The notes beneath the pieces are model-generated. The model had not been told where the DNA came from. It did no database searches and was given only the letters and a program-made list of their open reading frames with translations. Positions 1-64,000 of a stretch of 64,000 nt of DNA are shown here, one piece after another. Each line of letters starts with the position of its first letter. Position 1 is the stretch's first letter. This DNA comes from an uncultured bacterium (GTDB taxonomy: Bacteria; Hydrogenedentota; Hydrogenedentia; Hydrogenedentales; CAILVY01). The stretch is taken from the NCBI GenBank assembly GCA_937951485.1, contig CALEDJ010000028.1, positions 1 through 64,000 of the forward strand, given 5' to 3'. The position numbers were made by a program, and so were the translations under genes.

Positions 1-83
1 TGATGTGGCGGGCTTGTTCCATACGCAAACCTATGGGATTCCTGAGGCATCATTGACACGTGTGCCAAGGTGTCCTGTTTTGT

Positions 84-188
84 TCCCCCTCACCCCACCC
101 CTCTCCCAGAGGGAGAGGGCGTTGACCGCGCCACCTGCGGCATGCTGTTGCTCCCTCTCCCTCCGGGAGAGGGGTGGGGTGAGGGGGA
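84..188. repeat. Long imperfect palindrome, dispersed-repeat type
   Basis: Two long arms face each other: CCCCTCACCCCACCCCTCTCCC at the left (split by a few bases in its continuation) and its near reverse complement ending GGGGTGGGGTGAGGGGG at the right. An inner pair, GAGGGAGAGGGCG against CTCCCTCTCCCTC, adds to the stem. This form is typical of intergenic palindromic repeats scattered in many GC-rich genomes. No transposase is present. The rest of 1-558 contains no convincing coding region. Confidence 0.75.
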
Positions 189-558
189 AGGCCAATATGT
201 TCGAAGGCTGTTCTCAACGCCAAGAATAATCTGGACAGCACTGATGCGTGCTATACCGTCCGGAGTATCCAAACGCCCCGCTGACCGCGCATTTCATGGA
301 AGGGTCCTTTCTTTTATCATTCCCCCCTTCCGGCAGGCGCGCCATGCTTCACGGACCATGAATGGGGGATATTTCGCGTATTATACCGCCCCTTGGGCAA
401 GATTCAGTGCGCAGCAGACAGTCGGGCGCATTGGTTGGGCTTCGGACTTGCCTGGCGCCGGGCGTATGTGGATAATGGGCAATACGGCCCGCGCTTCGAT
501 GAAGGGCCGTGGGTGAAATGTGGGTGTAACATTGGCAAGGAAAAGGAAAGGAGAAATA

Positions 559-708
559 ATGAAGCATATTCAAGCCGTTACGAAGCAGGCGCCGCCGCGT
601 GCCACAGCGTCTTTCTTCTGCTTCTTCCTGGCGGTGCCCGCGGCCATTCTCGCCAAGGGCGACTCCGCAACCTATCGCGGCATCATGGAAGACAAAGGCT
701 GTCGGTAG
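559..708 (+). CDS. Small secreted or membrane peptide, 49 aa, unknown
   Basis: A 49-codon frame begins at an ATG placed a few bases after a strong purine-rich Shine-Dalgarno sequence (AAAGGAAAGGAG). The product has a basic N-terminus (MKHIQAVTKQ), a hydrophobic stretch (SFFCFFLAVPAAILA) that resembles a signal peptide with an A-x-A-like end, and a short charged tail ending in Cys-Arg. A good rho-independent terminator lies about 25 bp downstream, so this looks like an independent short transcript. I do not recognise the family. It could instead be the remnant of a longer secreted protein, as the mature part would be only about 20 residues. Confidence 0.45.
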   Translation: MKHIQAVTKQAPPRATASFFCFFLAVPAAILAKGDSATYRGIMEDKGCR

Positions 709-732
709 GATTCTCCCGAAACCAGATGAACT

Positions 733-777
733 GGCGCCATCCGGGCTGAAATGCGCGGGGTGGCGCCGTGTTTTTTT
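733..777 (+). terminator. Rho-independent terminator
   Basis: GGCGCCATCC at 733-742 pairs with GGGTGGCGCC at 758-767 (ten pairs, one G-T), followed after three bases by seven T residues at 771-777. It lies just after the 49-aa peptide gene and would end its transcript. Confidence 0.75.
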
Positions 778-864
778 ATCGTTGGGCGCGTTCGACAGCG
801 CGGCGCACCCCGTCTTCGAAAAACGAAACGGTGTGCCCCCCACCGGAAATCGCACCCCCGCACC

Positions 865-898
865 GTCCGACTGGTCCGACTGGTCCGACTCGTCCGCC
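865..898. repeat. Short copy of the GTCCGACTG 9-bp tandem repeat
   Basis: Three and a half copies of GTCCGACTG lie 3' of the tolC-like gene. The same 9-mer forms the much longer array at about 28.96-29.15 kb, so the unit is dispersed in this genome and both copies sit at gene 3' ends. Confidence 0.8.
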
Positions 899-920
899 TT
901 ATTCTCTCCCCGCTTTCGTC

Positions 921-2702
921 TCACCAGAACTGCTTGGGCACGAGACTGATGAAATAATTCATGGGGCGTTCGCGCTCGGGGATATCCACTTCAATCCCAA
1001 GGCTGTCCAGGAGCGTGCCCTCGGCGAGCCGCAAATCCACCAAGGCCTTCTCATAGGCGATGCGCGCCTGCAACTCCATCACCTGCGCCGCCGTCAGGTC
1101 TTCCTGCACCTTCAGCAACTGCCAACTTGTGGTGACGCCGAGGCGCAGGCGCTTCTCTTCCGCCACGACATTCGCTTCCTGCAGGCGCGACGTCTGCCGG
1201 TTGCTTTCCACCAGAATCTGGTTGGTGATTACATTGCGCAGGGCGAGGTGCACATTCAGCATCAACCCCAGTTCGGCCTGTTTTTCGCGTTCCTCCATTT
1301 CGCGGCGGCTCAGTTTTGCGCGCAAATGCGCCCCGCGCGCAGCGCGGTTACCGATGGGCACGGTGGCCTGCACACCCAGCGTATAGGCCCAGTCCTGCTG
1401 GCCGCGGACACCATACATCATCTGCCGGAAATAGTGGTCGCGTCCCCCACTGGTCAGGCTGCCGATGACATTAAATTCGGGGAGCATGTCCTGTTTCGCG
1501 CGAAACTCGTCCAGTTTGGCGTTTTTCACCTGCTCCTCCAGAATCGTGACTTCGGGGCGGTTTTTCAACGCAAGCGCAACGCTTTCGTCCAGGCGGCGTT
1601 CAAATTCCTCAGGATTCAGCAATGAGATGTCTGAGAGATTGGGCCGATCCGTGGGGGAAATCTGAGCCTTGGAAAACAGGTCGCCCTCGCGGAGATCGAG
1701 CATCTGCTTCAGAATATCCCCAGCATCGGCCACGCGGGACCGCGCCGAGATCAGTTCACTTTGTCGAGAAGCGACGCCCGCCTTTGCCTGCAGCACCTCA
1801 ATGTCGGCGGCGGTGCCGATTTCCCGCCGCGTTTCGTTGATATGCAGCAGCCGCTCCGCGTTGGCCAGCGCGTCTTCACGCACTTTCAGCGCCTCGACCG
1901 CGCCCACCAAATCCCAATACGCCTTCACAACGTTGGACACGGTATTCATGACTTCCAGGCGCAACTGCGCTTCCGTCATGCCCCGCATGTTTCGCGCCAT
2001 CATGATTCGCGCCCGGTTCGCCTTCCAACTCATGCCGCGCAGCAGCGGCTGGGTCAGGGTAAGGGTGAGGCGACCGCTGAATTCCTCGACAAAACGTCCA
2101 AACGTGGACTCCTCCTTGGTCATATCGAAAGCCAGAGAATACTGCGTGCCGGTTTGCAGTTTCCCCGCCAGGGCGGTGTTGAATGTGGTGCGATACAGGT
2201 CAATCGCCGTAATCCCGCCGCCGAAGACCCGGATGTCCTGGCTGGTGGACGTGGAAGACCGGAGGTAGGTGGCCGTGCTCTGCCAGAAGGGGTCGAATTC
2301 GCCGCGCGCCGCTTTGAGGTCTCCGTCTGTCTTCATCGGAGCGAAACGCGCGATGATGATGTCGGGGTTCTGGCGCAACGCAATCGCGATGCACTCGTCC
2401 AGACTGAGCCGCAGGACATTTTCGGCGCTCCACGCCTCAATCGCCTGTCGCAGCGCGTCCAGGTCAATGAGGTCCACGGAGATTTCCTCCTGAATGCTCC
2501 GTTCCTCCTTCGGCGCATAATACTGATCGTAGGTCAGCGAGAGTTGGCCTTGCGGCGGCGCAGGCGCCTCCAGCAACAGTGTTTCTTCGTCCGCCTGAAT
2601 CAGCAACTCGAGATTCGGCGGCTCCGCCGCATCCTGCGGCTGCGCCCACAGGGCGAACCCCAAGAACACCATCAATGCCACGGCTGTTATCCTGGAATCC
2701 AT
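921..2702 (-). CDS. TolC-family outer membrane efflux protein
   Basis: The 593-residue product starts with a signal peptide (MDSRITAVALMVFLGFALWA) and has an N-terminal acidic segment of about 80 residues before the outer-membrane efflux protein (OEP) domain. The domain begins near LSLDECIAIALRQNPDI, the standard first helix of TolC-type channels, and shows two helical-hairpin repeats (about residues 100-330 and 350-580) with long heptad-like stretches. By family it would form a trimeric outer-membrane channel for a tripartite pump or type I secretion system. No membrane-fusion protein or inner-membrane pump is adjacent, so the partner and substrate are unknown. It stands alone, divergent from the Gfo/Idh/MocA gene. 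Confidence 0.9.
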   Translation of the reverse strand: MDSRITAVALMVFLGFALWAQPQDAAEPPNLELLIQADEETLLLEAPAPPQGQLSLTYDQYYAPKEERSIQEEISVDLIDLDALRQAIEAWSAENVLRLSLDECIAIALRQNPDIIIARFAPMKTDGDLKAARGEFDPFWQSTATYLRSSTSTSQDIRVFGGGITAIDLYRTTFNTALAGKLQTGTQYSLAFDMTKEESTFGRFVEEFSGRLTLTLTQPLLRGMSWKANRARIMMARNMRGMTEAQLRLEVMNTVSNVVKAYWDLVGAVEALKVREDALANAERLLHINETRREIGTAADIEVLQAKAGVASRQSELISARSRVADAGDILKQMLDLREGDLFSKAQISPTDRPNLSDISLLNPEEFERRLDESVALALKNRPEVTILEEQVKNAKLDEFRAKQDMLPEFNVIGSLTSGGRDHYFRQMMYGVRGQQDWAYTLGVQATVPIGNRAARGAHLRAKLSRREMEEREKQAELGLMLNVHLALRNVITNQILVESNRQTSRLQEANVVAEEKRLRLGVTTSWQLLKVQEDLTAAQVMELQARIAYEKALVDLRLAEGTLLDSLGIEVDIPERERPMNYFISLVPKQFW

Positions 2703-2891
2703 GAAAACCTCCCGCGCCCGACAGACGCCCCATCGGGAATCGTCCTTCCGCGCTTATCGTTGCAGTCTATGTCTGAGAGATACCATGCGCCATCCGTTTC
2801 ACCCGATTGTTGCCGGATGTGTTCCCTGGCGCATTTCACATCCAAGTCTACTGAAGCGCCCCCATCCAGTCAAAACACCGCGCGCCCATTG

Positions 2892-2920
2892 TTGACTTGT
2901 CGGTCAAAGCGGCTTAAGAT
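2892..2920 (+). promoter_or_regulatory. Sigma70-type promoter of the Gfo/Idh/MocA gene
   Basis: A -35 box TTGACT (2892-2897) and a -10 box TAAGAT (2915-2920) are separated by exactly 17 bp, about 70 bp upstream of the ATG at 2989. This is the best sigma70-like match I saw in the window. Confidence 0.7.
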
Positions 2921-2988
2921 GCGCGCTGTGCCGGGGACAACGCGTCCGCCGGCGGGGAACGATTACTGCAATCAGGAGGAGAAAAATC

Positions 2989-4038
2989 ATGGCGGTCAAG
3001 TCGCTGCGCATGGGCGTGGTGGGCACCGGATTCGGGCGCTACCACATGGAGGGCTACAGCAAGTTGGAAGGCGTGCAGGTCCACGCCGTCTGCGATTTGA
3101 ATCTGGAGGAGGCGCGTTTTTTCGCGAATCAATACGGCGCAAAGCATGTGTTCAAGGACTATCGCGAAATGTTTGCGATGGATGAATTGGACGGCGTCTC
3201 CATCGCCACGCCGAACTGCCTGCACGCGCCCATGACCATTGACGCATTGAAAAAAGGCAAGCACGTCCTGGTGGAAAAGCCGATGGCCACGACGCCCAAA
3301 GAAGCGGAAGCGATGGTTGCGGCGGCGAAAAAGGCCGGCAAGCGGCTGATGGTGGAACAGGCCATGCGCTTTGCGCCCGACACCCAGTTATTGCGGGCCT
3401 ATTTTGACCGGGGTGTTTTCGGCGAGGTCTATTACGCCAAATCCTCCTGGATACGCCGCAAGGGCTGGCCGAAACTCAATTTTCCGCCGGGGGGCACCAT
3501 GGGCCGGGGCGTGTGGTTCATCCGCAAGGAAGAGGCGGGATTCGGCGCCCTTGGCGACATCGGAGTGCACCTGGTGGACCTCGCATGGTACCTCATGGGC
3601 GCGCCCAAACCTGTCGCCGTCACCGGCATGATGTGGACCAAGGTCGCCGTGCCCCTGCTCAAAAAGAAGCGCCTTCCCGTCGAGGTGGACGAAATGGCCG
3701 CAGGCGCCATCCGCTTTGAGAACGGACAACTCCTCGCCGTGGATGTTTCCTGGGACGCCTACAACGAACCGATGCAGGAGGTGCGTATTTTCGGAGACAA
3801 GGGCGGCGCAACGCTGTTTCCCGCCAAGGTCTATCGCGGCGAGGACATCATGGAGACCGCGGAATTGTCAACCACCTTCGGCGCTTATGAGCCGGTGGAC
3901 CCCTACGCGCATTTCGTCGCCTGCATCCGCAACCCTGAGATGAAGTGCATCGCCCCCGGCGATCAGAACATCCAATTGATCAAGATGCTCGACGGCATCG
4001 CAAGGTCCGCGCAGACGGGAAAAGAAGTGCGGCTCTAA
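2989..4038 (+). CDS. Gfo/Idh/MocA family oxidoreductase
   Basis: The 349-residue product has the N-terminal Rossmann fold with the dinucleotide motif VVGTGFGRYH (residues 10-19), the family EKP motif (VEKPMATT, residues 95-102), and the C-terminal alpha/beta domain with GDIGVHLVDLAWY holding the usual substrate-site histidine. Enzymes of this family oxidise or reduce sugars, inositols and related polyols with NAD(P); the exact substrate cannot be read from sequence. The ATG at 2989 follows a strong AGGAGGAG ribosome site. No signal peptide is seen, so it is probably cytoplasmic. It is transcribed alone and converges on the histidine kinase gene. Confidence 0.9.
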   Translation: MAVKSLRMGVVGTGFGRYHMEGYSKLEGVQVHAVCDLNLEEARFFANQYGAKHVFKDYREMFAMDELDGVSIATPNCLHAPMTIDALKKGKHVLVEKPMATTPKEAEAMVAAAKKAGKRLMVEQAMRFAPDTQLLRAYFDRGVFGEVYYAKSSWIRRKGWPKLNFPPGGTMGRGVWFIRKEEAGFGALGDIGVHLVDLAWYLMGAPKPVAVTGMMWTKVAVPLLKKKRLPVEVDEMAAGAIRFENGQLLAVDVSWDAYNEPMQEVRIFGDKGGATLFPAKVYRGEDIMETAELSTTFGAYEPVDPYAHFVACIRNPEMKCIAPGDQNIQLIKMLDGIARSAQTGKEVRL

Positions 4039-4137
4039 GCCTTGCCGCGAGATTCACTTCGCCCGCAAAATATGCGGGAGAGGACAGAAACAGCCAAAAG
4101 GATCAAGTGTCTCTCGCGCGCCCCGTGCTGGGGCCGA

Positions 4138-6537
4138 CTAATCACGACAGCGGCCTTCATCGATCGCCTGTCTGATCGCCATGGCCAGGGTGCGCGCGCG
4201 CACGGGCTTGTGGAGAAAACCTGCGGCACCCGCATCCATCAAACGCTGGGCGGCGACATCCATTTCGTAGCCGCTGCACAGGATCACCTTCATTTTGGGC
4301 CTGGCTTTCATAAGAAGCGGAAAAGCCTCCGCGCCGCTCATGACCGGCATGGCCATATCAAGCAGGGTCAGATGAATGGGTCCCTCATGGCGCTCCGCCA
4401 AAGCCACCGCTTCCCTGCCATTACAGGCCATCAGAACGGTGTATCCGAGACGTTCGAGAATCTCGCGCATGATATTCACGAGAAGGTCTTCATCTTCCAC
4501 CAGCAGAATGGTCTCATGGCCGAGTGGCAGTTCCTGCGATTTGATGCCGTCCGATAGGGCGCGATCCGAGGCGGCGGGCAGCAGGATTTCGAATACAGCC
4601 CCCTCACCTGGCCGGCTGGACACGCGGATGTGCCCGTGATGGCTTTGAACAATACCGTAAACGGCGGCAAGGCCCAGGCCGCGTCCCTGAAATCGGGTGG
4701 TGAAAAACGGCTCGAAGACCCGCGCCCGCACTTCATCGGTCATGCCATGACCGGTGTCCTGGACGCGCAGCCGCACATAACGCCCGGGTTGCAGATCAGC
4801 GTCAGGAGGCGGTTGTTCCAGCAGACAATTCTCGGTGATGATGCGAATCTCGCCGCCGTCCGCCATGGCCTCCACCGCGTTCAGGGAAAGATTCAGGATT
4901 ACCTGGCTTATCTGCGCCCGGTCGGCCATCATATGCCACAGATCGCGCGCAAAAACGCGCTCCATCCGCACATTCTTGGGGAACGTGTGTGCCTCCAGGC
5001 GCAACACTTCCTCAATAATCTGATTCAGATTGACCAGCGTCGGCGCGTACTTGCCGCCCTGGGCGAATGCAAGCAACTGATGCGCCAGGTTGCCCGCCTG
5101 CACCGCCGCCTTGGCAATGGCGCGTAGCATCCGTTTGGAATCGGCGTCCTGCGCGAATTTCATCTCCAGCAGTTCCGCATTCCCCAACACCGCCGCCATC
5201 AGGTTGTTGAAATCATGCGCGATACCCCCCGCCAGGGTCGCGGTGGCCTCCATGCGCGAGGACGCATGCACGGCCTTTTCCGCCTGCTTGATCCACGAAA
5301 TGTCGCGTATCGTGCCGATCCGAGAAACAGGCCGTCCCGCCTCATCCTTGATGATACTCGCTATCTCGCTGAACCAGCCGTATTCGCCGTTGCTCCGGCG
5401 CATGCGGTACTCGCATATCTGATGTTCTGGCGACGCCGCGCCCGCAGCCAATTGATCAAAATACGCCCGGCGTTTCGCCAGGTCTTCTTCCGGAAGCAGC
5501 GTCGCCAGTCCTTCCGCGCCCAGCGCCATGACCTCCTCCGGCGTCAGGCCGACCAGCGCGCTGGTGGACGGACTCAGGAACTCGTAATTGCCGGTGGACA
5601 CGTCCACCTTGTACACAATATCGCGGGAGTGCTCCAGGATTTCGCGGAACCGCCGCTCGCTGCTTTCCAACGCCGCCTGCGCATTCTGCTCCGCCGTCAC
5701 GTCGCGCCCGATGCCGACCAGCCCCACAACCGCCCCCGACGCGTCACGCAACGGCGCTTTGCTGCTCAATTCCCAGAAATGCCTGCCGTCCGCCGCCCTC
5801 ACGTGGTTCAGCACATTGCGTTTGCTCTCCCCGCGCCGCATCAATTCCAAATCCTCTTCGTGGTACTCCAGACCCGCCCCCGACGGAAAAAAATCCATCG
5901 CCGTCTTGCCCAGCACGTCGCCCAGCGATGACGCGCCCAGCGCGTGCAGTTTGGCGACATTCACATTGCGGTATCGCCCTTCCCTGTCCTTGACATACAC
6001 CGGATCAGGCAGGTTATCCATCAGGGCGCGCAGTTGCCGGCGTTCTTCATCCAGTTCTGCGGCGATGCGCTTCTGTTCCGTCAAGTCCGTGATCACCGCG
6101 AACACACCCCGAAAATGCCCAGATTCACCCCGGAAAGGGGTGGGGGCCATCAGCGTGTAGACAGACGCCCCGCTTTTCGCGCGCCAGACCAGGTCAAAGC
6201 GATCCGTGTTCCCGACCCGCCACTGGACCGATTTTTCTTCATAGTGCTGTTGCCATTCCGGAAGCAAAAAGACCGTAGGGCTGTGCCCCAGCATTTCTTC
6301 GGGGGTATAGCCCAAAGTTGTATAAAGAGCCTGATTCGCGTAAATGATCTGGCCGCGCTCATCCAGAATGAGCAGCCCTTCGGCCATGGACTCCACCAAC
6401 ATCTGATAAAACTGCGCATCCTTTCGGTGCATCGCCGCGCCCTTGCGGATGCTGTTGCGAAGGCGCGCAACTTCTGTGCGCAGAATCTCGTTTTCCGAGT
6501 GCAATGCAGCCATCTGTTGCCTGTCTGCAGAATCCAT
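4138..6537 (-). CDS. Hybrid sensor histidine kinase, three PAS domains plus receiver
   Basis: The 799-residue protein begins with a short coiled coil (1-40), then three PAS domains (about 42-155, 165-285, 295-415), with PAC segments such as FRGVFAVITDLTEQKR. The phospho-acceptor is H441 in GGIAHDFNNLMA. The ATPase domain shows the N box (NLSLNAVEAM, 549-558), DTGHGMTDEV (594 on) and GRGLGLAAV (618-626). A receiver follows with phospho-acceptor D727 in TLLDMAMPVMSG and K777. There are no transmembrane segments, so it senses a cytoplasmic signal, possibly redox or a small ligand. No separate response regulator or DNA-binding output is adjacent, so phosphate probably passes to an HPt protein encoded elsewhere. 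Confidence 0.95.
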   Translation of the reverse strand: MDSADRQQMAALHSENEILRTEVARLRNSIRKGAAMHRKDAQFYQMLVESMAEGLLILDERGQIIYANQALYTTLGYTPEEMLGHSPTVFLLPEWQQHYEEKSVQWRVGNTDRFDLVWRAKSGASVYTLMAPTPFRGESGHFRGVFAVITDLTEQKRIAAELDEERRQLRALMDNLPDPVYVKDREGRYRNVNVAKLHALGASSLGDVLGKTAMDFFPSGAGLEYHEEDLELMRRGESKRNVLNHVRAADGRHFWELSSKAPLRDASGAVVGLVGIGRDVTAEQNAQAALESSERRFREILEHSRDIVYKVDVSTGNYEFLSPSTSALVGLTPEEVMALGAEGLATLLPEEDLAKRRAYFDQLAAGAASPEHQICEYRMRRSNGEYGWFSEIASIIKDEAGRPVSRIGTIRDISWIKQAEKAVHASSRMEATATLAGGIAHDFNNLMAAVLGNAELLEMKFAQDADSKRMLRAIAKAAVQAGNLAHQLLAFAQGGKYAPTLVNLNQIIEEVLRLEAHTFPKNVRMERVFARDLWHMMADRAQISQVILNLSLNAVEAMADGGEIRIITENCLLEQPPPDADLQPGRYVRLRVQDTGHGMTDEVRARVFEPFFTTRFQGRGLGLAAVYGIVQSHHGHIRVSSRPGEGAVFEILLPAASDRALSDGIKSQELPLGHETILLVEDEDLLVNIMREILERLGYTVLMACNGREAVALAERHEGPIHLTLLDMAMPVMSGAEAFPLLMKARPKMKVILCSGYEMDVAAQRLMDAGAAGFLHKPVRARTLAMAIRQAIDEGRCRD

Positions 6538-6635
6538 CGCCTGTCCACGCCCTTATGGAATCACTGTCCTTCCCACCCGTCACCGCTGACGATACATCTT
6601 ATGCGAGCCATTCCATATTATTTTTATGATACCAT

Positions 6636-6663
6636 AAAAAAAGCCGCTCCGTTTCCAGAGCGG
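6636..6663 (-). terminator. Rho-independent terminator after the RlpA-like gene
   Basis: On the minus strand CCGCTC pairs with GAGCGG across an 8-base loop, followed by C and seven T residues (the A run at 6636-6642 on the plus strand). It sits 27 bp after the stop of the RlpA-like gene and separates it from the histidine kinase gene downstream. Confidence 0.8.
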
Positions 6664-6689
6664 GATGGGGGCATTTTCTTGCGCGCGCG

Positions 6690-7043
6690 TTACATCGGGG
6701 TTGGCGGACGGCTTCCGAGACGGTACACCTTCACGTGAAGCAATCCCGCCTCATGATGCAGTTCGCGCATGGCCGCCTTGCTCAGATCAATGACCCGTCC
6801 CTTCTTGTAAGGACCGCGATCATTCAATCGGCAAATCACGGAACGCCCATTCTCCGCCACCACCAGGTAATATTCGCCGAATTCGCCGTCCAGCATCGCG
6901 CAGGTCAACGCGCCATCGCGCATCCGTTCGCCGGATGCGGTTATCGCGCCGCTGCTGTGAACTGTGTAATACGATGCGATGCCTTCGGTGACGGGCTGCA
7001 TCGGCTGCTGCGAAAGCAGCGTCAATGCAATCAACTCAAACAT
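6690..7043 (-). CDS. RlpA-like double-psi beta-barrel protein
   Basis: From the ATG at 7043 the product is 117 residues and carries a near-minimal double-psi beta-barrel of the RlpA/expansin group: EGIASYYTVHSSGAITASGE, LTCAMLDGEFGEYYLV, and VICRLNDRGPYKKGRVIDLS, the last being the hallmark of RlpA. RlpA proteins bind or cleave denuded septal peptidoglycan in the envelope. Here the conserved N-terminal Cys for lipidation is absent and there is no SPOR domain; a short hydrophobic start (MFELIALTLLSQQ) may be a weak signal peptide. I chose 7043 because TGGAGG lies 11 bases upstream; an in-frame ATG 60 bases earlier lacks a site of its own. A terminator follows. Confidence 0.8.
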   Translation of the reverse strand: MFELIALTLLSQQPMQPVTEGIASYYTVHSSGAITASGERMRDGALTCAMLDGEFGEYYLVVAENGRSVICRLNDRGPYKKGRVIDLSKAAMRELHHEAGLLHVKVYRLGSRPPTPM

Positions 7044-7390
7044 GACCGAATCAGCCTCCATCATCGGCGCTTCCAAGGCCCGGGATTCTGATATCCATCC
7101 CACAGGTCACCCCCGTGGGTTCCAGGTTTCCGGCCTCAAAAGGCGACTTTGTTGCTTCGGGTTCCTTCCTGGAAAGCCCTGTTCCAGGATTGAAAATGCC
7201 TTGCCAAATCAGCGATTTATAAAAAATACAATTTGTCACATGATATTGCTGTCTTTTATAAGAACCCCGGCTTTCATCACCTGCATGCCTCTTGGGGATG
7301 CCAGGGAGAGCATAGTTGCAGTGTATGAGGCGCGTCTAGGCCCTGTGCGCCTGAAACTATCGTTTCATCACTTCGTTGTCAAAGCGTTTG
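7044..7390. other. Intergenic, AT-rich segment, no gene seen
   Basis: This 347-bp gap lies between the CinA homologue (ending at 7391) and the RlpA-like gene (starting at 7043), both on the minus strand. It must hold the RlpA promoter. A minus-strand TTGACA (7378-7383 area) with TAGTTT 17 bp later is one candidate. The stretch 7210-7262 is strikingly AT-rich for this genome. No small ORF with a ribosome site was recognised. Confidence 0.5.
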
Positions 7391-8569
7391 TCAAGACCCT
7401 ATTGGGGGCAACCCAAGCAGGATTCGCCGCACCTGCTCCAAAGAAACAATAGCGGTCCTGACTTGATTCCGCTCGACTGCGCCGAAGGAACCGATAACCC
7501 AAGTTTCGGCATGTTCGGGCGACACGAATGCCGCCTCGCTACAGCGTTCCTCTAATCTGGCCTGTACGGCCAATACGCAGTCAACCGACAACTCTAGCAA
7601 AAAACCGCGGGCCATGTCAATAGTTTTCTCAACTTTTTTTGCCCCTGCCGGGGGCAGGGGCTGAACGCGTCCCCCGCGAAACATAACGGAACCGATGGCC
7701 GTCAGGCGCTGGCAAATGGCCCCGCCGGTGATATCCTCCAATACGCCCAAGGTCCAGCCCCGTTCTCGCAACAATCGGTCCACCACCCCCTCCAGCGTCT
7801 CCGGTTCACAACCCATCACCGCCCCCCCCAAGCGTTCCCGCACCAGCGCGTCCACTGGGTCAATCAACGCCTCCGCCGCCTCCACGCTCTCCGCCCGCGC
7901 CATGATACGGATGCGCACCGCGTCCGGCGAGGCCAGCAAGCCCACTGTCGGGTTGCTGCCCTGGGTGATCAAATCCCCGATCATGCTGTCCACCCGCGAC
8001 TCGCCCATCCCGCAGACCTTCAATACCCGGGCATGCAGCACGCCGGAAATCCCGAAGCGCTTGCGGAGATAGGGAATCACGTGCTCCGTCATCATCGGCT
8101 TCAACTCGTGCGGCACCCCCGGCATGCAGATTACAGCCCCGCGATCGTCTTCGACCAGAATGCCCGGAGCGGTGCCATGCGGGTTGTCAATCGCCACCGC
8201 ACCTTGAGGAAGCATTGCCTGTTTCTTGTTGTTTTCGGTTATTTTGAACCGAATATGACGAAACCTGTCGCAGATCGCTGCAAACAACCGCTCATTATAT
8301 ATGAGTGGACGTTGCAGCAATTCCGCCACGCATTCGCGGGTGATGTCATCTTCGGTCGGGCCAAGCCCCCCGCTGCACAGGACGACATCCGCCCGGCGCA
8401 GGGCGGCGTCCAGCGCGGCGATGATCCGGGCGCGGTTGTCGCCCACCGTGGTTTTCTGGTAAAGATTGATGCCGTTTTCCGCGAGCGCATGCGCCATGAA
8501 CGTCGCATTCGTGTCCTGAATCTGGCCGATCAGCAGTTCCGTGCCGATCATCACTATTTCCGCCTGCAT
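7391..8569 (-). CDS. CinA-like protein with degenerate C-terminal deamidase domain
   Basis: From the ATG at 8569 (AAGGAGG about 11 bases upstream) the product is 392 residues. The N-terminal MoCF-biosynthesis/COG1058 domain is intact: IVMIGTELLIGQIQDTNA, CSGGLGPTEDDIT (about 65-77), and ICMPGVPHELKPMM. In CinA this domain has ADP-ribose pyrophosphatase-type activity. The C-terminal part aligns with the NMN deamidase domain (PncC), but the motif AESCTGG reads LEDITGG, so the catalytic serine position is Asp, and the later conserved substrate-loop motifs are not recognisable. NMN deamidation is therefore doubtful. Older names linking it to competence rest on operon context in other bacteria. 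It is divergent from menF. Confidence 0.85.
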   Translation of the reverse strand: MQAEIVMIGTELLIGQIQDTNATFMAHALAENGINLYQKTTVGDNRARIIAALDAALRRADVVLCSGGLGPTEDDITRECVAELLQRPLIYNERLFAAICDRFRHIRFKITENNKKQAMLPQGAVAIDNPHGTAPGILVEDDRGAVICMPGVPHELKPMMTEHVIPYLRKRFGISGVLHARVLKVCGMGESRVDSMIGDLITQGSNPTVGLLASPDAVRIRIMARAESVEAAEALIDPVDALVRERLGGAVMGCEPETLEGVVDRLLRERGWTLGVLEDITGGAICQRLTAIGSVMFRGGRVQPLPPAGAKKVEKTIDMARGFLLELSVDCVLAVQARLEERCSEAAFVSPEHAETWVIGSFGAVERNQVRTAIVSLEQVRRILLGLPPIGS

Positions 8570-8731
8570 GGTATGGACACCTCCTTGGCCTGGAAGCATA
8601 CGCGAAAAATGCGACAGGGACAACCGGGCGAACATCGTATTGACGGCGCGGTGAGCGCTTCACTAGAATCGGTTTTCTGATGCGGAAGCGGGCGATTGTT
8701 TCCCGGGCATGGGCGCGGGGCGGAACGTGAC

Positions 8732-10156
8732 GTGACAGAAAACCGTTGGAAAAACCTGAGTGTGCTGGCGCCGCCTGCGGCGACGCAGTTTCTTGCGGCG
8801 CGGATAACGGAAGCGCTGCTGTCGCAGGGGGAGTCCGGCATCCCGGAAGCGGCGGGCGGGGAGCCGGCGCGGTTTTTGCGCATTGAGACGGCCATTGACA
8901 CGATTTCGCCGCTGGACTGGCTGGCCGCGCAACCGGATTTCACCCAGTATTACTGGGCGGACCGGGAAGGGGCCTTTGCGATGGCGGGGGTGGGCGAGGC
9001 GGACGTGGTTGCGCCGTCGGACGAAGCGCCCCTGACGGCGCTGTTCGCGCGGCTGCGCGCCTACCTGAACGCGCGCGTGCCCAGCCTGCGCTATTACGGC
9101 GGCTTCCGGTTTCACAAGGGACCGGTGAAGGGGGACCGCTGGCGGACATTCAAGGAATACCGTTTTGTCGTGCCGAGATTTGAGTTGATTCAGCGGGACG
9201 GCGGCCTTTTTCTGGCGTGCAACCTGCGGGTGACGCATCCGCGGACCAATGCGATGCTGCATGAATCGCTCCTGCGCGACTTGGGGACGCTGCGTTTCCC
9301 GGAAACGCCGCCGGAGATTTCGCTGCCGCCCGTCGTGCAACGGATGGATTTTCCGGACCGGGAGGGATGGCGCAGGTTGCTTGCGCGGACGCTGGCCGCC
9401 ATTGACCTTGGCGAGATGGAGAAGGTCGTGGTGGCGCGTGAAAGCCTTTTCCGGGCGGCGGGACCGATTGACTCCGTGGCGCTGCTGCGCCGCCTCGCGG
9501 ACCAGGCCCCGTTGTGTTATCACTTCTGTTTTCATCCCGCAGCGGACCGGGCCTTCATCGGCGCGTCGCCGGAACGGCTGTACAAACGCATCAACTGCCA
9601 CCTGCGGACGGAGGCGCTCGCCGGGACTCGGCCGCGCGGGCATAGTGATGCGGCCGACCGCCGTCTGGGCGAGGCGCTGCTGCACAGCGACAAAGAACGC
9701 CGAGAACATCAAATCGTCGTCAAAGCGATAGATGCGCTGCTCCGCCCGTATTGCCGGCATTTTGACACAGAAAAGCAACCTGCGTTGTTGCGTTTGCGGC
9801 ATTGCCAGCACCTGCATACCCGCATCGAGGCGCTGCTGGCCCTCCCCGACGCCGACGCCCTGCTGATCGAACTGCTCCACCCGACCCCGGCGGTCGGCGG
9901 CCTGCCGCGCGATCGCGCGTTGCAGTGGATTGAAGTCGAGGAACCGTTTGACCGGGGCATCTATGCCGCGCCGGTCGGCTGGGTGGGCTATGACGCGGCG
10001 GAATTCAGCGTGGGAATTCGGTCCGGGCTGATTCAAGGGAACACGTTGGCGGTGTATACCGGCGCAGGCATTGTGTCGGGCGCCGATACGGAGGAAGAAT
10101 GGGCGGAAATCAACAGCAAACTGGCGGCGTTTCTGGCGGCAATGCGGGCGGATTGA
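8732..10156 (+). CDS. menF: Isochorismate synthase (menaquinone pathway)
   Basis: The product converts chorismate to isochorismate, the first committed step of menaquinone synthesis. From a GTG at 8732 it is 474 residues; the frame is open back to a TTG at 8696, and the start is uncertain because neither has a strong ribosome site. The C-terminal chorismate-binding domain is clear: EKVVVARESLF, FIGASPERL, EALAGTRPRG, and LHPTPAVGGLPRDRAL followed by FDRGIYAAPVGWVG. These are the Mg2+ and substrate-binding elements of MenF/EntC-type enzymes. The pairing with menD, which begins inside its last 58 bases, supports MenF rather than a siderophore enzyme. Confidence 0.9.
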   Translation: MTENRWKNLSVLAPPAATQFLAARITEALLSQGESGIPEAAGGEPARFLRIETAIDTISPLDWLAAQPDFTQYYWADREGAFAMAGVGEADVVAPSDEAPLTALFARLRAYLNARVPSLRYYGGFRFHKGPVKGDRWRTFKEYRFVVPRFELIQRDGGLFLACNLRVTHPRTNAMLHESLLRDLGTLRFPETPPEISLPPVVQRMDFPDREGWRRLLARTLAAIDLGEMEKVVVARESLFRAAGPIDSVALLRRLADQAPLCYHFCFHPAADRAFIGASPERLYKRINCHLRTEALAGTRPRGHSDAADRRLGEALLHSDKERREHQIVVKAIDALLRPYCRHFDTEKQPALLRLRHCQHLHTRIEALLALPDADALLIELLHPTPAVGGLPRDRALQWIEVEEPFDRGIYAAPVGWVGYDAAEFSVGIRSGLIQGNTLAVYTGAGIVSGADTEEEWAEINSKLAAFLAAMRAD

Positions 10157-11955
10157 TTGCGGACGCCCCGAACCTGAACTATTTCTGGGCGGGGCTGCTG
10201 GTGGAGGAATTGGTCCGCTGCGGGGTGGAATGTTTCTGCCTGTCGCCGGGGTCGCGTTGCGCGCCGCTGACGGCGACGGCGGCGCGCCATCCCCGTGCGC
10301 GCACGATCGTGCATTACGACGAACGCGGCGCGGCCTTTCATGCGCTGGGCCGCGCTTCGGCCACGGGCCAGCCGGTGGCGCTGCTGTGCACATCCGGCAG
10401 TGCGGTGGCGAATTACTGGCCCGCCGTGGTGGAGGCGTCCGCCGCCCATGTGCCCCTGGTCCTCATTACTGCTGACCGCCCGCCGGAATTGCTGGACTGC
10501 GGCGCGAACCAGGCCATAGACCAGCGCGACATCTTCGGGCGCTATGTCCGATGGTCGGTGCAACTGCCCTGTCCGGACCCGACCATTGACCCGCACATGA
10601 TCCTGAGCACGGCGGGCCAGGCGGTCTATCGCGCGCAGCGCGCGCCCGCCGGACCGGTGCACATCAACTGCATGTTCCGCGAACCGCTCGATCCAAGCCC
10701 TTGCGACGGCGACGCGGTAGCGGCGGGCGTCAATCGGGTGGCGGAATGGCTGGCACGCCGAGAAGCATACGCCACATGGCCGCTGCCGAAAACCACCATC
10801 AGCGACAGGGAACAGGCATGGATCATCAATCGTTTCAATCATGTGTCGAAGGGGGTGCTGGTGGCGGGCCAGGTGCGGCACCCGCACGAAAGCGAAGCCG
10901 TCGCCATGCTGGCCGAGGCTCTGGGGTGGCCGGTCTTTCCGGACATCGCCAGCGGGCTGCGCCTGCGACCCGGGCCGCGATGCATCCATCACTACGACCA
11001 GTTGCTGCTTTCGGAGGCGTTCCGGGCGGAATGCCGCCCGGAGGTGGTCCTGCATCTCGGCGGCGCGGTCACTTCGCGGCGGCTTGCAGAGCACTGGGCC
11101 GCCATTCGACCGGAATACCTCTATGTGGCGGCGCACCCCCTGCGGCATGACCCCGCCCATCTTGTTTCCCGCCGGTGGGAGACCGACATTGTGGAATTTT
11201 GTCAATGGCTTGCGCCTGCCGTGCGGCACCGAAGCGCGAAACCCTGGGGCGAGCATTGGGTCGCGGCGTCTGCGAAGGTTTCCGAAACCATTGACGCTTG
11301 GATGGACGCAACGGATACCCTGAGCGAGATAGGCGTGGCGCGGATGCTCTCCCGGCTGTGCCCGGAAAATCATGTGCTGTTCCTGGGTAACAGCATGCCG
11401 GTGCGCGACATGGACATGTACGCGGCGACCGACGGGATGGTACCACGCATCGCGGTGAATCGTGGCGCGAGCGGCATTGACGGCAATATCGCCACCGCGT
11501 CGGGCTACCCCGCCGCATCAGGGAAACCTGTCACCGCCATCATCGGCGATGTAGCGCTTCTCCACGACCTCAATTCCCTCGGACTGCTGCGCGCCGCCGG
11601 CGCGCCCGTCGTGCTGGTGGTGATCAACAACGACGGCGGCGGGATTTTTTCATTTCTGCCGATTGCCGCCGCGTCGGATGTGTTCGAGCGGGCTTTTGCC
11701 GCGCCGCATGGACGGCATTTCGAGGACGCCGCGCGCCTCTTCGACCTGCACTACGCCTGCCCGGACTCGCCCGCCGCGCTTGAATCCGCATATGTCAATG
11801 CCCTGCGGCTGGGACAATCCATGCTGATTGAGGTTTGCACCCGCCGCGATGAAAACTTCCGTCAACACATGCAACTGCGCCAGCGCATCCATGGTGTGTT
11901 GGAAAAAAAAGCCCTGGATGTGGGCGCGAGACCGAACCTTTTTCAAGAAAACTAA
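10099..11955 (+). CDS. menD: SEPHCHC synthase MenD
   Basis: The 618-residue product matches 2-succinyl-5-enolpyruvyl-6-hydroxy-3-cyclohexene-1-carboxylate synthase, a thiamine-diphosphate enzyme joining isochorismate and 2-oxoglutarate. Visible landmarks are FCLSPGSRCAPLT, LCTSGSAVANYWPAVVEA, VLITADRPPELLDCGANQ, and in the C-terminal ThDP-binding domain NRGASGIDGNIATASG and VVINNDGGGIFSFLP. The ATG at 10099 follows GGAGGAAGA and overlaps the end of menF by 58 bases, so the two are translationally linked. The later genes menH, menC, menE and menB are not in this window. Confidence 0.95.
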   Translation: MGGNQQQTGGVSGGNAGGLIADAPNLNYFWAGLLVEELVRCGVECFCLSPGSRCAPLTATAARHPRARTIVHYDERGAAFHALGRASATGQPVALLCTSGSAVANYWPAVVEASAAHVPLVLITADRPPELLDCGANQAIDQRDIFGRYVRWSVQLPCPDPTIDPHMILSTAGQAVYRAQRAPAGPVHINCMFREPLDPSPCDGDAVAAGVNRVAEWLARREAYATWPLPKTTISDREQAWIINRFNHVSKGVLVAGQVRHPHESEAVAMLAEALGWPVFPDIASGLRLRPGPRCIHHYDQLLLSEAFRAECRPEVVLHLGGAVTSRRLAEHWAAIRPEYLYVAAHPLRHDPAHLVSRRWETDIVEFCQWLAPAVRHRSAKPWGEHWVAASAKVSETIDAWMDATDTLSEIGVARMLSRLCPENHVLFLGNSMPVRDMDMYAATDGMVPRIAVNRGASGIDGNIATASGYPAASGKPVTAIIGDVALLHDLNSLGLLRAAGAPVVLVVINNDGGGIFSFLPIAAASDVFERAFAAPHGRHFEDAARLFDLHYACPDSPAALESAYVNALRLGQSMLIEVCTRRDENFRQHMQLRQRIHGVLEKKALDVGARPNLFQEN

Positions 11956-12027
11956 GGACATCAGAGACAAGAGCGCATGAAAAATTGCGGAATACGGCTG
12001 TTTCTGCATCACGTTCCGCATCTATTA

Positions 12028-12072
12028 TTGGCAACAGCATTAGCGTATAATCATCGTTCATCAGCGTATAAT
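12028..12072 (+). promoter_or_regulatory. Tandem TATAAT boxes upstream of the AidB-like gene
   Basis: Two perfect TATAAT hexamers (12046-12051 and 12067-12072) occur in a 21-bp direct repeat, AGCGTATAAT, upstream of the ATG at 12126. A TTGGCA lies 12 bp before the first box, which is too short for an ideal sigma70 promoter, so the exact promoter is uncertain. Confidence 0.4.
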
Positions 12073-12125
12073 GTAATAATCCTTGATTGGCGAGTTGCAT
12101 ACGACGACTCAGAGGAGATGAGATT

Positions 12126-13793
12126 ATGGCCATAACAGAAACGCCGCGAATTTTTTCGACGCATGAGGTGATCAATCAGCCGCCGCCGTTGCAGGATTAC
12201 AACCTCTACACCTGCGACGCGCCGTTGATGGAGGCAGTGCGCCGCGAAGGCGCCGCCTGGGCTGAAAACGACATCGCCGCCTTCGGCGCGAAGATGGGAA
12301 GCGAGGTATTCATCACCCACGGGCGAATTGCCAACGAAGTGTTGCCGAAACTGCACACGCACGACCGATTCGGCCATCGCCTGGACTGGGTCGAGTTTCA
12401 TCCCTCGTGGCATGCCTGCATGCGGGCAGGGATCGAGGCGGAAGTGCATTCACTGCCCTGGAACCATCCGCAGCCGGGGGCGCATGTCGCGCGCACGGCG
12501 AAGCATTATTTGCTCCAACAGACGGAGGCGGGCTGCTGTTGCCCCCTGACCATGACCTTTGCTGCCCCGCCCGCCCTGCGACAGCAGCCGGACGTGGCCG
12601 AAGAATGGATGCCGCGCATCACGGCGACGCAATACGACGAGCGAAACCTCCCGCCCCATGAGAAGGCCGGCTGCATTATGGGCATGGCGATGACGGAGAA
12701 ACAAGGCGGTTCGGATGTGCGCGCCAATACCACCCGCGCTGTCCCGGTCGGCCCCGAAGGCCCGGGAGAGGAATATCTCCTGACCGGACACAAGTTTTTT
12801 GTTTCCGCGCCCATGTGCGACGCATTCCTCACGCTTGCATACACCGATAATGGGTTTTCCTGTTTTATTGTGCCGCGCTGGCTGCCGGATGGCACGCGCA
12901 ACCGCTTCTTCATTCAGCGGTTGAAGGAGAAACTCGGCAACCGTTCGAACACCACAAGCGAAGTGGAATTCTGTGAGACATGGGGGCGCATGGTCGGGGA
13001 GGAAGGCCACGGCGTGCGCACCATTCTGGAGATGGTCTTCCACACCCGGCTGGACTGCGCCACAGGCACGGCGGGTCTCATGCGCCAGGCCCTCACCCAG
13101 GCGCTGCATCATACGCACCACCGATCAGCGTTCAAGGCGCTTCTGAAGGACCAGCCGCTGATGCGCAATGTGCTGGCGGATTTGGCCATTGAGTGCGAAG
13201 CCGCCACGGCGCTCGCCATGCGCCTTTCGCATCTCTACGACGTGGTGCAACAGGACCCCTCACGGCAACCCCTGGCGCGGCTGCTCACCACGGTGAGCAA
13301 GTACTGGATTTGCAAACGCGCGCCCAACATGATCTTTGAGGCGCTCGAATGTCACGGCGGCGATGGCTATATGGACCCCAGCCCCATGCCCCGGCTGTAC
13401 CGCGAAGCCCCCGTGAGTTCGGTCTGGGAGGGTTCCGGCAACATCATCTGTCTTGAAGCGCTGAAGATCATGGAACGCGAACCCGATGCCATGGTCGCAT
13501 TCATGGAAATGCTCGACCAGGCCCGTGGTGTTGATCGGCGCTATGACGCCTATCTCGTGGCCTTGGAAAAGGAACTGCTCAACCTCGACGATATCGAGTC
13601 GCGCGCGCGGCGCATCGTCGAGCGGATGGCGCTGGCCGCTCAGGCCGCGCTGCTCCTGCAGCACGCGCCCGATTTCATCGCCGGGGTCTTCTGCCGCACC
13701 CGCCTTGATGGCGACGAGGGCCACACGTATGGCGCCCTGCCAACAGGCGTCCCGTTCACCACGATCATCAACCGCGCCTATGGGATGACCTGA
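12126..13793 (+). CDS. AidB-type acyl-CoA dehydrogenase
   Basis: The 555-residue flavoprotein matches the AidB branch of the acyl-CoA dehydrogenase superfamily. Visible signatures are CCPLTMTFAAPPALRQ, MGMAMTEKQGGSDVRANTT (the family FAD/substrate loop), and near the C-terminus ALECHGGDGYMDPSPMPRLYREAPV with VWEGSGNIICLE. AidB in E. coli belongs to the adaptive response to alkylation and binds DNA, but its substrate is unsettled; homologues elsewhere may simply be acyl-CoA dehydrogenases. I place the start at 12126 because GAGGAG precedes it and the product aligns from MAITETPRIFSTHEV. It is probably monocistronic. Confidence 0.9.
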   Translation: MAITETPRIFSTHEVINQPPPLQDYNLYTCDAPLMEAVRREGAAWAENDIAAFGAKMGSEVFITHGRIANEVLPKLHTHDRFGHRLDWVEFHPSWHACMRAGIEAEVHSLPWNHPQPGAHVARTAKHYLLQQTEAGCCCPLTMTFAAPPALRQQPDVAEEWMPRITATQYDERNLPPHEKAGCIMGMAMTEKQGGSDVRANTTRAVPVGPEGPGEEYLLTGHKFFVSAPMCDAFLTLAYTDNGFSCFIVPRWLPDGTRNRFFIQRLKEKLGNRSNTTSEVEFCETWGRMVGEEGHGVRTILEMVFHTRLDCATGTAGLMRQALTQALHHTHHRSAFKALLKDQPLMRNVLADLAIECEAATALAMRLSHLYDVVQQDPSRQPLARLLTTVSKYWICKRAPNMIFEALECHGGDGYMDPSPMPRLYREAPVSSVWEGSGNIICLEALKIMEREPDAMVAFMEMLDQARGVDRRYDAYLVALEKELLNLDDIESRARRIVERMALAAQAALLLQHAPDFIAGVFCRTRLDGDEGHTYGALPTGVPFTTIINRAYGMT

Positions 13794-14091
13794 AAAGCAT
13801 TTCAGATGCCGCATTTTTTTGTCGCGGCCATATGATTGAATCGATCTGGAACCAAACGGGGAAAAGTTTCCCTGTTGCCGAGCGGCGGGTGGAAAATTGT
13901 CTGACGGACAAGCAAAGTTGCGCCATCACCCGGAGGCATCGAAGTCCGAGGCGTCATCACATTCGGCAGATGTGGCCTGATTCCTGAATTAGCCGCAGGG
14001 GGAGTATCTGTGTTAACATGACCTCCGTTTTTCGCGCTGTGTGGAACTGCCCGCGCTTTGGCGCTGTTTTCAGGAAAGGAACGTGATCCGC

Positions 14092-16158
14092 ATGCAATGT
14101 TCTCGATGTTTTCATGTGCGGCATGGAATGCCCCGGTGGTTGGCGGGAATGCTCTGGCTTGTTGCGGCACTGGCGCCGGCCGTTGTGGGCGCGATGGACG
14201 CGCCGGAGTCGTTGCGCGGCGCGATTGAGCAGGCGGTGGACAAGGTGCGGCCGGCGCTGGTCCGGATTCATGTGGTGGAAACGTACTACCGGGAAGGCAG
14301 GGAATTGAAATTCGAGGCGACCGGCAGCGGCGTTGTGATCACCCCCGAAGGGCACGTGATCACCAACCACCACGTTGCGGGACATGCCAAGCAGTTGAAA
14401 TGCACCTTCGCGGACAAGGAGGAAATCGAGGCCGAATTGGTCGGCACGGATCCGCTGACGGATATCGCGGTCATCAAACTGAAAAACGAGAGCGGGCGCG
14501 TATTCCCGGTGGCGGCATTCGGCGATTCGAACGCGATCAAGGTGGGAGACCATGTGCTGGCGATGGGCAGCCCGATGTCCCTGGCGCAGTCGGTGACCCT
14601 CGGCATCGTGAGCATTACGGAAATGACCATGCCTTCCTGGATCGAGCGCTGGGGCGGGATTGAGCAGGACGGCGAAAACGTGGGCGCACTCGTGCGCTGG
14701 ATCGGCCACGACGCACAGATTTTCGGGGGTAATTCCGGCGGTCCGCTGGTGAATCTGCAAGGGGAAATCGTCGGCATCAACGAAATCAAGATGGGGCTTG
14801 GCGGCGCGATACCCGGCAATCTCGCCAGGGAAGTCGCGCAAGCCTTGATTACCGAGGGCAAGGTTCGCCGCGCCTGGATGGGCCTTGAGGTGCAGCCGCG
14901 CCTCAAACACGACGACGGCGAAGCGGGTGTGCTGGTGGCGAACATTTACAAGGATTCGCCTGCGGAAAGCGCCGGGCTGAAATCCGGGGACCTGATTCTC
15001 GCCGTGGGCGACACGCCCATTGATGTGCGTTTTCTGGAGCAATTGCCTGATTTTAACCGCCTGGTCAGTGCATTGCCCATCGGCGAAGCGGTTGAAATCC
15101 GCTATGCGCGCAATGGCCGGGAAATGCAGACTTCCCTCATCACGGTGGAACGGGAACCCTATCAGCCAAAGGAATACGAATTGAAGGAGTGGGGGCTTAC
15201 GGTGCGCGACATCTCTTTCATGTTGGCCAGAGAGATGAAACGCAAGGACACCGATGGCGTGCTGGTCACCTCGGTGCGTCCGGGAGGCCCAGCGGGTGAT
15301 GCCAAACCCGGCATCCAACGTGACGACGTTCTTGTGGAGGTGGGCGGAAAGCCGATAAAAAGCGTCCGGGCGCTCAAGGAGGTGACCGAAGAAATTGTCA
15401 GGGATGCATCATCGCCAACGCCCACGTTGACCGGTTTTGAGCGGAAGACGGACCGCTTTGTTACAGTGGTGAAGGTGGGCATTACGGAATTGCAGGATCC
15501 CGGTCTGGAAGTCAAGAAAGCCTGGCTGCCGGTCGAGACGCAGGTGATCAGCCGGGACATTGCCGAGTTGCTGGGCCGTCCTGAAATGACAGGCTTTCGC
15601 ATCACCAGCGTCTATGCCGACAGCACGGCCGAGAAAGCCGGGCTTCAGGTGGGCGATCTGATCCTCGCGGTGGATGGCGAGAAGATGACTGCATCGGCCC
15701 CGGAACACTACGAGGAACTGTCCGCCTTTATCCGACAATACCGCGCAGGCACAACGGCGGAGTTGTCCATTCGTCGGGGCGAAGAAGACCTTAAGGTGCC
15801 CGTGGAACTTGTGAGTGCGCCGAAACTCGCCCGCGAAATGAAAAAATACCGCGATGACAACTTCGAGTTCACGGTCCGCGACGTGACCTTCTTCGACCGG
15901 GCCAAGGAACAATGGGCCGAAGAACAACAGGGCGTGTTGGTGGATCAGGTCATCCCCGGCGGGTGGGCCGCGCTTGCGCAGTTGGCGGCGTCTGATTTGA
16001 TCCTTGAGGTGGATGGTCAGCCCATCGCTGACGTGGCCGCGATGGAAGCCGTAATGAAGGCCATTGCAGAACAGCAGCCCAAGGCCGTGGTCTTTAAGGT
16101 GCTGCGCCGCATCCGCACCTTCTTTATCGAACTGGAACCGAAGTGGGACGCCAAATAA
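14092..16158 (+). CDS. HtrA/DegP-family serine protease with four PDZ-like domains
   Basis: The 688-residue exported protease has a signal peptide (hydrophobic LAGMLWLVAALAPAVVGA), then a trypsin-like domain with an intact triad: H94 in TNHHVAGHA, D124 in PLTDIAVIKL and S215 in GGNSGGPLVN. Four PDZ-like modules follow, starting near MGLEVQPRL, GLTVRDISF, VISRDIAEL and FTVRDVTFF; the usual HtrA has one or two. It would act on misfolded periplasmic proteins. AGGAAAGG precedes the start region; a GTG at 14083 is an alternative. The next gene encodes an inactive relative, suggesting joint function. Confidence 0.9.
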   Translation: MQCSRCFHVRHGMPRWLAGMLWLVAALAPAVVGAMDAPESLRGAIEQAVDKVRPALVRIHVVETYYREGRELKFEATGSGVVITPEGHVITNHHVAGHAKQLKCTFADKEEIEAELVGTDPLTDIAVIKLKNESGRVFPVAAFGDSNAIKVGDHVLAMGSPMSLAQSVTLGIVSITEMTMPSWIERWGGIEQDGENVGALVRWIGHDAQIFGGNSGGPLVNLQGEIVGINEIKMGLGGAIPGNLAREVAQALITEGKVRRAWMGLEVQPRLKHDDGEAGVLVANIYKDSPAESAGLKSGDLILAVGDTPIDVRFLEQLPDFNRLVSALPIGEAVEIRYARNGREMQTSLITVEREPYQPKEYELKEWGLTVRDISFMLAREMKRKDTDGVLVTSVRPGGPAGDAKPGIQRDDVLVEVGGKPIKSVRALKEVTEEIVRDASSPTPTLTGFERKTDRFVTVVKVGITELQDPGLEVKKAWLPVETQVISRDIAELLGRPEMTGFRITSVYADSTAEKAGLQVGDLILAVDGEKMTASAPEHYEELSAFIRQYRAGTTAELSIRRGEEDLKVPVELVSAPKLAREMKKYRDDNFEFTVRDVTFFDRAKEQWAEEQQGVLVDQVIPGGWAALAQLAASDLILEVDGQPIADVAAMEAVMKAIAEQQPKAVVFKVLRRIRTFFIELEPKWDAK

Positions 16159-16219
16159 CGTGTCCTTGATATCTCAACGCATCGCGACCGACAAGGTATT
16201 TGAGGAAAGGAAAACACAC

Positions 16220-17050
16220 ATGCAACTGAAATGCCGAATGCTGGCCGCCCTCCTGACAATGGCCATCGTTGCCCCCTCGGCGGTCCAAGCGGATGAAGAC
16301 GCCGTGAAAGCCCGCGCCATCCTGGAGAAGAACAAATTGGCCGTGGCGACGGTCAAATTGGTGGTGAAGCAGAAATTCTCCATGTTCGGCATGGGGTCCG
16401 AAGAGAGTGAGTCCAAAATGGACATCACGGGAACGGTGATTGGGCCGGATGGATTGATCGTGGTTGCCCTGTCATCCACGGACCCAATGGCAATCTACCG
16501 CAACATGATGCCGAGCATGTTGGACGAGGGACTCCAGATGGACAGCGAATTGTCCGACGTAAAGATTCTCGCAGAGGACGGCGCTGAAATCCCCGCCCAA
16601 GTCATCCTGCGCGACAACGACCTGGACCTGGCGTTTGTTCGGCCAAAAGAAAAACCGGCGCAGCCCTGGCCGCATGTTGATCTGAGCAACGCCGCTACGC
16701 CGGAACTGTTGGACAAACTCGTGGCCTTGAACCGCCTGGGCAAGGTCGCCAACCGCGCGTATTCGCTTTCCTATGAATGGGTCGAGGCGATTGTGGACAA
16801 GCCTCGTACGTTCTACGTGCCTGGAAGTCAGATCACCAATTCCACGCAGGGATCGCCGGTCTTCAGTCTCGACGGCAGGATTGTCGGTGTGATTGTAATT
16901 CGGGCCATCAAGGATTCGGATAGCGGCGGCCCTTTCGGCATGAACGACGCGGTGATACCCATCATTCTTCCCGCAGCCGATATCCTGGAGGGCGCGCAAC
17001 AGGCCCCGCCATTCGAAGAAAGCGCAAACGCCTCGACCGAAAATGGTTGA
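16220..17050 (+). CDS. Exported trypsin-like pseudoprotease
   Basis: The 276-residue product has a signal peptide (MQLKCRMLAALLTMAIVAPSAVQA) and the outline of an S1C/HtrA protease domain: GTVIGPDGLIVVALSS, DNDLDLAFVRPKE and STQGSPVFSLDGRIVG. Aligned to its upstream neighbour, the aspartate is kept (D136) but the histidine position is S85 and the nucleophile serine position is Q210, so peptidase activity is not expected. No PDZ domain is present. It begins 61 bp after the active protease gene, after GAGGAAAGGA, and is likely co-transcribed. It may be a substrate-binding or regulatory partner; that is inference. Confidence 0.8.
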   Translation: MQLKCRMLAALLTMAIVAPSAVQADEDAVKARAILEKNKLAVATVKLVVKQKFSMFGMGSEESESKMDITGTVIGPDGLIVVALSSTDPMAIYRNMMPSMLDEGLQMDSELSDVKILAEDGAEIPAQVILRDNDLDLAFVRPKEKPAQPWPHVDLSNAATPELLDKLVALNRLGKVANRAYSLSYEWVEAIVDKPRTFYVPGSQITNSTQGSPVFSLDGRIVGVIVIRAIKDSDSGGPFGMNDAVIPIILPAADILEGAQQAPPFEESANASTENG

Positions 17051-17176
17051 CCGATCCGCACAAGAATTCGACAATGGCGGTCTGTCAGAAATGGCGGAGG
17101 GGACAGACGACAAGTCTTTCGGCAGAATCCCCCAACATTTACGGACATGAACACACTTGGATAAGAAAGCGGCGCA

Positions 17177-17926
17177 GTGTCCGACATCATTTCTTTGGAA
17201 AATAAAACGGCGCTGGTGACAGGCGCGGCGAAACGCCTCGGGCGGGCGATTGCATTGGCGTTGGCCCGCGCCGGCGCACATATCGTCGTGCATTATCGCG
17301 CATCCCGCGATGAAGCCGAAGAAACCGCCGCCGCCATCCGGGCCGAAGGCGTGCAGGCATGGGCGATTTCCGCAGATCTTGCCGTCCCACCGGAGGTCAT
17401 GGCCCTCTTCGACCGCGCCGCGAAAGCGGCGGGCGCGATCGATTTCCTGATAAACAGCGCGAGTATTTTTCCGGCCTCCGGCCTGCGCGATTTTCCGCCC
17501 GAATCGCTGATGGAAAACGTGCAGGTAAACGCGCTGGCCCCGATATTGCTCGCACGCCGCATGGCGGAACAGAACCGACAAGGCGCGGTCATCAATATGC
17601 TCGACGCCATGATTGCGGACTACGACAGGAAACATGTGCCCTATCATCTGAGTAAGCGGATGTTGTATGATGTCACGCGCATGATGGCCCTGGAATTCGC
17701 TCCGAAACTTCGCGTGAACGGCATCGCGCCGGGGTTGATATTGCCGCCCGTGGGAGAAGATGAGGGCTACCTGGCCGCGCTGGCGCACACCACTCCGCTG
17801 CAACGGTATGGCAGTGTGGAAGGAATATGTGAGGCGGCGCTGTTCCTTCTGCGTTCCGGTTTTGTGACAGGCCAGGTTATTTTTGTGGACGGCGGGCGGC
17901 ATCTGCGGGGGAGCGTTTATGGATAA
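17177..17926 (+). CDS. Pteridine-reductase-like SDR (FolM/PTR1 type)
   Basis: The 249-residue short-chain dehydrogenase starts at GTG. It has TGAAKRLG (15-22), matching the TGxxxRxG cofactor motif typical of pteridine reductases, N93 in LINSAS, and Y156/K160 in YHLSK. The usual SDR catalytic serine is replaced by D143 in VINMLDAMI, which is also a pteridine-reductase trait (PTR1, FolM). The gene overlaps folB by 8 bases and heads the folB-folK-folE cluster, so a role in reducing dihydropterin or dihydrofolate with NADPH is well supported by context. It could replace a classical FolA or make tetrahydromonapterin. Confidence 0.85.
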   Translation: MSDIISLENKTALVTGAAKRLGRAIALALARAGAHIVVHYRASRDEAEETAAAIRAEGVQAWAISADLAVPPEVMALFDRAAKAAGAIDFLINSASIFPASGLRDFPPESLMENVQVNALAPILLARRMAEQNRQGAVINMLDAMIADYDRKHVPYHLSKRMLYDVTRMMALEFAPKLRVNGIAPGLILPPVGEDEGYLAALAHTTPLQRYGSVEGICEAALFLLRSGFVTGQVIFVDGGRHLRGSVYG

Positions 17927-18296
17927 CGGCAATCTGGACAAAATACACATCCGCGACCTGCTCGTGCGCTGCATTGTCGGCATCTACGACGAGGAACGCG
18001 CCGCAAAACAGGATGTCGTCATCAACATCACGCTGTACGCCGATTTTTCGGCGGCATGCCACAGCGACCACATCGAGGACACGGTGGATTACAAGCGCAT
18101 CAAGAAACAGGTGGTGGCGATGGTGGAAAATTCACAGTATTTCCTCCTTGAAAAACTGGCCGACGCGATAGCGGGGATTTGCCTGAATGATCCCAAGGTG
18201 CGGCGGGTTCAGGTGTGCGTGGACAAACCGGGCGCCTTGCGTTTCGCGCGGACCGTGGCGGTGGAAATCACAAGGGAGCGCAGGGACCATGCCTGA
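17919..18296 (+). CDS. folB: Dihydroneopterin aldolase
   Basis: The 125-residue cytoplasmic enzyme splits 7,8-dihydroneopterin to 6-hydroxymethyl-dihydropterin and glycolaldehyde. It shows the family start IHIRDLLVRCIVGIYDEER (the Glu-bearing substrate loop), DVVINITLYAD, the helix DTVDYKRIKKQV, and the end motif VDKPGALRFARTVAVEI with the conserved Lys-Pro. Length fits the family. The ATG at 17919 overlaps the SDR stop by 8 bases, and its stop overlaps folK by 8 bases, so translation is coupled. Confidence 0.95.
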   Translation: MDNGNLDKIHIRDLLVRCIVGIYDEERAAKQDVVINITLYADFSAACHSDHIEDTVDYKRIKKQVVAMVENSQYFLLEKLADAIAGICLNDPKVRRVQVCVDKPGALRFARTVAVEITRERRDHA

Positions 18297-18822
18297 CCGC
18301 AGTGAAGCGGTCTCGGCCTATGTCGCCGTAGGCTCAAATATCGAACCCGAACGGCACATCATCCAGGCCGTGCGCATCCTGTCAGAGACGATGCCGCTGA
18401 CGGGGATTTCAACCTTTTATGTCACGCCGCCCATTGGCCGCCCGGAACAGGACGACTACCTTAACGGGATCCTGCGCATAACATGCGCGCAATCGGCGCG
18501 CGCGCTGAAGTATGATGTATTGCGTCCGATTGAGAAAGCGCTTGGCAGGATCCGGACACCGGACAAATATGCGGCGCGCACCATGGACCTTGATGTCGCC
18601 GTATTCGGTGAGATGGTAGTGGATGAACCGGACCTGGTGATTCCTGATCCAGATTTGCTGCGACGTCCCTTCCTTGCGGCGGCGCTGTTAACTCTGGAGC
18701 CGGACTTCGTCGTACCGGGAATCGGTACAGCACTGAAAGACCTGGTGGATATGGACGCGCTTCGCGGCTTGCAGCCTGCGACCGCATTTACGGACTTGCT
18801 TAAAGAAAGGTTTCTGTCATGA
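18289..18822 (+). CDS. folK: 6-hydroxymethyl-7,8-dihydropterin pyrophosphokinase
   Basis: The 177-residue enzyme transfers pyrophosphate from ATP to hydroxymethyl-dihydropterin, the step before dihydropteroate synthase. Landmarks are [53 protein letters not shown] and the Mg2+-binding signature [10 protein letters not shown], followed by [19 protein letters not shown]. Its start overlaps the folB stop and its stop shares ATGA with the folE start. The product is complete and of usual size. folP is not in this window. Confidence 0.95.
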
Positions 18823-19391
18823 ATCTCGAACGGGTGGCGCGGTTGGTGCGGGAATTGCTGATGGAATTGGGGGAGGATCCCAACCGGGAAGGATTAATAA
18901 AAACGCCCATGCGCGTGGCCAAAGCCTACGAATTCCTTACGTCCGGGTATTCCAAAAACATTGATGAAATCATCAACAACGCCGTGTTCAAGTCAGAATC
19001 CAACAACATGATCATTTCGCGCGACATCGAAGTGTACAGCCTGTGCGAACACCACATGCTGCCCTTCTTCGGCAGATGCCATGTGGGCTATATTGCCCGC
19101 GAAAAGGTGATCGGGTTGAGCAAAATCGCCCGCATCGTGGATTTCTATGCGCGCCGGCTACAGATACAGGAAAGGCTCACCGCCCAGATTGCCCGCGCCG
19201 TCATGGACAACACGCAAGCGGAGGGGGTCGGCGTTGTCATCGAGTGCCAGCATCTCTGCTCCATGATGCGCGGCGTGGAAAAGCAGAACTCGGTCATGAC
19301 CACATCGTCGGTGCTCGGCAGTTTCCATGATGACCCCGCCACCCGGACGGAATTCCTGACGCTGATCTCCCGCGATATTCATCAACACTGA
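18819..19391 (+). CDS. folE: GTP cyclohydrolase I
   Basis: The 190-residue product converts GTP to 7,8-dihydroneopterin triphosphate, the first step of folate synthesis. The zinc ligands C76 and H79 ([11 protein letters not shown]) and C147 ([12 protein letters not shown]) are present, as are [17 protein letters not shown] and [11 protein letters not shown]. It is the last gene of the pterin operon, linked by a 4-base ATGA overlap to folK. Nothing unusual in length or sequence. Confidence 0.97.
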
Positions 19392-19473
19392 TCGAAGTGA
19401 TTTCGTCGCGGTTTGCGGGCGCCCCGGCGGGATGCCTATACTTGCGCCCCGGAAGCAAGACCAGGAGTCGCCT

Positions 19474-20625
19474 ATGCCCATCACCCAAGTGCTGCAACCA
19501 TTGCACAACCCGTTCATGATCGCCTCGTTTGTATTGGGGTGTGTCGTGGGAAGTTTCTGCAACGTATGCATCAGCCGCTGGGCCGCGGGCGAATCGGTCA
19601 TCCGGCCCCGATCGCGATGCCCGAAATGCCTCAATGCCATCGCCTGGTACGACAACATCCCCTTGCTCAGTTGGCTGGCGCTGGGCGCAAAGTGCCGCCA
19701 TTGCGGCCAGCCCATCAGTTGGAAATATCCCTTGGTGGAGGGGCTTACCGGCGCCTTGTTCATGGCGGTATTCCGGCGCTTTGGCTTTGACATCGCCACA
19801 CCGATTTACATGGCCCTGTGCGCCGGCCTGGTCATCGTCACATTTCAGGACCTTGCCGACTGGACCATTCCCAATGAGATTACGCTGCCGGGCATTCTCG
19901 CCGGCCTCGGCGTCTCGATGCTCGCCATGGCTCAACCGGAAAGCATGCTGCGCGTCGCGGATCCCATTGACAGCCTCGACGGCATTGCCGCCGGCTGTTT
20001 CATCATCTGTCTTATGGACAGCGTCGTGGTATTGCTGTTGCGCAAACCCGGCATGGGATTCGGCGATGTGAAACTGCTGGCCATGCTCGGCGCATTCCTG
20101 GGCTGGCGCGGCGTCATCGGGACCCTGCTGATCGGATCACTTATCGGCAGCGTCTTCGGGGTGGCCATGATTCTTTATTTCCGGCGCAGACAAGATGCCG
20201 AAACGCATGAAACCTCGGATCAGCCCGCGAACTTGCAGGATGCGCCCATAGACCCCGTCGCTGCCGCCGCATTGGGCGCCTGCACGGTTTATCTGGCCGC
20301 CCGTTGCTTCTATTCCCTGACAAATGAAGACATGATGCCGTCTGAGTTGCGCCGGATTCTGATCATTGCAGCGGCCATCGTGACAGCCTTCGCCCTGATC
20401 GTGTCCGGCATCTCGCTTTCGCTCTACGCCCGGCAACGGAAAACCGCCTCGGGAAAACACCCATCTCGCATCGCGGAACATCTGGAAGGCGGCGCGCAGG
20501 AGGAAGACCTGGAAATCACCTTGCAGGGACACTATCTCCCGTTTGGCCCTTATCTGGCCGCCGGCGGCATTCTGTTCCTCTTCTTTGGGCCGGAATTATA
20601 CCAATGGTATACCGCAACGTTGTGA
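19474..20625 (+). CDS. Prepilin peptidase (A24 family)
   Basis: From the ATG at 19474 (CAGGAG upstream) the product is 383 residues and very hydrophobic. The N-terminal methyltransferase domain has GSFCNVCISR and four zinc cysteines (C49, C52, C74, C77 in CPKC and CRHC). The peptidase aspartates are D126 in FQDLADWTIPNEIT and D198 in GFGDVKLLAML. It cleaves and N-methylates type IV prepilins or type II pseudopilins at the inner membrane. The C-terminal hundred or so residues, with extra membrane segments and a charged loop, extend beyond the usual end. No pilin genes are adjacent. Confidence 0.92.
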   Translation: MPITQVLQPLHNPFMIASFVLGCVVGSFCNVCISRWAAGESVIRPRSRCPKCLNAIAWYDNIPLLSWLALGAKCRHCGQPISWKYPLVEGLTGALFMAVFRRFGFDIATPIYMALCAGLVIVTFQDLADWTIPNEITLPGILAGLGVSMLAMAQPESMLRVADPIDSLDGIAAGCFIICLMDSVVVLLLRKPGMGFGDVKLLAMLGAFLGWRGVIGTLLIGSLIGSVFGVAMILYFRRRQDAETHETSDQPANLQDAPIDPVAAAALGACTVYLAARCFYSLTNEDMMPSELRRILIIAAAIVTAFALIVSGISLSLYARQRKTASGKHPSRIAEHLEGGAQEEDLEITLQGHYLPFGPYLAAGGILFLFFGPELYQWYTATL

Positions 20626-20664
20626 TTGGCAGCCAACAAATGATTGCGTGTCAAAGGAGTATTC

Positions 20665-21651
20665 ATGATGGCGGAATTGCCGGAATTCATGCGTCGTCTT
20701 GACGCCATTGCCGGGGGTTTTCAACGTTCCAAAATATTGTTCACCGCCTTGAAGGGCGGCGTCTTCACCCTCTTGGAAAACCCGATGACGGCGGCGGAAG
20801 TCGCCGCGCGATTGGGATGGGATGAACGCGGAACCCGGATGCTCCTGAACGGCCTGATCGCGCTGGACCTGGCGGACAAGGACAATCAAGGTCGTTACCG
20901 CAACGCGCCCATCGCCTCGGCATGCCTGATCCCTGGCGCTCCAATGGACCAGACGGCCATTCTCAACCACAAGGCGAACGGATGGGAAGCATGGGCGCAC
21001 TTGGATGAACTGGTGCGCACCGGTAAGCCGTATCCGCGCGGTGATCGAAACGACGAACAAGTGCGCGCCTTTATTTGCGGGATGAAAAACATCGCCGTGG
21101 AAAGCGCAAACGCCATGGTCGAGGCGGTGGACATTGCCGCATGCAGAAACATGCTCGACCTGGGCGGGGGACCGGGCGTCTATTCGCACGCATGCCTCCG
21201 GAAAGTTCCGGCTTTGCGCGCGACGGTCTTCGACTTGCCGGAGGTGATCCCCATCGCAACAGAAGAGGCTTCAGCAGCAGGATTGCTGGACAGAATGCAT
21301 TTCGTCGCAGGCGATCTCACCAAAGACCCGCTCGGAACAGGGTATGACTTGGTATTGGTCTCCAATATTATCCATTCATATGGCCCTGAGATGAACCAAC
21401 TGTTGATCAAAAAATGCCACCAGGCGCTTATTCCAGGCGGCATGCTGATTATCAAAGACTTCCTTTTGGATGATGATCAAAAAGGCCCCGCCTTTGGCCT
21501 GGTCTTCGCTCTGCATATGTTCGTTCATACGGACGAAGGCGACACATACGCTGTGGAAACAGTCCGCAAATGGACCCTTGAGGCAGGATTCTCGGATGGA
21601 AAACTCGTGGAACTCACACCGCAAACGCGCATGTGGATCGTCAGAAAATGA
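20665..21651 (+). CDS. SAM-dependent O-methyltransferase, plant-OMT/hydroxyindole type
   Basis: The 328-residue product has an N-terminal dimerisation/winged-helix region (FQRSKILFTALKGGVFTLL, AAEVAARLGWDERGTRMLLN) and a C-terminal class I methyltransferase fold: MLDLGGGPGVYSHACL (SAM motif I), VFDLPEVIPIA, LVLVSNIIHSYGPE and LIPGGMLIIKDFLLDDD. Relatives methylate hydroxyl groups on small aromatic or polyketide substrates. AAGGAG lies 5 bases before the ATG at 20665 and 8 before a second ATG at 20668; either may be used. No biosynthetic partners are adjacent, so the substrate is unknown. Confidence 0.85.
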   Translation: MMAELPEFMRRLDAIAGGFQRSKILFTALKGGVFTLLENPMTAAEVAARLGWDERGTRMLLNGLIALDLADKDNQGRYRNAPIASACLIPGAPMDQTAILNHKANGWEAWAHLDELVRTGKPYPRGDRNDEQVRAFICGMKNIAVESANAMVEAVDIAACRNMLDLGGGPGVYSHACLRKVPALRATVFDLPEVIPIATEEASAAGLLDRMHFVAGDLTKDPLGTGYDLVLVSNIIHSYGPEMNQLLIKKCHQALIPGGMLIIKDFLLDDDQKGPAFGLVFALHMFVHTDEGDTYAVETVRKWTLEAGFSDGKLVELTPQTRMWIVRK

Positions 21652-21720
21652 TCATTCCCCGCGTAGTCTGCGCGGCTACCGGGTCTATGATTGCGGAAGG
21701 CGATGTGACGTCCGCCTGGG

Positions 21721-21810
21721 TTAGAAAAAAAGCCCGAGCAGATTCAGGATCAACTGAACAAGTTGAAGCACTTGAATGATGGATGCAATCACGGCTGCTA
21801 CGGCTTCCAT
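21721..21810 (-). CDS. 29-residue hydrophobic peptide, unknown
   Basis: A short minus-strand frame starts with ATG at 21810 and ends with TAA at 21721. The ATG lies about 5 bases after AAAGGAGAGG, one of the best Shine-Dalgarno sequences in the window. The peptide is almost wholly hydrophobic with a few Gln and Asn, beginning MEAVAAVIASIIQVLQ and ending LLGLFF, and would form one membrane helix. Size and make-up resemble type I toxin peptides, small membrane regulators or amphipathic secreted peptides, but I cannot assign it. It lies in a 515-bp gap beside a MITE-like inverted repeat. Confidence 0.55.
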   Translation of the reverse strand: MEAVAAVIASIIQVLQLVQLILNLLGLFF

Positions 21811-21894
21811 GGTCCTCTCCTTTGTTCTGTGGCAAACCTGCATTAATCAGCGGTAGTATAACTCAGGCGGACCAACGAAATCGAGTTGTACCAC

Positions 21895-21994
21895 GAGGCA
21901 TTTGCGAAATGGGCGTTTCAAACCTCAATTCCATCAAAAATCCCGGATATTTCCTGCGCTTAAACGCAAAAATCGTCCATTTCGCAAATGCCTC
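21895..21994. repeat. 100-bp MITE-like inverted repeat
   Basis: GAGGCATTTGCGAAATGG (21895-21912) and CCATTTCGCAAATGCCTC (21977-21994) form a perfect 18-bp inverted repeat around a 64-bp AT-richer core. This is the form of a small non-autonomous transposable element or an IS end pair. No transposase is encoded. Confidence 0.65.
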
Positions 21995-22053
21995 TACCAC
22001 AACATCCCACCCACATCTGTTTTGGTGAGCCAATAAACTGTCGGCTTCAATGC

Positions 22054-22083
22054 TTGGCATCTTCTATAAGGCTGTGGTATAAA
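22054..22083 (+). promoter_or_regulatory. Sigma70-type promoter of the propeller protein gene
   Basis: TTGGCA (22054-22059) and TATAAA (22078-22083) are spaced by 18 bp, about 85 bp upstream of the GTG start at 22167. Confidence 0.6.
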
Positions 22084-22166
22084 AACGCCTCCATGTCTGT
22101 TCATCATGGGGCACTATGCGAAAGAAAACGATGGAAAGTGGCCACATGGGGAAAAGGAGGTTCAAC

Positions 22167-24503
22167 GTGTCTGGATTGACGTATGCATCTGCGACGGTGT
22201 TGCTGGCGCTTGGCGTCGCCGTTTCGGCATTGGCGGAACAGCCGCCCGCAAAAATCGGTCGGTTCCCCCAGGAAGTGACAACGCGCTTCGGCGAAGCCGA
22301 AGGGTTGCCCTCATCTAATGTATTGTCGGTGCGCATAGGCTCCGACGGTCAGGTCTATGCCATCACAGACCGGGGCGCAGCCCGCTTCACAGGCGAGACA
22401 TGGGAAGTGCTGCCCACCCCGCACGCTGAAAATCATCTGATTCAGTCGCTGTTTGTGGCGCAGATTGAACGGCTGTTTCCGAAAGACCTGACCGACGCGG
22501 CGCATCAGCCCGCCATGCTGCCGGCGGCCACCGTGCCCAACAACCGCTTCCGCGATGCAGTGATCCGGGATGGCGCGATCTATATCGCGACGGAAACCGG
22601 ATTGCGGCGCGAGGCCGCCTTTGAACCGGCGCGCGAACTGCTGCGGGATTGCGTCGTTCATCAATTGGCCATCGGCCCGGACAAGCGCCTCGCTGCGGCG
22701 ACCTCCGCCGGATTGATGCTCGAAGTGGAGGAAGACGTATTTGACACGGCATTGATAGAGGATGACATGGGCCGCCGCTGGGCCGTGTCGGACGTCCGTG
22801 CCGTCGCGTATAGCAGCGAGGGACGTCTGTGGTTTGCCACGCGCGCCGGCGTGGGCTGCCGCACTGACGAAGGCTGGCAACTCTACACGCCTGCGGAAGG
22901 CCTGCCATACAACGATTTCACCTGGATGACAGCAGGTCAGGACGGCATCGTCTGGTTCGCCACCCGCATGGGCGCGATCCGATTTGACGGCAAAAAGTGG
23001 GATTATCGCCAAGGCTTTGCTTATCTTCCGAATGATCATGTGCGAAACGTCATCGTTACCCCCGACGGGTCCGTCTGGTTCGCCACCCCCCAAGGTGTCA
23101 GCCGCATCACATATCCCATGATGACCCTCGCGGAAAAAGCCGCGTTCTACAACGAGGAAATTGACAAATACATCAAGCGAACGCCTTTCGGATACACCTC
23201 GGAAGTGCGGTTGGCGCGTCCCGGCGACAAGAGTGAAATCATTTACACTGACAGCGACAACGACGGCCTCTGGACCGCCATGTACGGTGCGGCGCAGTGT
23301 TTCGCCTATGCGGCGACCCAAAATCCCCAATCGAAGGAGCGCGCAAAACAGGCATTCGAGGCATTGCGTTTCCTGCAGGTGGTCACCCAGGACTGTGAAT
23401 ACAGCCCCCCCAAGGGCTACGTCGCACGAACGATATTGCCGGCGGACGGCCCCGATCCCAACGAAGGCCGACTGGAACGCGACCGGCAGCATCGGGCGAC
23501 CAACGATTCCCTCTGGAAAGTCTATGAACCGCGTTGGCCAAAAAGCGCCGACGGCAAATGGTATTGGAAGAGCGACACCAGTTCCGACGAACTGGATGGT
23601 CACTATTTTTTCTATCCACTCTATTACGATCTGGTCGCGGACACAGAAGAAGAGAAGGCGCGGGTGCGCGAGGTGGTCCGTGATCTGACCGACCACCTGA
23701 TCGAACATGGCTTCAATCTGGTGGATTTCGATGGCACGCCCACGCGGTGGGGAGTTTATTCGCCGGAATTACTCAATCATGACCCGAACTGGTGGGTCGA
23801 GCGCGGGCTGAAATCCCTGAGCATCCTTTCCTATCTCGCCGTGGCCGAACACATGACTGGCGACCCCAAGTATGGCCGGGCGGCGCGGGAATTGATTGAT
23901 GTGCACGGCTATCGGACAAACGCCATGTTTCCAAAAATGCAGTTCGGCTTCGGTTCCGGCAACCAGTCCGACGACGAAATGGCGTTCATGTGTTTCTATA
24001 ACCTGCTGAAATACACCAAAGACCCGTTGCTCCGCGATATGATGCTCCTCTCGTGTTATGCCTACTGGACGATTGTGTCCCCGGAGATGAATCCCCTCTT
24101 CAATTTCATCTATGCGGTCTTCGGGCGGGGCGCGAAACACACCAACCCGTGGGGCACGCATCGTATTGACCCATGGCAGGGCTGGCTCGACGATTCCATC
24201 GAAACACTTAAAGGCTTTCCGCTCGACCGCGTGAACTGGGGCCGGAAAAACAGCCATCGCCTGGACATCATCCTGCTTCCCCGGCAACAGGCCAGCGAAC
24301 CTACCGAGTTTCCGCGCAGAGACCGGGGCTATCGCAACAACGGCAAGGTGCTGCCGGTGGAAAACCGTTTCTTCGGGCATTGGAATACAGACCCATGGCG
24401 CCTGGACTATGGCGGCGACGGCCGGGAACTTGCCGGCGGCACCGTCTTCCTGCTCCCGTATTACATGGGGCTGTATCACGGCTTCATTGAGGAAACCGAG
24501 TAA
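22167..24503 (+). CDS. Secreted protein: regulator-type propeller repeats plus large C-terminal domain
   Basis: The 778-residue product starts at GTG, six bases after a strong AAGGAGG, and has a signal peptide (ASATVLLALGVAVSALAEQ). Residues of about 25-330 carry beta-propeller repeats of the two-component-regulator type, with signatures such as GRLWFATRAGVGC, GIVWFATRMGAIRFDGK and GSVWFATPQGVSRI. The remaining 450 residues are rich in Trp/Tyr and helices (DNDGLWTAMYGAAQCFAYA, YFFYPLYYDLVADTEEE) and look like an alpha/alpha-barrel as in glycoside-processing enzymes; I do not recognise a catalytic motif. There is no transmembrane anchor or kinase. Possibly a polysaccharide-binding or -processing exoprotein (inference). 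Confidence 0.7.
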   Translation: MSGLTYASATVLLALGVAVSALAEQPPAKIGRFPQEVTTRFGEAEGLPSSNVLSVRIGSDGQVYAITDRGAARFTGETWEVLPTPHAENHLIQSLFVAQIERLFPKDLTDAAHQPAMLPAATVPNNRFRDAVIRDGAIYIATETGLRREAAFEPARELLRDCVVHQLAIGPDKRLAAATSAGLMLEVEEDVFDTALIEDDMGRRWAVSDVRAVAYSSEGRLWFATRAGVGCRTDEGWQLYTPAEGLPYNDFTWMTAGQDGIVWFATRMGAIRFDGKKWDYRQGFAYLPNDHVRNVIVTPDGSVWFATPQGVSRITYPMMTLAEKAAFYNEEIDKYIKRTPFGYTSEVRLARPGDKSEIIYTDSDNDGLWTAMYGAAQCFAYAATQNPQSKERAKQAFEALRFLQVVTQDCEYSPPKGYVARTILPADGPDPNEGRLERDRQHRATNDSLWKVYEPRWPKSADGKWYWKSDTSSDELDGHYFFYPLYYDLVADTEEEKARVREVVRDLTDHLIEHGFNLVDFDGTPTRWGVYSPELLNHDPNWWVERGLKSLSILSYLAVAEHMTGDPKYGRAARELIDVHGYRTNAMFPKMQFGFGSGNQSDDEMAFMCFYNLLKYTKDPLLRDMMLLSCYAYWTIVSPEMNPLFNFIYAVFGRGAKHTNPWGTHRIDPWQGWLDDSIETLKGFPLDRVNWGRKNSHRLDIILLPRQQASEPTEFPRRDRGYRNNGKVLPVENRFFGHWNTDPWRLDYGGDGRELAGGTVFLLPYYMGLYHGFIEETE

Positions 24504-24544
24504 GCCCCATGGCAATAGTCAACGTTATTCAACTGCCGGCAACG

Positions 24545-24573
24545 GTGTTGTACAAATCCATTTTGGACAACAC
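24545..24573. promoter_or_regulatory. Imperfect palindrome, possible operator or hairpin
   Basis: GTGTTGTACAAA (24545-24556) and TTTGGACAACAC (24562-24573) are reverse complements with one mismatch. It lies 41 bp after the propeller gene stop, without a T run, so an operator or processing hairpin is more likely than a terminator. Confidence 0.4.
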
Positions 24574-24598
24574 TGCGTCCCTTTCAAAACGCCACCTC

Positions 24599-24618
24599 TT
24601 TGGAGTGCGCACTCCAAA
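24599..24618. promoter_or_regulatory. Perfect 20-bp palindrome upstream of the ABC operon
   Basis: TTTGGAGTGCGCACTCCAAA is a perfect dyad 126 bp upstream of the binding-protein gene start. Size and symmetry fit a dimeric repressor operator (for example LacI-like), though no regulator gene is adjacent. A half-copy, TTTGGAGTGCGC, recurs near 55633. Confidence 0.5.
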
Positions 24619-24743
24619 ATCCACCAACATCACCATGGGAGGATTCCATCGGCCCCTCGCACACGGTTTCTGAATTTGGATGGCGCGTGAGACTGAATCC
24701 CGGTGGAGATGCGCTGTGTAATCCAGTATATTGGCGAGTGGAC

Positions 24744-26177
24744 ATGCGAGATATCATTAAACATATCAACGATGCGATCGTTGTCAGGGACAGCCTGATA
24801 TATCTAATTGCAATTCCAGCCTGTATCGTTCCGGCCCTGCTGCTCTGGCCGCGGACGGCCGGAACCGGCGCGGAGCGCCGCGCAGCGGCGCAAGGCAGGA
24901 CCGTCATCGTGTACTGGGACCGCCATTCCGGCCACGAGCATGAGTCCCGGCGCGTGCTGATAGAAGAATTCAACGAAAGCCAGAATGAAGTCCATGTGCG
25001 GACGCTGCCCATCGGCTATAACGCGCTGATGGAAAAGACGCTGACCTCCACGGCGGGCGGCGCGCCGCCCGATGTGCTCTCGGTGGATGGCGGTATCATG
25101 GCGCAGTTGGCGGCGCAGGGGCTTTTCATGCCGCTGGATGACCTGATCGCGGAGGTGCCGATCCTCAACCCCGACGCCTTCATGCCGCACATCTGGGACA
25201 TGGTCTGTTTCGACGGTCACGTCTGGGCCATCCCAACCACGACGGACACCTACTGTCTGCTGTGGAACAAGAGCGCGTTCCGGCGCGCTGGACTCGACCC
25301 CGAACGCCCCCCGCAAACCTTGAAGGAACTCGAAGAATATGCCGCAAAACTGACCATTCGCGCCCCGTCCGGCGCGATTGAACAGATGGGGTTTCTGCCC
25401 TGGCTGCCCTGGGACCAGAGTTTCATGTGGGGCGTGCTTTTCGGCGGCCAATGGTACAACGAAGAAACCGGCCTTGTGGAGACGGGCAGCGATCCCGCCA
25501 TCATTGCCTCGCTTGCCTGGCAACAGAGTTTTACGATTGACCCTTCCTCGGACAACAATCCGCCCTATGCTTTGCCCGCCGAGCGCATTCAATCATTTAC
25601 GCGCGGCATCGGCGACTACATGAGCGCGAACAACCCCTTCTATTCCGGTAAGGTGGCGATGATTTCCGAGGGGGAGTGGCAGGTGACGTTTATTCCGAAA
25701 TATGCGCCGGGGCTGGACTGGGGCGTCGCGCCCCTGCCACAGCCGGAGGGCGTTCCCCCAATTGCCTTTGGACCAACGTGCGTGGCGGATGTGATCCCCG
25801 TGACCGCGCGCAATCCCGAAGCGGCGAAAAAATTCCTGCGCTGGTTCTACAGTCCCCGTCCGGACGGAAGGCCGTCTCCCGCCAGCGACTACAACCATGC
25901 GATTCACAACATCCCGCCGCGCACGGAGGAGGCATTGCAGGACCGCTTCACGGCGCATCCCAAGTTCCGGGTTTTTGTGGAACAATTGCTGCACCGGCCC
26001 GTCGAAGCCTATCCGGTGACGCCTTGCACCCAGTTTCTCACTGACACCATCGGCCGCTTTCGCGAATGGGTGGTCTTTCGCCGCATGACGCCGGAAGAGG
26101 CGGCGATGGCCATTGAAACATTGGTCAACCGGGAACTGGAGCGCACCCGCGCGCTCCTGGAAAGGCGCAGGCCATGA
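24744..26177 (+). CDS. Sugar ABC transporter substrate-binding protein (CUT1)
   Basis: The 477-residue product has an N-terminal hydrophobic segment (DSLIYLIAIPACIVPALLLW) acting as an uncleaved anchor or signal, then a family 1 extracellular solute-binding fold: VIVYWDRHSGHE, RVLIEEFNESQNEVHV, ALMEKTLTSTAGGAPPDV, MPLDDLIAEVP and AIPTTTDTYCLLWNKSAF. It would deliver an oligosaccharide or glycoside to the two permeases that follow, with which it overlaps (ATGA). The start at 24744 has only a weak ribosome site; the frame is open upstream. The ligand cannot be told from sequence. Confidence 0.88.
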   Translation: MRDIIKHINDAIVVRDSLIYLIAIPACIVPALLLWPRTAGTGAERRAAAQGRTVIVYWDRHSGHEHESRRVLIEEFNESQNEVHVRTLPIGYNALMEKTLTSTAGGAPPDVLSVDGGIMAQLAAQGLFMPLDDLIAEVPILNPDAFMPHIWDMVCFDGHVWAIPTTTDTYCLLWNKSAFRRAGLDPERPPQTLKELEEYAAKLTIRAPSGAIEQMGFLPWLPWDQSFMWGVLFGGQWYNEETGLVETGSDPAIIASLAWQQSFTIDPSSDNNPPYALPAERIQSFTRGIGDYMSANNPFYSGKVAMISEGEWQVTFIPKYAPGLDWGVAPLPQPEGVPPIAFGPTCVADVIPVTARNPEAAKKFLRWFYSPRPDGRPSPASDYNHAIHNIPPRTEEALQDRFTAHPKFRVFVEQLLHRPVEAYPVTPCTQFLTDTIGRFREWVVFRRMTPEEAAMAIETLVNRELERTRALLERRRP

Positions 26178-27067
26178 CCCGCAGGGAACGACTTCATCTG
26201 CGCAATGGCCTGTTGTTCGCCGCGCCCTGGGTCGTTGGCTTTCTCTTCTTTCAGTTGTACCCGCTGCTGATGAGCGTCTATTTTAGTTTCACGGACTATA
26301 ACGTGGTGCATCCGCCGGTATGGGCGGGTCTCGACAATTACCGCGAACTGTTCTTCGACGACCCACTGTTCTGGAAGGCGCTGTACAACACTCTCTATTT
26401 CACTGTCTTTTCCGTGCCGTTGAGCCTGGTCTTCAGCCTCTCCATTGCCATGCTCCTGAACCGGAAGATTCCCGGCATGTCCGTTTTCCGCACCGTCTTC
26501 TTCCTGCCGAGCATCGTGCCCATCGTCGCATCATCCGTGTTGTGGTTATGGGTCCTAAACCCGGAAAGCGGGCTTATCAACAGCCTGTTGCAGCAATTCC
26601 TCGGCATCCAGGGACCGGGCTGGCTGGCGGATGCGCGCTGGGCCAAGCCGTCACTCGTCTTGATGAGCCTGTGGGGCATCGGCGGCGCGATGGTAATCTT
26701 TCTGGCGGGGCTGGCGGAAGTCCCGCAGACCCTCTATGAAGTCGCCGAACTCGACGGCGCAGGCCGCTGGGCGAAGTTCCGCAATGTCACCCTGCCCATG
26801 CTCACGCCCACTATCCTCTTCAACCTCGTCATGGGCATGATCGGCGCGTTCCAGTATTTCACGCAGGTCTATGTCATGACCGGCGGCACAGGTTCGCCGA
26901 TGGACAGCACGATGTTCTACGCGCTGTACATGTATCGCATGTCCTTTTACTATCTGCGCATGGGCTACGCCTCGGCGATGGCATGGATGTTGTTCGTCGT
27001 AATTCTCACAGCCACCATCAGCGTGCTGATTTCCTCAAAGCGGTGGGTCTATTATCATGGCGACTGA
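26174..27067 (+). CDS. Sugar ABC transporter permease, MalF/UgpA type
   Basis: The 297-residue inner-membrane protein has six expected helices, starting RNGLLFAAPWVVGFLFFQLYP, a shape standard for CUT1 permeases. The cytoplasmic EAA loop that contacts the ATPase reads YEVAELDGAGRWAKFRNVTL. ATG overlaps the stop of the binding-protein gene by 4 bases, and its 3' end overlaps the second permease by 11, so all three are one operon. No ATPase gene is nearby, so a shared MsmX/UgpC-type ATPase elsewhere in the genome is likely. Confidence 0.93.
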   Translation: MTRRERLHLRNGLLFAAPWVVGFLFFQLYPLLMSVYFSFTDYNVVHPPVWAGLDNYRELFFDDPLFWKALYNTLYFTVFSVPLSLVFSLSIAMLLNRKIPGMSVFRTVFFLPSIVPIVASSVLWLWVLNPESGLINSLLQQFLGIQGPGWLADARWAKPSLVLMSLWGIGGAMVIFLAGLAEVPQTLYEVAELDGAGRWAKFRNVTLPMLTPTILFNLVMGMIGAFQYFTQVYVMTGGTGSPMDSTMFYALYMYRMSFYYLRMGYASAMAWMLFVVILTATISVLISSKRWVYYHGD

Positions 27068-28052
27068 GCGGACGACACGGATTGCGGGTCTGGCGCTGCT
27101 GCTGGCGTTGTCCGCCGTGTTCCTGCTGCCCTTCGTCTGGATGCTGTCCACATCGTTCAAACATGAGTCGCGCATCTTTCCGCCGCCCGGTCGTCCCCCG
27201 CAGTGGCTTCCCACCACAGATGTGCGCGACGCGGAGGGACGCATCATGGTCTGGTACCGGGGCGAAGCAGCGGCGGAATTGGGCGTGGACGAAGCGGGAC
27301 GCCATGAACTGCTGCTGGCGGACGGCAGGGTGGTCACCGCGCTCGACGAGGAAGTAGAGATCAAACAACGCATCGGATTGCACTGGCAGAACTACGTGCG
27401 CGCCTTCGAAATGATGAATTTCTTCCAGAATCTGCGCAACACCCTCTTCATCTGCTACATGACCGTGCTGGGAACGGTCATTTCCTCGTCGTTGGCGGCC
27501 TACAGTTTCGCGAGAATTCCCTGGAAGGGCCGCGAAGTGGTCTTCGTGGTGGTGTTGGCCACAATGATGATGCCCTACCAGGTAACGCTGATCCCCCTGT
27601 TTTCCGTGTACAGCGCATTGGGCTGGGTAGGCACCTTCAAACCGCTGATCGTGCCGTACTTCTTCGGCGTGCCGTTTTATATCTTTCTGTTGCGCCAGTT
27701 TTTCAAGGGCATCCCGGAGGATTTGAGCGCCGCTGCACGGATTGACGGATGCAGCGAATTCGGCATCTATGCGCGCATCATCCTGCCCCTGGCCAAGCCC
27801 GCCATCGCCACCACCGCCCTGTTCCAATTCCTGTTCCAGTGGGGCGATTTCCTGAATCCGCTGATTTACCTGCAAGATAGCCGCCAGTACACACTCGCCG
27901 TCGCCCTGCAGCAGTTTCAGAGCCAACATGAAAGTGCCTGGGGGCCGCTCATGGCGATGTCCACCGTAATCACCCTGCCGATCATTGTGCTGTTCTTCCT
28001 CACCCAGCGCACGTTCATCCAGGGCATCACCATGTCCGGCTTGAAAGGTTGA
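27057..28052 (+). CDS. Sugar ABC transporter permease, MalG/UgpE type
   Basis: The 331-residue permease pairs with the preceding one. The EAA motif is visible as EDLSAAARIDGCSEFGIYARIILP, split here as EDLSAAARIDGC then EFGIYARIILP. Between helix 1 and helix 2 there is a larger than usual extracytoplasmic loop of about 60 residues, with charged sequence such as TDVRDAEGRIMVWYRGEA; loops of this kind occur in some MalG homologues. It ends the operon, about 100 bp before the inositol-monophosphatase-family gene. Confidence 0.92.
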   Translation: MATERTTRIAGLALLLALSAVFLLPFVWMLSTSFKHESRIFPPPGRPPQWLPTTDVRDAEGRIMVWYRGEAAAELGVDEAGRHELLLADGRVVTALDEEVEIKQRIGLHWQNYVRAFEMMNFFQNLRNTLFICYMTVLGTVISSSLAAYSFARIPWKGREVVFVVVLATMMMPYQVTLIPLFSVYSALGWVGTFKPLIVPYFFGVPFYIFLLRQFFKGIPEDLSAAARIDGCSEFGIYARIILPLAKPAIATTALFQFLFQWGDFLNPLIYLQDSRQYTLAVALQQFQSQHESAWGPLMAMSTVITLPIIVLFFLTQRTFIQGITMSGLKG

Positions 28053-28149
28053 CACAACGGCGCTACTATGTTGTTGAATTCCTCGTTTTCACAAGGGACC
28101 AGTTTATCATAGCAACCGCCGCAGGATCGCCACGCCAGGAAGTTTTTTC

Positions 28150-28938
28150 ATGCGCGAAATTGATTTCATCGAGTTGTTCTTGAGAGAAAACGCCGCGTAC
28201 GTTCGCAACAAATTCAATGACAAGTCCGGTCTGACCGTAAGCACAAAGGCGCACGCCGGCGATCTGTTGACCGAGGTGGACCTGACCATTCAGAAGCGCT
28301 TTGTGGACAAGGTGACAGCGACATTTCCCGACGATATTGTGGTGGGGGAGGAGGGAGAATTCGCCCGCTATCCCCGCCCCGGCGAATCCCGCGTATGGGT
28401 TATCGATCCAATTGACGGCACCTACAACTTCGTCCGCGGACTATACCCCGTTTTTGGCATCTCCATCGCCTTCACTGTAAACGGTGAATGCATTGCCGGC
28501 GGCGTGCTCCTGCCCATGAGCGACGACTTGTTTCTCGCTGAGCGCGGTTCCGGCAGTTACCATAATGGACACCGTCTGCGCGTCTCTGACGTGAGACAGG
28601 CGAACGAAGCGTGCATTCAGGTGGATTTCAGCGACCTGGAAGACCGCAAAGCCCTTATCAAAAGGGCATTGGACATGCTGCGGACGGTGGGGCAATTGCG
28701 CAGCATCGGTTCGGCGGTCGCCTCCATCTGCCAGGTGGCGATGGGGGAGGCCGAAGGATACCTGCACATGAGCCTCTGCCCGTGGGATTACGCCGCATCG
28801 CAACTAATCGTCGAAGAAGCCGGGGGCATGGCCAGCCGCCTCGACGGAAGCCCCCTGAGGCTTTTTGACAACCGCTCCGGCGTGCTTATCACCAACGGCG
28901 CCATCCACCGCGAAATGCTCGGCCTGATCACGCCGTAA
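28150..28938 (+). CDS. Inositol monophosphatase family phosphatase
   Basis: The 262-residue product has the full metal-dependent phosphatase signature: VGEEGEF (E67/E68), WVIDPIDGTYNFVRG (D86, D89) and WDYAASQLIVEEAGG. Family members hydrolyse inositol phosphates, fructose-1,6-bisphosphate, histidinol phosphate or PAP with Mg2+, and the substrate is not decided by these motifs. It lies downstream of the ABC importer and converges on the cyclo-ligase gene across the 9-bp repeat array. Confidence 0.92.
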   Translation: MREIDFIELFLRENAAYVRNKFNDKSGLTVSTKAHAGDLLTEVDLTIQKRFVDKVTATFPDDIVVGEEGEFARYPRPGESRVWVIDPIDGTYNFVRGLYPVFGISIAFTVNGECIAGGVLLPMSDDLFLAERGSGSYHNGHRLRVSDVRQANEACIQVDFSDLEDRKALIKRALDMLRTVGQLRSIGSAVASICQVAMGEAEGYLHMSLCPWDYAASQLIVEEAGGMASRLDGSPLRLFDNRSGVLITNGAIHREMLGLITP

Positions 28939-28961
28939 TCCCTCCGATCGCCAACCTATCC

Positions 28962-29145
28962 GGTCCATCCGACCGGCCCAGCCCGTCCAACATGTCCGAC
29001 TGGTCTGACCCGTCCGACTGGTCCGACATGTCCGACCCGTCCGACCCGTCAGACCGGCCCAGCCCGTCCAACATGTCCGACTGGTCCGACTGGTCCGACA
29101 TGTCCGACTGGTCCGACCCGTCCGACCCGTCCGACCCGTCCGACT
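28962..29145. repeat. 9-bp minisatellite, consensus GTCCGAC(T/C)(G/C)
   Basis: About twenty degenerate copies of a 9-mer such as GTCCGACTG or GTCCGACCC fill the gap between two convergent genes. A higher-order unit repeats at 81 bp (nine 9-mers): GACCGGCCCAGCCCGTCC at 28971 recurs at 29052. A three-copy version lies at 865-898. Open frames through it would give Ser-Asp-rich peptides but have no start signals; I regard it as noncoding. Confidence 0.9.
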
Positions 29146-29148
29146 GCC

Positions 29149-29727
29149 TTACCTGCCCGGCGCCCCGGCGCACCGAATAACCCGCTCTTCCGTGATAACC
29201 CACTGCACCGGCCGATCATGGGGCTGCGACTGGAAATCATCGGTGATCTGAAATTCGTAGGCCAACCCCGCCGTAGTCCCCGAAAACCCGGCCAGAAATC
29301 GGTCATAATACCCCGCGCCGTAGCCTATCCGGTATCCATCCAAGCGAAACGCAATGCCGGGCACGATGCACAACGCCGCGCTCGATATCGTCCTGACCAG
29401 CGGCAGCGATTCCGGGGGTTCCAGAACATCAAAAGGGCCCCGTTCAAGCGTTTCCAGGACATCCAGTCGCCGCCAATCCATCAGTCGCGACGGCAGCGCC
29501 TTGGGAACCAATACCTCCCGCCCGGCAGCAAGCAGTTCCCGGATAAGGCCGCAGGTATCCACTTCATGGTCTTTGGAAGCCACATAGGTCAGTATCTGCG
29601 GAGCATCCCGGAAGACATCCAGCGTTTTCAGGCGGTGGAGGATGGCGGCGCTTCGTTTCGCCGCTTCCTCGGAGGACAATTCGCGGCGTTTCTCGAGGAG
29701 TTGTCGGCGCAGTTCCTGTTTCTCCAT
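29149..29727 (-). CDS. 5-formyltetrahydrofolate cyclo-ligase
   Basis: The 192-residue enzyme uses ATP to convert 5-formyl-THF to 5,10-methenyl-THF, returning the storage form to the one-carbon pool. Landmarks are [19 protein letters not shown] (ATP-binding N-terminus), VLVPKALP, and [15 protein letters not shown], the family signature. The start at 29727 follows GAGGAG at good distance; the frame remains open upstream but no second ribosome site is seen. The 3' end abuts the minisatellite. In many bacteria this gene lies next to 6S RNA, but I could not identify 6S here. Confidence 0.93.
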
Positions 29728-29878
29728 CCAACGGCTCCTCATACACGATGATGGGGGGGGCGTCCAAAATCCCCCTACAGGATGCAGAAAGTTCCCAGAC
29801 ACGGCAAGATTTTCTTTTTTCGTTCTGAAGGAAACAGGCCGCGCATGCGCAAACACAGCATTTTCCAAGGGATAGGCC

Positions 29879-29896
29879 TTGGCACAGACCTTGCAA
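29879..29896 (+). promoter_or_regulatory. Sigma54 (-24/-12) promoter of the flagellar operon
   Basis: TTGGCAC-N5-TTGCAA matches the RpoN consensus YTGGCACG-N4-TTGCW, with the GG and GC elements at correct spacing. It points toward flgF, whose ATG is about 178 bp downstream. Sigma54 control of middle flagellar genes is well known in proteobacteria and planctomycetes-like groups; an enhancer-binding regulator would be needed. Confidence 0.75.
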
Positions 29897-29947
29897 TTAC
29901 CCTGATGCAGGCTTGGCTCCCATCCGAGTCTGTCTTCGTGAGTGGTT

Positions 29948-30013
29948 GGCCCGGCGCACAGGAGCGCTTTCCCATTGGCGCTCCGGAATCCGTCGCTGGA
30001 ATCTGCGCGGGCC
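29948..30013 (+). promoter_or_regulatory. Stable nested hairpin in the flagellar 5' leader
   Basis: In the predicted transcript GGCCCGGCGCA (29948-29958) pairs with TGCGCGGGCC (30004-30013) with one bulge, enclosing a second hairpin, GGAGCGC (29961-29967) with GCGCTCC (29978-29984). It lies between the sigma54 promoter and flgF. Function unknown; it could affect mRNA stability or translation. Confidence 0.5.
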
Positions 30014-30073
30014 TTCCTTGGGTGAACCGCTCCTTGGGGCGATGCGATAGAACGGAAGGCATGGAGCAATGCG

Positions 30074-30832
30074 ATGATTCAGGGGTTATACACGGCGGCA
30101 GGGGGCATGCTGGCGGTGGAAACCAGGCAATTCACAATCGCCAACAACATCGCCAATGCAGCGACAACGGGTTACAAACGGCAGTCGCCGGTGCAACTCG
30201 GTTTCTATCAGGTTTTTTCACGATCATTGCGCCGTCCATTCCATTTTGACATTGCACCCGCCCCCGCCGGCGGGGTGAAGGTGGTGGAGACCTACCCCGA
30301 TCTGAACGGCGGCGTGCTGCGCACCACCGAAAACCCCCTGCATGTGGCACTGCAAGGGCCAGGCTTTTTCGTGGTGGATACCCCACGCGGGCCGCGCTAC
30401 ACCCGCGCCGGCGATTTCACTGCGGATCAGGCGGGAAACCTCGCCACACAGAACGGCCATGTGGTGCAAAGCGTGACCGGACAACCCATCGCCGTGCGTG
30501 GCGGGGTCGTGAACATTGACCGCGAAGGCCGTGTCAGCGTGAATGGCGCGCCCACCGGGCAAATCCGCGTGGTTGAATTCGAGTCGCCGCACCGATTGAC
30601 GCGCGAAGGCGACAGCCTCTTTGCGGCCTCGGACGAGACTGCCGCCCGCATGGCGGCGCCGGCGAACACCACCGTCGAGCAAAACCAGGTGGAAATGTCC
30701 AATGTCAACCTGCCCCGCGAAATGACCATGATGCTGCTGGGCATGCGCGCCTATGAAGCGAACCAGCGGGTAATTCAGGCGTTTGATGCAACAATGGGCC
30801 GTCTCATTGAGAGCGTCGGCATGCCTTTGTGA
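30074..30832 (+). CDS. flgF: Flagellar basal-body rod protein FlgF
   Basis: The 252-residue proximal/distal-rod junction protein begins with the rod-family N-terminus MIQGLYTAAGGMLAVE and TIANNIANAATTGYKRQ, has PLHVALQGPGFFVVDTPRGP in the middle, and ends with the conserved helix YEANQRVIQAFDATM. Order before flgG and overall length favour FlgF over FlgG. It is the first gene after the sigma54 promoter. The product lacks a cleaved signal and is exported by the flagellar type III apparatus. Confidence 0.9.
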   Translation: MIQGLYTAAGGMLAVETRQFTIANNIANAATTGYKRQSPVQLGFYQVFSRSLRRPFHFDIAPAPAGGVKVVETYPDLNGGVLRTTENPLHVALQGPGFFVVDTPRGPRYTRAGDFTADQAGNLATQNGHVVQSVTGQPIAVRGGVVNIDREGRVSVNGAPTGQIRVVEFESPHRLTREGDSLFAASDETAARMAAPANTTVEQNQVEMSNVNLPREMTMMLLGMRAYEANQRVIQAFDATMGRLIESVGMPL

Positions 30833-30849
30833 TGCTTGGAGGGTAAACA

Positions 30850-31641
30850 ATGATTCGTTCCATGTTCACCGCCGCAACGGGGATGATCGCCCAGCAAATG
30901 AACATTGACAGCATCGCCCACAACCTGGCGAACGTCAACACCACCGGTTTCAAGAAAAGCCGCGTGAATTTTCAGGACCTTCTGTACGAAACCATCAAAC
31001 CCGCAGGCAGCGAAACCCAGGCGGGCACGACCATCCCTGAAGGCATCCAAATCGGCCACGGCGTGCGGCCTTCCGCCATCGCAAAGGTCTTCTCCCCCGG
31101 CGCGGCCATCCAGACCGGCAACCCCCTCGACTTAATGATCGAAGGCGACGGCTTCTTCCAGGTGGAAATGCCGGACGGCACCATCGCCTACACGCGGGAT
31201 GGTTCATTTAAGATCAACCAGGATGGCGTAATCATGACCGCGGACGGCTATCCGCTCAGCCCCGGCATCACCATCCCCACAGACGCCGAATTAGTGAGCA
31301 TCGGTTCCGATGGCACCATATCCGCGCGGGTCCCCGGCGACAACACGCCGCAGACCCTCGGCACGCTGCAACTGGTGCGCTTCTCGAATCCTGCGGGGCT
31401 GGATGCGCGCCTCGGCCGCAACCTGCTGCTGGAAACCCAGGCCTCCGGTCCGCCCAATACGGGCGATCCCGGCCTGGACGGCCTCGGCACGCTTGCCCAA
31501 GGTTTCCTCGAAAACTCCAATGTCCAGGTCGTGGAGGAAATCCTCCAGATGATCATCGCGCAACGCGCTTATGAAGCAAATTCCCGGGTCATTCAGACCT
31601 CCGACGACATGTTGCAGACAGCGAATAATGTCCGCAGGTAA
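30850..31641 (+). CDS. flgG: Flagellar distal rod protein FlgG
   Basis: The 263-residue product has the standard N-terminus (SMFTAATGMIAQQMNIDSI, NLANVNTTGFKKSRVNFQDL), the FlgG-specific segment (PEGIQIGHGVRPSAIAKVF, PLDLMIEGDGFFQVEMP), and the C-terminal helix ending RAYEANSRVIQTSDDMLQ. It builds the distal rod crossing the periplasm. GGAGGG precedes the ATG. The gap to flgF is 17 bp. Confidence 0.96.
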   Translation: MIRSMFTAATGMIAQQMNIDSIAHNLANVNTTGFKKSRVNFQDLLYETIKPAGSETQAGTTIPEGIQIGHGVRPSAIAKVFSPGAAIQTGNPLDLMIEGDGFFQVEMPDGTIAYTRDGSFKINQDGVIMTADGYPLSPGITIPTDAELVSIGSDGTISARVPGDNTPQTLGTLQLVRFSNPAGLDARLGRNLLLETQASGPPNTGDPGLDGLGTLAQGFLENSNVQVVEEILQMIIAQRAYEANSRVIQTSDDMLQTANNVRR

Positions 31642-31694
31642 ACCTGACCGCAATCGAATCCTGTAAGGCTTTCAGAACCTCACGGGGATGAGCA

Positions 31695-32699
31695 ATGAGC
31701 GCCATGTCAGCAACAAGATCAAGCATTTCCAGAACAACCACCGGCAACGCCCCGCGCCGATATGCGATGACGGTCTTCATCGCGGCCATGGGATGCTGCT
31801 GCGCCCATGCCGCCACGGACACTGTGACGCTGTTGGAAGAAGCGCAGGTGCGCGGGCCGAAAGTAACGCTGGGCGAGGTGGCGGCCATTGAAGGCGTCAA
31901 TGCGGAGGCGTTGTCGGCCATTGAAGTGATTGCCGCGCCGGCCCCGGGTTCGGCAAAGCCCGTGTATGCCTCGCTCGTGGAATCGCGGGTCCGCGCATCT
32001 GGCTTTGATCCGCGCACTGTCGCCATCAAGGGCGCGAACCGCGTCCTCGCCACGACATCCTACTCGCCCGTTTCCCGCGAGGCGATAGCCGAATCGCTGC
32101 GCCGGCACATCCTGCTGGAAATGCCGTGGGACCCCCGCGATACGGAGGTGGACGTGCCGCCGCCGCTGAACGACTTCATTGCTCCGGAAGGCGAGGTGCA
32201 AATTGCATGGCGCGCCAGTCCGCAGTACCGCTATGTGGGCGCGGGCGCCTTCACCGGAGAAATTCTCGTGGATGGCCGCGTGCACCGGACACTGTTGTGC
32301 CGCGCAACCGTCGAGCCGTATGTCACCGTTGCGACGGCGATGAGCGACATTCCCCGGGGCCGAACCATTTCACCTGCCGACATCGAACTCCGCAAGGTGG
32401 CGCTGAGCACGGCCCCCCAGGGCGCCGTAACGCGCATCGAGGACCTCACCGGCATGGTCGCCACAAAAACCATCTTCCCCGGTCAAATCCTGACCACGCG
32501 CATGGTGGACATGCCGGTGCTCGTGCGTCGCAGACAAACCGTGCCCGTTGAACTGCGATCCGGCGCAGTGCACGTTCGCGGACAGGCCATCGCGCTGACG
32601 GACGCCCGCGTCGGAGACATAGTGGCTTGTGTCAACCCCAATTCCAGAGAGCAATTCTACGGCGTTGTCCGCCCGGATGGCGTCGTGGTGGTGCAGTAG
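31695..32699 (+). CDS. flgA: Flagellar P-ring assembly chaperone FlgA
   Basis: The 334-residue product carries an exported N-terminal part (hydrophobic MTVFIAAMGCCCAHAA, from residue 25) and the C-terminal SAF/FlgA domain: VTVATAMSDIPRGRTISPAD, IELRKVALST, TIFPGQILTTRMVDMPVL and RRRQTVPVELRSGAVHVRGQA. FlgA helps FlgI polymerise into the P ring in the periplasm. The ATG at 31695 follows GGGGATGAG; an internal ATG at 31767 at the signal peptide is also possible. It is followed by flgH and flgI, as is usual. Confidence 0.9.
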   Translation: MSAMSATRSSISRTTTGNAPRRYAMTVFIAAMGCCCAHAATDTVTLLEEAQVRGPKVTLGEVAAIEGVNAEALSAIEVIAAPAPGSAKPVYASLVESRVRASGFDPRTVAIKGANRVLATTSYSPVSREAIAESLRRHILLEMPWDPRDTEVDVPPPLNDFIAPEGEVQIAWRASPQYRYVGAGAFTGEILVDGRVHRTLLCRATVEPYVTVATAMSDIPRGRTISPADIELRKVALSTAPQGAVTRIEDLTGMVATKTIFPGQILTTRMVDMPVLVRRRQTVPVELRSGAVHVRGQAIALTDARVGDIVACVNPNSREQFYGVVRPDGVVVVQ

Positions 32700-32711
32700 G
32701 GAGGAAGAGCG

Positions 32712-33338
32712 ATGCGATGGAAACTCCTCATTGCGGCAGGCGTGACGCTGGCGGCAACCGCAGCGGCGGACTCATTGTTTCAACTGGAATCCTCACAGTC
32801 CGGCACCCTGATTTCCGAGCGCCGCAACCGCTTCGAGCCGGGCGACGTCATCACCGTGCTGGTGAATGAGCGGATTGACGCCTCCACCACTGCCGACACC
32901 AACGTCAAGAAGGAATCCGATGTGGAGGCGAAAACCCCCACCGCCCAAAACAGGTTTTTCGTATCCAATGACGGCCTGAACATCCTCAACCCCGATGAAC
33001 TTCCGAACTGGAACATCGAAGTCGAGAATGAAACCAAGGCGCGCGGAAGAACCGTGCGTAGAAGCACACTGAACACCGCTGTCAGTTGCATCGTCAAACA
33101 GGTCTATCCTAACGGCAACATGCTGATTGAAGGAGAGAAGGTGTTGTCCGTCAACCGCGAGGATTCTTCCATATTTCTCAGCGGCATCGTCCGGTCCAGG
33201 GATGTCACCCCGGCCAATACCGTCACCTCATCACAAGTGGCCAACATGCAATTAAGACTGCGAGGCAAGGGGCCGCTGTGGAACAACCAACGCCGGGGCC
33301 TGTTCACCCGATTGCTGGACTGGATTTCGCCGTTCTGA
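32712..33338 (+). CDS. flgH: Flagellar L-ring protein FlgH, without lipobox
   Basis: The 208-residue product has the FlgH core: EPGDVITVLVNERIDASTTAD, ending with VTPANTVTSSQVANMQLRLRGKGP. It forms the outer-membrane bushing of the flagellum. Typical FlgH is a lipoprotein, but here the signal peptide (MRWKLLIAAGVTLAATAAADS) has no cysteine at the cleavage site, so acylation is not expected. GGAGGAAGAG precedes the ATG. flgA is 12 bp upstream and flgI 18 bp downstream. Confidence 0.9.
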   Translation: MRWKLLIAAGVTLAATAAADSLFQLESSQSGTLISERRNRFEPGDVITVLVNERIDASTTADTNVKKESDVEAKTPTAQNRFFVSNDGLNILNPDELPNWNIEVENETKARGRTVRRSTLNTAVSCIVKQVYPNGNMLIEGEKVLSVNREDSSIFLSGIVRSRDVTPANTVTSSQVANMQLRLRGKGPLWNNQRRGLFTRLLDWISPF

Positions 33339-33356
33339 GAAGGAGTAAATGCGACG

Positions 33357-34496
33357 GTGAGACATGACATGAATGAAATCCCGAATGGGGCGCCGTATGG
33401 CCGCCTGTTCATGTGCATCTGTCTGATTGCCGCGCTGCTGGCGACGGCAGGCGATGCGCGCGCGGCGCGCCTGGGGGACCTGTGCGATGTCCAGGGTGTG
33501 CGCGGCAACATCCTGAAGGGAATCGGCATTGTGGTGGGGCTGGCCGGCACAGGCGACAAAGCGCCGGCGGCGGTTACCGCGCAACAGCGCATGCTTGAAC
33601 GGCTCGGCATTGATGTCGAAAGCATGAAAGAATTGAAGAGCAACAATTCCGCCATTGTGGCGGTCACCGCGGTGCTCCCGGCATTCGCCAAGGAAGGCAC
33701 CCGCATTGACGTCAAAGTGGATTCCATGTATGACTGCAAGAGCCTGGAAGGCGGCATGCTGCTGGAGACCCATCTGACGGGGCCGGGCATGGGGGAGACC
33801 GTCTATGCCGTGGCGCAGGGGCCGGTCTCGGTCGGCGGGTTCAATGTCGGCGGCGGCGGCGCGGGGGCGCGACGCAACCACGTAACCGCAGGCCGCATCC
33901 CCATGGGCGCACATGTGGAGCGTGAAGCGCCTTCGCGCATCACGGACGGTGAGCGCATCACGCTGCTGCTGAAGCGCCCCGATTTCGGTACGGCCAATGC
34001 CATTCAGCAGGCGCTCAACGCATTGCACGGCCCTGAAACCGCTGTTGCCCTGGGCGCGGGCACGGTCCGTGTCACGATTCCGGAGACGGACCGCGCGGAC
34101 CTCATCGGCTTCATCGCCCGGCTGGAGGCGCTGAACATCGAAACGCGCCCGCCCACGCGGGTCGTGATCAATGAGCGCACCGGTACCATCGTGGTCGGGG
34201 GCGATGTGATGGTCAAACCCTGCCAGGTGGCCCATGGCAATCTCACCATGCGGATCACCGCCACGCCGCAGGTTACCCCGGCGCTGCCGTTCACCGACGT
34301 CCAGCCCGTCGTAACACAGATTACGGAACTGACCGTGGAAGAGCAGGAAGCGTATCTGATGCCGGTGCAGGGCACCTCGGCGGGCGATGTGGCGGCGGCA
34401 TTGAACCGCCTTCGCGTGACCCCGCGCGACATGATTTCCATCTTCCAGGCACTGCGCGAAGCAGGCGCGCTGGAAGCGGATTTGGAGGTAATGTAG
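33357..34496 (+). CDS. flgI: Flagellar P-ring protein FlgI
   Basis: The 379-residue exported protein forms the periplasmic ring around the rod. Landmarks are RLGDLCDVQGVRGNILKGIG, VVGLAGTGDKAP, NNSAIVAVTAVLPAFAKEG, IDVKVDSMYDCKSLEGG, RTGTIVVGGDVM and the C-terminal LNRLRVTPRDMISIFQALRE. The chosen GTG at 33357 lies after AAGGAG; an ATG at 33369 is possible. It is followed with a 1-base overlap by the rod-binding protein gene. The sequence is complete. Confidence 0.95.
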   Translation: MRHDMNEIPNGAPYGRLFMCICLIAALLATAGDARAARLGDLCDVQGVRGNILKGIGIVVGLAGTGDKAPAAVTAQQRMLERLGIDVESMKELKSNNSAIVAVTAVLPAFAKEGTRIDVKVDSMYDCKSLEGGMLLETHLTGPGMGETVYAVAQGPVSVGGFNVGGGGAGARRNHVTAGRIPMGAHVEREAPSRITDGERITLLLKRPDFGTANAIQQALNALHGPETAVALGAGTVRVTIPETDRADLIGFIARLEALNIETRPPTRVVINERTGTIVVGGDVMVKPCQVAHGNLTMRITATPQVTPALPFTDVQPVVTQITELTVEEQEAYLMPVQGTSAGDVAAALNRLRVTPRDMISIFQALREAGALEADLEVM

Positions 34497-34906
34497 TGCT
34501 CTACGTCAACCCAATCGCGGGGCAAACGGACTTCCGGGCGGACCCCGCCGACCTCGCGGCATTCCGGGAACACCGTGCGTTTCAGGAATTGGAACGCATT
34601 TTTCTGTATCAACTGGTCCGGGAAATGCGCAAGAGCACCAGGGAAGGTCTATTTGGAAAGTCCCGCGAACGCGAATTCTTCGAAGATATTTTCAACGACC
34701 ATCTGGCCGGCGTTCTGGCGGAATCAGGCGCGTTCGGCCTCGCCGCGCAGATGCAAGCGCAGTGCGATGCGGCGCAGGGGAGCGCCCGCCCCCCTCAGGA
34801 ATCACCGCCTGCGATTCCGCTTCCTTCTGCGCTGTCACACCGCATTGCGCAAGCCGACGCGGCGTCGGCGCATTTAGCGAAGAATTCTCCGGAGCACCGA
34901 AAATAA
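34496..34906 (+). CDS. flgJ: FlgJ N-terminal-type rod-binding protein
   Basis: The 136-residue product matches the rod-binding (rod-capping) domain of FlgJ: AFQELERIFLYQLVREMRKST, FFEDIFNDHLAGVLAESGAFGLAAQM. The muramidase domain found at the C-terminus in gammaproteobacteria is absent, as in many other phyla, so peptidoglycan cleavage must come from a separate enzyme. It starts at GTG overlapping the flgI stop codon by one base. The C-terminal 40 residues are low-complexity and Ala/Pro rich. Confidence 0.85.
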   Translation: MLYVNPIAGQTDFRADPADLAAFREHRAFQELERIFLYQLVREMRKSTREGLFGKSREREFFEDIFNDHLAGVLAESGAFGLAAQMQAQCDAAQGSARPPQESPPAIPLPSALSHRIAQADAASAHLAKNSPEHRK

Positions 34907-35003
34907 CACGATTGCGAAGGTGAAGGTAAAGAACAAGACATGTTTGCCGATATATGAAAACAAGGCGCGGCGCATCACGCGCCCGCCCCGCAAAGGAGCC
35001 GTC

Positions 35004-35378
35004 ATGCTTGATTTCCTTGCCATCAGCGCAGTGGGCAAAGCCTTTCAGGGCGCAGCCGATTTTGTGCGCGAACTGAAGCGCCCCCGCGTCAGCCGACAGG
35101 ACTTTTCCGCGATCCTGCGCCACGAAATGCAGCAACGACGCGCCGAGGCAAAGGACGGCGCGGAAACGAGCCGGGCATCGTCTCTGGCCGAAACTTTCAT
35201 AAAACAACGCGACGCCGACGGCAATCGTCGCATATCGCTGGCGGAAAGCGGTTTGGATCTAAAAACATTCGAGGCGGCGGACCTCAATGGCGACGGGGAA
35301 TTGTCGCCGCAGGAACTTCAGGCTTATCTCCTGAAACGGATTCAAACCGCCAGCGCCCAGGCATCAAATCATGGATGA
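35004..35378 (+). CDS. EF-hand domain protein in the flagellar operon
   Basis: From the ATG at 35004 (AAAGGAG upstream) the product is 124 residues. A helical N-terminal part is followed by two EF-hand calcium loops: DADGNRRISLAE and DLNGDGELSPQE, with Asp/Asn/Glu at ligand positions. There is no signal peptide, so it appears cytoplasmic unless exported through the flagellar system. It lies between flgJ and flgN and overlaps flgN by 8 bases. The flagellar role is inferred from context only; a Ca2+-responsive assembly factor is possible. Confidence 0.8.
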   Translation: MLDFLAISAVGKAFQGAADFVRELKRPRVSRQDFSAILRHEMQQRRAEAKDGAETSRASSLAETFIKQRDADGNRRISLAESGLDLKTFEAADLNGDGELSPQELQAYLLKRIQTASAQASNHG

Positions 35379-35877
35379 TCTTTTCACAGCATTGTGTGAA
35401 ATTTTCGATGATGAACTGGAACGCCAGCGCAACGTACTCGATGTCTGCCTGGCGCAGGGCGCGGCGGCCCGCGCCCGCGATGTGGAGCATCTGGAAGCGA
35501 AGACGACGGCCCTCGCCATATTGATTCAGGAAGCGGTGGAAGCCGAGGCGCATAGGATGGAGGTCGTGCAGCGCCTTGTGGAGCACTACCGCCTGCCGGT
35601 GGAACAGCAGACGCTGTCGGGACTGATCGCCGTCGCCCCGGAACCATGGAAATCGCGGATGCGCGAATTTCAGACGGAAATCCGCAAGGTATTGGAATCC
35701 GTCAAGAGTGTCGCGCGGGAAAATGACGCGCTTATCCGACAATCCATTCATCATGTGAATGAGGCGCTGAACACGCTCGCAGAATGTGTCGAAAAGCCCC
35801 GGCAGGGTTACAATGCGCGAGGCGCGAAGTTGGGGGCCGCCGCGATCCAGCCCGCCATGATTGACCGACAAGGATAA
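35371..35877 (+). CDS. flgN: FlgN-like flagellar export chaperone
   Basis: The 168-residue helical protein matches the FlgN family: an N-terminal long helix (MDDLFTALCEIFDDELERQR), a second with KTTALAILIQEAVEAEAHRM, and a C-terminal part with HHVNEALNTLAE and the short YNARG motif typical of FlgN. FlgN escorts the hook-filament junction proteins FlgK and FlgL to export. It is followed 7 bp later by flgL; flgK, which usually comes between, is absent here. Identity is based on pattern and context. Confidence 0.75.
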   Translation: MDDLFTALCEIFDDELERQRNVLDVCLAQGAAARARDVEHLEAKTTALAILIQEAVEAEAHRMEVVQRLVEHYRLPVEQQTLSGLIAVAPEPWKSRMREFQTEIRKVLESVKSVARENDALIRQSIHHVNEALNTLAECVEKPRQGYNARGAKLGAAAIQPAMIDRQG

Positions 35878-35884
35878 CAGGCTT

Positions 35885-36808
35885 ATGGGCGCAATTCGGG
35901 TGACGCAACGCTTGCTTGTGGACCGCACGCTGCGCAATTTGAACCACCAGTCGCGCCGCATCCTGAACCTGCAGGACCAATTGGCCACGGGGCAGAAGGT
36001 CAATCGCCCTTCCGACAATCCCCTCGCAGCGCGGCGCGCCGTAAACCTGCGCATGGAAATCGCCCAGAACACGCAATATCTCACCAACATCTCCACCATG
36101 GGACCATTCATGCAGGAATCTGAAACCGCTGTATTGACAGTGGAGCGCCTGCGTCAACGCGCCAACGAATTGACGATTCAAGGACTGAGCGACACCAACG
36201 GCCCACTGCAACGCGCCCAAATCGCCATCGAGATCAATCAGTTGCTTGAAGACATGCTTTCTCAATCGAACTATTACACTTCCAACCGATATGTCTTCGG
36301 CGGCACCAACACGAGCAACACTCCCTTTGTCGCTGCACGCAATGCCGAGGGAGAAATCACTGACGTGACTTACGCCGGCAACGATGAGTATTTTCAGATT
36401 GAAATCTCCAATAAGATCATGGTCAATGTCAACGAAACCGGCCGCAGCGTGTTCATGCAGACCGCCCCGGGGACCGAGAACATCTTCGATACGTTGATCG
36501 CGATCCGCGACAACCTGCGCGCCAACGACACCGCCGCACTTTCCGACAATCTGGAATCCCTGCACGCCGCACAGAGCCAACTGATGATGGCCGTGGCGCG
36601 CCTCGGCGCAACCCAGAACCGCATCGAGCGCGTGGATGCCAACCTCCGCGATGTCAATGTGCAACTCCAGCGCGTTCTGTCCGACAATATTGACGCGGAT
36701 TTCGCCGAAGTCATGATCAACCTGAACGCCCAGACCAACGCCTTACAGGCCGCGTTGAATGCCGGCGCCCGCGTCATCGTTCCCAGCCTGCTCGAATTCC
36801 TGCGATAA
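35885..36808 (+). CDS. flgL: Hook-filament junction protein FlgL
   Basis: From the ATG at 35885 the product is 307 residues. The N-terminal flagellin-like helix reads RVTQRLLVDRTLRNLNHQSR with LQDQLATGQKVNRPSDNPLAARRAV, and the C-terminal helices end with EVMINLNAQTNALQAALNAG. The central part YVFGGTNTSNTPFV is FlgL-like. It forms the distal junction ring (HAP3). The starting Met follows a weak ACAGG; the upstream alternative at 35861 overlaps flgN. It is the last recognised gene of the operon. Confidence 0.92.
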   Translation: MGAIRVTQRLLVDRTLRNLNHQSRRILNLQDQLATGQKVNRPSDNPLAARRAVNLRMEIAQNTQYLTNISTMGPFMQESETAVLTVERLRQRANELTIQGLSDTNGPLQRAQIAIEINQLLEDMLSQSNYYTSNRYVFGGTNTSNTPFVAARNAEGEITDVTYAGNDEYFQIEISNKIMVNVNETGRSVFMQTAPGTENIFDTLIAIRDNLRANDTAALSDNLESLHAAQSQLMMAVARLGATQNRIERVDANLRDVNVQLQRVLSDNIDADFAEVMINLNAQTNALQAALNAGARVIVPSLLEFLR

Positions 36809-36925
36809 TAAAGGCCCCATAATCCCTCCAGAACAGGTGACGCGCCCGTATTGCGCCATCCAATGCGTATCGGCCATAATTGTTCCATGCAAAGCGCCAC
36901 ACATTGGCGCCGCCTTGGAGGCGGC

Positions 36926-37453
36926 ATGAAAGGAGCAGAGGCTTTGAGACGCATAGGGACCGTGTTGATATGCCTGACGCTGGCGGCCTGCCAGCGCAGC
37001 CCGAAAGAAGTGGCGGACAAGGTGCTGGGCGATTTCGGCTTGCGCGAACGGCCGGAAGGCTATGTTTCCGGAACCGAAAAGGTCATGGTGGAATTGGAAA
37101 AAGTCGGAGCGTCGGAAATCAAACGACTGAATGCGGAACAAAGCAAGTCGAACGTGAAGTTCCAAAGCGACGGGCTTCGCGGAATGTATTACAAGGAAGT
37201 GAAGATTTACGAAAGTTACTATCCGCTGGATGCCAGTTCAGCCAGGCGAGACAGCAGCGGGGAACGCGGTTTTCACGGGTACGTAGAGTTTACATATCGC
37301 ATCTATCAAAGCGAGCGACGCCCCACGCGGACTGAAGCCCTGGCGGAATCGGCTACTATTCCCACCGACGAAACAGGCAGGGAAGTGTATCGGTATGTGT
37401 TTGACGGCGGTGGCGTATGGAATGGCGGTCGGGGCCAACGCATCCGCCGATGA
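36926..37453 (+). CDS. Hypothetical lipoprotein
   Basis: From the ATG at 36926 (GGAGG five bases upstream) the 175-residue product has a lipoprotein signal with lipobox LAAC (ALRRIGTVLICLTLAAC). The mature part is charged and has no family I recognise; conserved-looking elements are DGLRGMYYKEVKIYESYYP and YVEFTYRIYQSERRPTRTE. It follows flgL by 117 bp and could belong to the flagellar transcription unit or have its own promoter (TTGCGC and CATAAT with 18-bp spacing at 36851-36880). Confidence 0.7.
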   Translation: MKGAEALRRIGTVLICLTLAACQRSPKEVADKVLGDFGLRERPEGYVSGTEKVMVELEKVGASEIKRLNAEQSKSNVKFQSDGLRGMYYKEVKIYESYYPLDASSARRDSSGERGFHGYVEFTYRIYQSERRPTRTEALAESATIPTDETGREVYRYVFDGGGVWNGGRGQRIRR

Positions 37454-37537
37454 CTGGCGACACGCCCCTTTCCCCGGAGATTTGCAGCGCGCAGGGCGGG
37501 TGCAATGCAGCGCAGCGAAATGGAACCCACTATTTCC

Positions 37538-37990
37538 CTACTTCCCCCGAATTTCTTCCAGCACTTTCATTTTCGCCCTGATGAAGGTGGGATGATCAAG
37601 ATTGAGCAAGGCCCGAAGTTTATGCGCGAGATGGTCCTCGTGCGCATCCAGCATGCCGTCGGCAAAGATGATGCGCCAGACATCCTCCATAATTCGGATT
37701 TTCTCTTCCGGCGTACAGGCTTCATTGATAGCGCGCGTAAACTGCCAGAAGTCCGTGCTGTCATCCCTGACCTGAATCGCCTCTTCCAGCAGTGCTTCCG
37801 CGTCTCCTTTTGACAACTCAAGTTTTTCCCGAAGCACCTCCAGAATATGCGTGCGTTCCTCCTCGCGGAAATGACTGTCAGCGCGGGCCGCCTCCAGCAT
37901 TACCACGCACAGCGCCACCGCCGCCTGATCCCAAGGCGACTGTTCCCGCTGCAACGGCGCGGCGAACAATTCCGCAAGTTTCTTCAGCAT
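37538..37990 (-). CDS. TerB-like tellurite-resistance family protein
   Basis: The 150-residue helical protein matches the TerB/DUF533-type fold: CVVMLEAARADSHFREEER, TPEEKIRIMEDVWRIIFADG, and the metal-binding-type end DGMLDAHEDHLAHKLRALLNL. TerB proteins bind metal and often act at the membrane in stress or phage responses, but single-gene copies like this are common and of unknown role. No other ter genes are present. It converges on the lipoprotein gene. Confidence 0.85.
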   Translation of the reverse strand: MLKKLAELFAAPLQREQSPWDQAAVALCVVMLEAARADSHFREEERTHILEVLREKLELSKGDAEALLEEAIQVRDDSTDFWQFTRAINEACTPEEKIRIMEDVWRIIFADGMLDAHEDHLAHKLRALLNLDHPTFIRAKMKVLEEIRGK

Positions 37991-38032
37991 CGTCGAATAT
38001 TCTCGCCCCGCGCCAGAAGCATCTGACCCCGC

Positions 38033-42605
<4,573 letters not shown>

Positions 42606-42724
42606 GATATTCTCCTCCCTGCGTTGATCCAGCGGCGATCATACACGAAACTATGGGGAATTTTCCCTTGTCTAAGACGCACAGCATTCCCATGCAAAAA
42701 ACACGCTGGAAAGGTGGAAACAAC

Positions 42725-43657
42725 ATGCAGGTATGGAAAACGGCATTTGTGGCAGTGGCAGTATCGGCGGCGTTCAAAACCGGCCTCGCCGAAGAGAACA
42801 AATGCAATGTCCGCGAAGAAGCATCTGTCGGGGCGCGTTTTTTCTCGCAGTGCATCCTTTTGGGTGCACATCGAGGCGGACGCCATGTGTGGCCGGAGAA
42901 CACCGTCCTGGCTTTTTCCCAAGCGGCGGAGCGATGGCCAAATGCGCTGCTGGAGGGGGACCTTCTGCTTTCCAGGGACGGCGAAGTCGTGGTTATCCAT
43001 GACCTGACGGTTGATCGCACCACAAACGGACAGGGCTTCGTGAGCGACCTGACACTAGGGGAATTGAAGCAATTGGATGCCGCCTATCACTTCACCACCG
43101 ACGGCGGCCTGACCTATCCCCTCCGGGGATCAGGCGTCACCATACCCACCCTGAAGGAAACCCTTGCGGCAGCGCCAAACCATCTTTTTCTCTTTGAAAT
43201 GAAGGAGGCGACAGGTATTGCCGAGGCCACCGTGAAGGTGATCCGCGACGCCCAGGCAACCGACCGCTGCATCCTCGCATCGGTCAGTCCCGTGGCCATG
43301 CGCTGGGTGCGCGAAAACGCCCCCGAAATCGCCACCTGCTATGACCATCTTGAAGCGATCCGCATGCTGGCTGCCTATCGCGATGGAGATTGGGAAAACT
43401 ACGCGCCCGTGGCGCAGATGCTGGCCATCTCCAGCGGCCTGGAAAAACAGTTCAACGTTACTGACGAAGAAATCAGCGCCATCCGCAAAAAGGGAATTCT
43501 GTATCTTGTGTTCACAATCAACAACCGGGAGGAAATGAAACGTCTTCTGCTCCGCGGAGTTGACTGCATCCTCACCGATTACCCGGATGTGCTGGAAAAA
43601 GTGATCCGCGAAGTTCAGGAATCAGCCGCTCCCCCGCCGCCTCAAACGCCGGGATAA
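42725..43657 (+). CDS. Exported glycerophosphodiester phosphodiesterase
   Basis: From the ATG at 42725 (GGAAAGGTGG upstream) the 310-residue product has a signal peptide (MQVWKTAFVAVAVSAAFKTG) and the GDPD fold: LLGAHRGGRHVWPENT (H49, R50, E59), LEGDLLLSRDGEVVVIHD (E77, D79, H92) and VDRTTNGQG. It hydrolyses glycerophosphodiesters to glycerol-3-phosphate and an alcohol in the periplasm. It ends with DCILTDYPDVLEKV. It is divergent from the SDR gene and converges on the YvyF-like gene. Confidence 0.93.
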   Translation: MQVWKTAFVAVAVSAAFKTGLAEENKCNVREEASVGARFFSQCILLGAHRGGRHVWPENTVLAFSQAAERWPNALLEGDLLLSRDGEVVVIHDLTVDRTTNGQGFVSDLTLGELKQLDAAYHFTTDGGLTYPLRGSGVTIPTLKETLAAAPNHLFLFEMKEATGIAEATVKVIRDAQATDRCILASVSPVAMRWVRENAPEIATCYDHLEAIRMLAAYRDGDWENYAPVAQMLAISSGLEKQFNVTDEEISAIRKKGILYLVFTINNREEMKRLLLRGVDCILTDYPDVLEKVIREVQESAAPPPPQTPG

Positions 43658-43678
43658 CGGATTTCCCCGCTGCGGCCC

Positions 43679-44224
43679 CTATGCGCCGTATTGACGGCGT
43701 CTGTCAATGCGATCTCGAACGGCCATGCGCTGCCGCGCATCTTTCACCACAGGCTGCTTTGCGCCCGCGATAACGGTCAATTTCTTCACGCGATGCTGGC
43801 GTTTTTCTTCGATGACCTGATGCACGTCCAACTTCCCATCCATGGATTCTTTCGCGAACCCAGTCAGCGCTTCGCGCAGTTCCCGAATGGCTTGTGCGCA
43901 TTTCATGTCCATTTTGGTCAAACACGCCGTACACAGCCGCATGCGGACGTTTATGGCGGGCGCCCCGCATTGACCGCACGGCACCGGATCGGCGATCTCG
44001 GTGTTCTGCAAGCGACCCTGATGCAGCATACGCAAGACGCATGCCAGATCAACGGCGGCCGCTTCCGCAATTTGCTCCACAGTAAGTCCCGGCGTTTCCG
44101 AAAGCGCCTCGCCGATCTTCGCATAATCGGCCTCTTCATCCGCTTCACACCGATGGCAGACAGGAGCCTGAATCATCGCATAAAGCCGACCGCACCGCGG
44201 ACATTTTGTGATACGTGGCGCCAT
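43679..44224 (-). CDS. YvyF-like flagellar zinc-ribbon protein
   Basis: From the ATG at 44224 (GGGGAGG upstream) the product has 181 residues with two cysteine knuckle pairs: CPRCGRLY with CHRCEADEE at the N-terminus, and CGQCGAP with CTACLTKMD in the middle. Between them is a helix-turn-helix-like part (TVEQIAEAAAVDLACVLRML, split by family spacing, and HQGRL). This matches the TIGR03826/YvyF flagellar operon protein of Bacillus, of unknown function. Here it lies 7 kb from the flagellar operon, next to unrelated genes. The C-terminal 60 residues are basic. Confidence 0.75.
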   Translation of the reverse strand: MAPRITKCPRCGRLYAMIQAPVCHRCEADEEADYAKIGEALSETPGLTVEQIAEAAAVDLACVLRMLHQGRLQNTEIADPVPCGQCGAPAINVRMRLCTACLTKMDMKCAQAIRELREALTGFAKESMDGKLDVHQVIEEKRQHRVKKLTVIAGAKQPVVKDARQRMAVRDRIDRRRQYGA

Positions 44225-44343
44225 AAGCCGCCTCCCCATGTCCTTTTAATCATACCATGAAATTGGCAAAAAGGGTAACACGTGAGGCTTTTGGTGCAGA
44301 AATGGATATGACGCCGCACCGATCTTGTAACCGTCATTGCGAT

Positions 44344-44368
44344 CGGAGCGGCGCACTGCGCCGCTCCG
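44344..44368. repeat. Perfect short hairpin, REP-like
   Basis: CGGAGCGGCGC and GCGCCGCTCCG are exact reverse complements with loop ACT. No T run follows, so it is not an intrinsic terminator. The flanking CGTCATTGCGATC recalls dispersed REP-type elements. Confidence 0.6.
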
Positions 44369-44698
44369 CTGCCAGGAAAGCACCTTATGTTCTAGAAGAT
44401 TGAAATCGAATCCGATAGTTTTTTCATATGCTCCCGATACAAACGGGAACCTTCCAGTTGAGCCTTTTTGTGCTGCGGCCGGAACAAGCCTCGGGGTGCT
44501 TGTAGCCGTCGCCCAAGGCCACCGCAAACACCCCACAACGGGAGTTGCTGCTGAGTACCGAATTCATTTGTCCAAGAATGCCGCGAAAGTACATCCTCTT
44601 TCTTCCGCGAATTGCCGCCGAAGGCGATGGGGGACTTGCAATCACGGGATTATGAGCAATGATTACTTCTATGGCTGGAATCTTATTAAAAAATGGTT

Positions 44699-44857
44699 GC
44701 ATTTTAGCGGAGTGGTGTGCTGCGGGGAATGTTGTGTTCTTTCTACATCCCCCGGCGCATCTATGAATCCCCCTTTGAAGGGGGTGGCGCGAAGCGCCGG
44801 GGGATGTAAAAGGCCATATAGTGCGCCCCGACGATCTATGCCATTCCGCTAAAATGC
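44699..44857. mobile_element. MITE-like element with terminal inverted repeats
   Basis: GCATTTTAGCGGAGTGG (44699-44715) and CCATTCCGCTAAAATGC (44841-44857) form a 17-bp terminal inverted repeat with one mismatch. Inside, ACATCCCCCGGCGC (44745-44758) pairs perfectly with GCGCCGGGGGATGT (44794-44807) with a smaller nested hairpin between. The right half recurs at 47406-47456. There is no coding capacity, which fits a non-autonomous element. Confidence 0.65.
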
Positions 44858-44930
44858 TGCAAAAAATGTCTTCAGGCGCGGACAGTCCCAATTCAGCGGA
44901 TTGTCAGCGTAGCGCGGCGGACGGGGGGGA

Positions 44931-47111
44931 TCATGCCCGCTTTCGGGCATGTGCGATGACCTTCTTCAATGCCGTAACCACCTCGTGGATGTTCTTGTCG
45001 GACATGGCTGGATAAAGCGGCAGCGACAGAATGTCCTGGGAGATCTCCGCTGCCACCGGGTAATCCTCCGGGCGCATGCCGAGGGTCTCGCGGTAATAGG
45101 GATGCAGATGCAGGCTATAGAAATGCACCGAGGACCCGACATTTTCCCGGCGCAGATCGTAGGCGATTTCATCCCGATTGCGCGCAAGCCTGTCCAAACG
45201 CAACCGGATGATAAACAGATGCCAGGCGTGCTCCACGTCGTCCAATTCCCGGGGCAGGATGATTTCGTCCACTTCTTCCAGCACGCTCCGGTACATGGAC
45301 GCAATACGTCGGCGCGCGAGCATGAACGTGTTGAATTTCTTCAACTGCTCCAGCCCCATCGCCGCGCTGACGTTACCGAGCGCATACTTGAATCCCGGCG
45401 CGACCACCTGCTGCGGCGCGGCGACGGCGCTGCGCCCGTACCTGTCCCAGGCCGCTGCAGCCATGCCGTTATTGGCCAGAAGCCGAATCTTCTCGGCGTA
45501 TGCGGGGTCGCTCAGGGTGACCATCCCGCCTTCCATCGTCGTGATGTTTTTAATAGCGTAGAAACTGAAGCAGGTGAAATCGCTGCATGCGCCGATCGGC
45601 TTTAGTTTATACAGCGCGCCCAAAGCATGCGCCGCGTCCTCCACAACGGGGATGCCGTGTTTTTCAGCAATCGCATGGATAGCGTCCAAATCGCACGGGT
45701 GCCCTGCGATGTGCACCGGCATGATGGCGCGGGTGCGCTCCGTGATGGCCCCCTCCAACAACGCCGGATTCATATTGAACGTAACGGGGTCCACATCCAC
45801 AAACCGGATTTTCGCCCCCATGTTCAGGATGGTGTTGCCGGTCGAAGCCCATGTCACCGGAGACGTGACCACTTCGTCGCCCGGCTCGACGCCGGCTGCA
45901 ATCAGGCTCAGATGCAGCGCCGCCGTGCAGGACGATACGCCCACCGCCAGCGGCGCGGCCACGACATCGGCAAACGCATTTTCAAAGGCGCGCACCTGCG
46001 GCCCGGAGGTGAGCCACCCGCTCCGCATCGCCTCGACCACCGCCTGTTCCTCTTCCAACCCCAGCGTAGGCTTGCTCAAGGGGATGAAACGCGCCGCCAC
46101 CGGTTCCCCGCCGAGATCCACCGGCGTCGCCATTAACTCTTTCATGCGCGCTAAATTGGAGAATTGCTTCTCAAAGGGGTTGACGTCGGCGTTGTCCAGC
46201 AGCCCGCGCAATTCCTGTACCCCTTCATCTATCGAGTACTGGCAGAAGAAGCCCAGGCGGGCGCGAATCTTGGCGAATTGCACCCGGTAGTTCCGGAGAT
46301 CGTCGTCATCCTTGAGTACCTCCACCGTTACGCCGTCGAAATGGCGCGCCACGCGATGCGCCAAATCAAGGATGCGGGTGTTATACACATCCGACCCCGT
46401 GTTGAAAATCTCGCCGCTCACCTTCTCCGCCGGCGCTTCCAGGAGCAGCGCCATCGCCCGCGCCGCGTCGCGCACATGCACAAACGGCCGCCACTGGTTG
46501 CCACCGCCCCGCACCTCAATCCGTTGTCTGCGCATCGCCGTCGCCACCATCAGGTTGACCGCCAAATCAAAACGCATCCGCCGCGACCATCCGAACATCG
46601 TCGCCACGCGCGCCACCACCGGTTCAAAATGCGCGCCCTTCATCTGGAGAATACCGTTTTCCGCCGCCAGTTTGCTCCGCCCGAAGGTGGACACCGGGTT
46701 CGCCGGGCTTTCCTCGTCAAGCAGTTCAAAAACCCCCCGCCCATAAACCGAGCAGGAGGAAGCCAGCACAAACCGGCGCACTCCCCGCTGCACCGCCTGT
46801 CGCGCCAACTCCAGTGTGCTTTCCACATTCACATCCATCGCCATCTCCACATCCAAATCGCACGAGGGATCGTTGGACAGGCTCGCGAAGTGCGCCACTG
46901 CGTCAATCCCCTCAAGAATATCCGGCGATTCCTGGAGCCGGCGGATATCCCCCTCGACCACCTCACAGTTCGCGTTGGATGCGAAGTCCCGGACAGCGTC
47001 CCGCCCAAAACAGAACCGATCAAAAATCCGTACAAAATGTCCCCGGTCCAGCAGTTTGCATACCACCCAACTGCCGAGATAGCCCCCACCACCAGTCACC
47101 AGCACACGCAT
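44931..47111 (-). CDS. Fused NAD-dependent epimerase and DegT/DnrJ/EryC1 aminotransferase
   Basis: The 726-residue product joins two sugar-nucleotide enzymes. Residues 1-310 form an extended SDR with VLVTGGGGYLGSWV, VEGDIRR, VLASSCSVYG and RPFVHVRDAARAM; the usual YxxxK reads F143-GRS-K147, so the catalytic tyrosine is Phe. Residues 340-726 are a DegT-type PLP aminotransferase: LSKPTLGLEEEQAV, GVSSCTAALHLSL, VEDAAHALGA, and the PLP lysine K521 in SFYAIKNITTMEGG. Such pairs make amino-deoxy sugars for polysaccharides or glycans. No stop or frameshift separates the domains. Start at 47111 follows GGAG. MITE-like repeats flank the gene. Confidence 0.92.
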   Translation of the reverse strand: MRVLVTGGGGYLGSWVVCKLLDRGHFVRIFDRFCFGRDAVRDFASNANCEVVEGDIRRLQESPDILEGIDAVAHFASLSNDPSCDLDVEMAMDVNVESTLELARQAVQRGVRRFVLASSCSVYGRGVFELLDEESPANPVSTFGRSKLAAENGILQMKGAHFEPVVARVATMFGWSRRMRFDLAVNLMVATAMRRQRIEVRGGGNQWRPFVHVRDAARAMALLLEAPAEKVSGEIFNTGSDVYNTRILDLAHRVARHFDGVTVEVLKDDDDLRNYRVQFAKIRARLGFFCQYSIDEGVQELRGLLDNADVNPFEKQFSNLARMKELMATPVDLGGEPVAARFIPLSKPTLGLEEEQAVVEAMRSGWLTSGPQVRAFENAFADVVAAPLAVGVSSCTAALHLSLIAAGVEPGDEVVTSPVTWASTGNTILNMGAKIRFVDVDPVTFNMNPALLEGAITERTRAIMPVHIAGHPCDLDAIHAIAEKHGIPVVEDAAHALGALYKLKPIGACSDFTCFSFYAIKNITTMEGGMVTLSDPAYAEKIRLLANNGMAAAAWDRYGRSAVAAPQQVVAPGFKYALGNVSAAMGLEQLKKFNTFMLARRRIASMYRSVLEEVDEIILPRELDDVEHAWHLFIIRLRLDRLARNRDEIAYDLRRENVGSSVHFYSLHLHPYYRETLGMRPEDYPVAAEISQDILSLPLYPAMSDKNIHEVVTALKKVIAHARKRA

Positions 47112-47314
47112 GTCCCTTACTCCAAATCCATCACCAATTCGATTCTCCGCGAAGTATATCAGGTGCGCCTTCCCTGAGGCTATATGACCGGAGGACCTGA
47201 CGCCGCCTGACCGTGACCATACCGGTCTATCGAGTCCCCGAACATTCTCACTGTCGTCATGTCCGAGCAAGCGGGAATCCAGACATCATGCAGCGGTCAC
47301 CCTTCGATTTTTCC

Positions 47315-47341
47315 GGCCTCCCGCTTTCGCGGGGCCTTTTT
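47315..47341 (+). terminator. Hairpin plus T run, orphan terminator-like
   Basis: GGCCTCCCGC and GCGGGGCC pair with a two-base bulge across loop TTTC, followed by TTTTT. No plus-strand gene precedes it closely, so it may be part of a dispersed CCCGCTTTCGCGGG-type repeat instead of a used terminator. Confidence 0.45.
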
Positions 47342-47405
47342 CCGTCCTGTCAGCCGTGTTGCGCGGAGGTTGCACCACACAGTTTGCGGAGGCAACGCCG
47401 GGAGG

Positions 47406-47456
47406 TCTAAAAGGCCATATACTGCGCCCGAAAACCTGTGCCATTCCGCTGAAGTG
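47406..47456. repeat. Partial second copy of the MITE-like element
   Basis: This stretch repeats the right end of the 44.7-kb element: TAAAAGGCCATATA followed by a shared CTGCGCCC-like part and CCATTCCGCT. It lies in direct orientation on the other side of the epimerase/aminotransferase gene. Confidence 0.65.
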
Positions 47457-47486
47457 TTACTCGGATAAAAATGCCGCATTCTTTCG

Positions 47487-47516
47487 TTGGCGCATAAATC
47501 CTTCTTGCGCTATACT
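47487..47516 (+). promoter_or_regulatory. Sigma70-type promoter of the CHAD gene
   Basis: TTGGCG (47487-47492) and TATACT (47511-47516) lie 18 bp apart, about 57 bp upstream of the TTG start of the CHAD-domain gene. Confidence 0.55.
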
Positions 47517-47572
47517 CACGCTTTGTTTTCGATCATGGGAAAAAGTGGCGCTTCTCCACCGGAGTATCGAGT

Positions 47573-48496
47573 TTGGGCAAGGGCTGCAAGAAAACAGCGG
47601 AAGTGGCGCTCGAAGGCATCCGGGCGCGCGCAGGCGCAATGCGCGCGCAGGCAGACGCCGTCCGGGCGGAAGATCCCGACGGTGTGCACGACATGCGGGT
47701 GGCCTCACGCCGACTGCGCGCCGCCGTGGATGAATACCGTCCCGCGCTGGATAAGAAGGCATCCAAAGCGCTGCTGAAACACGTGCGCGCGGTGACCCGA
47801 ACCCTGGGCCGCCCCCGGGAATTGGATGTCATGCTGGAAACCCTCGCCAAACACCGCGACACATTCAAAGGCGAGGCCAGAACCGCCGCCAACCACGCTT
47901 TGCGGCGCATCCGCGCGCGTCGCCGCGCGGTGGCAATGTCCTGCCGCGAAGCGGCGGCCATCGCGTCCGGCGCGCAGTTCGAAGAACTGCTGGAGACCTT
48001 GCTGGCAAGCGCCGCACCCTCCAGCGAATGCCTGCTGGACCACGCCCGCCGCAGCCTGAAAAAGAAATTCGACCGCTTGTGCAATGCTTACAAATCGTGG
48101 AAAGAAACCGGAAACGAAGAACGTCTCCATGAAGTCCGCATCGCCTTCAAAAAACTGCGCTACGCCTGCGAAGTGCACGCGCGAATCTACGGCGACCGCA
48201 TGACGCGCTTCTTGAAGCGACTGAAAGATGTGCAGCAACTCCTGGGCGATTGGAACGACCTCCGCGTATTGCGTCTTGAACTGACCGATATCGCTTGGGA
48301 ATTACCCGACCCCATGCGCGCGGGACTTCCCACCCTTATTGCCGCCATCGGCCGCCCATGCGCCGAACTTGAAACCGCCTTCGCCGCCCATGCTGAACAA
48401 TTCTTCTCCAAATCGCGCCGTCGCGGCGCCCGCCAACTCTTCCAAACCCCCGCCATCTCGTGCCCTTGCTGCTCTCCCCCCAAAAAAGAACCATGA
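47573..48496 (+). CDS. CHAD domain protein
   Basis: The 307-residue product starts at TTG after a GGAG. It is basic and helical with the two CHAD signatures holding conserved histidines: GVHDMRVASRRLRAAV and RLHEVRIAFKKLRYACEV. CHAD domains bind inorganic polyphosphate and often target polyphosphate granules. It is a single-domain version without the CYTH triphosphatase that accompanies it elsewhere. The C-terminal 60 residues have a Cys-Pro-Cys-Cys sequence of unknown meaning. It converges on the MFS gene. Confidence 0.88.
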   Translation: MGKGCKKTAEVALEGIRARAGAMRAQADAVRAEDPDGVHDMRVASRRLRAAVDEYRPALDKKASKALLKHVRAVTRTLGRPRELDVMLETLAKHRDTFKGEARTAANHALRRIRARRRAVAMSCREAAAIASGAQFEELLETLLASAAPSSECLLDHARRSLKKKFDRLCNAYKSWKETGNEERLHEVRIAFKKLRYACEVHARIYGDRMTRFLKRLKDVQQLLGDWNDLRVLRLELTDIAWELPDPMRAGLPTLIAAIGRPCAELETAFAAHAEQFFSKSRRRGARQLFQTPAISCPCCSPPKKEP

Positions 48497-48555
48497 TTGC
48501 TTGCTTCTCCCGTTGTGGCCGCTCCCTTGATCACGCCCCGACAACGTCGGGTCAA

Positions 48556-49737
48556 TTATGCGACGGGGAATAACGCGCTCCGCTGTTTTCCAGGCACACG
48601 GGAGGAGACGAGGGCGCAGAAAAGGGCAAAGACGGCGGCGGCGAAAAAGACGCGTTCATAGCCGAAACCGACCCACAGCGCACCCGCGACGGCGGGGATG
48701 CTCATGCTCGCTATATGGTTGATGGAGACGCCCATCGCCAGGGATGCGTTCAGTTCCTGGTGCGAGGCGGTCATGCGCGAGAGATACACGGACCTCGCGT
48801 TGCCGAGGGCGAAGAGCAGGTCGTCCAGCACGAAACACACGCAGGCGACAAGGCGCGCGGTGTCGGCGTCGCCGGTCAGTTGTCTGGCGTAGCCGTACCC
48901 CAGGCAGACCACGCAGAGCGCGATGCCGTCACAGACCATGACGAAACGCTCGCCCAGCCAGTCAATAACCATGCCCGCTAGCGGCTTGAAGACAATGCCG
49001 ATGATCGCCGCGAGCATCAGCAACCCTGCAATGGACGAGGCGGGCAGTCCGTAGATTTTGATGAGGACCCACGGCCCGAAGGTGATGAAAATCTGCTTGC
49101 GTGTGCCGAACAGAAATTCCAGCAGATAATAAAGTCGAAACTGCCCGCGGTACACCATCCGCGATCGCGGCTGATGCAGGTGGGGAATATACATCAACAT
49201 GTAGAAAAATCCGCCCAGCGCGGCAATCAGCGCGGCGATAAAGAACGCATTGGCATAGACGGGATGCGTTTTGTCGAGAAAAAGCCACACCCCGCCGGTG
49301 CCGATCACCACGCCGATGGTGCCGACTGCGCTGGCCTGTCCCATGCGGCGACCGCGATTGTTCTCGCTGCTCAACGCCAGAATGACCGACGCGCCGACCG
49401 GCTGCAGAAGGTGCAGGCCCGCACTTGCCAGGAGCATCATCGCAAGCATCGGCAGGAACTCCGTGCCGAAGAGTCCCAAGCCCGCCAGGCCGCCCGCAAG
49501 CCCCAGCGCGCCGACCATCCCGACACGCGTCACGGGCAGCATGCACAGTACCCCGGTCATCACCACGACCATTAACCCGGGGAACTCCCTCGGAAACTCC
49601 AGCCAGCCCCGGGCGTCCGCGCTCAGGCGAAACGTGTCCGCCAGGAAATTGTTGAAGATGGAATCGTTGATGCCTACCGCGACCGACATGCACACCACGG
49701 ATGCCATGTACAGCGCCATCTGACGTTTCGGGGGCAT
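48556..49737 (-). CDS. MFS transporter
   Basis: From the ATG at 49737 (AAAGGA upstream) the product is 393 residues with about 12 hydrophobic segments, starting MALYMASVVCMSVAVGINDSIF. The segment SENNRGRRMGQASAVGTIG after helix 4-5 and AGMVIDWLGERFVMVCDG between helices 8 and 9 resemble MFS loop motifs. Substrate unknown. It is divergent from the pair of GT-C-like genes. Confidence 0.85.
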   Translation of the reverse strand: MPPKRQMALYMASVVCMSVAVGINDSIFNNFLADTFRLSADARGWLEFPREFPGLMVVVMTGVLCMLPVTRVGMVGALGLAGGLAGLGLFGTEFLPMLAMMLLASAGLHLLQPVGASVILALSSENNRGRRMGQASAVGTIGVVIGTGGVWLFLDKTHPVYANAFFIAALIAALGGFFYMLMYIPHLHQPRSRMVYRGQFRLYYLLEFLFGTRKQIFITFGPWVLIKIYGLPASSIAGLLMLAAIIGIVFKPLAGMVIDWLGERFVMVCDGIALCVVCLGYGYARQLTGDADTARLVACVCFVLDDLLFALGNARSVYLSRMTASHQELNASLAMGVSINHIASMSIPAVAGALWVGFGYERVFFAAAVFALFCALVSSRVPGKQRSALFPVA

Positions 49738-49888
49738 TACATTCCTTTCGTTGCATGACACCGGGATGAAATGGCCCGAATAGTACACCATTCCCCAAGC
49801 CCTGATCATCAAACACCGGCTCGAAACGTTTCATCCCCGCAACGTACAATAGCGATGCATTCAACATGATGTTCATTGACTCAAACTT

Positions 49889-51667
49889 ATGACAGGTATT
49901 CCCGTGGGCGAAGAACTGAAAAAGAGTCGCCTTGTCCCCGCTGCCGTCATTGCGCTAGTCGCGGTGACACTGTCGGCCTTCGGCGTCAGCGTGTGGCAGC
50001 GCGCGTCCCATTTTGGTCTGACCGGCGGCGACATGGCCGGCGCATTCACGGCGGGCAGCACACTCATGGCGCGGCATTGGGACCGCGAAGGCGCGTGGAG
50101 ACTCCGCTTCGTCATGTATTGGGAACCTGATTCCATCGAGTATCCCACCCCCGCGTCGCGCACCCCTTACATTTCCTATCCGCCGGGATGCATTCTTCCT
50201 TTGTATGTTCTCGGGAAAATCAGTGCCCAAGGTCCATCAGTCCGCTTGACAGCGGGATACAACCTGGCCAATCAGGCCGCCATCGCCCTGTGTCTCGGCC
50301 TCATTGCGCTTATCTTGCTCTCGAAGATGGGATACCCGCTTCTATTGAGCCTGCTCTATTCGCTCCCGCCCATATTCCTGTACCTCTGGTTGCCGTCACC
50401 TTTTTACGAACATCAGATGGGCTATTTCGCCGACTCCGCGGTCATTTTGCCGTTCGTACTGTGCGTTCTCGTTGAAATCACGCGCGCCAATGTTCCTGAT
50501 GACCGGGAAAGAAAACCGCTGGCACTGCTTCAGGGCCTCATCGCTTTCTGGGGCATGTTCACGGACTGGCTGTTTGCATTCGTATTGTTGTGCGTCTGGG
50601 GCGTGCGGCTGTTCTCCGGCGAAATGAGAAGCAAGCCCGGCGTTATGTTCCGAAAAACGCTGATTTTCTGGACTCCCGCCGCGACCGCCCTCTTGCTTTT
50701 CTTTCTGCAACTGTGGCACCTCGACGCGATTCAACAGTTGGCCCTGCGATTCATACACCGCACTGGCATGGACGGCGGCGGCCTGAATGCATTGCGCCCG
50801 GTTCCCCGCGAGGTATTCTTCGGCGCACTTTTCACTTTCAACCTGCGCACACGCTTCTGGGAAACCTTTATCCCCGCCGCCTACGGAATGCCGGGAAAAA
50901 TCATTCTTCTCGCGGCCTGTGCCGCGCTCGCCATGAGTCTTACGGCCCTGGTCATTATCCGGCTACGCAAAAAGGCGATTCCAGATGAAATGCGCGTAAC
51001 GATATGGGCGGCATTTCTTCTGCTTGTCCCATGCCTGATGCACTCCCATATCTTCAAAAACCACAGTTCATTTCTGTTCCACTTTTTTTCCGTGCTGAAA
51101 CTCGCCCCGGCCATGGCGATTATCCCGTTTGTCCTCATCCCGACAACGTGTGTCGCACTGACATGCATCGTCCTTCGTTGGGATAGAGTCCTGCGCACCT
51201 GTATCGGCGTGGCGGTATTGCCGATGGTGATCATCCTGTGTGCGTGGTACCTCTACACACTGGGATGGCAGCGCGAACGGATGTACGGCGAACTCAATCT
51301 TGACATGCAGCGCGCGGCGCAATTTGTAGGCGCGCACACCGGATATCACGACGTCGTCTTTTCGCCGGAGGAAAACATTCCCCGACATTTCTACGTCTAT
51401 TCCATGAAGGTAACACATCAAGGACGGAGCATTGATCAAATCCGCGAAAGATTGGCGACCGTCTCCGGCGAATATGTCGTGAACCTCTTCCTGAAAAGCG
51501 ATACGGATTGCGATGGATATCCCGGACTTGAATTGCTCTGCGACCACGCCCGCGAAACCGTCCGGGAGGGAGAGTATATTCTGCACAAGATAGACAAACA
51601 CGATTTTGAAAAGGCATATTCGATGTGGCAACAAGTTCCGGATCAAAGTGATGGCAATATCTCGTGA
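49889..51667 (+). CDS. Polytopic membrane protein, GT-C-like, copy 1
   Basis: The 592-residue protein has about ten membrane helices and a soluble C-terminal part (from about residue 470: AAQFVGAHTGYHDVVFSPEE). Near the N-terminus, after helix 1, an extracytoplasmic loop carries REGAWRLRFVMYWEPDSIE and PYISYPPGCILPLYVLGK, and later LWLPSPFYEHQMGYFAD. The layout suggests a GT-C-type glycosyltransferase using a lipid-linked sugar, but no standard catalytic pair can be confirmed, so this is a tentative call. It is followed by a paralogue of exactly the same length, overlapping by 17 bases. Confidence 0.65.
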   Translation: MTGIPVGEELKKSRLVPAAVIALVAVTLSAFGVSVWQRASHFGLTGGDMAGAFTAGSTLMARHWDREGAWRLRFVMYWEPDSIEYPTPASRTPYISYPPGCILPLYVLGKISAQGPSVRLTAGYNLANQAAIALCLGLIALILLSKMGYPLLLSLLYSLPPIFLYLWLPSPFYEHQMGYFADSAVILPFVLCVLVEITRANVPDDRERKPLALLQGLIAFWGMFTDWLFAFVLLCVWGVRLFSGEMRSKPGVMFRKTLIFWTPAATALLLFFLQLWHLDAIQQLALRFIHRTGMDGGGLNALRPVPREVFFGALFTFNLRTRFWETFIPAAYGMPGKIILLAACAALAMSLTALVIIRLRKKAIPDEMRVTIWAAFLLLVPCLMHSHIFKNHSSFLFHFFSVLKLAPAMAIIPFVLIPTTCVALTCIVLRWDRVLRTCIGVAVLPMVIILCAWYLYTLGWQRERMYGELNLDMQRAAQFVGAHTGYHDVVFSPEENIPRHFYVYSMKVTHQGRSIDQIRERLATVSGEYVVNLFLKSDTDCDGYPGLELLCDHARETVREGEYILHKIDKHDFEKAYSMWQQVPDQSDGNIS

Positions 51668-53429
51668 CAGCACACCCAATGTTCGTTGCCACGCGATCAT
51701 ACCTGTGACGATCATGATAATCGGGACCGCGTTGTTCGGCCTTGGCGTCTGGCAGCGGTCGCACGCCTTCGGCGATGCCGGTCTCAGCATGGCCGGTTGG
51801 ACAACCGCCGGCTCCGCAGTCACGGCCGCCAACTGGTATCGGGAAGGGGCGTGGCGGCTTCGCTTTGTGATGTACTGGGCGCCCGATTCCGTCGAATTGG
51901 ATGCATTGGGACCACGAGAACCATACGTCTCCTTTCCGCCCGGCTCCATCATCCCAATCTATCTTCTCGCTAAACTGGCTCGACGCGATCCAACGCCCGC
52001 CATGGTGATGGGCTACAGCCTTTTCATTCATCTGATGACCACGCTGACCCTGGGGATGCTGGCATATTGTGCGGCGCGTCAAATGAAACTGCGCCCCGGC
52101 ATCGCGGGCATTTTTGCCATCGTGCCGATGGCGCTCTATCTATGGCTTCCGTCCCCGTTTTATGAGCATCAGATGGGCTATTTCTCCGACCAGGCCGTAA
52201 TGCTGCCATTTGCGGCATGCCTGCTGGTGGAGGTGCTCCTGTGGGACACCTCTGGCAAGATGCAGCGCCGATGTTTGCAGGGTTTACAGGCGGCGATACA
52301 GTTCTGGGGCGTATTCTCCGACTGGCTTTTTGTCTTTGTAGCGGCGTGTCTATGGCTTGTTCGCGCGCTGCGCGGCGACTTCGGCCCCAGGCCATTGCCT
52401 TGGCTGGGACGCGCCATCCGTTACTGGGCGCCGGCGGCGTTGGCGCTGGCGATCTACGCAGCCCAACTCTGGCACTTGGGCGCGTTCGAGGATGTTGTAA
52501 GCCGCTTTCAACTGCGCGCAGGCGTGGGGGAGGAGCGCAAGTACGCGGTGCAACGAGGTCACGACGCGTTTTCCTTCAGCGGCGCATATGGCGCGGGCAC
52601 ACGCTTCTGGCGACAACATATGAAGGACGGCTACGGCCGCCAAGGACGGACCTTGATCGGCGTGACGCTGGCCGCCGTCGTCGTTTCCACATGCGCGATG
52701 GCTGGCCTGCGTCTGCGCAAAAAACCGATACCTTCCCCGTTGTCCCTGTGCGCATCCCTGGGATTTCTTGCCTTGGCCCCATGTCTGTTCTACTTGCTGG
52801 TGTTCCAGCAGCATTGCTCCTATTTCCTGCATGCCTTCACAGCGCTCAAATTTGCCCTTCCCATTGCGGTAGTTCCCTTCGCGGCGCTGCCCGCCGCTGT
52901 CGCGGCGCTGGCGGCGGCACGGATTCGCACACCCAGAGTAAAAGGGACTCTGGAGTGGGGCATGGCCGGGCTGGCGCTGGCATGCACTGTAGGCTATCTG
53001 TGGACGCTGGCGCCGGCGCGCGGCGCGATCTACCGTGCACAGCCCAAGGACCACATCGCCCCGGCCCGATTCATCGGCGCGCACACCGGCTATAAGGATG
53101 TGGTCTTTTCCCCCGATCATGCCATCGCTGATCGCCCACCCCAGGTCATCGTCTATTCCTTCAAACAAGTTCATAAAATTGAAGAACTGTCAGACATCCT
53201 TAAAATCACCGACCGTATTGATAAGGATTTTACGCTGAATATCTTTCTTCGCAACGCTTCCACGCCGTTGACTGACAGACTACAGAAGATTTCGCAGCAT
53301 GCGTCCGAACGCATCGAATACGAAGGGATGGTGCTGCTGAAGATGCCCCGAAATGCGTTCTACGCACTTGTATCCAACTTGGAGAACGCTCCGGACCCCG
53401 CGATAATGTCCAATGCAGGCGCAAGATAA
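51651..53429 (+). CDS. Polytopic membrane protein, GT-C-like, copy 2
   Basis: From the ATG at 51651 this product is also 592 residues and is a clear tandem paralogue of the preceding gene: shared YREGAWRLRFVMYWAPDSVE, PYVSFPPGSIIPIYLLAK, WLPSPFYEHQMGYFSD and FIGAHTGYKDVVFSPDH. The two are diverged strongly elsewhere, so the duplication is old. The start overlaps gene 1 by 17 bases, so translation is likely coupled. Its 3' end overlaps the convergent DUF2851 gene by 70 bp. Function inferred as for copy 1. Confidence 0.65.
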   Translation: MAISRDSTPNVRCHAIIPVTIMIIGTALFGLGVWQRSHAFGDAGLSMAGWTTAGSAVTAANWYREGAWRLRFVMYWAPDSVELDALGPREPYVSFPPGSIIPIYLLAKLARRDPTPAMVMGYSLFIHLMTTLTLGMLAYCAARQMKLRPGIAGIFAIVPMALYLWLPSPFYEHQMGYFSDQAVMLPFAACLLVEVLLWDTSGKMQRRCLQGLQAAIQFWGVFSDWLFVFVAACLWLVRALRGDFGPRPLPWLGRAIRYWAPAALALAIYAAQLWHLGAFEDVVSRFQLRAGVGEERKYAVQRGHDAFSFSGAYGAGTRFWRQHMKDGYGRQGRTLIGVTLAAVVVSTCAMAGLRLRKKPIPSPLSLCASLGFLALAPCLFYLLVFQQHCSYFLHAFTALKFALPIAVVPFAALPAAVAALAAARIRTPRVKGTLEWGMAGLALACTVGYLWTLAPARGAIYRAQPKDHIAPARFIGAHTGYKDVVFSPDHAIADRPPQVIVYSFKQVHKIEELSDILKITDRIDKDFTLNIFLRNASTPLTDRLQKISQHASERIEYEGMVLLKMPRNAFYALVSNLENAPDPAIMSNAGAR

Positions 53430-54835
53430 TGCGCGAGCGGACAGTTTGTGCACGAGGGATTGGAGGCACACCAGTCCTGGTGAATCTGCAAGAGTCCCTG
53501 CTGCAACTGGAAACTGGATTTCACGCCGGCCTCGTCATGGAAAAGGCGGGGCATCATGCGCTGCGTCAGATGGTTCTCCGGTTCAGGCGGCAGCGCACGA
53601 AAGAACGCCAGAATCTTTTCCTCACGGGACTGGTCACGGCGCATCCGCGCCAGCGCCAACGCCGCCGGTACGAACACGTTGCCGATGATAGATCGTATCC
53701 GGCCCGCGCCGATGGGCGCGGTGGGGCGTTCCATACGCTTGCCGGTCCACGTGCAGTGCTCCGACCAGAATCCCAGCGCCTTGGGGAAAAGCGCCTCGAA
53801 TGCACGACGGCGCTGCAAAGGCGACGCGTCGCCACGCCAGACCTTTTCCAGCGACGCAACCAGACCATCGCTCGCGGTGCGCGCAATGAACAACGCGGAC
53901 CCCGAAAGCCGCCGCTCCGGGTTATTGTTCGGGCGCACACCGATGCGACGCCATTCCAGGGGCAGGCTGCGCAATCCATCCAGCGCGTCGCGGCGGATCG
54001 CGCTCAGTCGCCCATAGTGCGGCGCGGTCGCCGAATCTTCAGGCAACGATTCCGGCATCAGGCCGCCAATCTGCAGCAGCGCTGTTTCAAGGATCATCGG
54101 GTCCCGCTGCGCCAATTGCCGCGCCCGATCATAGGGCAGGTGCCGCGCGATGGCCCGGAAATGATGCTTGAAATGGGAAAAACCGCATGCGTACATGAAC
54201 GCCTCGTACACGGCCTGGTCCATGCCCGCATGGTCCATGCGTTCGCGCATGGCGCGCGCTTTGTTCAGCATGCGCCATTCCCCCGCGAGGCGCAGCAAGT
54301 TCAACATCACGGGCGCGCCGAACCGCAGCACCAAATCGGCGCATTGCCCTGGATTGTCCGCGGTGCCCGCGTCTCTTTCGTCATTGGCGATCATCTCTGC
54401 AATCGCGCGCAGGTCAGGGCGAAGCAGCGGCCCTATTTCCAGCGTAGCCACCCTGCGTCCCGTGGCGGTCATCGCGGGCGTGTCCGGCCCGGCAGACAAC
54501 ACCACATGAAGAATCACCTGCTCATAGCGGGAATCCCGGTGATGCCCGTGGCTTTTCCAGTCGCCGGAATAGAGATGTACTTCCACGTCGCCGGAATAGA
54601 GCCGGTCATTAAATTCGATCTGCGCGCCCCGGAAATCCGGTCCATCCTGGCGGTTCCACCATCCCGGCGACACCACCCGGATACGTTGCCCCTCCGTCGT
54701 ACACAGCCCTTCCGGGGGCAACAACTGGTCGTACCAGATGCCTTGCAGGATTTCCTCGCGGACCGGCGCGTCTTCCTCGCGCACCCCTGTCGGCGCAGGG
54801 CGCAGCAACGCGTATCGTTCCGAGAAAACAGCCAT
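53360..54835 (-). CDS. DUF2851 family protein
   Basis: The 491-residue product (from the ATG at 54835) matches the DUF2851 family: QGIWYDQLLPPEGLCTTEGQ, VVSPGWWNRQDGPDFRGAQI, GDVEVHLYSGDWKSHGHHRD and at the C-terminus QIHQDWCASNPSCTNCPLAHYL, a cysteine-containing end. The family is widespread in Bacteroidota, Chloroflexota and PVC-type bacteria and has no assigned function; the WHxHxxD-like region near the N-terminus looks nuclease-like, which is speculation. It overlaps the end of the GT-C-like gene by 70 bases, tail to tail. Confidence 0.85.
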   Translation of the reverse strand: MAVFSERYALLRPAPTGVREEDAPVREEILQGIWYDQLLPPEGLCTTEGQRIRVVSPGWWNRQDGPDFRGAQIEFNDRLYSGDVEVHLYSGDWKSHGHHRDSRYEQVILHVVLSAGPDTPAMTATGRRVATLEIGPLLRPDLRAIAEMIANDERDAGTADNPGQCADLVLRFGAPVMLNLLRLAGEWRMLNKARAMRERMDHAGMDQAVYEAFMYACGFSHFKHHFRAIARHLPYDRARQLAQRDPMILETALLQIGGLMPESLPEDSATAPHYGRLSAIRRDALDGLRSLPLEWRRIGVRPNNNPERRLSGSALFIARTASDGLVASLEKVWRGDASPLQRRRAFEALFPKALGFWSEHCTWTGKRMERPTAPIGAGRIRSIIGNVFVPAALALARMRRDQSREEKILAFFRALPPEPENHLTQRMMPRLFHDEAGVKSSFQLQQGLLQIHQDWCASNPSCTNCPLAHYLAPALDIIAGSGAFSKLDTSA

Positions 54836-54989
54836 CGCGCACTCCAGCACCTTGGGGCGCTGCTGCCAACGCCCCTTTGGCCTGTCTCTTTGCCGGCAAA
54901 CTGCAACCCCCTCCGGATGGCAACCTCGCCTTCCGGAGGGGGCATTTTACACTATCGCATCTTTGCCGTTGCAGGAGATTCGGGATCCA

Positions 54990-55370
54990 TCATGAAGCCT
55001 GGACCACGAATTCTATCGGCGTCTGCATTATCCGACCCTTGATATTTACCGTGAGCAGTCCGCGAATGATGTATTGACCCGCATTGTCCAGCGGGTCCAC
55101 GAAGGTCGCTTCCGCGAAGACGATGCAGCGGCCCTTGGTCACCGCGACGCCCATACTCTCGAAAAGCGTCTGCAAGCCCTCGGCGTCCAGCGCTGCGGCG
55201 AAAGTGCCGCCTGTCTGGCCCGCCAACTGCTGCAATTCCGTGAAATCAATACCCGTCCCAAGCCCGACGGAAAACACGGGGATTTCCGCAAGTTGGGCCT
55301 TGTCTATCACGCTCTGCATCGTACAATTATAAGAGGCGGTATCCTCGCCCTCTACACTAATTTCTGGCAA
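54990..55370 (-). pseudogene. 5'-truncated VWA-domain protein remnant
   Basis: The 126-codon frame matches only the C-terminal half of a von Willebrand A domain: EGEDTASYNCTMQSVIDKAQ, PVFSVGLGTGIDF, LQQLAGQTGGTFAAALDA, followed by a beta-sandwich-like tail. The conserved DxSxS metal site, which lies N-terminal, is missing, and the sequence upstream (beyond 55370) holds no matching frame. The first codon would be TTG without a ribosome site. A deleted or decayed gene is the simplest reading. Confidence 0.75.
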
Positions 55371-55799
55371 GGGGCTGTCTCAATCTTCTTGTCAGAGAGA
55401 GATCTTGCCTTCTCGCACACTCATTTGCGCCCAAAGTCCCCATGCGGCGATCCTTCCTCTCATTGCCCCCTTATCGCCATGATAAGCAACCCCAAGGCTT
55501 TCAGCCATCTTTATACCATGCTTTGCTATGGGTGTCAAGAAGAATTGAATGCTGGCCCGCGAATAAGGAACGCGGTTGGATACCGCATCTGCTTTTTCCC
55601 CACAGTAGATATGCCATCTTGTCACTTCCTCATTTGGAGTGCGCCCTTGCGACAAACAACAATGACAACAAACTGCTTGCCCCCCGCCCACAGGCGTCCC
55701 CTTCAGGGCAAACAGTTCGCCACCCCCGTCCCCAAATAACAACACTCCACCCTTTCCCCCTCACCAGCAGTCTGAATATGCGTTTCCTTCAGACTGTTA

Positions 55800-55862
55800 T
55801 CACAGTCCCATCAGGGCCCGCAAGTCAGCGAGCAATCTACGCAACAGCCACAACATTTTCAT
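55800..55862 (-). CDS. Possible 20-residue leader-like peptide
   Basis: ATG at 55862 lies just after TAAGGAGAA and opens a 20-codon frame (MKMLWLLRRLLADLRALMGL) ending in TGA. The peptide is amphipathic, with Leu and Arg spaced like a helix. A 9-bp stem hairpin lies just downstream. No homologue is recognised; it may be chance. Confidence 0.25.
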   Translation of the reverse strand: MKMLWLLRRLLADLRALMGL

Positions 55863-56017
55863 TTCTCCTTATCCGTTTAAACCGCCAGTTATCAACGCAA
55901 ACGCAGCACGTTTGCCGACTTGGAAATACGGCACCATCATGTGCCGTGGGTCTTTATAACATGCCTTCATCCACCTGTCAAGAAAATGCCTCAATCAAGA
56001 ATAATCGTTCCATTTGA

Positions 56018-56097
56018 ACCGAGTGAAGTGATTATTCTCATAGCCCCGTCATTGGCAGCGAGGCGATGCCCTGCGCCGCCGAGTGAAGTAATCGGAA
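56018..56097. repeat. REP-like element with GAGTGAAGT direct repeats
   Basis: CGAGTGAAGTGATT and CGAGTGAAGTAATC flank GTCATTGGCAGCGAGGCGAT, the form of the dispersed repeat often seen as CGTCATTGCGAGC-GAAGCAATC in many genomes. Confidence 0.5.
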
Positions 56098-56150
56098 GCA
56101 CATCGGATATCCAAGAAATGATGCCGGCGTTGTCTGCATTACGCGCATAT

Positions 56151-56179
56151 TTGCGGTCCGCGTGGAGAATGGGTATAAC
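56151..56179 (+). promoter_or_regulatory. Sigma70-type promoter of the aldo/keto reductase gene
   Basis: TTGCGG (56151-56156) and TATAAC (56174-56179) are separated by 17 bp, about 62 bp upstream of the ATG at 56241. Confidence 0.5.
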
Positions 56180-56240
56180 AGTTTCACACGCCAATGCAAG
56201 GCTTTTGGGCTGATGTCACACCGGAAAAAAGGATGCTGCG

Positions 56241-57221
56241 ATGGAATATGTGCGGTTCGGCAAAACAGGGTTGTTGGTTTCAGAAGTGTGTCTGGGGACG
56301 ATGACTTTCGGCAACGAAGCGGACGAGACGATGTCGCAGGCCATTATGGACCGTGCCCTGGAGTTGGGCATCAATTTCTTTGATTCGGCCCACAACTATA
56401 ACAAAGGCGAGACGGAGCGCATCGTGGGGCGTTGGATGGGGTCTCATCGCCATGAGATTATTCTCACCTCAAAGGTGTTTTTTCCTGCCGGCGGCGGACG
56501 CAATGACCAGGGATTATCCCGCCGGAATATTCTGATGGCGGTCGAGGAGTCGTTGCGTCGCCTGCAAACGGACTATATTGACATTCTTTATCTGCATCAT
56601 TGGGACGAGCATGCGGATATCGAACAGTCCCTTTCAGCCGTGGACGACCTGGTGCGGCAGGGAAAGGTGATTTACTGCGGCGTGTCGAATTTTGCGGCCT
56701 GGCAGACAATGAAAGCCATTGCGACGGCAGACCGCCGTAACTATCCGCCCATCGTGTGCATGCAGCCGATGTACAGCCTGCTGAAACGCCAGGCCGAGGT
56801 GGAGTTGTTTCCCCTGGCGGCGCATGAGGGCCTGGCAGTGTGCCCTTACAACGCCATCGCAGCCGGCGTACTCACGGGCAAATACTTGGAAGGGGGAAAG
56901 GGCAGAATTACCGAAACGGAAATGTACCGCCAGCGCTATGCGAATCCGCAATATGTGACAATCACGCGGCGTTTCGTGCGGTATGCAAGGAAAAAAGGCC
57001 TGTCGCCGGCGGCACTTGCGGCGGCCTGGGTGATGACGCATCCGATAGTGACCTCCACCATTCTGGGAGCGCGAACGCTGGAACAGTTCAACGATACGCT
57101 GGCGTGTCTGGATATCCGGCTGACCGCCAGGCAGCGCATGGAAATCACCCGATTATCCGTGGAACCCCCGCTGGCCACCGACCGAGAACCGATGGACGCC
57201 ATGAAAACGCGCGGCTGGTAG
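56241..57221 (+). CDS. Aldo/keto reductase
   Basis: The 326-residue TIM-barrel oxidoreductase has the full catalytic tetrad: D48 and Y53 in FFDSAHNYNKGE, K78 in LTSKVFFP and H119 or H120 in YLHHWDEH. The NADPH site is indicated by STILGARTLEQFNDTL near the C-terminus. It resembles the YajO/YhdN-type group acting on aldehydes or sugars. It converges on the STN-domain lipoprotein gene with a 1-bp gap. Confidence 0.93.
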   Translation: MEYVRFGKTGLLVSEVCLGTMTFGNEADETMSQAIMDRALELGINFFDSAHNYNKGETERIVGRWMGSHRHEIILTSKVFFPAGGGRNDQGLSRRNILMAVEESLRRLQTDYIDILYLHHWDEHADIEQSLSAVDDLVRQGKVIYCGVSNFAAWQTMKAIATADRRNYPPIVCMQPMYSLLKRQAEVELFPLAAHEGLAVCPYNAIAAGVLTGKYLEGGKGRITETEMYRQRYANPQYVTITRRFVRYARKKGLSPAALAAAWVMTHPIVTSTILGARTLEQFNDTLACLDIRLTARQRMEITRLSVEPPLATDREPMDAMKTRGW

Positions 57222-57222
57222 T

Positions 57223-58317
57223 TTACCACCGTCCCTGTGCGCGCGGCAGCGCCCCGCCGTACGCCCCGCCCTGAATCGGAGTTCCGCCATAGGCTCCGAT
57301 GCGCGCCGGCTCCTCGCCTACGATCCGGTCGTCAATATTCGAGAACAGGTCGGAAATATTGCTGATCATGGTCACGTCAGGCCCGCCCATCGGCATGCCC
57401 ATGCCCCCAAAACCGCCGCCCATCGGCATGCCCATGCCCCCAAAGCCGCCGCCCATCGGCATGCCCCAGCCGCCCATCTGGCCCACGCCATACATGCCAT
57501 AGACGCCGCTCATGCCCGGTCCGCCCATGCCCATTCCACCGCCATAACCGCCGTATCCACCACCCCACGGCTGCTGTCCGTAGCCGCCACCGGGGCGCCC
57601 ATAGCCACCGCCGATTTGTGGATTGGCCGAGACAGGGCCGCCCCGCACCACGATCTTCGGCAGGGTGTCGGGATAGGCATTATTCAATTCATATACCCGC
57701 GTCTCCAAGTCCTCAAAAGTCTCCCGGCGCAGTTTTTCCGGAGACGAGATGAAGATAAAATTGCCCTCGACACGGTAGTCCAGATTCAGCCCCCGGAGAA
57801 TCGCCTTCAGCGCATCTCCCATCGCAATATCATTCAACTGGATATACGGCAGATAGCCGTCGCTCACAAAAGCGCCCCGGCCTTGGGCGGCTTGCTCCGC
57901 CCTCGCATTGCCTCGGATGCGCAGGGGACGCGGCCCCACGGCAACTGAGGGGTTGTTTGGAACCTCAGGATTGGCGATTGACTGCGACGAAACGGAGGCA
58001 GGATTGTTCGGAGTGTACACTGGGGAGGCCCGGTCTTCGGCTTCGCCTGACTTTCGCGCCGCACGCCACTGCGCGAGGAGCGCATCCCGATGGGCGGCAT
58101 TTTCACTGATTCGCATCTCGTTTGGCGTCACCATGTCTTTCGACACAGCCAGCAAATCTCCGCTTTCGGGGAAATGTACATAATACATATTCCCACCTTC
58201 GCGGATATATACATCCCCATGCGTCACGCCGTCCAGCATAATGCTGTCGGCGGCAGCGCCAAAACCGGTCATCGTGCAACCGGCTATCACTATCAAGATC
58301 ATCATGATTCTTTTCAT
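57223..58317 (-). CDS. STN-domain lipoprotein with Gly/Met-rich repeats
   Basis: From the ATG at 58317 (GAGGTG upstream) the 364-residue product starts with a lipoprotein signal and lipobox IAGC (MKRIMMILIVIAGC). A central secretin/TonB short N-terminal-like module reads YIQLNDIAMGDALKAILRGL with FIFISSPEKL. The C-terminal half is Gly/Met/Pro-rich with 33-bp tandem repeats encoding an 11-residue unit like MPMGGGFGGMG. It lacks a secretin pore domain. Possible outer-membrane or surface protein; the partner is unknown. Confidence 0.72.
   Translation of the reverse strand: MKRIMMILIVIAGCTMTGFGAAADSIMLDGVTHGDVYIREGGNMYYVHFPESGDLLAVSKDMVTPNEMRISENAAHRDALLAQWRAARKSGEAEDRASPVYTPNNPASVSSQSIANPEVPNNPSVAVGPRPLRIRGNARAEQAAQGRGAFVSDGYLPYIQLNDIAMGDALKAILRGLNLDYRVEGNFIFISSPEKLRRETFEDLETRVYELNNAYPDTLPKIVVRGGPVSANPQIGGGYGRPGGGYGQQPWGGGYGGYGGGMGMGGPGMSGVYGMYGVGQMGGWGMPMGGGFGGMGMPMGGGFGGMGMPMGGPDVTMISNISDLFSNIDDRIVGEEPARIGAYGGTPIQGGAYGGALPRAQGRW
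57386..57471. repeat. 33-bp in-frame tandem repeat
   Basis: A unit starting CCCATCGGCATGCCC repeats at 57386, 57419 and 57452 within the lipoprotein gene, giving 11-residue Gly/Met repeats. Such tracts can vary in copy number. Confidence 0.85.
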
Positions 58318-58397
58318 GTCCGCACCTCGCTTTTTCTCGGACAGTGTCATCTCAAGAAACACCAACTCGGACACACTTCTTTCCTGTTGTCTTTTTT

Positions 58398-59495
58398 TTA
58401 ACGCACTGCATCCTGCCAAGGTTGGCGACGCATCCCTGCGTCTGCATGATGGTCCACAAAGTATTTCAACATCGTATCGAGATACTTTGACACCGGCGGA
58501 CAGGAAATACCATGCCTGGCCAAAAGTCGCATAGCGTTATTTGTGTCATATTCTACAGGTAAATAACTGTATTTGAACGAATCATAAGTCGCGCCGACGA
58601 TTTTTTCAAAGTACGGAATCCTGAACATCAGGCCCACCATGCCTGATGGCAGACGCAGCAGGGGTTTGAATTTTCCCCATTTTTCACATACCGTGTCAAT
58701 AAATTCCCGATAGGTCATCGGGTGAGGATCGCCCAGGCAGAAGGTCCCGCCAACGGAAGCAGGGTCTTCCGCCAGCGCGTAAAACGCATCCGCCACGTAA
58801 TCTACCGGCACAATGTGGCACTTGGTGGAACCGGTGTCGTTGACAACCAGGTGCATATTGCGCCAAATCATCTGCAAGGCAAAGTACGGACCATCAATTT
58901 TCTCAAACTCACCGGTCTTCGAGTCGCCCACCACGATGGTGGGACGCAGGATCAACGTGGGGATTTTCTCGCCGCGCTCACGCACAAGTTTTTCGGCGAG
59001 AAACTTGGTTTCATCGTAATGGTTCTTGAAACCTTGGCCGAGATCGAGGTCTTCCTCCTTGAAAAGCCCTTGATAGGTGCCGGAAACGGCCACGGTGCTC
59101 ATGTAGGCGAAGCGTTCCAGACCCGACGCGCCTTCCACAAAGTCCAACACATTCCGGGTGCCGTCCACATTCACCCGCATGGCGATATCCCTGGGGGTGG
59201 ACAGGTCATAAATGGCGGCCAGATGAATCGCGCGGGTCATGCGCGCCTGAATATCCTTGGCGATGGCTTCATCCAGTCCAAGATTGGGCTGGGTGATGTC
59301 GCCGTCCAGGAGCCGGATGCGCTCGCGCCGGGCGGCATCACTGACATTCTTATCCAGCCATTCCTGCAAGCGGGCCAGAAACATGCCGCGCTCCAGAAGC
59401 AACAATTCGCAATCCGGCTCAGTGATATAATGTCTGAGGATGTATCTGCCGATGAAGCCGCCGGCGCCGGTGAAGAAGACCACTTTCCCGCTCAT
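58398..59495 (-). CDS. Extended SDR, thioester-reductase/epimerase-like
   Basis: From the ATG at 59495 (GGAGG upstream) the 365-residue product has VVFFTGAGGFIGRYI, RIRLLDGDITQPNLGL, HLAAIYDLS, MSTVAVSGTYQG, and the catalytic YDETK (Y-x3-K) and RPTIVVGDSKTGEFEK. This pattern matches the male-sterility/thioester-reductase type of extended SDR, often acting on fatty acyl or lipid substrates. It lies directly downstream of a diacylglycerol-kinase-like gene, supporting a lipid-related role (inference). The gap to the next gene is 80 bp. Confidence 0.87.
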   Translation of the reverse strand: MSGKVVFFTGAGGFIGRYILRHYITEPDCELLLLERGMFLARLQEWLDKNVSDAARRERIRLLDGDITQPNLGLDEAIAKDIQARMTRAIHLAAIYDLSTPRDIAMRVNVDGTRNVLDFVEGASGLERFAYMSTVAVSGTYQGLFKEEDLDLGQGFKNHYDETKFLAEKLVRERGEKIPTLILRPTIVVGDSKTGEFEKIDGPYFALQMIWRNMHLVVNDTGSTKCHIVPVDYVADAFYALAEDPASVGGTFCLGDPHPMTYREFIDTVCEKWGKFKPLLRLPSGMVGLMFRIPYFEKIVGATYDSFKYSYLPVEYDTNNAMRLLARHGISCPPVSKYLDTMLKYFVDHHADAGMRRQPWQDAVR

Positions 59496-59633
59496 CCTGT
59501 GCCCTCCAGTCATGTCGTCTGCTTTTCGCGGTTCCCGAAACGTTGTCGGAACCAATTCCTCGCACTTCTCTTCGGCTGCATTCACGATATCAGGAAGGCG
59601 GCTGTTGGTCAAGCGGAATCAGGGTCCAGGAAA

Positions 59634-60581
59634 TCAGTCAGAAAGCCCATTCCAGCCGGTGACCACTTTGATGGCGCCGGGGATCACCTGAACGGTGGAG
59701 GGCAGGATGCCGGGCATTTCGCCGTCGGTGTTGATCTTGACGATTTCCGGGGATTCCACGGAAACCTCTTTCCCTCTGAAATATTGAACGATTTCCGGCA
59801 AATCATTCAGGCGACCGCGATAGAGCCGATGCAGGTTGAAAAAGGCGAAGCGGAGACTCACAGGGCTGATGATGTAAATATCGAAAAGCCCGTTATCCAG
59901 TCGGGCGTACGGGGCCACATGCATCCCGCCGCCGTCATATTGCCCTTTGGCGATAATGAGTTCCTTCACCGTCTGTTCGATTTCAATGTCATCAATTCGT
60001 ATTTTCATGTATTTGTCTTTGTAACTTATCAGGGCCATGATCGTATGCCAGAAATAGGACATGAACCCTCCGTAGGCTTTGGTGTTTCGATTGACACGAT
60101 CCACGATTTCGCCGCCGACGCCGATATGGCAGGTGTTCAGAAAGTAACTCATCCCTTCCAAACCATTGAGGTCCGTATAGGTGATGCGGCCGACATCTGC
60201 CGCAACAGTATGGTCGCTCGCAAGATAGGGCAGCGCCTTCAAGCCCCTGGGAATGTGCAGGGTCCGGGCGAGATCCGACCCTGTCCCATAGGGCAGAATG
60301 GCCATCACCGCATCCGGGTTGATGGGGGAGGCGCCCTCAAAAAAGCCGTTGGTCACCTCGAAATGGGTGCCGTCGCCGCCTACGCTGATGATGCGTGTAA
60401 ATCCCTGCCAGAGCGCCTGCTGCACCAGTTTTGTGGCATGATAACGGCGCTCGGTGTGAAAAAACGTGACATTATCCAACGTTGATTCAATAGCCCGCTG
60501 AATAACAGGCCATTTCCGCGCCGTACGGCCGTGCGCTGATCGTGGATTGACGATAACGGCTGCTCTTTCACCCGGCTGCAT
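59634..60581 (-). CDS. Diacylglycerol/lipid kinase family protein
   Basis: The 315-residue product matches the YegS/DagK/BmrU group: VIVNPRSAHGRTARKWP, RIISVGGDGTHFEVTNGF (GGDGT is the nucleotide-binding signature), ILPYGTGSDLART, and at the C-terminus IKIN-like VKINTDGEMPG as in VEIPE. It would phosphorylate diacylglycerol, a sphingoid or other lipid at the membrane. It is followed by the extended SDR gene on the same strand, 138 bp apart, and preceded by purB. Confidence 0.9.
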   Translation of the reverse strand: MQPGERAAVIVNPRSAHGRTARKWPVIQRAIESTLDNVTFFHTERRYHATKLVQQALWQGFTRIISVGGDGTHFEVTNGFFEGASPINPDAVMAILPYGTGSDLARTLHIPRGLKALPYLASDHTVAADVGRITYTDLNGLEGMSYFLNTCHIGVGGEIVDRVNRNTKAYGGFMSYFWHTIMALISYKDKYMKIRIDDIEIEQTVKELIIAKGQYDGGGMHVAPYARLDNGLFDIYIISPVSLRFAFFNLHRLYRGRLNDLPEIVQYFRGKEVSVESPEIVKINTDGEMPGILPSTVQVIPGAIKVVTGWNGLSD

Positions 60582-60611
60582 GTCGCCCCGCCTTGACCAT
60601 TGCGCCGCGCG

Positions 60612-62042
60612 TCATACACGCACATCCGATTGAATATCCCTGTGGGCGGCCAGCCGCGCCAACACAGGTTCCACTTCCTGCGCCATGAACTGCGCCACCT
60701 GTTCCGGCGCCCGACCAACGAAACGCTGCACATCACAGACGCGGTCCAGGTCCTCGCGGCTCAGTCCCAGCGCCGGATCTGCGGCCAGGCGTTCCAGCAG
60801 ATCATTGTCGCCACCCTCCTCCTTCACGCGGCGCGCCGCTGCGTGCGCATGCACGCGAATCACCTCGTGGAGCGCCTGACGGTCGCCGCCGCGCTTCACG
60901 CCCTCCATGATGATGTTTTCCGTCGCCATGAATGGCAATTCCGCAAGAATGTGTTTCTCGATAACCTTCGGATAGACGTTGGGATTCTCCATGATATTGA
61001 GATACAGATTCAGCACCGCATCCGCGGCAAGAAAAGCCTCCGGGATGCTCAAGCGCCGGATGGCGGAATCGTCCAGCGTGCGCTCGAACCACTGCACTGC
61101 GCTGGTAAACTGACCGTGAAGCGGCGCGGCCATGAGGAAGCGGGCAAGCGCGCAGGCGCGCTCGCACCGCATCGGATTGCGCTTGTAGGCCATGGCCGAA
61201 CTTCCAACCTGCGTTTTTTCAAACGGCTCCTCGATTTCCTTCATGTTCTGGAGCAGGCGCATGTCGGTGGCGAATTTATGAACGGATTCCCCCAGTCCCG
61301 CCAGCGTCCGCAACACATGCGTGTCCACCTTGCGGGGATAGGTCTGACCGGTCACTGCATAAGCGCTCTCAAAACCCAGTTTTTCGGAAACCCGCTGTTC
61401 CAAGCGACGCACCTTCTCGTGGTCTCCGTCGAAGAGTTCCAGGAATGACGCTTGCGTACCCGTCGCACCCTTCACGCCACGGCAGCGCAGCCGGTGGATT
61501 TGCGTCTCAATGTCCTCGATATCCATCAGCAAATCCTGCGCCCACAGGCAGGCGCGCTTGCCCACGGTCACCAACTGCGCCGGTTGAAAATGGGTGAATC
61601 CGAGCGTTGCGAGGTCCTTCCATCGCAGTGCAAAATCGCGCAGGCGCGCAAGCACGGCGACGGCCTTGGACAGCGCCAGTTCCAGCCCTTCGCGCATCAG
61701 GATGAGGTCCGTGTTGTCGGTGACGAAGCAACTGGTCGCCCCCAGATGAATGATGGGGCGCGCCGCCGGCGCGACATCCGCATACGCGTGAATATGCGCC
61801 ATAACATCGTGGCGCGTCTTCCGCTCGTATTCCTCCGCCTTCGCAAAATCAATGTCGTCCACATGCGCGCGCATCTGGGCCAACTGCTCATCCGTGATCG
61901 GCAGGCCGAGTTCCTGCTCCGCCTCGGCCAGCGCCACCCAGCACCGCCGCCACGTGCTGAACTTGCGCTGCGCACCCCACAGTTCAATCATCGGTTTCGT
62001 CGCGAAACGCTCGACCAGCGGGGAAACGTATCCGGTGTTCAT
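60612..62042 (-). CDS. purB: Adenylosuccinate lyase
   Basis: The 476-residue product catalyses two steps of purine synthesis: SAICAR to AICAR and adenylosuccinate to AMP. The superfamily signature [16 protein letters not shown] is present, with [28 protein letters not shown] and [13 protein letters not shown]. It starts at 62042, 25 bp after the purO stop, with AAGGA upstream. The length and the C-terminus (about 60 residues after [16 protein letters not shown]) agree with the eukaryote/PurB long type. Confidence 0.95.
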
Positions 62043-62067
62043 GTGATCCGGTTCCTTGTCTGCGACG

Positions 62068-62724
62068 TCACACGCTCTGCCATTGCGCCACATCCATGAT
62101 GGCCAGCGTGAAACCTTCGTCCGATGCTACGGCGGCCACCGCGGCCACCGGATGCTTGCGCTCCGCAAAAACACCCCCGCCAAGGATGAAACGACACGCC
62201 TCTTCCGCAGTGTTTGCCGTCCAGTGTCCGGAGAAGCGCGGCTGAATAGCGTTTTCCTCATAGGTGGCCACATACGCGAAATGACCCGGCGCCAGGGGAA
62301 TGCGACGCACCTCCAGACCGTCCTCGCGCACAATCGCAAGCCAGGTCGCCCCATCCACTTTGTCCGCGACGGCGGCGATTCGCGGTGTGTTGCAGTCGTC
62401 TTTCTCATAATCCAGGGTCATCAGGGAGAGCGTGAGAGCGTCACGCGCGCCCATGCCCGCGGCCATCTTTTCCGCAATCGGGTCGGTGTGGCTGCCGTTG
62501 CTGATAACCGCTACCTCGCCGTCGCAGATTACCCGCGCGCAGTTGTAGGCGATGTAGGGGTTCTTTGCCACATCGCCTTCATGGCCTGGCTTGGGAACGA
62601 TGCGCACCCTGTCTTTCTCCACAAGCGCCGTGCGATTGGGAAAGGAACGACTGGAAACCCGATACACTGCGCACAAGCGCTCGTCAGATGTCTGCGCTAC
62701 GCAGACAATACGCCCTACGTACAT
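62068..62724 (-). CDS. purO: IMP cyclohydrolase, archaeal PurO type
   Basis: From the ATG at 62724 (AAGGAG six bases upstream) the 218-residue product begins [18 protein letters not shown] and has [19 protein letters not shown], the marker of archaeal-type IMP cyclohydrolase (PurO), and further [25 protein letters not shown] split at the family positions. PurO closes the last ring of IMP from FAICAR; bacteria usually use the PurH C-terminal domain. Adjacent purB supports the purine role. It is divergent from the protein kinase gene. Confidence 0.82.
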
Positions 62725-62882
62725 GTGAAACTCCTTGTGTTGCATGGATTCAGGTGCGTGAGCACCCATTATACCCAATCAATAAACCCTTAGCGACATT
62801 TCCCCCTCAGCCCCGCTTGTGTTACGATAGCACCGTCACGCAATTAAAGAAGGACGACCACCGTGAGGCGCAAGACAAGGCT

Positions 62883-63812
62883 GTGAAACGCGAGGGGGAC
62901 AAACCGGCGGTGATCGCCGGACGCTACGAGGTGGTGCGCCCGCTGGGACGCGGCGGCATGGGAAAGGTCTTTCTTGTCGAAGACAGGGAAACGGGGCGCA
63001 GGCTCGCCATGAAAATCCTGCGCGACCGCTGGCTTTACAATGACCGCGTGATCGCCCGCTTCGAACGCGAGGTCGCCGCTCTGCGCCAACTCAACCATCC
63101 CTGCATATCGAAAATCTACGATGCCCGCCGCTCCGGCGATATGCTTTTCTTCACCATGGAATATGTGGAAGGAAAAAGCGTCCACCAATGGATAAGGGAC
63201 CGCGGGCGCATCGGCCTTGGGTCAACGGTGCGCGTGCTCTGCCTCGTAGCGCACGCCCTTGAACACGCCCACCGCATCACCATCCACCGCGACATCTCCC
63301 CCGACAACATCATGGTGCTCAAGGACGGCTCCGTCCGCGTGCTCGACTTCGGCCTGGCCAAACTCCGCGACGCCAACCAGGCGCTGACGATGATCGGCGT
63401 CAACATGGGAAAGGTCCAATACAGCGCCCCGGAACAGCGCGTCAATGCCGCCACTGTGGACCATCGCGCCGACATCTATTCGCTTGGCGTGATGTTTTTT
63501 GAAATGCTGACCGGGCAATTGCCGGACGGAAAAACCAAAATTGCCGACATATGCCCGGAACTGCCCCGCGAATGCGACGCATTCGCGCAAAAAGCGATGG
63601 CCGAAAAGCCGGAAGACCGCTTCGCGGATGCCGGCGAATTCCACAGGTCGCTGCTTGAATTGTATCAGCGCCACGAAGCGGAAAAGGCGCGGCAGGCGGC
63701 GCGGCAATCACGTTTTCCATGGAACATGTTCGCGCGATTTCAATCCGTCTGGAATCGCCTTCGGCGAACGCCTCCCGCTTCCAGGCAGCCGGAAAACCGC
63801 GAGTCCATGTGA
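62883..63812 (+). CDS. Ser/Thr protein kinase
   Basis: The 309-residue cytoplasmic kinase (GTG start, uncertain; the frame is open further upstream) has the G-loop LGRGGMGKVF (21-30), AMK with K44, HRDISPDNIM (H135, R136, D137, N142), DFGLAK (D155) and APEQ. The HRD loop lysine of HRDxKPxN is Ser here, which is seen in some bacterial kinases. After the kinase domain is only a short basic tail of about 45 residues; there is no membrane segment or sensor domain. Targets unknown. It converges on the dehydrogenase gene with a 17-bp gap. Confidence 0.88.
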   Translation: MKREGDKPAVIAGRYEVVRPLGRGGMGKVFLVEDRETGRRLAMKILRDRWLYNDRVIARFEREVAALRQLNHPCISKIYDARRSGDMLFFTMEYVEGKSVHQWIRDRGRIGLGSTVRVLCLVAHALEHAHRITIHRDISPDNIMVLKDGSVRVLDFGLAKLRDANQALTMIGVNMGKVQYSAPEQRVNAATVDHRADIYSLGVMFFEMLTGQLPDGKTKIADICPELPRECDAFAQKAMAEKPEDRFADAGEFHRSLLELYQRHEAEKARQAARQSRFPWNMFARFQSVWNRLRRTPPASRQPENRESM

Positions 63813-63829
63813 CGCCGTCAGGGCCGACT

Positions 63830-64000
63830 TCAAAGCGCTTCGGGATTGACGCAGTTGGGGGGAACTTCTCCGCGCAGGCGCGCCACGATATTGCGCGCAG
63901 CGATCTCCGCCATCCTCGATCGGGTTTCCAATGACGCGCTTCCCAGATGCGGGATCAGCACGGCATTCTGGCACGCCGGCAAATCAGGGTGAATGTTCGG
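63830..64000 (-). CDS. D-2-hydroxyacid dehydrogenase, C-terminal fragment (runs off window)
   Basis: The last 56 codons of a larger gene are present, ending in TGA at 63830. The sequence [20 protein letters not shown] and [18 protein letters not shown] matches the C-terminus of glyoxylate/hydroxypyruvate reductase-type enzymes, with the catalytic His in PHLGS. The rest lies beyond 64000. Confidence 0.88.

What the first reader, a model, noticed from the sequence alone, without database searches (positions are those of the whole stretch)
21721..21810. 29-residue hydrophobic peptide gene with a very strong ribosome site
Between the methyltransferase and propeller genes is a minus-strand ATG frame of 29 codons, shortly after AAAGGAGAGG. 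The peptide is nearly all hydrophobic with Gln/Asn, giving one membrane helix. A frame this short with such a good site is unlikely to be a protein remnant. It could be a type I toxin, a membrane regulator or a small secreted peptide; its neighbourhood with a MITE-like element fits a mobile or addictive locus.
Basis: partly seen in the sequence, partly recalled or inferred. Interest (0 to 1): 0.6.

Follow-up and report, generated by a model that had tools for sequence, protein, structure and literature searches.

The report
Tiny hydrophobic helix gene, phylum-specific family
The 29-residue reading frame is very probably a real gene, and it looks like a short outlying member of a previously unnamed family of tiny helical peptides found throughout the bacterial phylum Hydrogenedentota, whose standard members carry a shared leader and often sit beside genes for modifying, cutting and exporting peptides, so it is not a typical toxin or mobile gene.

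Summary
A minus-strand ATG frame (21810-21721) encodes MEAVAAVIASIIQVLQLVQLILNLLGLFF behind AAAGGAGAGG. None of 3000 shuffles of the intergenic DNA gives such a frame. The host is a Candidatus Hydrogenedentota bacterium. The frame is single-copy and has no close homologue.

A phylum search found leaderless 37-aa genes that beat composition-shuffled controls. Profiles built from those opened a phylum-wide small-protein family under strong purifying selection. Typical members carry the leader MKHxRxISRxPAxAQ, then a helix such as ILDVILQILNVIEAIxRLFG. Related leader peptides form tandem operons with two GNAT acetyltransferases, a CPBP/Rce1-like protease and an ABC exporter. The most conserved operon peptide occurs in 53 of 68 Hydrogenedentota genomes and 0 of 318 others. 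No Pfam or NCBIfam model covers the family.

The window peptide is best read as a leaderless, divergent, extra member (about 0.75). Its role is inferred: a membrane-associated or exported helix. A type I toxin is unlikely: no charged C-terminus, no phage or plasmid homologue, single copy, no antisense promoter match. The MITE beside it is real (about 40 copies) but separate. A second leader-type gene lies at 559-708.

The parts
21721..21810 (-). 29-codon gene MEAVAAVIASIIQVLQLVQLILNLLGLFF with stop
   Evidence: 0 of 3000 shuffles give such a frame; similar to leaderless family members beyond composition
21814..21823 (-). Shine-Dalgarno site AAAGGAGAGG
21710..21723 (.). inverted-repeat arm overlapping the stop codon (pairs with 21859-21872, 13 of 14); could close the mRNA into a long-range stem; function unknown
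   Evidence: 0 of 400 shuffles; RNA fold z -1.5; not seen in relatives
21859..21872 (.). partner arm, 49-62 nt upstream of the ATG
21895..21994 (.). MITE copy with 24-nt inverted ends and a TACCAC target duplication at 21889-21894 and 21995-22000; neighbour, not part of the gene
559..708 (+). second small gene of the leader family: MKHIQAVTKQAPPRATASFFCFFLAVPAAILAKGDSATYRGIMEDKGCR
   Evidence: leader motif and Shine-Dalgarno; full-length relative in G004, MKHVHAVTKQIPVKASGLCGFKAIFASITSQTAGEFNVKMNRKGC

Best explanation
A real small gene encoding a single hydrophobic helix. It is a leaderless, divergent extra member of a Hydrogenedentota-specific family of tiny helical peptides. Typical members have an N-terminal leader MK[HR]xRx[IV][ST]RxPAxAQ followed by a helix with a narrow stripe of polar residues. 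Relatives with the same leader are encoded in tandem with two GNAT acyltransferases, a CPBP/Rce1-like membrane protease and an ABC-2 exporter. Proposed mechanism: the leader marks canonical peptides for cutting at PAxA/Q, N-terminal acylation and export, giving amphipathic helices that act at membranes or outside the cell. The window peptide corresponds to the helix alone, made from its own strong ribosome site, and would act at the membrane without leader processing. Shown: the gene's anatomy, sequence similarity, family conservation and the operon. Inferred: processing, acylation, export and any membrane role.
For: From 68 phylum genomes the peptide search returned only three weak hits besides itself. 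All three were complete 37-codon genes of one genus, with a purine-rich ribosome site that is clearest in G006. Against one of them (G008) the pairwise score is reached by 0 of 2000 composition shuffles; the same holds for the 31-aa leaderless gene of G030. A profile built without the window peptide scores it 9.2 bits; the best of 193 comparably hydrophobic stretches of ordinary proteins scores 4.4, and 69 of 20000 shuffles reach it. It ranks third in its own genome after two clear members. Family members differ mostly at synonymous sites: G029/G030 show 17 synonymous and 0 non-synonymous changes in 31 codons. A leader-bearing member sits beside a trxB-like gene in this genome (C58). The C34 operon holds five leader peptides, two GNATs, a CPBP protease, an ABC ATPase and an ABC-2 permease. 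Leaderless forms sit at the same trxB locus as leader-bearing ones, so losing the leader is a normal variation in this family.
Against: Membership of the window peptide rests on weak statistics: E 0.12-0.23 with profiles that exclude it. If shuffles keep its pattern of hydrophobic and polar positions, 2-6% reach its score. It has no leader, no shared synteny and no close orthologue, so selection on this gene itself could not be measured. Nothing shows that the peptide is made, processed or exported.
Confidence: 0.6

Rival explanations
1. An independent young orphan gene: a small single-pass membrane protein, perhaps a regulator of a membrane complex, that resembles the family only because hydrophobic helices resemble each other.
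For: No leader, no synteny with family members, found in one genome only; profile E-values above 0.1.
Against: Similarity beyond composition in pairwise and profile tests; leaderless genes of similar length with their own Shine-Dalgarno sites exist in the family.
Confidence: 0.2
2. A type I toxin whose mRNA is held shut by pairing of its 5' and 3' ends and silenced by an antisense RNA.
For: Short hydrophobic frame, strong ribosome site, 14-nt complementary arms bracketing the gene.
Against: No charged C-terminus, a usual type I toxin feature (PMC6563280); single copy; no plasmid or phage relatives; no antisense promoter match; arms not conserved in relatives; fold z only -1.5.
Confidence: 0.1
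3. A non-functional frame, or part of a dead mobile cassette delimited by the 14-nt inverted repeat.
For: Inverted repeat flanks the gene; a MITE is inserted 85 bp upstream.
Against: No second copy of the 163-bp unit in the genome; no obvious target duplication; frame and site are far beyond chance.
Confidence: 0.1

Closest known systems
RiPP clusters with GNAT acyltransferases (selidamides, e.g. phaeornamide; PMC9505594)
   Same: Short ribosomal precursors with a leader, a GNAT enzyme and dedicated transport genes in one cluster.
   Different: No known leader model (such as NHLP) matches these peptides; no lanthionine synthetase, arginase or hydroxylase seen in the conserved neighbourhood; two GNATs plus a CPBP protease; tandem helical peptides; restricted to one phylum. 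The window peptide itself lacks the leader and lies elsewhere.
Phenol-soluble modulins and their Pmt ABC exporter (from general knowledge)
   Same: Tandem tiny helical peptides and an ABC exporter; the window peptide is likewise a bare helix without a leader.
   Different: No sequence relationship shown; canonical members here have a leader and modifying enzymes; PSM peptides are lysine-rich, the window peptide has no lysine.
CPBP (Rce1/MroQ/MrtJ-type) intramembrane proteases that process small exported peptides or sorting signals
   Same: The operon protein passes Pfam Rce1-like (E 1e-12) and weakly matches MrtJ and MroQ models.
   Different: Below the NCBIfam cut-offs; substrate unknown.
Type I toxins (Fst, TisB, Hok class)
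   Same: Short, hydrophobic, one helix.
   Different: No charged C-terminus, no antisense RNA evidence, single copy, no mobile distribution.

Membership tests
Hydrogenedentota leader/helix small-peptide family (defined here) | helix core [IV]LDVILQ[IV]LxxIExIxRLfG, similarity beyond composition | tested here: met
   0 of 2000 shuffles against G008 and G030; 0 of 193 protein stretches; but E 0.12-0.23
Hydrogenedentota leader/helix small-peptide family (defined here) | N-terminal leader ending PAxAQ | tested here: not met
   absent in the window peptide; also absent in other members, some at loci orthologous to leader-bearing ones, so it is usual but not universal in the family
Hydrogenedentota leader/helix small-peptide family (defined here) | short complete frame behind a strong Shine-Dalgarno site | tested here: met
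Type I toxin-antitoxin | charged residues at the C-terminus of a hydrophobic peptide | tested here: not met
   C-terminus is NLLGLFF; feature described in PMC6563280
Type I toxin-antitoxin | antisense RNA antitoxin | tested here: inconclusive
   no sigma-70-like site and no Rfam match; other promoter types not covered; no RNA data
Type I toxin-antitoxin | toxicity on overexpression | not testable with these tools
   needs a bench test
RiPP precursor | conserved leader on several precursors with variable cores beside tailoring and export genes | tested here: met
   met by the C34 operon peptides, not by the window peptide itself
RiPP precursor | modified mature product | not testable with these tools
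   needs mass spectrometry
NCBIfam smalltalk (NF033879) and other named small-protein families | match to a model above its curated score | tested here: not met
   smalltalk: one member of 17 at E 9e-4, window peptide none; Pfam: only two chance-level matches, window peptide none

The most novel reading that the evidence does not exclude
A phylum-defining peptide system: Hydrogenedentota make sets of tiny leader-bearing helical peptides that are processed by a CPBP membrane protease, acylated by paired GNATs and exported by a dedicated ABC transporter. Orphan and leaderless members such as the window gene form a second layer outside the operon.
Probability: 0.45. Interest if true: 0.75.

Novelty: new variant of a known kind. 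Interest (0 to 1): 0.56.

Why it matters
Genes this short are routinely missed by annotation. If right, one overlooked 29-codon frame leads to a conserved, phylum-specific peptide family and export operon in bacteria known mostly from metagenome-assembled genomes. The family has no Pfam or NCBIfam model. Because its best-conserved peptide is in 53 of 68 genomes, it would be a marker for the phylum and a concrete target for peptide chemistry.

Tried and rejected
Mobile unit bounded by the 14-nt inverted repeat: no second copy in the genome. Type I toxin: see rivals. Known RNA family: none in Rfam. Plasmid or phage origin: no tblastn match up to E 10, no DNA match in phages, no viral relative of the operon peptide. 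Conserved 5'-3' mRNA pairing: only in the window gene. Known protein family: none in Pfam, NCBIfam or PHROGs. Peptide beside the same methyltransferase in the related MAG PWNM01000258: not seen. Published descriptions of such a family or operon: none found in the papers held. Structure prediction was not run, since a 29-residue helix would add little.

Full report
Observation. The frame at 21810-21721 on the minus strand reads MEAVAAVIASIIQVLQLVQLILNLLGLFF and is preceded by AAAGGAGAGG. In dinucleotide shuffles of the 464-base intergenic region, none of 3000 gives an ATG frame of 24-60 codons that is at least 70% hydrophobic and has a Shine-Dalgarno match of six bases or more. The real 64 kb window holds exactly one, and 20 shuffled windows hold none. 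The frame and its site are therefore not accidental by composition. Its neighbours are an O-methyltransferase and a Reg_prop propeller protein.

Host and copy number. A relative of the methyltransferase comes from a Candidatus Hydrogenedentota MAG. The genome has one copy of the peptide, its genus has one genome, and two same-family genomes have no BLAST match. No plasmid or phage record matches.

Relatives. In 68 phylum genomes the peptide search returned, besides itself, only three hits, at E 0.8-0.9. All three are complete 37-codon genes of one genus: MTMIFEIVSVILQLLQVIEYIVRLFGLIWPGNNSEEL and, twice, MAYAFDIVSIVLQVLQIIEYIVRIVGLIWPGESEETT. A profile from these found further short genes with ribosome sites across the phylum. 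Typical ones are MAKKTIKRIPAPAQDILTVLDVILQMINVIEAIHRLITNVFGV and MDFLLILDAILQIINIIEALFRLVGLFGSGA. With a later profile built without the window peptide, 41 of 68 genomes have a match at E 0.001 or better; many of these sequences were in the profile. The A2 profile gave no convincing match in the 318 genomes sampled outside the phylum: the best was E 0.008, inside a longer frame. Sequence pairs from related genomes differ mainly at synonymous sites, for example 17 to 0 over 31 codons for G029 and G030. These are protein-coding genes under purifying selection.

Is the window peptide a member? Profiles without it give E 0.12 within the window and 0.23 within the genome, where it ranks third after two clear members at C34 and C58. 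Composition-controlled tests are stronger. Pairwise scores against G008 and G030 are reached by none of 2000 shuffles. The profile score of 9.2 is reached by 69 of 20000 full shuffles and by none of 193 hydrophobic stretches of ordinary proteins, the best of which scores 4.4. If the hydrophobic/polar pattern is kept, 2-6% of shuffles reach the score. I put membership at about 0.75. It is an extra copy: the trxB-adjacent member of this genome is at C58. It is leaderless, as are genes in G006-G009, G020, G027, G029 and G030. In G027, G029 and G030 the leaderless gene lies at the trxB locus that carries longer, leader-bearing or partly leader-bearing genes in G031, G034, G036 and G039.

The wider system. 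Many relatives share the N-terminus MK[HR]xRx[IV][ST]RxPAxAQ and occur as tandem sets of two to five small genes. In at least 12 genomes such genes lie upstream of a GNAT protein; the usual order is then a second GNAT, a CPBP/Rce1-like protease, an ABC ATPase and an ABC-2 permease. In the window's own genome this operon is at C34: five leader peptides at L141 5072, 5351, 5571, 5733 and 5990, GNATs at 6192 and 6735, protease at 7361, ABC ATPase within the frame 7324-9111, and permease at 9113. The last peptide before the GNAT, MKHIKKISTVRADAFTDFMNAIWRAWQDFRYAKKNEIYG, has relatives at E 0.001 or better in 53 of 68 phylum genomes and in none of 318 others. None of the peptides matches Pfam or NCBIfam above a curated score. 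No paper in the library describes them.

Mechanism. The arrangement (shared leader, variable helices, membrane protease, acyltransferases, exporter) is that of an exported, probably modified peptide system. Cutting at PAxA/Q, acylation and export are inference. For the window gene the simplest reading is a bare helix with a polar stripe (S10, Q13, Q16, Q19, N23) that associates with the membrane, or is exported, without leader processing. Its separate locus and missing leader mean a different, even independent, membrane role cannot be excluded.

Toxin and mobility. The peptide's only charged residue is E2 and its C-terminus is LLGLFF, whereas type I toxins usually have charged C-termini (PMC6563280). 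No sigma-70-like promoter was found on either strand. The 14-nt inverted repeat at 21710-21723 and 21859-21872 could close the mRNA into a long-range stem and is beyond chance in shuffles, though it was noticed after the fact. The folding energy is only 1.5 standard deviations below shuffles, and none of 13 relatives tested shows such a repeat. The element at 21895-21994 is a true MITE with about 40 other copies and a TACCAC duplication, but it carries no part of the gene, and the genome holds no second copy of the region that contains the gene.

Limits. Profiles were grown iteratively, so E-values of their own members are inflated. Statements about the window gene itself rest on one genome.

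Noticed in passing
window 559-708 (+): A second leader-type small gene, MKHIQAVTKQAPPRATASFFCFFLAVPAAILAKGDSATYRGIMEDKGCR, behind AAAGGAAAGGAG; full-length relative in G004 (E 0.004) with the same leader and a C-terminal KGC.
   Followed up: partly
window 21895-21994: 100-bp MITE with 24-nt inverted ends and a TACCAC duplication; about 40 other copies at 78-98% identity in the genome.
   Followed up: partly
L141 5072-9946 (genome contig C34): Operon of five leader peptides, two GNATs, a CPBP protease, an ABC ATPase and an ABC-2 permease; conserved across the phylum.
   Followed up: partly
L142 5306-5461 (-) (genome contig C58): Leader-bearing peptide beside a thioredoxin-reductase-like gene; the same neighbour is seen in genomes of several families.
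   Followed up: partly
window 21710-21723 and 21859-21872: 14-nt inverted repeat bracketing the gene, overlapping the stop codon; unexplained.
   Followed up: partly
window 87-217: Inverted pair of near-identical C- and G-rich stretches (ccctcaccccacccctctcccagagggagaggg / ctccctctccctccgggagaggggtggggtgaggggg), perhaps another repeat element.
   Followed up: no
window 28928-29203 (-): Frame with repeated [14 protein letters not shown] units from a short tandem repeat.
   Followed up: no
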